This document shows, piece after piece, positions 1 through 24,246 of a stretch of 24,246 bases of DNA. Positions within the stretch are counted from its first letter, which is position 1. Each line of letters opens with the position of its first letter. Source of the stretch: a virus; the IMG/VR virus record IMGVR_UViG_3300010367_000063, positions 1 to 24,246 of that record; one strand, written 5' to 3'. A model generated the notes under the pieces. It did no database searches, was not told the DNA's origin, and was given only the letters and a program-made list of their open reading frames with translations. A program made the position numbers and the translations under genes.

Positions 1-2601
1 GTATGGGGCGGCGTTCTCCACGCGGCTCCCAAGGAGCCTCAGAAACTCAGGGCGCTTGAGTACCGCCCCGGTCAATAGCCGCTGGCCCGCCGGGGTGGAG
101 AGCAACGATAGCGCGCCGAGTGTGCCGAGCGTGCCGGTAGTAGCAGTGCTAGCCGTATCGTTTCCAGACGCATAGCCGCCACCCGCCGCAGCAAAGAGGG
201 GCGAGTTGATCAGCAGGCGCTTGGCCGTGCCGCTGTCCGATAGTTTCGACGGCAGCACGCCTTGAGCATCGCGCGTGAGATTGAAGAACGGCTGATTGGT
301 CGTTCCCTGCCCGCCACCAAACACGCGCGCGTTTGCCGCTGCCGCATCGCTAAGCTGGCTGGGCATGAATACGCCAGTCTCGCCGCTCAGGCCGCCATTG
401 CGAGCCCTATTGACAGCATCCTTTAGGACCATGGTGTTGCGGTACGCACCCTTCGCCGCTTGATACTGCGGCAGGATCGACGGATCGGACCAGTTAACGG
501 CGCTGTCCAGCGCATTGCCCATCTTTGCGAAGGCTTCGGCCGGCGCTTCCGCGCCAGGCTGGGGCGGAGAAGTCGGCGTGCCATCTGCGATCGTCCCATA
601 CTTGCGAGCATAGCCGTCTAGCGAGCGGTCGAGCGACTGGAAGCCCTCGCCTGAGACTGTGCCGCCTGGACTGATCAGCGGCGCGATGTTGCGATCGTAG
701 AGCGAGCGAACGTCCGAACCATAGCTAGGATTGCTGAACCCCGCATCCCGCGCTTGGGCGAAGGCGGAATTAGCGCCCATCGGAAGCGAGATCGTCTTGC
801 CGCCCAAGGTCGACTTGTAGGCGTCGCCGACGCTCCCGAGGGCGCCCTCTACCCCCTTTTCCGCGACAAACTTCGGCGCCTCCGCCCCGATCGGCGAAAG
901 GCCCTCCTTGAAAGCCGCGCGATTGAAGGCTTTGACGCCGCGATTACGTGTGTAACTGAGAACATCACCAATGATCGGAAGTGAGGTAAAGGCGTCTTCA
1001 ATGCCTTTGATGCCCTTGCCGACTACTCCGCTGTTAGCGACGGCCTGCCCTAGCGTTAGTGGAACACCCTCCCCCGCCAGCGAGCGCACTGCTTCGTCAC
1101 GCACGCCACCAATAGCGCCGCCAGCACCACGCACCACGGCGCGACTTCCTGCGCCACCCCCAGCGCCCAAGGTTGCCCCCAATGCAGCGCCGGCAAGCCT
1201 ATTTCCATTGTCCGCGCCACCCGCGCCAGAAGCGGCGCCGTAGATCGCATCAGCAGCCAGCGGGGCGAACTTGGCGGCACCTCCGATGCCCGCACGCGTC
1301 GCGCCGGCCGCTAGGCTGCCCTCAAGGCCACCTGCGGCCAGTGCGCCACCCGCGATATTGCCGATCATGGTTGAGGGGCCGTGGGCGGCGCGCGAACGAT
1401 CCATGATGAGGCGGGTCATGGCCGGGTCAGCGGTCATGTTGTCGAGTGTTCCGAACGATACGGCGTCACCCGCGCCAATCCCAGCCGCGCCGAGGGGCGA
1501 TTGCGCGATCTTATTGAGCTTGGCGTCTGCCCAATCGAGCGGAACGCGCTGAACAGTCTTGCCCAGCGACGCGCCGACGCCCGGATTCTTGCGACGCGTG
1601 GCGATGAAATCGCTCATATCGTAGCCGTTGGCAGCGCCCCAAGCGCGGAGCTTTTCTTCGTTGGGGGCAGTCTTCAACAGTGCGCGAAAGCTTGCTTGCA
1701 CGGAAGTTGAGGGGTCGACAAGCTTAGTCGTATAGTCGCCCTGCGACAGCGACATGGTATTGCCGCCCGATGTCCCGCCCGCGAGCGGAGCGCTACCGTC
1801 CGGACGCTCAGGGCTGGCGCCTGGCATTGGCTTTGAAGGAGGCGCACCCGGACCCGGATTGATGACCAAAGGTTGCGTGCTGGATGGTTCCCAATCAGGC
1901 GGGACCGGCGTAACTCTCCCGTTCTTGTCGGGAATGCCGCCGAGCTGAGCGACTGCCTGCCTCAACGCGCGATCACGGAGTCCCTGGAGATAGTCCATCT
2001 TGTCGCTGGCGACCTGATCCTTATCCCAAGAGCTCGGAAGGTAGGGGCCAATGTTCTGCTCGGATTCTCGGGGGGTATTAAGCTGGCCGCCAGTAAACCC
2101 GAAAGCGTTTCCGACGTTCCCCCTCGCCGTATTCGCTGCTGTGTCAAACCGCTGATTGGCGGTCGTTGGGAAATAGTCCTCAAGCCCAAAAATCCCCGAA
2201 GTCGCGCCAGGACCATCCTTGAAACGATCGCGCATGGCCTGGATCTGGTCGCCAAGCTGCATCGCTGCCCAATATGCGCTGATTGCCTTGGTGCGCGCCT
2301 CATCAACGCTAGGGCCGCGCGACGTGTCTTGCGTAAGCTTCGTGACTTCCGCATTGGTTTTAGCAACATCCGCGCTCGCCTGTGGGGCGATATAGGGCGT
2401 TTTCGCGGCCTCGTTCGCAGCCGTGGACTGTGTTTTTGCCACCTCCGCCTGCGCTTGGGGCGCCTTGTACTGATAATCCGGCGCGGGCGTGCCGTAGCTC
2501 TGAGGGCCGGAGCTCGCCGGATACCACTGGCCACCACGGAACACGATCTTGTGGCCATCAGGCCCCGTCGCGGTCGCGCCCTCTTGGATATTCTGCGGCA
2601 T
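1..2601 (-). CDS. large Ala/Gly-rich virion protein, probable ejection/internal protein (3' end beyond window)
   Basis: This frame is open for 867 codons from the ATG at 2601 to the left edge, so the C-terminus is missing. The N-terminus (residues 15-30) has a short GGQWYP-type motif and is followed by a long Ala/Gln/Lys-rich, probably helical stretch. The middle, around residues 400-520, is very Gly/Ala-rich with small hydrophobic runs. A segment with LTLGQ, SLPIIGD and FNRAAF follows at about residues 510-560. As I recall, this pattern recurs in large proteins encoded after podophage tail genes. No lysozyme or transglycosylase motif is visible. The start overlaps the stop of the upstream gene (TAATG), so translation is coupled. 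Its size, composition and place at the end of the virion operon suggest a protein ejected with the DNA, like P22 or T7 internal proteins. That role is inference; a long tail protein is the alternative. Confidence 0.75.
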   Translation of the reverse strand, partial: MPQNIQEGATATGPDGHKIVFRGGQWYPASSGPQSYGTPAPDYQYKAPQAQAEVAKTQSTAANEAAKTPYIAPQASADVAKTNAEVTKLTQDTSRGPSVDEARTKAISAYWAAMQLGDQIQAMRDRFKDGPGATSGIFGLEDYFPTTANQRFDTAANTARGNVGNAFGFTGGQLNTPRESEQNIGPYLPSSWDKDQVASDKMDYLQGLRDRALRQAVAQLGGIPDKNGRVTPVPPDWEPSSTQPLVINPGPGAPPSKPMPGASPERPDGSAPLAGGTSGGNTMSLSQGDYTTKLVDPSTSVQASFRALLKTAPNEEKLRAWGAANGYDMSDFIATRRKNPGVGASLGKTVQRVPLDWADAKLNKIAQSPLGAAGIGAGDAVSFGTLDNMTADPAMTRLIMDRSRAAHGPSTMIGNIAGGALAAGGLEGSLAAGATRAGIGGAAKFAPLAADAIYGAASGAGGADNGNRLAGAALGATLGAGGGAGSRAVVRGAGGAIGGVRDEAVRSLAGEGVPLTLGQAVANSGVVGKGIKGIEDAFTSLPIIGDVLSYTRNRGVKAFNRAAFKEGLSPIGAEAPKFVAEKGVEGALGSVGDAYKSTLGGKTISLPMGANSAFAQARDAGFSNPSYGSDVRSLYDRNIAPLISPGGTVSGEGFQSLDRSLDGYARKYGTIADGTPTSPPQPGAEAPAEAFAKMGNALDSAVNWSDPSILPQYQAAKGAYRNTMVLKDAVNRARNGGLSGETGVFMPSQLSDAAAANARVFGGGQGTTNQPFFNLTRDAQGVLPSKLSDSGTAKRLLINSPLFAAAGGGYASGNDTASTATTGTLGTLGALSLLSTPAGQRLLTGAVLKRPEFLRLLGSRVENAAPY

Positions 2602-3332
2602 TAGCGCTCCCCGACTGTCACGTTATGGGCTGCAAGCCATCGGCTAAATTGCGCGTCGCCCTCAGGGCCTTTGCCGAACGACGAGCGAATTTGACTGGCA
2701 TTGACGCGCGGAAGGATTGTGGGCGTAGCGCCACCCGATTGCGCGGCGGCTGGCTGATCGATCGTATAGCCCTGCGGCAGGGTTGCGCCGAGCGGAGCGG
2801 CTGGCGTCTGGTCGCCACCGCCCCAGCCTGCGGAAACGGGAAGATAGGTGCCGTCAGGCTGGCGGATATTGGCGGCATTGAATTTCGCCCAACTGTCGGC
2901 AAAGTCCTTGCCATATTTGCCAGCGTAGAAGTTGTAATCGTTCGCGGTGTCGTTGTTACCCGGCTTCGGGTGCGCGGCCTCGTAATCGTACTGCTGCTGC
3001 CAATCGGCATACTTGTTCGCGCGCTCGCGTTGAGCCATCGCGGCGTCGTACACCGCCTTCTGGCGCATGGCCTGCGTCTGGGCGAAGATCGGCTGGCCGC
3101 CCTGCCACTGCGCCAGGCTGTCGCCGACAATGCCGGCGATCGACTGGAGAGTGCTTGGCTTCCTGAAACTAGGTCCGGCCGGTTGCGTAGGCGCAGACCC
3201 TGTAGTCCCCGGCGCTACCGGAAAGGCCGATGGTAAAAACGGGGCCCCATTGTCTGCCGGGGCCGAAGCCGGCAATGGTGATGGGTAGAAGTATGACGGC
3301 TTCTTCATCCGCGCGCCGAAAATACCAGCCAT
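2601..3332 (-). CDS. putative virion protein of unknown function
   Basis: This encodes 243 aa. The N-terminal 60 residues are rich in Pro, Ala and Ser and probably disordered. Residues 60-115 contain a Gln/Ala-rich amphipathic helix region (QTQAMRQKAVYDAAMAQRERANKYADWQQQ). The C-terminal third is again Pro/Gly-rich and ends in a short segment with SRWLAAHNV. I recognise no enzyme motif. The ATG at 3332 overlaps the stop of the preceding gene (TGATG), and its own TAA overlaps the start of the large ejection-protein candidate. This tight coupling between two Ala-rich proteins suggests that the three are made together, as P22 gp7, gp20 and gp16 are. The assignment to the ejection set is by position and composition only. 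Confidence 0.75.
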   Translation of the reverse strand: MAGIFGARMKKPSYFYPSPLPASAPADNGAPFLPSAFPVAPGTTGSAPTQPAGPSFRKPSTLQSIAGIVGDSLAQWQGGQPIFAQTQAMRQKAVYDAAMAQRERANKYADWQQQYDYEAAHPKPGNNDTANDYNFYAGKYGKDFADSWAKFNAANIRQPDGTYLPVSAGWGGGDQTPAAPLGATLPQGYTIDQPAAAQSGGATPTILPRVNASQIRSSFGKGPEGDAQFSRWLAAHNVTVGER

Positions 3333-4015
3333 CAGCCACCTCCCCCACCGAACGCGCCGCCGGCATAAGCCTGCGCGGCGCTGGCTGCCAAAGACGCGAT
3401 AAGCGAGCCAAGAGACGGACTGCTCTTCTGTGTCGTGTTTGTGTACTGTCCGAGCAGCCCACCGACTGCTGACGCCTGACCCGCCGCCGCTTGTACTGGC
3501 GCCTGCTGGGCTTGGGCTGCCGAGATGGCCGCTGTGAGGGGAAGGTAGCTGGCAGCCGCTTGGCCGGGCGCGTTCGCGGCTGCCGCATCCATCCGGCCCA
3601 TCTGGTTGTTGTAATCGGTATAACGAAGGCCGCTTTCATTCTGGGCCAGGGCGCGCGAAATGATGTCGCCGAACGCCGAGCCCCCCGTAAGCCCGCGCGT
3701 GCCAAGCGACGCCTCCAGACCGTTTCGCGTGTGGTCGTTGGTCTGCCCGACGATCGCATCGAGCTCAGGGCTGCCGTGCAGGTATTTCCCGCTCAGCACG
3801 TCCCGATCATACGACGCTGCGGCGTTCACGGTCGGGTCGCCGTTGGTATACTTATCAAGCAGGCCGGGAACCATGCCGCCGATCGCGCTTGCCGACTGCG
3901 CAATGCCAGGTGCCGCAGCATTATAGGCGCTCGAAACGTTGTTTGCCGCGCCTTCAAGCTGGGGTGAGTATACCGGCTTTGTGCTGGTCTTCGTTGTGCT
4001 TGAGCTAAGCCCCAT
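3332..4015 (-). CDS. Ala/Gly-rich putative internal virion protein
   Basis: This encodes 227 aa starting MGLSSSTTKT at 4015. The frame extends upstream to 4144, but that extension overlaps the preceding gene heavily and is basic and unlike the rest, so the inner ATG is preferred. The protein is dominated by Ala, Gly, Ser and Gln. It has a long Ala/Gln-rich segment near residues 135-175 and ends in Gly repeats (AGGAFGGGGG). Residues 85-120 (LEASLGTRGLTGGSAFGDIISRALAQNE) resemble a conserved block I associate with short-tailed-phage internal proteins. It overlaps the GNAT-like gene by 11 bp and the following gene by TGATG. A role as an ejection or core protein is inferred from composition and place. 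Confidence 0.75.
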   Translation of the reverse strand: MGLSSSTTKTSTKPVYSPQLEGAANNVSSAYNAAAPGIAQSASAIGGMVPGLLDKYTNGDPTVNAAASYDRDVLSGKYLHGSPELDAIVGQTNDHTRNGLEASLGTRGLTGGSAFGDIISRALAQNESGLRYTDYNNQMGRMDAAAANAPGQAAASYLPLTAAISAAQAQQAPVQAAAGQASAVGGLLGQYTNTTQKSSPSLGSLIASLAASAAQAYAGGAFGGGGG

Positions 4016-4391
4016 CGCACAATTCCTTCCTGACTTCGATTTGAAAAGGCGCGTAGCCACGATCAGCCAAAACCCTGACCCACGCCTCGCGGCTGGCCAC
4101 GCTCGCGACGATGCAGCCCTGCGACCGGCCCCAGCACTCCGCATCGCCGATCAATTTGAGGATCATCGCCAAGTCGCCAGCAGCGCACAGGCCATGGACT
4201 TCCTTGCCGCCGGCCGGGTATGTCTTGATCTCGACCAGGATGCAGGCGTGCTCGTTGCCAAGCGCGGTGATTTTACCTCCGGCGACGCCCTGATCGATCC
4301 ATTCGATGGTGTAGAAACGTGGGTCGAGAAGGTCGTGGAAAGCGGAGCGGTATAGCCCGTAGCTTTCCAGCGGGCTTAAATCTCGAACCAC
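4005..4391 (-). CDS. GNAT-fold-like virion-operon protein
   Basis: This encodes 128 aa from a GTG start at 4391 that overlaps the end of the preceding gene by 16 bp; no better in-frame start is visible. The sequence reads like a compact acetyltransferase fold. It has strand-like segments around residues 25-55, a central helix (GDLAMILKLIGDAECWGRSQGC), and a C-terminal block (SREAWVRVLADRGYAPFQIEVRKEL) of the kind that closes GNAT domains. Small GNAT-like proteins are known between tail and internal-protein genes in T7-like podophages (gp13 type). A clear acetyl-CoA P-loop (RxxGxG/A) is not seen, so it may be structural rather than catalytic. Confidence 0.6.
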   Translation of the reverse strand: MVRDLSPLESYGLYRSAFHDLLDPRFYTIEWIDQGVAGGKITALGNEHACILVEIKTYPAGGKEVHGLCAAGDLAMILKLIGDAECWGRSQGCIVASVASREAWVRVLADRGYAPFQIEVRKELCDGA

Positions 4392-5158
4392 TCGTACACG
4401 ACGCTGACTGTACCGCCGGCCAGCGTGGCTCCGCCAAGGTTTACAGCCAAGCCCTGAGCCACGCCATTAAGCGTGATCGGCTTGCCCTTATCCCCGAACT
4501 CTATGACAGTAACGGAATAAACCTGCGTGGTTGCGAGATTGACCGGAATATATACCCGGCGAACTGTTCCGACAGTCGTTCCGGGTGTTGGATTGGCAGT
4601 GTACGATAATGGTGCCGCAATCGCTGCTGAGTCCGCGCTGTCGTGTGGAACAGCCGTCATTGCAGCAGACGTGCCGCCGGTGTTGGCTGTACTGCGCTTG
4701 ATGATCTGGAGATCAACCTCGCCCGCCGTCGTCTGAATGCCAGAAATGATGATCTTGGTAACGAACACGGTTGTCGTGGCGCTGCCCGGCAGGATAGCGA
4801 TATCAGTGGCCGCCGCCGCTACGGTGATATTCGCCGATGCGGAATAGGTCCGAGCCTGCTTCTCATAGTCCTTGACCTGTTGCGAGCCGTATTTGTCGAC
4901 GGCGTATTCGTTATAGTCGCCGGCCGCAGAGGTCGAAACGACCAGAGCGTCACGCCGAATGCCGAGCGTGAAGACACCCGTGTCACCTGATGCAGAGGCT
5001 GCATCTTCGGCCTTGCCAAGATTGGTGGACGCGGTGCCGGGTACATCGGAGGCGTTTGCAACGATTAGCCGGCCGGCAGAGTCAATGCTTAGCGGGGCCT
5101 GTGCTCCATCCGCCAGTGTCGGGGGTGCCGCGTTATACTGCGCAGTCGAAATAGCCAT
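4376..5158 (-). CDS. putative virion structural protein (decoration/fibre-type, beta-rich)
   Basis: This encodes 260 aa with an ATG at 5158 and a good ribosome site (GAGGTGA) a few bases upstream. The sequence is Thr/Ser/Ala/Val-rich with many short beta-strand-like segments (TVFVTKIIISG, RVYIPVNLATTQVYSVTVIEF, GGTVSVVYEWFEI), as expected for a beta-sandwich virion protein. The N-terminal 35 residues contain the phrase LSIDSAGRLIVAN. I associate this with phage proteins encoded next to fibre-like genes, but I cannot name the family. It lies after the 82-aa fibre-like gene and before the GNAT-like gene. No catalytic residues are visible. Confidence 0.75.
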   Translation of the reverse strand: MAISTAQYNAAPPTLADGAQAPLSIDSAGRLIVANASDVPGTASTNLGKAEDAASASGDTGVFTLGIRRDALVVSTSAAGDYNEYAVDKYGSQQVKDYEKQARTYSASANITVAAAATDIAILPGSATTTVFVTKIIISGIQTTAGEVDLQIIKRSTANTGGTSAAMTAVPHDSADSAAIAAPLSYTANPTPGTTVGTVRRVYIPVNLATTQVYSVTVIEFGDKGKPITLNGVAQGLAVNLGGATLAGGTVSVVYEWFEI

Positions 5159-5167
5159 TAGGTCACC

Positions 5168-5416
5168 TCACCAATGATCCATCCAGGCCGTACCGTTCCA
5201 GGTCCGGACCTTGTGGGTTGTCGTGTCGTAGTAAGTCTGGCCCTCGGTCGGGCTTGGTGGTGGTGCCGCCAGCTCCTCGAACGGGTGTTGCAGCCGGTTC
5301 GCGGAGGCGGTTTGCAGCGCATCAATGTCGTTTGCGGCCTTAGTCGCCGCCGCCGCCACCTTGCGCGGCCAATCGAGCCCCTTGCCGTCGACCGGGACAA
5401 GCTGGCGGTTAGCCAC
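5168..5416 (-). CDS. small fibre-like tail protein
   Basis: This encodes 82 aa from a GTG at 5416 whose first codons overlap the stop of the preceding 481-codon gene by 8 bp. Residues 55-78 contain the phrase PTEGQTYYDTTTHKVRTWNG. I recognise this as a common module in phage tail-fibre and appendage proteins, where a Tyr-Asp turn is followed by a W-x-G-T-x-W strand. Residues 1-45 are a helical linker. The protein is too short to be a complete fibre and may be an adaptor or head-fibre foot. The ORF ends ten bases before the start of the next structural gene. Confidence 0.7.
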   Translation of the reverse strand: MANRQLVPVDGKGLDWPRKVAAAATKAANDIDALQTASANRLQHPFEELAAPPPSPTEGQTYYDTTTHKVRTWNGTAWMDHW

Positions 5417-6839
5417 CCCTCAGCCCCCCCGGCTCCAATTCCAGTTCCACGCCCTGCACAAAGGTCCAATCCGTCCCCTCTGCCACCTTGTGCACGAGTT
5501 GGATATACCGCCCCTTGCAGCGCAGCGGAGCGCGTCCGGATGGCTGCATCGACCCAGATGACGTGGTAACGCCGTCGTCACCCATGCGTTGCCGTGCGGT
5601 AACGGTGATCGTGGTCCCATCGGTCGCATCGCTGATCGGCCATGCCCCGCGAATGATCGATAGACGTTCCCCCGCGATTTCCACTTGCCCCATCGCCAGT
5701 GTCGCCGCGAGCTTAGGTCCTGACAATGCTCCAATCGAATTGTCAGGCCCGACGAAATACAAGCGAGGATCGCCGCCCTGAAAGCGCGGATCGTCCAAAC
5801 TGTACGGCATGGCGTCCAGATCGGGGTAAAGTGCTGAAACTTGCTCCAGCGTCAGTGACGACGAATAGCCGGCGAAAAATCCGTTGTTCGGCAGGCTCAG
5901 CGTGGATGCCCTATCCAGCACCCAGTTATAGACCCAAATGCGCCCCGGCGACCCTGCAAAGCCCCAGAACACCAGCGAGCGCTTGGGATCGACAGCGCTC
6001 CAGATCGTCTCATATGCGTCCGACGAAACGCTATCGCGGAAGGACTGGTCGAACTTCTCGTTGCCGATCGGGCGAAGCGCCGTGCCATCATCCAGGGCGA
6101 CAAATCCGCGATCGGAAAAGAAGAAGATCGTCCGCCCCGCCTGAGCAATGCTGCCGCTTGATGCACACCCGAAGTTTGGTGTGATCTCTGAGAAGTTGAA
6201 CGGCGCCGTAGCATCGCCCGACAATTCCATGCGAACCAAGCGGAAGCGCTGGAGAATGACGCCGTACTCGCCCCCAGCAATCCCCTTGATATCGCCCCCG
6301 GTGAGCATCGGCTGAAAGCCAGATTGATTTACCGCTGGCGTCCAAGCAGTGTGGTCGTTGAATGCCGACCATTTCACCAACTGGTTGTTGCCATCAGCTT
6401 CCGTGATGACGACAAAGTCCCCGACCGTCGCAACGCCTGTCCCCGTTGGCGCAGCAGCCAGAGCAGCCGCCGTGCCCGCCGTCAGGTTTACGTCCTGCGT
6501 GGCGCTGCCGTTGACCGCCACGACGTGATCGCCGAACTGCGCAAACTTCCAGCGATTGGGCGCGCTAAGGCCCGTCAATAAAGACGACCAAGTACCGCCC
6601 GTAAGCTGTTGCAGCTTCGTTGCCGTGCCCGCCAGCAGATACGCCGTGCCGGCCGACGACACGAACGCCGCACCGCCTTGGAACGTCTCTGGCAAGGCGG
6701 TGCTTACCGGAGTGTAGGAGGCAACCGCCCGATATCCGCCATCCGCCGCAGGATAGACGTTCTCCGCGGTCGTCAGAATATTTCGGGCAAGCTGGTCCGG
6801 AAGGAATGCCGGATAGGTGATCGACTTACGCGCGGCCAC
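5409..6839 (-). CDS. tail hub / packaged-DNA-stabilisation protein, P22 gp10-like
   Basis: The GTG at 6839 (MAARKSITYPAFLPDQ) gives 476 aa; a TTG five codons upstream (6854) is the alternative. The protein is rich in repeated beta strands with Trp and Gly, suggesting a propeller or beta-helix. Landmarks are an N-terminal NVYPAADGGYRAV block, a middle block GRTIFFFSDRGFVALDDG followed by RPIGNEK, and then a VDPKRSLVFWGF...WVYNW block. As I recall, this IFFxSDRGF / PIGNEK / VYNW series is shared by podophage proteins annotated as DNA stabilisation protein (P22 gp10 family). Its position directly after the adaptor gene fits a protein that closes the portal channel or forms the tail hub. Fold and role are inference from that resemblance. 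Confidence 0.75.
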   Translation of the reverse strand: MAARKSITYPAFLPDQLARNILTTAENVYPAADGGYRAVASYTPVSTALPETFQGGAAFVSSAGTAYLLAGTATKLQQLTGGTWSSLLTGLSAPNRWKFAQFGDHVVAVNGSATQDVNLTAGTAAALAAAPTGTGVATVGDFVVITEADGNNQLVKWSAFNDHTAWTPAVNQSGFQPMLTGGDIKGIAGGEYGVILQRFRLVRMELSGDATAPFNFSEITPNFGCASSGSIAQAGRTIFFFSDRGFVALDDGTALRPIGNEKFDQSFRDSVSSDAYETIWSAVDPKRSLVFWGFAGSPGRIWVYNWVLDRASTLSLPNNGFFAGYSSSLTLEQVSALYPDLDAMPYSLDDPRFQGGDPRLYFVGPDNSIGALSGPKLAATLAMGQVEIAGERLSIIRGAWPISDATDGTTITVTARQRMGDDGVTTSSGSMQPSGRAPLRCKGRYIQLVHKVAEGTDWTFVQGVELELEPGGLRGG

Positions 6840-7482
6840 CGGCCACCTGTCCAATACCCTGCGGCGTCAGCGGTCCCGAACCCCAACGCGCCTTTGCGCT
6901 GGAGGTCTGGATAGACGCGATGATCTCTTGCATTTCGTTGCCGGCCTGCGCCTCGCCGTCGCTATCCCGTTCACGACGGGCGACGTGGTAAAGCGTCGCG
7001 GCAACGTAGAGGTCGGCGTGCTTGTCCAGCAGCCAGTTGCTCGGCGAAGTAATCGTGAGCGCCGGGATCGCCGCGAAATACAGCATGTCGAACGTCGCAT
7101 TACCGACCGGGCCGAAGCGGAGGCGCTGGCCCTCGATCGCGTAACCCTGTGGGCTTCCCGACACACCGCGATACGTCATGTACAAACCTGCCGGGCTATA
7201 GCTGATCAGATCGCGGCAGGGATCGGCGGCATAGCGGATCGACCGCATTTCAAGGAAGTCTTCGGGGACGTTGGAATATTCCGTCGTGACGATCAGCGGC
7301 GCGACCGTCTCCATCTCTGGTGTGCGAAAGACCCGGTTGAAATGAGCCTCAGCTTTGCGAATAGCGCTGTCGATCGCGCTTTGCGGGTAGGCCGCGTTGT
7401 CGACCATATCGCGGATTTCATCGATCAGGTCGCTATAACTGGTGATCGCTGCCGCTGCTGAGAGGTTTAGCGCAATAGACAT
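6826..7482 (-). CDS. head-tail adaptor protein (SU10/P22 gp4-type position)
   Basis: This encodes 218 aa with an ATG at 7482 preceded by GAGGGGA. The N-terminal part (SYSDLIDEIRDMVDNAA...IDSAIRKAEAHFNRVFRTPEME) forms predicted helices that bind the portal ring in this adaptor class. A beta region follows (residues 60-145), then a C-terminal helix (LDKHADLYVAATLYHVARRERDSD), which is a hallmark I recognise in phage adaptors. The gene sits between capsid-region genes and the gp10-like protein, where P22 gene 4 or the SU10 adaptor would be. The likely job is to join the portal to the tail after packaging. No lytic activity motif is seen. Confidence 0.75.
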   Translation of the reverse strand: MSIALNLSAAAAITSYSDLIDEIRDMVDNAAYPQSAIDSAIRKAEAHFNRVFRTPEMETVAPLIVTTEYSNVPEDFLEMRSIRYAADPCRDLISYSPAGLYMTYRGVSGSPQGYAIEGQRLRFGPVGNATFDMLYFAAIPALTITSPSNWLLDKHADLYVAATLYHVARRERDSDGEAQAGNEMQEIIASIQTSSAKARWGSGPLTPQGIGQVAGGRA

Positions 7483-7493
7483 CGGCTATCCCC

Positions 7494-7811
7494 TCAAAGC
7501 ATGAAGTGGTTGACGCGGAGGTATCGGTATTCGTTGCTGTTCAGGAGGCGTTTGACCCCATCAGCGTGGGCGGGATTCCAGAACTCGATCCCGAACTTGT
7601 CCAACCACTCGAATTGAACCTCTGGCGGGATCGACGCGGCAAGGCGCATTTCCTTGCCCATGTTGTGGCCCTCGATGGCCTTGTTGCGCTCGACCACCGC
7701 CTTCGACACGATCCGATCGATATCGGTGCGAAAAATGTGCTGCTGCGCGTCGTCGTCCCAATCGTGATAGACTTTCACCCCACTCAAGGGGTTCTCGGAC
7801 AGCAGCCGCAT
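7494..7811 (-). CDS. conserved small protein of the head-tail region, function unknown
   Basis: This encodes 105 aa from an ATG at 7811, close to the upstream 55-aa gene. The sequence is charged and mostly helical, with aromatic clusters (VYHDWDDDAQQHIF, FEWLDKFGIEFWNPAHADGVKRLLNSNEYRYLRVNHFML). The closing block, WNPAHADGVKRLLNSNEYRYLR, looks like a conserved motif of a family found beside capsid genes in SU10-MCP phages, but I cannot name it. It may be a minor head or head-completion component. Confidence 0.75.
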   Translation of the reverse strand: MRLLSENPLSGVKVYHDWDDDAQQHIFRTDIDRIVSKAVVERNKAIEGHNMGKEMRLAASIPPEVQFEWLDKFGIEFWNPAHADGVKRLLNSNEYRYLRVNHFML

Positions 7812-7813
7812 TC

Positions 7814-7981
7814 TTAGCTGTCCTTGGGCTCGACGACCTTGGCCGCCTTCAGCACCTTGTACTGATCCGCCGTCAGCGCAACGAACTCGCCGGCACCCTT
7901 CTGGAGGCCTAGCGGACTCTCGGGATCGGACACGAAGTTTCCTTCGGTCACGACATATTCCTTGGTGGCTACGTCAGCCAT
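7814..7981 (-). CDS. small acidic protein after the capsid gene (55 aa)
   Basis: ATG at 7981 with a strong ribosome site (GGGAGAA) 6-7 bases upstream and TAA at 7814-7816. The product begins MADVATKEYVVTEGNFV and ends KVVEPKDS, with a central GLQKGAGEFVALTADQYKVL segment. Short proteins of this type (extended strand, then a short helix) occur next to major capsid genes in several phages and may decorate the head. The ribosome site, tight packing and matching codon use support a real gene. The function is unknown. Confidence 0.65.
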   Translation of the reverse strand: MADVATKEYVVTEGNFVSDPESPLGLQKGAGEFVALTADQYKVLKAAKVVEPKDS

Positions 7982-8004
7982 TATGATTCTCCCTTGGGAA
8001 TGAA

Positions 8005-8028
8005 GGGCGGGAGCCGAAACCCCCGCCC
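8005..8028 (-). terminator. GC-rich hairpin after the major capsid gene (terminator-like or attenuator)
   Basis: On the minus strand a 7-bp GC-only stem (GGGCGGG/CCCGCCC) with a 10-base loop lies 8 bases after the capsid stop codon and is followed by TTCATT, a poor U-tract. It may be a partial terminator or an mRNA 3'-end stabiliser. Either would raise capsid protein output relative to downstream genes. The structure is seen directly; the function is inferred. Confidence 0.45.
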
Positions 8029-8035
8029 CAAGTCA

Positions 8036-9001
8036 TTACGGCTGGATGTCGGCGATGACGCCGTTGCCGAGCTCGTTGTCACAGCGCAGGGTGTATTCAC
8101 CCCACATCAGGCGACGGGTGCTGTTGCCATTTTCGGCCAGCGGCTTGTCCTGCAACGGCTGGAGCCAGCACACCGACCACAACGACGGGTCGAGGATCAT
8201 CGCATCGCGGCCGGTCGTGAAGCGCGACGGGACAAAGGCGACGTTGCCAAAGTCCGACACGTACACATCAGCCGCACCGATGATCGTGGCCATGCCGCTC
8301 CCGACCTCATGGCGCTGCTGAGCAATGCCCGTGAAGGTCGAAAACGTCTGCTTGATGAGGCCAGACATCATCGCCATCTTCGGCTTACCGCCGGCCGACC
8401 AGGCAAGCTGCATCACCGTCTTGAGCATCGCTTCGGTAACGGTGCGCAGCGTGCCGTTGGTCGCCGCCGCGTTGACATAGCCCGACGTGGTGCCGGACAA
8501 GGTTGACGCCGCGCCACCAGCACCGCGCGAGGCGTTGGTGCGGATCATCGCGACTGCGCCCGACGCTTCACCCGCCACCGACGAGGTTGACGGAACCGCA
8601 GCGTAGTTGCCGCAAAGGCGCGTTTCGATATCGCGGCGAAGTTCCGGCGCGACCTTGGCCATTTCATAGGCCATCTGCTTGTTGCGACCGGCCTTGTTGA
8701 CCGCGTCCGCCGTATCCGACACCTGGACCGTCTTGCGCGAGATCTGGGTGTAGTTGCCCATGCGCTTCGTCGGGCTGCGGGCATCGTTGACGGCGTCGTC
8801 GCCTTCGACCGCCTTGTTGGTGCCGCTGGCTGCGGCAAGGCTGTCCGTCTGCCATTCATGCAGCGTCTGCTTGGCGGTGCCAGAGCCGATGTTGTTCATG
8901 AACGGCGTTTCGGTCGGGTCGATATTGCTGATCTTGTCGATCAGGTCTTCGCGCACACCGACGAGAGCGGTGCGCTGGACGGTATTTGAAGGTACTGCCA
9001 T
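8036..9001 (-). CDS. major capsid protein, SU10 type (DUF5309 family)
   Basis: This encodes 321 aa with an ATG at 9001; the ribosome site is weak. The N-terminus reads EDLIDKISNIDPTETPFMNNIG and is followed by HEWQTDSLAAA. I recognise this pattern as the SU10-type major capsid family, formerly DUF5309. A KRMGNYTQISRKTVQVSDTADAV block and the central MKTVMQLAWSAGGKPKMAMMSG segment also fit that family. The length is typical. It is encoded directly after the scaffold gene and should build the HK97-fold shell. A terminator-like hairpin follows the stop codon. Confidence 0.9.
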   Translation of the reverse strand: MAVPSNTVQRTALVGVREDLIDKISNIDPTETPFMNNIGSGTAKQTLHEWQTDSLAAASGTNKAVEGDDAVNDARSPTKRMGNYTQISRKTVQVSDTADAVNKAGRNKQMAYEMAKVAPELRRDIETRLCGNYAAVPSTSSVAGEASGAVAMIRTNASRGAGGAASTLSGTTSGYVNAAATNGTLRTVTEAMLKTVMQLAWSAGGKPKMAMMSGLIKQTFSTFTGIAQQRHEVGSGMATIIGAADVYVSDFGNVAFVPSRFTTGRDAMILDPSLWSVCWLQPLQDKPLAENGNSTRRLMWGEYTLRCDNELGNGVIADIQP

Positions 9002-9057
9002 GGGGAAGTGTCCATCTAAGGGAGGGTTTACGTCTCACGACGTGGAACCGGGGCTGG

Positions 9058-10017
9058 TCAGCCTAGCGCTGCCTCCACAAGGGCGGCGGCGGTGTCACGG
9101 CTGGGCTTCGCCTCGAACTGTTTGACGAGCGCGTGGCCGTTCGCGCTGCCTGCTGGCTGGGCTGCGTTCGGCTTCATGGTCTTCGTCCCGCCCTGGCGGA
9201 CGCGCTGCATCTTGCGGCTCATTGCGGCATCGAATTTGCCCGCCTTGTCCTTCCAGTCGTGGATCTGGCGAAGCTTCTGCCACTCTGCCGCAGTGGCACC
9301 GTTGAGGGCGTCTGACTGCAGGCCGAGCGTCGTCGCAACGTCGATCGCCTTCTTGAAGAACTCTTCGCGGGTGGCCTCGTTCTGAACCTCAGGGAGCGCC
9401 ATGAGCTCTCGGTCGCGTTGAGCGACGAAAGCTTGGTCGATGTCCGTCGATGCCTGCTGTTCGAAAGCCTGAACCTGCTGCACGAATTGATCGTACTGGG
9501 CACGTTCGGCTTTGTAGCGCGCGTCTAGGGCAATATATTGGCCGGGATCGACTTCGGCGATGGCCGGGTCGGGCGGCTGCGGCGCGTTGGCGTCGGTAAA
9601 GGCCTTAAGCTGCGCCGCATAGCGCTGGCGGGCCTGTGCGTCGGCGGTGGCTGCGTTTGCTTCCGCAATGCGCTGGGCCTCGCTCGCCTTCGTGGTCGCA
9701 GTCTGAACCTGCGCGTTCCGCCTCGTTTCCAGCTCGGCTACGAATTGCTGGGCTTCTTCGGGAAGCTGCGCGTAGCGGGCCTTCTCTTCGGCTGTCAGGC
9801 TGACGGGGGCTGCGATGGCCGGCGCTGCCGGTTCACCCTCCGCTTCACCTTCACCTTCGGCTTCAAGGTCGAGAGGATCAATCTCCCCTTCCCCCGACGC
9901 CTCAGTCTCATTGCTGACAATGCCGTCGTCGGCATCCAGCGATTCACCAAGTGCCGCGGTCACGCTGTCCAGGTCGACAGGCGCGCCAACGGCTTCCGGA
10001 GCTTCCGGATGGGCCAT
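9058..10017 (-). CDS. capsid scaffolding protein
   Basis: This encodes 319 aa with an ATG at 10017 and an AAGGAAA ribosome site. The composition is typical of phage scaffolds. Residues 1-75 are very acidic (GEGEIDPLDLEAEGEGEAEGEP), residues 75-200 form Gln/Ala/Glu-rich coiled coil (QQFVAELETRRNAQ...), and the C-terminal region is basic (AGKFDAAMSRKMQRVRQGGTKTM), as needed to bind capsid protein. It sits immediately before the capsid gene. Scaffold is expected to guide procapsid assembly and then leave. I see no protease motif, so exit without cleavage is more likely. Confidence 0.85.
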   Translation of the reverse strand: MAHPEAPEAVGAPVDLDSVTAALGESLDADDGIVSNETEASGEGEIDPLDLEAEGEGEAEGEPAAPAIAAPVSLTAEEKARYAQLPEEAQQFVAELETRRNAQVQTATTKASEAQRIAEANAATADAQARQRYAAQLKAFTDANAPQPPDPAIAEVDPGQYIALDARYKAERAQYDQFVQQVQAFEQQASTDIDQAFVAQRDRELMALPEVQNEATREEFFKKAIDVATTLGLQSDALNGATAAEWQKLRQIHDWKDKAGKFDAAMSRKMQRVRQGGTKTMKPNAAQPAGSANGHALVKQFEAKPSRDTAAALVEAALG

Positions 10018-10052
10018 GACGTTTCCTTCTCATTGAGCCCCGTAGGGCGGCA

Positions 10053-10394
10053 CTATCGCCTGATGGAGGCGACATTCGCTGTGTGCTGCGCGTCGTTCTC
10101 GGCAATCTTGCCGGTATCGATGACGGCCTGCACCTTGTTCTCGATCTCGCGGGCGATGCGATCGGCCATGGCCAAAGCTCGCAACGCTTCCAAGTCACCG
10201 GGCTTGAGATCGGCAACCTTCTCGAAATAGTCGCGACGCAGCCGGCCGATCATGTCGGCCAATCCGCCTTCTTCGCGATAGAACGCTTCCCAGCGCTGGC
10301 CACGCTCAACGGCGTCTGCGCCATGACGGGTGCGGCTGAACTCGCGCGGGAAATACCCAAGCTTGGCGGCGATCCAGTCGAGAAGCTTACGCAT
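10053..10394 (-). CDS. small helical protein between portal and scaffold genes
   Basis: This encodes 113 aa from an ATG at 10394 that overlaps the upstream 50-aa gene by 8 bp. It is highly charged and helical throughout (FYREEGGLADMIGRLRRDYFEKVADLKPGDLEALRALAMADRIAREIENKVQAV). No known domain is recognised. Helical proteins of this size between portal and scaffold can be portal-associated or scaffold helpers. The role is not known. Confidence 0.7.
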   Translation of the reverse strand: MRKLLDWIAAKLGYFPREFSRTRHGADAVERGQRWEAFYREEGGLADMIGRLRRDYFEKVADLKPGDLEALRALAMADRIAREIENKVQAVIDTGKIAENDAQHTANVASIRR

Positions 10395-10539
10395 GGGCCG
10401 CCCTCAACGCTTCGTCTCTTGCCTTCAGGGCAGACACAGCCTCTTCCTTGGTCGGGCGCTTCACGTTCGGATATGCGCAGTCAGCGAAGCTGGCGATCCA
10501 TTGCCCATCATGGCTACGCAATGCGGTAATATCACGCAT
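10387..10539 (-). CDS. 50-aa protein overlapping portal and next gene
   Basis: ATG at 10539, TAA at 10387-10389. The product begins MRDITALRSHDGQWIASF and ends ARDEALRAAHA. It overlaps the portal stop by 8 bp and the next gene by 8 bp, filling a gap that would otherwise hold no gene. The N-terminus looks like a short strand-turn-strand (DGQWIASFADC) and the C-terminus like a helix with a KEEAVSALKARDEA pattern. That resembles a small HicB-like or DUF-type fold, but I cannot assign it. The overlaps on both sides and the matching codon use support it. Confidence 0.55.
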   Translation of the reverse strand: MRDITALRSHDGQWIASFADCAYPNVKRPTKEEAVSALKARDEALRAAHA

Positions 10540-12628
10540 CGAGCTTGCCCCCGTCGCGGTTCTTCTTCATCTGCGCTGCCTTCGTGGCATTAGCGTGCAT
10601 CGCGACCGTTGCCTGAACGTTGGTCCGATACGTGTCCAACTGCGCCTCAGTGTTCGTGCGGTATTGCTCGGCGATAAGCTTGGCCTGCGCCGCGTCGGCG
10701 TTGCCTTGGTGCGTCTGCTGAAGGTCGAGCGCCTTTAGCTGGATCTCGGCCATGTTGCGTTCATGGTCCATCTGGAGCTTGGCGGTCGCGTTCTGCTGGT
10801 CGTTCAGCACCTTGATCATTGCCGGATCGGGCGGTGGTTGCTCGCCCTGCTGTTGTGCGGCCTGCTGAGCTTCTGGCGAGTCTGGATCGATCCAGTAATC
10901 ATCGCCCTGGCCAAGGCCCATGTCACGAACCAAGCCATCGAACATGTTGAACATGTTCTTGTCGCTGACCTTCTTCGCCTGGAAACCCTCTGCCATGATC
11001 GGCGCGAGCGACATGCGGTTTTGAATGCGTTGATCCTTGCGCCCTGAGCCGAGCCCGACGCGGATCGTGACATTCATTTCCTCAGGCCAATTAGCCGGGT
11101 CGACCATCACATATTGACCGTCGACCTTCACCTTGAACGGGTCAGCCTCGCGGCGCATCAGGCGATACTTCTTCGCCATCAGTCGCGAGAATGCCTCAGC
11201 AAGGTTGCGAGCGATGAATTCTTCTTGCTGCTGGCCCTGCGCCTGCATCAGCGCCGTACCGGTCGCGGTCTTGTTCAGCGCGTCGGCGTCGAGCCCTTGG
11301 TTGAGGCGCGTAATGCCGGTGCGGCTTTCGCGCTCGCCCGTCATCCACTCCATGACGGTAAGCGACTTACCAACGTCGAACGTCGTGTTGTACGGCACGA
11401 TCGCGTCGGCTGTCTTCACCCGAATAGGACTGCCCGGCACTGGCGACAGCAAATCCCCGATCGTCTGCTCATTCGAGCCTTGGTCGCTCACGACAGGACG
11501 CGGCATGTTGGCGTTATACATGCCGTCCATCAATTGCCGGGCGATGGTCGACCGGAAAAACTGGATGTCCATCACCTTATCGGCAAGGCTGTACCCAACC
11601 AAGCGATGAGGACGCGGGAACGGGCAGAAGACACTAAACGGCTGCTCTTCGACCGTCTCGATCGATGGCTTGCCAGTCTCGCCGTCGATCAGGATTTCGT
11701 TCTCAACACGGAACACCCTGACACGCTCGGCAATGCCGTCATTGTCCAGGTCAATGCGGGCGTATTCCTCCCACAATTCGACATGCTGAAGCGCTGTCGT
11801 GCTTTCCGGGTCATTCCATCCCGTCCCGTCGCGATCGGTGCTGTAATCGAGCGGAGCGGACTTGGACGGCAGGTTATAAGCTTGATCGCGGTCGAAGCCC
11901 ATGTCGACCAGATCCGACCGCGTTTTCAGGCTCACATGCGCGAGATAGTCCGCCTCATCCTCATGACGGGCGCGCGGGCTGAAACGGAACTCATACGCCG
12001 GGATCGGCATATCGATGAAGCGCTTTTCGCGGCGCTCGGTCTTGATCGTGAACTGCGGGCCGTTCGGGCCGTCTTCCTGCTTCTCGATCTCGCCGTCGAT
12101 GCCCTGGAGCGCCATCATCAAGTGAAGCTGCTCTTCGCTCTGCGCCTCAACCTTCTGGTGGCTTACCCTCTCCTCAACCACCAGCACGGTCTTGGCGACG
12201 CCGTAGCGCTCCAACAACCCACTGACGCACCAATCGTGGAGAACGCGATAGCCGTCCTGCTGACGCATGAAGTTGAAGCCGATGGCCGCTGTAGCCTCTC
12301 GCGCGCCTTGCTCTGACTCCTCATCAGTAGCTTCGAACTCGACAACCCGATCGCCCGATACGAACGTGCGCAGGACCGACACCGACATGTAATCGATCGT
12401 CTCTTGCACGTCGGGAAGGATGACCTGGCTGCGGCCCTTGACCTCGTTGCCGAACTCCTTGGCCTCGTAATAATCGAGGGCGAGCTGCTGATCGAGCTTC
12501 AGCCGGTCGTATTCGCTCTGTGCCGCATTGGCCTCACGACGCAGCGCCGCGACCAGCATTTCCGTGTCGATCGCCGGGCCTTCCTCGCCCTCGTCATCAA
12601 CCTGGGCACTGGTCTGGGGCTGTAGCAT
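10532..12628 (-). CDS. portal protein (SU10/podovirus type)
   Basis: The ATG at 12628 overlaps the terminase stop (TGATG) and gives 698 aa; a TTG one codon upstream is less likely. The N-terminus is acidic, then the region from residue 25 (AALRREANAAQSEYDRLKLDQQLALDYYEAKEFGNE) and the SVLRTFVSGDRVVEFEA block are typical portal clip/wing sequence. The core contains FCPFPRPHRLVGYSLADKVMDIQFFRSTIARQLMDGMYN, a long-helix portal signature. The C-terminal 130 residues are Gln/Ala-rich coiled coil (QQNATAKLQMDHERNMAEIQLKALDLQQTHQ), suggesting a barrel-like extension into the head, as in P22 gp1. It forms the dodecameric ring for DNA packaging and tail attachment. Confidence 0.9.
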   Translation of the reverse strand: MLQPQTSAQVDDEGEEGPAIDTEMLVAALRREANAAQSEYDRLKLDQQLALDYYEAKEFGNEVKGRSQVILPDVQETIDYMSVSVLRTFVSGDRVVEFEATDEESEQGAREATAAIGFNFMRQQDGYRVLHDWCVSGLLERYGVAKTVLVVEERVSHQKVEAQSEEQLHLMMALQGIDGEIEKQEDGPNGPQFTIKTERREKRFIDMPIPAYEFRFSPRARHEDEADYLAHVSLKTRSDLVDMGFDRDQAYNLPSKSAPLDYSTDRDGTGWNDPESTTALQHVELWEEYARIDLDNDGIAERVRVFRVENEILIDGETGKPSIETVEEQPFSVFCPFPRPHRLVGYSLADKVMDIQFFRSTIARQLMDGMYNANMPRPVVSDQGSNEQTIGDLLSPVPGSPIRVKTADAIVPYNTTFDVGKSLTVMEWMTGERESRTGITRLNQGLDADALNKTATGTALMQAQGQQQEEFIARNLAEAFSRLMAKKYRLMRREADPFKVKVDGQYVMVDPANWPEEMNVTIRVGLGSGRKDQRIQNRMSLAPIMAEGFQAKKVSDKNMFNMFDGLVRDMGLGQGDDYWIDPDSPEAQQAAQQQGEQPPPDPAMIKVLNDQQNATAKLQMDHERNMAEIQLKALDLQQTHQGNADAAQAKLIAEQYRTNTEAQLDTYRTNVQATVAMHANATKAAQMKKNRDGGKLDA

Positions 12629-14124
12629 CAAACTATCCCCTTCATCAGGTTGCCAAGGTCTAGCGGTTGGTGGGCGACAGGAACCGGCCTGATCGCCGCA
12701 CTTTCGAAACTCTTGTATCCGTGGCTGGACCAGTCATGCAGCGGGTGGTCTTTGAACGCCCCGCGCTTGTCGTCCCATTCTTTCCGATAGCTATCGAGGC
12801 ACTTGATCAGCTTGGCGCAGCGGACTTCATCGATGTAGACGTTCGGGAAGAATGTCCGCGATGCTTCGATGCCGTCCTGCTCCGTCTGAATGCGCTTCAA
12901 CACTTCGATCGGCTTGATGCCGGCAGATTCCGCTTCCTGCCGGCGGGTCGTAGCCTTCACGTTAAGCATGCGGTGATCGGCATCGTGCGGCATGAAATGC
13001 CCGGAGTAGTGATACCCTCGCTCGGTCAGAATTCGGGCATAGTGCCCGAACCCCTCGCCGTTGTTCTCGTAGTAATCGACCGCGCGGCGCTCCATCCCGA
13101 CATCCTGCCAGAACGTGATCGCCATGCTGTCGTCCAGACCTAGATCCCATGTCGTGTAGACCGGCGAGTCCAATACCGGGATGCGGCAAATGCGTCCTTG
13201 CTTTCGCATGTTCGTCATCTGCGTGCTGAAATACGCGCCCTCGACACTGGCCTCAAACGCCTCCTTCGCCGTAGAAGGAAACTCGCGCTTGATATCCTCG
13301 CCCTGCTGCTCGGCCTTCTTGACGTACCAGGCGCGCTGGCTGTCATCCAAGGTGACGCCAGCCGCGACCTCGATCCGCTCGAAATATTCCTCCATCTCGC
13401 GCGTGATCGTCACATTGGCCGGATCAAGCCGATATTCCTTCGTCGTGAACCACGGCGCGAAATGGAACTTGAAATCGAGCGGCGTCAGGGTCACCCCCGA
13501 TTGCTCCTTGGCTTGCGCGATCTGGCACATGTCGTGGAAGTCCCCAGCCTGCCCTTCAGCCGTGCTTTCGACAGTGATGTTCTGACCCACCTGAACTGTG
13601 TTGAATGCGCCTGTGCGGACCTCCCGCGCCTTCTCAGGGTACTTTGCGCAAAGCTTTCCATATTCGCTGACGTGGAGCCTTTGGAGCGTGCCAGAACGCA
13701 GCGACGTGCCAACGCGAATGCTCGACCCGTTGCTGAACTTCATCGAATCGGCGGCGTCCTGTGCCGCGCTGACAACGCCGCGGAACACCTCGGGCAGATT
13801 ATCGTAAGCGAACTTGATCTTATCAGCGAAGAACGCCTTCGCGTCGTTCAGGTTGTGCGCGATCACGCCAGCAGCCGTATTCGGGACGAACAGGCAATCA
13901 TCCAGCATGTCTAGCTGAATGACGGTCGTGAACCCTTTCTGCCGGGCTTTGAGAACCACGTCCATGCCGTGGCGCTCGTCAAGGAACCGAGCCTGATCCT
14001 CATTCATGCAGAACGGCTCGGTTTCGCCCTGCTTGTTTTTGATCTTGTAGAAACCGCCAGCCAGTCGCGCCCGCTTATCAGGCCAACGAGCTAGGGCGGC
14101 TTCTAGGATTTCAGCCCCAACCAC
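12628..14124 (-). CDS. terL: terminase large subunit (ATPase-nuclease packaging motor)
   Basis: This encodes 498 aa from a GTG at 14124 overlapping the small-terminase gene by 22 bp. The Walker A-like loop is RQKGFTT (residues 61-67), the usual terminase variant. Walker B fits LHVSEYG (150-156, catalytic Glu154) and the coupling motif is TVESTAEGQ (184-192). The nuclease domain starts with YTTWDLGLDDS (323-333, metal-binding Asp327), and further acidic candidates are at HDAD (380-383) and HDWSSHGY (463-470). That last segment is the usual end of the RNase H-fold terminase nuclease. It cuts concatemeric DNA and pumps it into the prohead through the portal. The packaging strategy (headful or cos) cannot be told from the sequence. 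Confidence 0.92.
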   Translation of the reverse strand: MVGAEILEAALARWPDKRARLAGGFYKIKNKQGETEPFCMNEDQARFLDERHGMDVVLKARQKGFTTVIQLDMLDDCLFVPNTAAGVIAHNLNDAKAFFADKIKFAYDNLPEVFRGVVSAAQDAADSMKFSNGSSIRVGTSLRSGTLQRLHVSEYGKLCAKYPEKAREVRTGAFNTVQVGQNITVESTAEGQAGDFHDMCQIAQAKEQSGVTLTPLDFKFHFAPWFTTKEYRLDPANVTITREMEEYFERIEVAAGVTLDDSQRAWYVKKAEQQGEDIKREFPSTAKEAFEASVEGAYFSTQMTNMRKQGRICRIPVLDSPVYTTWDLGLDDSMAITFWQDVGMERRAVDYYENNGEGFGHYARILTERGYHYSGHFMPHDADHRMLNVKATTRRQEAESAGIKPIEVLKRIQTEQDGIEASRTFFPNVYIDEVRCAKLIKCLDSYRKEWDDKRGAFKDHPLHDWSSHGYKSFESAAIRPVPVAHQPLDLGNLMKGIV

Positions 14125-14411
14125 CGCTTAACGTCGTCTGAGATATCGCCCGTCAGATTGGCGTCGACCTCTTTCGGAATGATCGAGGCGATGGCGCGCA
14201 CGTATTCGTTCGGCTGCTTGTCGCGCATCTGAAGGATCGCTTCAGCGCCGCCCTTTGCGAAGTCGTCTAGCAGCGCTTGGCAGAAGTCCTCTGCGAGCTT
14301 TGAGCGCGCACCCTTCGGCCGTCCGTTCGGATTGCCGGACTGCCCTGGCTGCCAGGGAGGCATCAGGTTTGGATTACGCGGTGTTTCTTGTGGTGTATCT
14401 TCACCAGTCAT
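14103..14411 (-). CDS. terS: terminase small subunit-like protein with DUF5681-type N-terminus
   Basis: This encodes 102 aa with an ATG at 14411 and a GGCGAGG ribosome site. Residues 18-34 read PPWQPGQSGNPNGRPKG, the diagnostic motif of the DUF5681 family, whose genes sit directly before large terminases in alphaproteobacterial phages. The rest is a helical region (SKLAEDFCQALLDDFAKGGAEAI) and a C-terminal tail that probably contacts TerL. It should recognise the packaging start site. It is the first gene after the permuted tRNA and its terminator, so it marks the start of the late operon. Confidence 0.8.
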   Translation of the reverse strand: MTGEDTPQETPRNPNLMPPWQPGQSGNPNGRPKGARSKLAEDFCQALLDDFAKGGAEAILQMRDKQPNEYVRAIASIIPKEVDANLTGDISDDVKRWLGLKS

Positions 14412-14589
14412 GATCGCTACCTCGCCTCGGCTTCCGCGCTAGCGAATGGGCCGATCTGGGTTGCTGGAAATTTCCCCGCCGCTCAATCAGTGCCGACCGC
14501 AGGGCTAAGAAGCTGTCTGTGTCGCGTCGGATGGAATGGCGGCGGGCCGGGTGTGTTCGGTAAGGGGAACGACCACGCCCGGAATGAGA
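14412..14589. other. intergenic region between terS and the tRNA terminator
   Basis: About 180 bases with no credible gene. The part nearest terS holds the ribosome site and probably the late-operon leader. If the phage uses a cos or pac site, this is a natural place for it, but I see no diagnostic repeat. Confidence 0.4.
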
Positions 14590-14592
14590 AAA

Positions 14593-14618
14593 GGCCCGGA
14601 AGCCGAAGCCGCCGGGCC
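14593..14618 (-). terminator. intrinsic terminator of the permuted tRNA transcript
   Basis: On the minus strand GGCCCGG pairs with CCGGGCC (7 bp, all GC) around a 12-base loop containing CTTCGG, followed at once by TTTTCTC. The stem begins 10 bases after the last nucleotide of the tRNA 5' half. It separates the tRNA unit from the late operon, so late transcripts that start upstream must read through it. Confidence 0.8.
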
Positions 14619-14628
14619 TAATGAATGT

Positions 14629-14732
14629 GGAAGCGAGCTACCGGGCTGCTCTACCGCTATCCCCAACGGGTCGTGGCCACGTCGCTGGTATATTGCGGGC
14701 CGGATTTGAACCGGCGACCTCTTCCTGAACAG
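14629..14732 (-). tRNA. circularly permuted tRNA gene (3' half upstream of 5' half), initiator-like body
   Basis: On the minus strand the 3' half comes first (14725 to 14691): anticodon-stem strand GGAAG, variable loop AGGTC, T-arm GCCGG-TTCAAAT-CCGGC, acceptor strand CCGCAAT and discriminator A. A 30-base intervening segment (14690-14661) follows, then the 5' half (14660 to 14629): acceptor strand ATAGCGG, TA, D-arm GAGC-AGCCCGGTA-GCTC, G26 and anticodon-stem strand CTTCC. The halves pair as a normal cloverleaf: acceptor 6 of 7 (A-A at 3-70), D stem 4/4, anticodon stem 5/5 and T stem 5/5. Invariant A14, G18G19, A21, TTC and C48 are present. CCA is not encoded. The anticodon loop is where the gene is broken; the bases before GGAAG are CTGTTCA and those after CTTCC are ACATTCA. 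U33 is present only if the loop comes from the 3' half, which would give anticodon GUU. D-arm, variable loop and T-loop match alphaproteobacterial initiator tRNA. Function is unknown. Confidence 0.85.
14661..14690 (-). other. intervening segment joining the two tRNA halves
   Basis: This 30-base linker folds on itself: CCAGCG can pair with CGTTGG (one G-U), enclosing CGT-GGCC-ACG. It would stack on the acceptor stem as an elongated hairpin in the precursor. It also contains TACCA soon after the discriminator base, but not in the position of an encoded CCA tail. RNase P and 3' processing would have to remove this segment to give free tRNA ends. Confidence 0.6.
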
Positions 14733-14733
14733 A

Positions 14734-14751
14734 GCGCCTGTCCTCAGACGC
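14734..14751 (-). other. leader hairpin upstream of the permuted tRNA 3' half
   Basis: On the minus strand GCGTCTG pairs with CAGGCGC (7 bp, one G-U) around loop AGGA, directly before the tRNA 3' half. Just upstream, ATTGCG (14749-14754) is also complementary to the acceptor strand CGCAAT, so the leader could compete with the true 5' half. It may be a decayed 5' half of an ancestral first tRNA copy. Confidence 0.5.
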
Positions 14752-14768
14752 AATTCGATATATGGCGT

Positions 14769-14797
14769 TCGATAGCAGATTGTGTTCCCGTAATCAA
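14769..14797 (-). promoter_or_regulatory. sigma70-type promoter for the permuted tRNA (and possibly late operon)
   Basis: On the minus strand TTGATT (14797-14792) and TATCGA (14774-14769) are separated by exactly 17 bases. Transcription would start near 14762, about 30 bases before the tRNA 3' half. The -35 box overlaps the stop codon of the upstream 175-aa gene. There is no activator site that I can recognise. Confidence 0.55.
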
Positions 14798-15321
14798 TAG
14801 GCTGTTTCGAAATGAAGCGCGAGCGCGTCCAATGCGTTTCGGGTCTGTGCGAACGTCCGCATTTGAGCGCGGCCGCGGTATTGCGGAAGGCTGTCGTGTA
14901 TCAGCAGCCGGTCGAGGAATGCGATCATGTCGCGCGGTATGGCTTCCCTAGCGCCACGCCAGCGCGATCGTGCGCGAGCCTGTGCATCGGTGCGGGCTAA
15001 GCCATAGTCTGTCTCTCCGCCCGTTGTGCGCTCGCCATAGGACGCCACGACCCTGGGGGTTGCGATGGCGCGCATGTGAAGCGAGCGGTATTCGTGGCCG
15101 GCGGCGTATTGACGCTGTGAGATGATCAGCCGGCGGTGCCATTGGTCTAGCCGCGTTTCCTTGCGGAACTGGCGGACGTATCCGATCCGCTGTTCGCTGC
15201 TGTCGATCTTGGCTGGATCCACGAATATGCTTTCGTCACCCTTGGCCAGACGTTCTGGCGTCGCGTCGATTACAGCTTCAAGAACCCGCGCCCGCTTACG
15301 CTTTGCCCCGCCCCTAGCCAT
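14794..15321 (-). CDS. 175-aa basic protein before the late region, possible late regulator
   Basis: ATG at 15321, ending at 14794. The N-terminus is very basic (MARGGAKRKRARVLEA). The centre has WHRRLIISQRQYAAGHEYRSLHMRA, which resembles the RQ-x-AG-x-x-Y/F pattern of DUF6456-type phage and alphaproteobacterial proteins. The C-terminal half is helical (IPRDMIAFLDRLLIHDSLPQYRG...NALDALALHF). Its position, last gene before the terminated short RNA and the late operon, is where lambda-like phages encode their late regulator or antiterminator. No zinc site or established antitermination motif is visible, so this role rests on position only. Confidence 0.7.
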   Translation of the reverse strand: MARGGAKRKRARVLEAVIDATPERLAKGDESIFVDPAKIDSSEQRIGYVRQFRKETRLDQWHRRLIISQRQYAAGHEYRSLHMRAIATPRVVASYGERTTGGETDYGLARTDAQARARSRWRGAREAIPRDMIAFLDRLLIHDSLPQYRGRAQMRTFAQTRNALDALALHFETAY

Positions 15322-15342
15322 GGTAATTGGTTACTCCTTGAG

Positions 15343-15675
15343 TTATATTGGCTTTTCGATGTTGAGCTTGGCGAATGCGACGGCGCGCATGTCTTCCAGG
15401 TGCCGCCCTTGAGCCGCTGTGACGCCTTCGGACTGCTTGCCGAGCGTCGGGCGCAATCCGCAGTGCCACAGGTCGTCCATCAGGGATTGTGCGTTCTCTC
15501 GGGGTATGCGGAGAGTGGGTGGCGTGTACTGCCCGTCGATCGCCTGCTCGAATGTCACGTTGGTAGCAACAGCGCGGCGGCCGTCCATTCCGTAGTCCGA
15601 GAGGTACAGCCCTATCCAATCCCCCATGCTTTGGGGATCGGCATGTGCGTGCGCCCGGTGTCCGACTTTGCTCAC
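15343..15675 (-). CDS. small phage protein of unknown function (110 aa)
   Basis: The GTG at 15675 overlaps the stop of the upstream gene (GTGA) and is preceded by AAAAGGACA, a good ribosome site. The frame is open further upstream, but that part overlaps the preceding gene and looks non-coding. The product begins MSKVGHRAHAHADPQ, then MGDWIGLYLSDYGMDGRRAVATNVTFEQAIDGQYTPPTLRIP, and ends in a helical segment (RHLEDMRAVAFAKLNIEKPI). I recognise no domain. Confidence 0.65.
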   Translation of the reverse strand: MSKVGHRAHAHADPQSMGDWIGLYLSDYGMDGRRAVATNVTFEQAIDGQYTPPTLRIPRENAQSLMDDLWHCGLRPTLGKQSEGVTAAQGRHLEDMRAVAFAKLNIEKPI

Positions 15676-16172
15676 GCTGCCATGTCCTTTTGAGGGGTGG
15701 GTCCAGACGTGCTGACGATCTCGGCGTCGGGGAAGTATTGCTTCACCTCTGCCAGGATCGTGCAGCCGGCCAGCAAGCGCGCTACCTCGTCCGGCGTGAC
15801 CAGACACACCCGCTCGCCGGCAACGCTCTGTACGCGGCCCACGGCGTCCGTCTGCTCGGCGATGACGACACGGGTGCCGGTATTGGCATCGAAGCCGACC
15901 AGATACGCATCGTCGGCCTGAAGCGGGGCTTCCAGGGCTGCGACGGCTGCGCGCCAACCGCGAACCATCGCTTCCGACTGCTGCCGCGCTTCCACATCGG
16001 ATCCGGTGACGAGCGCCGCGTTGTACAGGTCTAGCTGCTCAACCAACAACCGATGCAGTTCGGCATCGATCCGCGCCAGCGTACCCAGCCTCCAGCGGCT
16101 ACGGAAGGCGGCTTCGGCCGGCGCGACCATCGCCAGGCAGTCGGCAACGAGCCGAGCGTCCGGCGACCTCAC
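15672..16172 (-). CDS. helical phage protein of unknown function (166 aa)
   Basis: The GTG at 16172 is chosen over an upstream TTG (16196), because the TTG lies inside the first iteron-like repeat while the GTG has GGGG about 9 bases upstream. The product is mostly helical (PAEAAFRSRWRLGTLARIDAELHRLLVEQLDLYNAAL...ARQQSEAMVRGWRAAVAALEA). It ends with a small beta region (AYLVGFDANTGTRVVIAEQ) and a disordered tail. It follows the putative origin and may serve replication or regulation; I cannot name a family. Confidence 0.65.
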   Translation of the reverse strand: MRSPDARLVADCLAMVAPAEAAFRSRWRLGTLARIDAELHRLLVEQLDLYNAALVTGSDVEARQQSEAMVRGWRAAVAALEAPLQADDAYLVGFDANTGTRVVIAEQTDAVGRVQSVAGERVCLVTPDEVARLLAGCTILAEVKQYFPDAEIVSTSGPTPQKDMAA

Positions 16173-16190
16173 GACGAGTGCCCCACAGCG

Positions 16191-16476
16191 TTGCAAGACG
16201 CTTTTGCGAAAAATCGAGAAAAACTAGCCCTCACATATACGCGTGTGCGCGCATGTGTGTATTGAGTTAATAGAGATAAAAAGCGTCTTTCCGTCTTGCA
16301 TTGTTGGCCATGTCGCTGAAAACTGGTCGTTTTGTTGCAAGACGCTTTTGCCGAAAACGCCATAAACACGACTTGCGAAAGCGTCTTGCAAGGCCCGAAG
16401 TGACTTGCAAGTTTACGGCCGTTATGGCCATAAAATGTTGCAAGACGCTTTCGGATTAGGGTTGCGAGACGCTTTT
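16191..16476. repeat. iteron-like repeats, candidate phage replication origin
   Basis: A 15-base unit TTGCAAGACGCTTTT recurs at 16191-16205, 16335-16349, 16438-16452 (last base C) and 16462-16476 (one internal change). An inverted copy lies at 16377-16391 and partial inverted copies at 16279-16300 and near 16489. The region also holds an alternating pyrimidine-purine tract and AT-rich blocks. No credible gene lies in 16173-16494. Repeats of this kind next to a primase-helicase gene suggest initiator binding at an origin. A transcriptional control region is the alternative. Confidence 0.65.
16232..16262. other. 31-base perfectly alternating pyrimidine-purine tract
   Basis: From 16232 to 16262 every step alternates pyrimidine and purine, with CG and TG/CA steps. 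This is the sequence type most prone to left-handed Z-DNA or easy melting. It lies inside the iteron region. The pattern is seen directly; a role in origin opening is inference. Confidence 0.6.
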
Positions 16477-16494
16477 TGAGGCTATCCGTCTTGC

Positions 16495-19086
16495 TCAAAA
16501 CCGTGGCTCCTTGTCCAAAATGGTAGGCGCCTGGTGCTGTTGGGCAGCACGTTCGGCGCGGTCGGCTTGGTAATCCTGGTTGACTGCGAACTGATCCAGT
16601 GCCGCCCCTTTGGGCGCATCGCGGGCGTCGCGAGAGGCATTGATCGACCAATATTCTAGGCCTTCCGCGGTCAATCTAAGCCCCGTCAGATTGCGGTTTT
16701 TGGCGCCAGCCTGCGAGCCAAGAAGCGGCATCGCCTCCTTCACACGGCGGGTGAAACCGTTTTGCGACCAGGGGAACTTGCCATCCCCATTTTCGAGGTA
16801 ATACCAGCCGGCAAACGACGCGAAGAGATCGGCGCAGGCGACCTTGGAAGCTGGGTCGATCACCACGGCTTCACGGATCCAGGCCCCAACCTTGTTGTTG
16901 TTGTCCTGGAGGTCGGCGACGGCTTTCGTCATGCACGGAGGCGGCGTAAAGACGCCGCGTGCTTGCAAGCGCCGCCATCCCTCGATGGCCCACCATAAGA
17001 CGCCAGTGAGTTCCTCAGCAACGACCTTGGCGGCGATCGAGTGATAGCCGATCGGCTCAGGGAGATGCTCAGGCCGCACGCACGTCATGGGCAGCACCAG
17101 GCTGCGATTATAGACGGCTTCGGACTGGTCGCGGATCTTGGGCAGATGGTTCGCTGTGAGCATCACAGGAAAGCCGAAGCGCGCCATGATGTCGGTGCGG
17201 TTCTTGCGCCGGACGCCGATCTCTTCACCGGTCACGATCTTCTTGTACCGCTCCGCGTCGAGAAACTCATCTTGACCGATCGCGTCGTCTGCGACCCATC
17301 CGCGCTTGCCCAGGAAGCCCTGCAAGCCGAAGTCGGTTCCGATATCGGCGGCCGACGTAGCGCTTGTCTGCGAACGGCCCAGAAGCGCGCGCAATACCTC
17401 CGATAGCTGGGTCTTGCCGGTACGGCTGCCGCCATAGACCAGCATACCCTTAGCGAGCGCCCTGCTCTTGTTGGCGACGAGGCTCGCGCCGAACCACTCC
17501 TGGATCGTGCGGATGATGTGGGGGATTTCGTCTGGATCCTTGTCGCCGAAGCTGTCTTCAAGGAATTTCAGGAACGCAGGGCACTCGCGCCCGCCTTCCA
17601 GATTGGCGCCCACTTTGAACTGCGCCCGATGATCGGGGCTGTGGCTGCTGATCTCCTGGCTATGCGGGTCGATGACAGCATCGCCAGCCACGATCAGGCC
17701 GTGTTGATCAAACTCGATATCGCGAACCAACAGGCTCGGCCGGTTCATGAAATAGAGCGTTGCGCCGCCTAACAGCGCAGGCTTTGGCGCCAAACCGATG
17801 CTGACGCAGGCCTCCTGCAACAGCACACGCAGCATTTGCTCGTGCTGCTCATCCCAAAGCGACCAAACGCCATCTTCATAGGCGTATGTGCTGCCACGAC
17901 TGTGGATGATCGGCCCGTAGCGATCCTGCCAGACCGACAACGCAGCGGATCCTAATAGCGTAATCTGATCAGTCGTCGCGCGATTGCTCTCCGGCTTGGG
18001 AGCGCGCTTTTCCCGCTCGTCTTCCAGATGGACAACTTTAAGCGCGGCATTGCCGTTCGTAAGTGGCTGACTGGACGTTGCCGCCACTCGCTCGCGGGGC
18101 TTGTCGTACCCCTTTTCACGACCAGTGCGGATCATCGTTTCGACGGCCTTGATCTCGGCGGACCAATTCCACGTGGATCCGGCAGGACATTTGGCCTCCG
18201 TGGCCTCGATGATGCGCCTGACAATTTCGTCGTCATCATAGCCGCGCGCGATCATCGATGCGGATACGGAAAGCTGCGTCGCGTGGATACTGCTGGATCC
18301 GTGCCCGCCATGCTCCATTGCGGCGAGAGCGGCATCTATGTCGATCGCGGGTTCGTAGCCGGCCGATCGGGCGTAGGCTACAAACGGATCGTCTTCGCGA
18401 AGTGGTTTCGGTGCGGGCTTGGCACCATGCAGCACGGCCCGCTGCTCTGCCAGCCATTCGACCAGCGCTTCTAGATCATAGACGCGGCCGGTGTCTTCGA
18501 CCACCTCACAGAGCGCCGGCAGGCCTTCATAGAGAGCGACCGTCTTGGGCTTGGAATTATAGGATCCAGGCAACCGCATGATGCGGGCGAGGTCGGCGCA
18601 CTTGCTGTCACCGGCCAAGATGTGCGCGAGCTGACGGAGGGCTTGGACGATCGGCTCGCGTAAATGCGAACCCTCAGTGACATCCGCAAGCTCTTCCAGT
18701 ATCCAATATGCATGTAACCCACCGCCGCTATTGACGACGATCGTCGGCGGGAACGGGAGGAATTGGAGTGCGGCGAGCGTCTCTGAACCACTAAGCCCCT
18801 GATCCAGACAATCGATGTCGACCCACAGAGCCGGGCATTCCACAATGTTGCGCGCGGATCCGTCTTCAACCTCCAGCCGGCGGGTGCAGGTTCCGAAATA
18901 GGTTCCCCAGCCGTCTTTATCGTTGGCTTTGACGAAGCCCATCAATTCGGATTCGCTGCGGCTGAATACCGATCGCGCGCCGGGGCCGCGCTCGTTAGCG
19001 CAAGCGCGCAGCTCGACGTTATGAAGCGTCTCGCCGAAGAAACGCTTCAAAAAGTCAGCCGTCGCCGTGTAATGCCTGTTGCGCAC
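16495..19086 (-). CDS. replicative primase-helicase (RepB-like AEP primase N-terminus, SF3 helicase C-terminus)
   Basis: The GTG at 19086 gives 863 aa. An in-frame TTG at 19128 is rejected because it sits in the loop of a perfect hairpin and lacks a ribosome site, whereas AAGGA precedes the GTG. The N-terminal part has the archaeo-eukaryotic primase pattern: WVDID (metal-binding Asp at about 90 and 92), NSGGGLHAYW (about 119-128) and LARIMRLPGSYNSKP (about 166-180). The C-terminal part is a superfamily 3 helicase: Walker A GGSRTGKT (about 552-559), Walker B WVADDA (about 597-602) and motif C VMLTANHLP (about 641-649), with an Arg finger candidate in NRSLVLP. The enzyme should open the origin, unwind and prime phage DNA, probably recruiting host polymerase, since no phage DNA polymerase lies in the window. 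The repeats just beyond its 3' end are the likely origin. Confidence 0.88.
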   Translation of the reverse strand: MRNRHYTATADFLKRFFGETLHNVELRACANERGPGARSVFSRSESELMGFVKANDKDGWGTYFGTCTRRLEVEDGSARNIVECPALWVDIDCLDQGLSGSETLAALQFLPFPPTIVVNSGGGLHAYWILEELADVTEGSHLREPIVQALRQLAHILAGDSKCADLARIMRLPGSYNSKPKTVALYEGLPALCEVVEDTGRVYDLEALVEWLAEQRAVLHGAKPAPKPLREDDPFVAYARSAGYEPAIDIDAALAAMEHGGHGSSSIHATQLSVSASMIARGYDDDEIVRRIIEATEAKCPAGSTWNWSAEIKAVETMIRTGREKGYDKPRERVAATSSQPLTNGNAALKVVHLEDEREKRAPKPESNRATTDQITLLGSAALSVWQDRYGPIIHSRGSTYAYEDGVWSLWDEQHEQMLRVLLQEACVSIGLAPKPALLGGATLYFMNRPSLLVRDIEFDQHGLIVAGDAVIDPHSQEISSHSPDHRAQFKVGANLEGGRECPAFLKFLEDSFGDKDPDEIPHIIRTIQEWFGASLVANKSRALAKGMLVYGGSRTGKTQLSEVLRALLGRSQTSATSAADIGTDFGLQGFLGKRGWVADDAIGQDEFLDAERYKKIVTGEEIGVRRKNRTDIMARFGFPVMLTANHLPKIRDQSEAVYNRSLVLPMTCVRPEHLPEPIGYHSIAAKVVAEELTGVLWWAIEGWRRLQARGVFTPPPCMTKAVADLQDNNNKVGAWIREAVVIDPASKVACADLFASFAGWYYLENGDGKFPWSQNGFTRRVKEAMPLLGSQAGAKNRNLTGLRLTAEGLEYWSINASRDARDAPKGAALDQFAVNQDYQADRAERAAQQHQAPTILDKEPRF

Positions 19087-19107
19087 GTTGGGCTTGTCCT
19101 TGGGTGT

Positions 19108-19142
19108 GGAACCGTGCGCCGCTTCCAACAGCGCACGGTTCC
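19108..19142 (-). promoter_or_regulatory. perfect 12-bp inverted repeat before the primase-helicase gene
   Basis: GGAACCGTGCGC and its exact complement flank an 11-base loop, directly after the stop of the preceding gene and 21 bases before the chosen GTG. No U-tract follows, so it is not a standard terminator. It could be an RNA stem limiting expression of the primase, an mRNA processing site or an operator. Confidence 0.6.
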
Positions 19143-19151
19143 GAAGTCTCG

Positions 19152-19832
19152 TTAGAAGCGGGTCTTCGAGCCGGCGGCGGCCTTGTCTGTCGCCGGCTTT
19201 TCATCTTCATCGCCGCCATCTGCGGCCGGAAGCGGCACGGAGCCGTTTTCGACCCAGCCGACGATCGTCAGCACGGGCACATAGGTCTTGCCGTATTTGG
19301 CGTGCTTGTAGCTGTCGCGACCGAGTTCGATCACGGGCACCTGCCCGACCTTCTCCCGGTATTCGCGGGCATAGGCCTTGCAGAGATTGCCGACCGCACC
19401 GATGCCGCCCTTGCTGGAAGCGCTGAACGTCATCTGCTCGCCGTCATCGGGATCCGCCAGCGGCAATTCGTTGGTGAAGTTCCACGGATCCTTCGGACGA
19501 CCTTCTTCGTCCAGTTCCCAGCTTTCCTGATCCACGAAGCCAAGAGCCTCGCGCAATTCAGGCTTGAAGCCAGTTGCCAGCAGACCAAGCCGACGTTCGA
19601 CGGGCTTGCCATCGGCCCAGCGAATCCAGCCGATCGACAACTCATCCATGTTGGCGGCAAGGCGACGGCCAAGCGCCACCTCATCGTCATTCTGGCCGAG
19701 CAGCCATTCCCCCTTTGAGAACTTCAGGAACGCGCCGCCATTGGCGGCTTCCTGGCCATACGCGGCAAAGGGGTCGTAACCACCCGGCGCGACCAGCGCG
19801 CCGCCCTGTCCTACATTCGTCATCTCGTTCAT
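19152..19832 (-). CDS. conserved phage replication-module protein, function unknown
   Basis: ATG at 19832 (MNEMTNVGQGG) with an AAGGAAG ribosome site gives 226 aa; the longer frame upstream lacks one. Conserved-looking blocks are FLKFSKGEWLLGQ, ELSIGWIRWADGKPVE, DPWNFTNELPLADPD, TFSASSKGGIGAVGNLCKAY and VIELGRDSYKHAKYGKTYVPVLTIVGWV. I recognise the order of these blocks from many prophages of Alphaproteobacteria, always in replication modules, but know no established function. A single-strand DNA-binding role is possible from the strand-rich core and acidic C-terminal tail (DGGDEDEKPATDK), which recalls SSB-like tails. That is inference. Confidence 0.75.
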   Translation of the reverse strand: MNEMTNVGQGGALVAPGGYDPFAAYGQEAANGGAFLKFSKGEWLLGQNDDEVALGRRLAANMDELSIGWIRWADGKPVERRLGLLATGFKPELREALGFVDQESWELDEEGRPKDPWNFTNELPLADPDDGEQMTFSASSKGGIGAVGNLCKAYAREYREKVGQVPVIELGRDSYKHAKYGKTYVPVLTIVGWVENGSVPLPAADGGDEDEKPATDKAAAGSKTRF

Positions 19833-19848
19833 GTTTCTACTTCCTTGG

Positions 19849-20199
19849 TCAAAGCGCCCAATCGGCGCTGTGGATTGGGCGCGGCTCCCAACGCGGGAGG
19901 TCGAGCCCGGCATCGACACGCGCTCTTGCGCGCTCGATTTCTTTTTCCAGCCCGAGGAAATCGTTGCCGTCCCCGAGCCAGAGGAATTCCATTTCGGCGT
20001 GGATTTGCAGGATCGTGCTGTTGTGCGCCTCCAAGGCCGCTTCCAGGGCCTGCGGCGTCGCGACAGCCTGAAGCTCCTTGGCTGCTAGGTCGTAGCGGTC
20101 GCGCAACAGGCTCCGTGTCTTAGCGGGGCCGACGAGGCGCTCCGGCGCTTGTCGAGTGGCCTTGGAGCCGTAGTCTGCAAAAGGGTCGGTCTTGGTCAC
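19849..20199 (-). CDS. helical early protein of unknown function (116 aa)
   Basis: The GTG at 20199 overlaps the stop of the preceding gene (GTGA). The N-terminal DPFADYGSKA is similar to the DAFASYG at the start of the next gene upstream and to DPFAAYGQE in the downstream 226-aa protein. This suggests a shared short peptide motif in three neighbouring proteins. The rest is a coiled-coil-like helical region with FLWLGDGNDFLGLEKEIERARARV. The function is unknown. Confidence 0.65.
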   Translation of the reverse strand: MTKTDPFADYGSKATRQAPERLVGPAKTRSLLRDRYDLAAKELQAVATPQALEAALEAHNSTILQIHAEMEFLWLGDGNDFLGLEKEIERARARVDAGLDLPRWEPRPIHSADWAL

Positions 20200-20636
20200 A
20201 GCACGCCGCCAGTGCGCAGCAGCTTTTGCGCCTCGAAGAATAGGGATGTTTCCGGCGGCATTGGGTCGTCCAACGGGATCAGCCCGAGCGTCAGCCTGAT
20301 CTTTTCCTGACGGCGTGCGATGCGGCTCAGCGCGAAGGCGCGGACGGACTGCGGCGCGCGCATCAGCCAGTCTGACGCCTCGATAGCTTTCAGCAATTCG
20401 TCCGCCTGGTCGGCGCTGACTGATCGCAGGTAGCGCATGAAGTTCAGCAGCCGCGGTTCAGCCTTCAGTATCTCGATGCGCTCCAAGCGCTTCAGGGCTC
20501 GGTATGCTTTCGACAGCCGCGCCCGCTCTTCCATCTTCAGATCTAGAGCGCTCGGATTCTTCTTACGGCGATCGGCGCGCGGGTCGGCGAAGACGGGCGC
20601 GGCGGCGTCGCCGTAACTGGCAAAGGCGTCGGTCAT
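20196..20636 (-). CDS. early basic helical protein of unknown function (146 aa)
   Basis: The ATG at 20636 overlaps the upstream stop (ATGA). The protein is strongly helical and basic (RADRRKKNPSALDLKMEERARLSKAYRALKRLERIEILKAEPRLLNFMRYLR...AFALSRIARRQEKIRLTLGL). Its N-terminus carries the DAFASYG motif also seen at the starts of the two following proteins. A nucleic-acid-binding role is plausible from its charge, but no family is recognised. Confidence 0.65.
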   Translation of the reverse strand: MTDAFASYGDAAAPVFADPRADRRKKNPSALDLKMEERARLSKAYRALKRLERIEILKAEPRLLNFMRYLRSVSADQADELLKAIEASDWLMRAPQSVRAFALSRIARRQEKIRLTLGLIPLDDPMPPETSLFFEAQKLLRTGGVL

Positions 20637-20842
20637 TTGACCACCTTCCCGGCTTCAGCGAGAATCCGGTTGGGCAACGCCCTGGGTCCACCAATCTTAG
20701 CGGAATGGTGCCAATATGTCGGGCGGTACGTGGCTTCCCACGGCCTGCCCGGATCGTAGACCTTCTCTTCCTTGATCGCTTTTGGGCGACCGTCTTCGAA
20801 AAACTCCACGAAGAATTTGCGACCATCGAGATGCACAATCAT
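20633..20842 (-). CDS. small early protein (69 aa)
   Basis: ATG at 20842, overlapping the nuclease stop by ATGA; the longer upstream frame lies inside the nuclease gene. The product begins MIVHLDGRKFFVEFFEDGRPKAIKEEKVYDPGRPWEATY, a compact beta-hairpin-like sequence, and ends in IGGPRALPNRILAEAGKVVK. It is conserved in style with small nuclease-linked phage proteins, but the function is unknown. Confidence 0.6.
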   Translation of the reverse strand: MIVHLDGRKFFVEFFEDGRPKAIKEEKVYDPGRPWEATYRPTYWHHSAKIGGPRALPNRILAEAGKVVK

Positions 20843-21243
20843 GCCGCCAACTCCAGGCCCGTCATGTCGATCGGTGCGCCAAGGCCGGCCAACCATGACA
20901 GGCAGCTAGTCACCGACCGGAACACGCCGCAGGGGTGCCCGGCGTTGGTCAGGTAATTCAGCCAAACATGTTGCTGATCGGACAGCGACCCGGATCGCGC
21001 CTTGATCTCGGGAAAGGCGTAACCACCCTTCCACAAGATAAGGGCGTCCGGGAAACCTGCAGCCAGGCCCTCTTGCTTGGCCTTCATGGCCGCCCACGCT
21101 GTCCGCTGCGCGCCATTGGGTACAGCGACAAACGCGACGCCCGGCGCGCGGGCCTTCAAAGCCTTGCGCAGCGCGACCTGGATCGACAATTCGTCTCCAG
21201 CATCGGCAACGGCGGGCGCGTCTACGTGGAATATCGGGGTCAC
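20839..21243 (-). CDS. VRR-NUC domain nuclease
   Basis: The GTG at 21243 overlaps the preceding stop (GTGA) and gives 134 aa. The PD-(D/E)xK core is visible as GFPDALIL (Asp66) and FPEIKA (Glu79, Lys81), followed by LSDQQHVWLNYL (Gln90/91) and VFRSVTSCLSWL, which match the VRR-NUC family. Standalone VRR-NUC proteins occur in many phage replication operons. They are related to Holliday-junction resolvases and the FAN1 nuclease domain and probably act on branched DNA during replication or recombination. All key residues are present. The neighbours are early genes. Confidence 0.85.
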   Translation of the reverse strand: MTPIFHVDAPAVADAGDELSIQVALRKALKARAPGVAFVAVPNGAQRTAWAAMKAKQEGLAAGFPDALILWKGGYAFPEIKARSGSLSDQQHVWLNYLTNAGHPCGVFRSVTSCLSWLAGLGAPIDMTGLELAA

Positions 21244-21422
21244 AGCGACGCCACCCTTGCGTTCCAGTCAGACAATCCCGGCAGCGGAACCGGCAACAAC
21301 AGCGCATGCTTTGCGATCGTTGACGGCGCGACACCATGCTTACCAGCCAGCTCGTTGATGCTGGCGGCGACTGGACGAAGGTCAGCATGCATGCGTGCGA
21401 CCTTGGAAGCTGACAGCCTCAT
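21240..21422 (-). CDS. small helix-turn-helix protein (60 aa)
   Basis: ATG at 21422 with a GAGGGGG ribosome site; the longer frame upstream overlaps the Cys-rich gene and looks non-coding. The product (MRLSASKVARMHADLRPVAA...) contains a helix-turn-helix candidate, SINELAGKHGVAPSTIAKHALLL (about residues 21-43). It ends overlapping the nuclease start (GTGA). It may be a DNA-binding partner of the nuclease or a small regulator of the early operon. Confidence 0.6.
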   Translation of the reverse strand: MRLSASKVARMHADLRPVAASINELAGKHGVAPSTIAKHALLLPVPLPGLSDWNARVASL

Positions 21423-21478
21423 GCCACCAACCCCCTCGCCGCTCGGTTGGCTAGCCATGTTTGGAATAGGGTGATCAT
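21419..21478 (-). CDS. possible 19-codon leader ORF between Cys-rich and HTH genes
   Basis: ATG at 21478 overlaps the stop of the Cys-rich gene (ATGA), and its TGA overlaps the HTH start (ATGA). The peptide begins MITLFQTWLANRAARGLVA. It bridges two genes by stop/start overlaps on both sides, as a coupling ORF would. It may equally be chance. Confidence 0.3.
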   Translation of the reverse strand: MITLFQTWLANRAARGLVA

Positions 21479-21672
21479 GCCGACCACTCCGCTGCTTTGA
21501 TCGGTTGGCGTGGGCAGGCAGTGCCTTTGCAGGTCTGCTCAGAGCCCGGCGGGCAAACACAGCCACGCGGCTGGACTGGAAGCTGGTAGATGCCGGGAGG
21601 GTTACAGGGCGCTGTGCGCTGGCAGCCGTAGCGGGTGCACAGATAGTTGCCGCAGGGGCCACAGTTGCTCAT
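21475..21672 (-). CDS. Cys-rich small protein, probable metal-binding (65 aa)
   Basis: ATG at 21672 overlapping the preceding stop (ATGA). Nine cysteines occur in 65 residues, with CGPCGNYLC near the N-terminus and later CVC and CKGTAC, together with many prolines. The spacing fits one or two zinc sites or a disulfide-rich fold. No signal peptide is seen, so a cytoplasmic zinc-binding role is more likely. I recognise no family. Confidence 0.6.
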   Translation of the reverse strand: MSNCGPCGNYLCTRYGCQRTAPCNPPGIYQLPVQPRGCVCPPGSEQTCKGTACPRQPIKAAEWSA

Positions 21673-22127
21673 GCCACACCTCGAATCTGATCGGCTTCCC
21701 GAACAATCGCGAGCGCGGCGGGAAGGTGCGGGCGCAGCTTGTCGGCAACCCGGAGCGTTTCGGAATGATCGCGGTGGCCGTCGTGCTGGCTGCGGACCAG
21801 TTCGGTCGCGCCATCAAGCAGACCGGCGGCGGTGTTCAGGTCGTTCGCTGCGTCGAGCGTCAGCGGGACCAGCTTGAACCCGTAGTCCGCCAGAACTTCG
21901 TCCAGAGCGGTGTGATCGGCAAGCAGCGCGTCACACATTGCCTTGCCCGAGGTGGAGCCGCCTGCCATGATGTTTTCGAGGCTGCGGACGGTGCGGCCCA
22001 TGCGATCGGCAAGGGTGCCCTTCCCTATCTTGGCGGCAACCCGGGCGAGCCCGGCGACGAACAGCGTGCCGAAACGCGCTTCGTCTGGCCCTACCCGTTT
22101 CGGAAGGACATTGCTGCGCTGCGTCAT
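21669..22127 (-). CDS. putative phage regulatory protein, CII-like (152 aa)
   Basis: The ATG at 22127 lies within the end of the upstream gene. Residues 30-60 (VAAKIGKGTLADRMGRTVRSLENIMAGGSTS) read as a helix-turn-helix with a conserved-looking AGGSTSGKAMCDALLADHTALDEVLADYGFKLVPL extension. The pattern suggests a phage activator of the CII/Phage_CP76 kind. The C-terminal half is helical and may oligomerise. Its place early in the leftward operon fits a delayed-early regulator. The family call is tentative. Confidence 0.6.
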   Translation of the reverse strand: MTQRSNVLPKRVGPDEARFGTLFVAGLARVAAKIGKGTLADRMGRTVRSLENIMAGGSTSGKAMCDALLADHTALDEVLADYGFKLVPLTLDAANDLNTAAGLLDGATELVRSQHDGHRDHSETLRVADKLRPHLPAALAIVREADQIRGVA

Positions 22128-22336
22128 TTAGATGCACTCCCGAAATGAGTATGTTTCTTCCCCTCGACCCCTTGGCCAACAGAGCGCTGCGTCTCGGCAT
22201 CGCTCGTCAGCTCGTCAGTGCGATCGAAGCGCGAAAGAGGGTCGGCAGCAGCACCAACGATGATGCAGCACATGGCGACGATCACAGCGGTCGCGACGAT
22301 GATGCCAATGGTCAGGCCGAGTGTGAGGCTGATCAT
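22124..22336 (-). CDS. small single-pass membrane protein (70 aa)
   Basis: The ATG at 22336 overlaps the preceding stop (ATGA). Residues 4-30 form one hydrophobic segment (LTLGLTIGIIVATAVIVAMCCIIVGAAA), followed by a hydrophilic tail of about 40 residues. It is an inner-membrane protein whose orientation cannot be assigned. It may be a superinfection or host-takeover factor; the function is not known. Confidence 0.6.
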   Translation of the reverse strand: MISLTLGLTIGIIVATAVIVAMCCIIVGAAADPLSRFDRTDELTSDAETQRSVGQGVEGKKHTHFGSASK

Positions 22337-22665
22337 GCTGCGTCGCCGTCACTTGAGACTGCCGCGAGATGACGGCGCCCATCCTGCATCGCATTGATGC
22401 GTGCGGCGATTGCGGCGTGGCGATCGTCCTCGGAACTGCCGATGTCGGCGCCCTCTGGGATGAGTGCGCGAAGCTCAGCCGGGGCCTCCCTGCTCAGCCA
22501 TTCGTAGATGCGGTCGTTCGGCGCCCGGTCATCCACGATGAAGAGGCGCACGCGCTCGTCCCCGAACACACGATAGTTGATTTGCCCGTCTTCATCGAAA
22601 TGCACGATGACGACATGCTCGGTCGCAGCCCCCTCCCCGCTCACAGGCTTGGTGGGAGTGGTCAT
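22333..22665 (-). CDS. early operon protein of unknown function (110 aa)
   Basis: ATG at 22665 with AAGGCGAG just upstream. It starts with a Pro/Thr-rich tail, then strands (HVVIVHFDEDGQINYRVFGDERVRLFIVDD), then a helical C-terminal region. It ends overlapping the membrane protein start. I recognise no family. Confidence 0.65.
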   Translation of the reverse strand: MTTPTKPVSGEGAATEHVVIVHFDEDGQINYRVFGDERVRLFIVDDRAPNDRIYEWLSREAPAELRALIPEGADIGSSEDDRHAAIAARINAMQDGRRHLAAVSSDGDAA

Positions 22666-22805
22666 GCTGCGCTCGCCTTGATGCAGGTTAAGGTGCTGCG
22701 ATCGTTAAGATTGATCACCGCAAACCCTGTTGCGCTCGCATACCAACATAGGTTAGCCTGCCGTGTTCCACGCCATGTAAGGCGGGAGCGTTCGGAGGGG
22801 TTCGA
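22666..22805. other. intergenic region between divergent small genes
   Basis: About 140 bases between the leftward early operon and the rightward 65-aa gene. It holds ribosome sites for both sides and no convincing promoter. A leftward frame crosses it but seems non-coding. Confidence 0.4.
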
Positions 22806-23003
22806 ATGCGTAGCGCGATATTGGTCGACGCGGTTCTCAACTATGAGATCAAGGGAGAGCATATCCACATTACCGACAGCGGCGGCGGTGTTCACCTTGC
22901 TCTCAGCCGGGGTGTGTTCGCCGCCAACCTCAGAAAAGCGAATGCCATCAACGCGGCCTTGGTGCTGGCGCCGACCAATGTGCAGCGGATGCGAAAGCGC
23001 TAG
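22806..23003 (+). CDS. small rightward protein (65 aa) embedded in the leftward region
   Basis: ATG at 22806 with GGAGGGG about 7 bases upstream. The product begins MRSAILVDAVLNYEIKGEHIHITDSGGGVHLALSRG and ends LVLAPTNVQRMRKR. It has a strand-turn-strand pattern with GGGVHLALSR and a basic end, and its third codon positions are GC-rich. The antisense frame (22662-23006) is less GC-rich at the third position. If real, it is transcribed against the Cro-like transcript. A regulatory or DNA-binding role is possible. Confidence 0.55.
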   Translation: MRSAILVDAVLNYEIKGEHIHITDSGGGVHLALSRGVFAANLRKANAINAALVLAPTNVQRMRKR

Positions 23004-23005
23004 CA

Positions 23006-23212
23006 TCACGCAGCCGCCTCGATTTGCTCCAGCATGTCGATTTGCTGCTCTGTCAGGCTTGCAATGTTGGAAGTCTTCCAGCCAGTTCGGCGGTAGATGT
23101 GGATGGCGAGAGCGCGCGACGGCGTTCTTTTGTCACCAAGGATCTGGCTGGCGTACGGGATGCTGATCCCGGCGGCGCTTGCCAACGAAGTGGGTGTTAC
23201 TGCTTCGGCCAT
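23006..23212 (-). CDS. Cro-like helix-turn-helix repressor
   Basis: The ATG at 23212 gives 68 aa (MAEAVTPTSLASAAGISIPYASQILGDKRTPSRA...); a second ATG five codons upstream lies inside operator O1. The HTH is residues 7-27, with recognition helix candidate SIPYASQIL, then IYRRTGWKTSNI and a helical tail. No ribosome site precedes either ATG. It diverges from the CI-like gene across two operators, the classic Cro position. It probably represses its own promoter and that of the repressor. Confidence 0.75.
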   Translation of the reverse strand: MAEAVTPTSLASAAGISIPYASQILGDKRTPSRALAIHIYRRTGWKTSNIASLTEQQIDMLEQIEAAA

Positions 23213-23219
23213 GCACACT

Positions 23220-23236
23220 GTTTGCATATCGCAAAC
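23220..23236. promoter_or_regulatory. operator O1 (GTTTGC-N5-GCAAAC)
   Basis: A 17-bp palindrome with arms GTTTGC and GCAAAC around a 5-base centre, overlapping the start region of the Cro-like gene. One of four such sites in the window. Confidence 0.75.
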
Positions 23237-23240
23237 GGAA

Positions 23241-23246
23241 TTTCAA
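23241..23246 (-). promoter_or_regulatory. -35-like hexamer of the leftward cro promoter
   Basis: TTGAAA on the minus strand lies between O2 and O1, seven bases from O2 and four from O1. The second operator pair has TTGACC at almost the same place. I see no convincing -10 box; the promoter end is inside O1. Confidence 0.4.
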
Positions 23247-23253
23247 CCACGAA

Positions 23254-23270
23254 GTTTGCGTTGCGCAAAC
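23254..23270. promoter_or_regulatory. operator O2 (GTTTGC-N5-GCAAAC)
   Basis: A second 17-bp palindrome with the same arms, 34 bp centre-to-centre from O1, between the Cro-like and CI-like genes. Confidence 0.75.
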
Positions 23271-23291
23271 GCCACGAGGCGCGGCGCGCGG

Positions 23292-23297
23292 TATCAT
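23292..23297 (+). promoter_or_regulatory. -10 element of the rightward repressor promoter (leaderless start)
   Basis: TATCAT ends six bases before the ATG at 23304, so transcription would begin at the A of the start codon, as in lambda cI expressed from PRM. The -35 region is poor, as expected for a promoter needing activation by the repressor at O2. Confidence 0.45.
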
Positions 23298-23303
23298 CTG
23301 CGC

Positions 23304-23612
23304 ATGGCTCACTCGCGACCCGTGCGCTTCACCAACTGGTATCTGGCCGAATGGCTGGCCTATCTCGGAATGTCGCAAGCTCAGCTTGTGCGTGAAGCGG
23401 ATCTAGATAAAACGACCGTCAGCCTGCTTGTGAATGCGCGGCAGGATTACAGCCCCGAGCTTACGCAGGCCATCGCCGACGCGATGAATATCGCGGTGTA
23501 CGAACTGTTCATGCCGCCAGAGGAAGCCGCTGCATTGAAGCAACTGCGCCGCGATGCGCTTCAGGTCGTTAGGACTAGCACCGCCCTAGAGCGGACAGGC
23601 ACCGATGGCTAA
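23304..23612 (+). CDS. CI-like phage repressor (XRE-type HTH, 102 aa)
   Basis: The ATG at 23304 gives 102 aa; the longer upstream frame crosses both operators and is rejected. The HTH is MSQAQLVREADLDKTTVSLLVNARQ (about residues 23-47), followed by SPELTQAIADAMNIAVYELF, the usual XRE pattern. The C-terminal part is a helical tail with no peptidase S24 domain, so it would not self-cleave through RecA and induction must work differently. No ribosome site is seen; a leaderless mRNA is likely. It should bind the four GTTTGC sites to keep lysogeny. It overlaps the next gene by 8 bp. Confidence 0.75.
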   Translation: MAHSRPVRFTNWYLAEWLAYLGMSQAQLVREADLDKTTVSLLVNARQDYSPELTQAIADAMNIAVYELFMPPEEAAALKQLRRDALQVVRTSTALERTGTDG

Positions 23613-24102
23613 CCTGGTCACATGGCTTTGGCCGAGCGCCGGCCAGAGCGCTACGACCGTCAAGCGGCTGGGATACGTCGCGCAGTGGACTTGCTCGGCG
23701 GCTGGCGTGGGAGTGATTGCGCTCGCCGCCTTCGTAACCGTTAGCAACGCCAATGCGCACTTCTCTAGTATGGACGAAATCAAATCCTGGGATGCTGATC
23801 ACCCTGCATCCACGCCGACTGATAAAGACGGCATCGTCCAATATACCTTTGAGGCCAAGGACGGCCACGTCTACAAGATCGAGGGGCCGCCATACGCCAC
23901 CCGCGCTGATGTCCAATCTGTCATAGATGATCAAAAGCGCGGCGGCGAGTGGAGCAAGGTCGGGACGCTCTTCCCTGTGGTACGCTCCGACGATCGACCC
24001 TATCCAGTGGAGTTCAATTATCTCGGGGCCTTCGTGGCCATGCTCGGCGCGGCTGTGATTCTGGCTGGCAAAGGCATACGGTACATCCTCTCGGGCGACT
24101 AA
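23605..24102 (+). CDS. two-TM membrane protein cotranscribed with the repressor
   Basis: The ATG at 23605 overlaps the repressor stop. It encodes 165 aa with hydrophobic segments at about 27-46 and 139-158 and a hydrophilic domain between (IVQYTFEAKDGHVYKIEGPPYATRADVQSVIDD), which should lie in the periplasm if both ends are cytoplasmic. Genes placed after a prophage repressor are expressed in lysogens and often give superinfection exclusion or immunity. That role is an inference from position. Confidence 0.7.
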   Translation: MANLVTWLWPSAGQSATTVKRLGYVAQWTCSAAGVGVIALAAFVTVSNANAHFSSMDEIKSWDADHPASTPTDKDGIVQYTFEAKDGHVYKIEGPPYATRADVQSVIDDQKRGGEWSKVGTLFPVVRSDDRPYPVEFNYLGAFVAMLGAAVILAGKGIRYILSGD

Positions 24103-24110
24103 ACCGCACC

Positions 24111-24127
24111 GTTTGCAGAACGCAAAC
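24111..24127. promoter_or_regulatory. operator O3 (GTTTGC-N5-GCAAAC)
   Basis: Third 17-bp palindrome with the same arms, after the membrane-protein stop codon and before the partial rightward gene. Confidence 0.75.
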
Positions 24128-24134
24128 TTTCTGC

Positions 24135-24140
24135 TTGACC
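24135..24140 (+). promoter_or_regulatory. -35-like hexamer of the rightward edge promoter
   Basis: TTGACC lies between O3 and O4, seven bases after O3 and five before O4, mirroring TTGAAA in the first pair. No strong -10 is visible at 17 bases; a weaker TATCAG at 24169-24174 is an alternative with the -35 inside O4. Confidence 0.4.
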
Positions 24141-24145
24141 ACCCG

Positions 24146-24162
24146 GTTTGCATAGTGCAAAC
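24146..24162. promoter_or_regulatory. operator O4 (GTTTGC-N5-GCAAAC)
   Basis: Fourth 17-bp palindrome with the same arms, 35 bp centre-to-centre from O3, just upstream of the rightward gene. Confidence 0.75.
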
Positions 24163-24200
24163 AACCTCTATCAGGCAATATCGCCGGATGGAGGATGGAA

Positions 24201-24246
24201 GTGGCGATCACGGAAATTGACGGTTGGCTGATCGACGCCGACAACA
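24201..24246 (+). CDS. start of a rightward gene (only 15 codons visible)
   Basis: The GTG at 24201 has GGAGG a few bases upstream; an ATG two codons earlier (24195) is possible but too close to it. The first residues read VAITEIDGWLIDADN. The GWL-x-x-A pattern recalls the N-terminus of AmpD-like amidases, but 15 residues cannot settle that. It is controlled by the second operator pair, so it should be repressed in the lysogen. Confidence 0.5.
   Translation, partial: MAITEIDGWLIDADN

Follow-up and report, generated by a model that had tools for sequence, protein, structure and literature searches.

The window, that is, the whole stretch of DNA analysed here, is a virus record of 24,246 bases from a phage whose portal and capsid are of the SU10 type. 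The nearest relatives of its terminase in bacterial genomes are found in a Sphingomonas prophage (84%) and at a Pelagerythrobacter marinus locus (78%), and because these are the closest terminase relatives, the host of the phage is probably a sphingomonad. The element that forms the subject of this work is located on the minus strand, where a co-directional gene array ends. It occupies the gap between a conserved 175-aa ORF, which ends at 14794, and the likely small terminase gene (14411). The features of this region, in the order of transcription, are as follows.

14794..15321, minus strand: conserved ORF of 175 aa upstream of the element, with a 61% identical homologue in the relative L171
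14734..14751, minus strand: 5' flanking hairpin GCGTCTG-AGGA-CAGGCGC, from the fold
14691..14725, minus strand: segment resembling a tRNA 3' half, transcribed first, from sequence and fold
14661..14690, minus strand: 30-nt spacer between the halves, from the fold
14629..14660, minus strand: segment resembling a tRNA 5' half, transcribed second, from sequence and fold
14588..14618, minus strand: hairpin resembling an intrinsic terminator, GGCCCGGCGGCTTCGGCTTCCGGGCC, followed by TTTTC
14103..14411, minus strand: small ORF of 102 aa (DUF5681) downstream of the element, likely the small terminase subunit
12628-14124: large terminase, right after the small terminase ORF

The 175-aa ORF gave no match in Pfam or PHROG. 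The terminator-like hairpin with its T-run begins ten bases after the 5' half, and a hairpin and T-run are present at the same position in the relatives L099, L171, and L336. The RNA perhaps begins at the 5' flanking hairpin; upstream of the element, no match to a promoter consensus was found. Although the terminator region is present in its nearest relatives, the element itself is absent from L085, L171, and L336, and no homologue was found at this site. This distribution indicates that the element is an accessory insertion; because there is no homologue at the site, selection on it cannot be shown. In the Sphingomonas prophage L336, the small terminase gene is separated from the conserved terminator/leader region by the insertion of an additional ORF (3166-3700, plus strand), which by eye is a GIY-YIG endonuclease.

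Sequence and fold of the permuted element

On the minus strand, positions 14725-14691 read GGAAG AGGTC GCCGG TTCAAAT CCGGC CCGCAAT A, corresponding to the 3' strand of an anticodon stem, a variable loop, a T arm, the 3' strand of an acceptor stem, and a discriminator A. Beyond the spacer, positions 14660-14629 read ATAGCGG TA GAGC AGCCCGGTA GCTC G CTTCC, which corresponds to the 5' strand of an acceptor stem, U8-A9, a D arm with the initiator-type pair A11-U24, position 26, and the 5' strand of an anticodon stem. The circular permutation of 14725-14629 (minus strand) is real, and the order, strand, and 30-base spacer given in a preliminary description of this DNA were confirmed by direct reading. 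The pairing that it had reported was recovered as well: a descriptor scan gave 5/5 pairs for the T stem, 6/7 for the acceptor stem, 4/4 for the D stem, and 5/5 for the anticodon stem, with a variable loop of 5 bases. The acceptor stem has an A.A mismatch at its third pair. All bases of the tertiary core are intact (U8, A14, R15-Y48, G18G19, A21, G46, T54 T55 C56, A58, and G53-C61), in agreement with the invariant bases noted previously.

The minimum-energy fold of the 97 nt is the permuted cloverleaf, with or without the terminator. In both forms the pairs of the anticodon stem have probabilities of 0.86-0.97, which fall to about 0.42 in one intermediate fragment that ends inside the terminator and partly folds otherwise. 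The spacer forms CCAGCG/CGTTGG and a further, inner stem, and the resulting hairpin lengthens and caps the acceptor stem. Compared with shuffles, the stability of the fold is unremarkable for its composition (z -0.64).

The descriptor score of the element, 23, was reached by 0 of 200 dinucleotide shuffles of the window. When halves were paired at random from 1014 real tRNAs, an anticodon stem of 5/5 together with an acceptor stem of at least 6/7 was obtained in 0.14% of cases, or in 0.011% when Watson-Crick pairs only were counted. Because shuffles and random tRNA halves so rarely match this fit, the two halves belong together, whether as a designed pair or as descendants of one tRNA, and the earlier statement that chance is very unlikely is upheld. 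Other full-score matches in 4.35 Mb of DNA were tandem copies of one tRNA, modules of the Y-RNA type, a single module lying within another tRNA, and one stand-alone module from a sphingomonad genome.

Comparison with YrlA Y RNAs and permuted tmRNA

A permuted tRNA-like architecture is already known from the YrlA Y RNAs, in which, according to alignments, the tRNA-like domain has the circularly permuted order T arm, capped acceptor, D arm. The preliminary description had stated that no permuted tRNA is established in bacteria or phages; at the level of RNA architecture this is wrong, given that YrlA Y RNAs share the order, and for phages it is contradicted by similar modules in phages that encode Ro60. 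The new part is the module standing alone. According to PMC8394870, the basal stem of YrlA binds the Ro60 relative Rsr, its tRNA-like domain binds PNPase, and the RNA is a substrate of DusA and TruB. Like YrlA, the phage element runs from the T arm through a capped acceptor to the D arm, has a helix at the anticodon position that leads to open ends, and conserves the D/T core; RNAs of this kind are found in phages and, as this analysis shows, in Sphingomonadaceae. In contrast to YrlA, the element has no basal Ro60-binding stem, its spacer is a 30-nt hairpin, its D arm is of the initiator type, and a terminator-like hairpin follows.

The best tRNA-related Rfam match of the element was YrlA (RF02553), with a sub-threshold 24.4 bits (gathering cut-off 69), a low score that is not diagnostic, since a tRNA array (L172) also matches, but that says something about the architecture of the element. 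Bona fide YrlA were found in several Sphingomonadaceae above or near this cut-off, with up to 74.5 bits, and three Sphingomonadaceae YrlA lie about 1 kb from weak Ro60/TROVE matches. A full-length model of the sphingomonad YrlA matched only the tRNA-like part of the element (15 bits, positions 27-102 of 135), whereas the phage Y RNAs in L301, L217, and L278 align to it end to end (1-135) with 35-68 bits. A basal Y stem is absent from the window: the YrlA model stops short of the flanks, and pairing between the flanks is no better than in shuffles (duplex z +0.3). No TROVE/Ro60 gene was detected in the 24-kb record, but the record may be a fragment, and sphingomonad Ro60 gives weak scores with Pfam TROVE.

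Permuted modules are present in further phage records, and TROVE is encoded in five of these (L217, L301, L326, L495, and L493); several phage Y-RNA-like modules in Ro60-bearing records carry a clear basal stem. Y-RNA-like permuted modules were also seen in the phage tRNA arrays of L217, L301, L278, L218, L223, L238, L248, and L279. Where checked, these scored 36-40 bits with the Rfam YrlA model, below its cut-off of 69, and several are situated in records without a detectable TROVE gene. In the tRNA array of L217, a ROOL RNA (8971-9618, plus strand; Rfam 298 bits) is located about 30 bases upstream of the Y-RNA-like module.

Permuted two-piece tmRNA (RF04321, alphaproteobacterial tmRNA) resembles the element in that the acceptor-side piece is encoded before the 5' piece, but the phage element has a canonical 4-bp D stem and an anticodon stem. 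The window contains no match to a tmRNA family at E<=1 in Rfam, and neither a tag reading frame nor pseudoknots as in tmRNA were seen in the element. With no Rfam match and no tag frame, tmRNA identity was rejected.

Origin and possible role of the element

Both halves are closest to tRNA-Met(cat), with 19/20 identical positions in the D arm and 24/29 in the T region, and the A11-U24 pair of initiators is present in the D arm. Since phages of this terminase family often have an ordinary tRNA-Met upstream of the terminase, an origin of the element from tRNA-fMet is likely. An unannotated ordinary tRNA-fMet was noted in Erythrobacter phage ZS04 (PV416405.1; L209, about 2960-3036, plus strand), between the large terminase and portal genes.

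The reading that we favor, and to which we would give roughly even chances, is that of a stand-alone permuted tRNA mimic, derived from an initiator tRNA and placed just upstream of a terminator. We infer a small structured RNA: 14725-14629 (minus strand) would form the 3' end of a transcript or an independent sRNA, ended by the terminator at 14618-14588. It would fold as the permuted cloverleaf, in which the core of the D and T arms is intact, a hairpin seals the acceptor, and the ends lie open at the anticodon stem. In the manner of the YrlA effector domain, the RNA would mimic a tRNA while being neither charged nor decoded, and would present the tRNA elbow to tRNA-recognising proteins without a Ro60-binding stem. 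For YrlA, the known partners are PNPase or tRNA-modifying enzymes. The lack of a homologue at the site, the z value of -0.64, the A.A mismatch in the acceptor, and the lack of a promoter consensus speak against this reading. If it is real, the tRNA-mimic head of the Y RNAs has been separated from Ro60, and a small phage uses the permuted tRNA fold on its own. This would suggest that the fold as such has a function, for instance in binding PNPase, enzymes that modify tRNA, or defence nucleases that cut it. The case also shows a blind spot, as ARAGORN miscalls such modules and, with the Rfam YrlA model, many phage copies come out far below the cut-off.

The main rival, which we consider rather unlikely, is a relic of tandem duplication: a duplicated phage tRNA-fMet would have lost its outer 5' and 3' halves, leaving a 3' half, a spacer, and a 5' half without function, and the remaining halves would pair on account of their common parent gene. 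Phages and hosts often carry one tRNA in tandem copies, whose junction looks like a permuted tRNA; the tRNA-Met-like character of both halves, the frequent tRNA-Met upstream of the terminase in this family, and the absence of the element from near relatives are likewise consistent with such a relic. However, all stems and every base of the tertiary core are intact, the outer halves have left no recognisable remains, the element, in contrast to a tandem array or a tRNA-fMet near the terminase, holds no complete tRNA and is negative with ARAGORN, and the spacer is a cap hairpin on the acceptor, as in the module of L184 described below. The neat placement between a gene end and the terminator in a compact phage also argues against a relic.

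The preliminary description had proposed a permuted tRNA gene, of which the permutation stands, whereas a decoding tRNA is not supported. In such a gene, the ends in the anticodon loop would be ligated, RNase P and 3' nucleases would remove the spacer, and CCA would be added to give a tRNA that decodes, or the RNA would work in two pieces. The intact core agrees with this proposal, as does the likeness to the circularly permuted tRNA genes of red and green algae and Thermofilum, in which the 3' half also precedes the 5' half, a spacer separates the acceptor strands, and a full cloverleaf is formed; these algal and archaeal genes have the same gene order and a BHB junction (PMC3978253). Unlike them, the phage element has no BHB-like pairing of its ends, no anticodon or U33, and a capped acceptor. 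The 5' half ends in CTTCC-ACATTC, and positions 32-33 are therefore A-C, so that U33, near-universal in tRNAs, is missing; no readable anticodon can be assigned in the element, and CCA is absent after the discriminator. With its flanks unpaired, the element shows nothing like a BHB splice site. A Pfam scan of 19 window proteins turned up no RNA ligase, and ARAGORN finds no ordinary tRNA. Because U33, an anticodon, CCA, pairing ends, and an RNA ligase were not found, the element probably does not encode a decoding tRNA, and, with the mismatch and the stable capped extension of the acceptor also counting against it, a true permuted tRNA gene appears very improbable.

Just as improbable is a processing or 3'-end element of an early mRNA, whose tRNA-like fold would serve as a cleavage site for RNase P or recruit tRNA-binding proteins, and so determine where and how the transcript ends. 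The element is indeed located directly upstream of a terminator hairpin conserved in position, at the end of a co-directional gene array, but the relatives use the terminator without it and the paired acceptor extension should hinder RNase P; pairing between the leader and the 3'RCCA is described as inhibiting RNase P (PMC9433436). Slightly less probable still is descent from YrlA instead of a tRNA, with loss of the Ro60-binding stem: the match to Rfam YrlA is weak (24.4 bits), and, at equal spacing, the 5' flank CGAATTGCGTCTGAGGAC is similar to the 5' strand of YrlA, CGAATGCCTGACGGAC, a faint likeness given little weight (p 0.00-0.38 over eight YrlA, mostly 0.05-0.09), but the 3' flank shows no resemblance, the full-length YrlA model stops before the flanks, and the initiator-like D arm (19/20 to tRNA-Met) is unlike the YrlA GCTCAG..GGTAGAGC.

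Other permuted modules and related searches

No homologues of the element were found in INPHARED by blastn, and pattern scans of the fMet type returned only ordinary tandem or odd tRNAs, L184 excepted. The modules described here are a minimum, since looser pattern scans contributed those among the matches listed. With R1, a generic covariance model built for the permuted module, tandem tRNA junctions also scored high (57 bits for a tRNA-Asn pair); the score alone is therefore not discriminating, and every match was filtered for overlapping complete tRNAs.

A second stand-alone module is present in L184 (7092-7192, plus strand), between the head genes of an actinophage-like record (phage head operon), at a position where the relative L191 has much shorter intergenic DNA. 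Its anticodon, T, D, and acceptor stems have 5/5, 5/5, 4/4, and 5/7 pairs, respectively, the z value of its fold is -2.8, and its spacer also caps the acceptor with a hairpin. It likewise is without U33, having C-A at positions 32-33, and neither a Ro60-binding stem of the module nor a Ro60 gene was detectable. Directly downstream (7205-9229, plus strand), a head-protease gene is fused to an RNA-ligase-like (2H) domain, and this protein has relatives in over 1000 actinobacteriophages. The idea that this RNA-ligase-like neighbour joins the ends of the module was dropped, as no link was found.

The third stand-alone module, L533/L558, was found in a sphingomonad genome (G052, contig 39; L558 7214-7142, minus strand) and has a near-consensus promoter-like site, TTGACA-17-TAGAAT, upstream. 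Neither a Y stem nor TROVE was detected for it. This module is situated between a gene for an AAA_21/OLD-like ATPase and the KAP NTPase gene of the candidate defence family PDC-S49, and a PD-T7-1-like gene is nearby. Regular accompaniment of the module by PDC-S49 was rejected, since it was seen in 1 of 4 genomes (G052 only). The module L533 resembles YrlA (81% over 66 nt), whereas the element of the window resembles tRNA-Met, and the stand-alone cases therefore need not share an origin and may be convergent.

In an alignment of 19 natural modules, which took in the window element and L184 and left out L533, compensatory changes were observed at 20 of the 21 pairs of four helices, although the covariation is inflated because the members were picked by a pairing filter. 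On the basis of the window, L184, and L533/L558, it is possible, if on balance doubtful, that there is a class of stand-alone permuted tRNA mimics in phages and bacterial mobile or defence loci, which would have no Ro60-binding stem and would act independently of Ro60 on proteins that bind or attack tRNA.

A different arrangement was seen in the related phages L469 (10418-10241, minus strand) and L492 (1208-1382, plus strand), where a second, complete tRNA-like cloverleaf (ACTTCTA...TAGAAGT) carries within its anticodon loop a permuted module whose hairpin spacer measures 29 nt, resulting in a double-headed tRNA-like RNA. TROVE was not found in these two records.

A role of the window element as attP was rejected: its 3' half matched no host tRNA (<=3 mismatches of 28) in 299 Sphingomonadaceae genomes, which represent the family of the nearest prophage host and thus the predicted family of the true host, and no integrase was found among the window proteins scanned. 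In the Arthrobacter phages Galaxy and Coral (L208 and L212, about 2990-3035), an unannotated tRNA 3' half is present upstream of the integrase and is likely the attP core.
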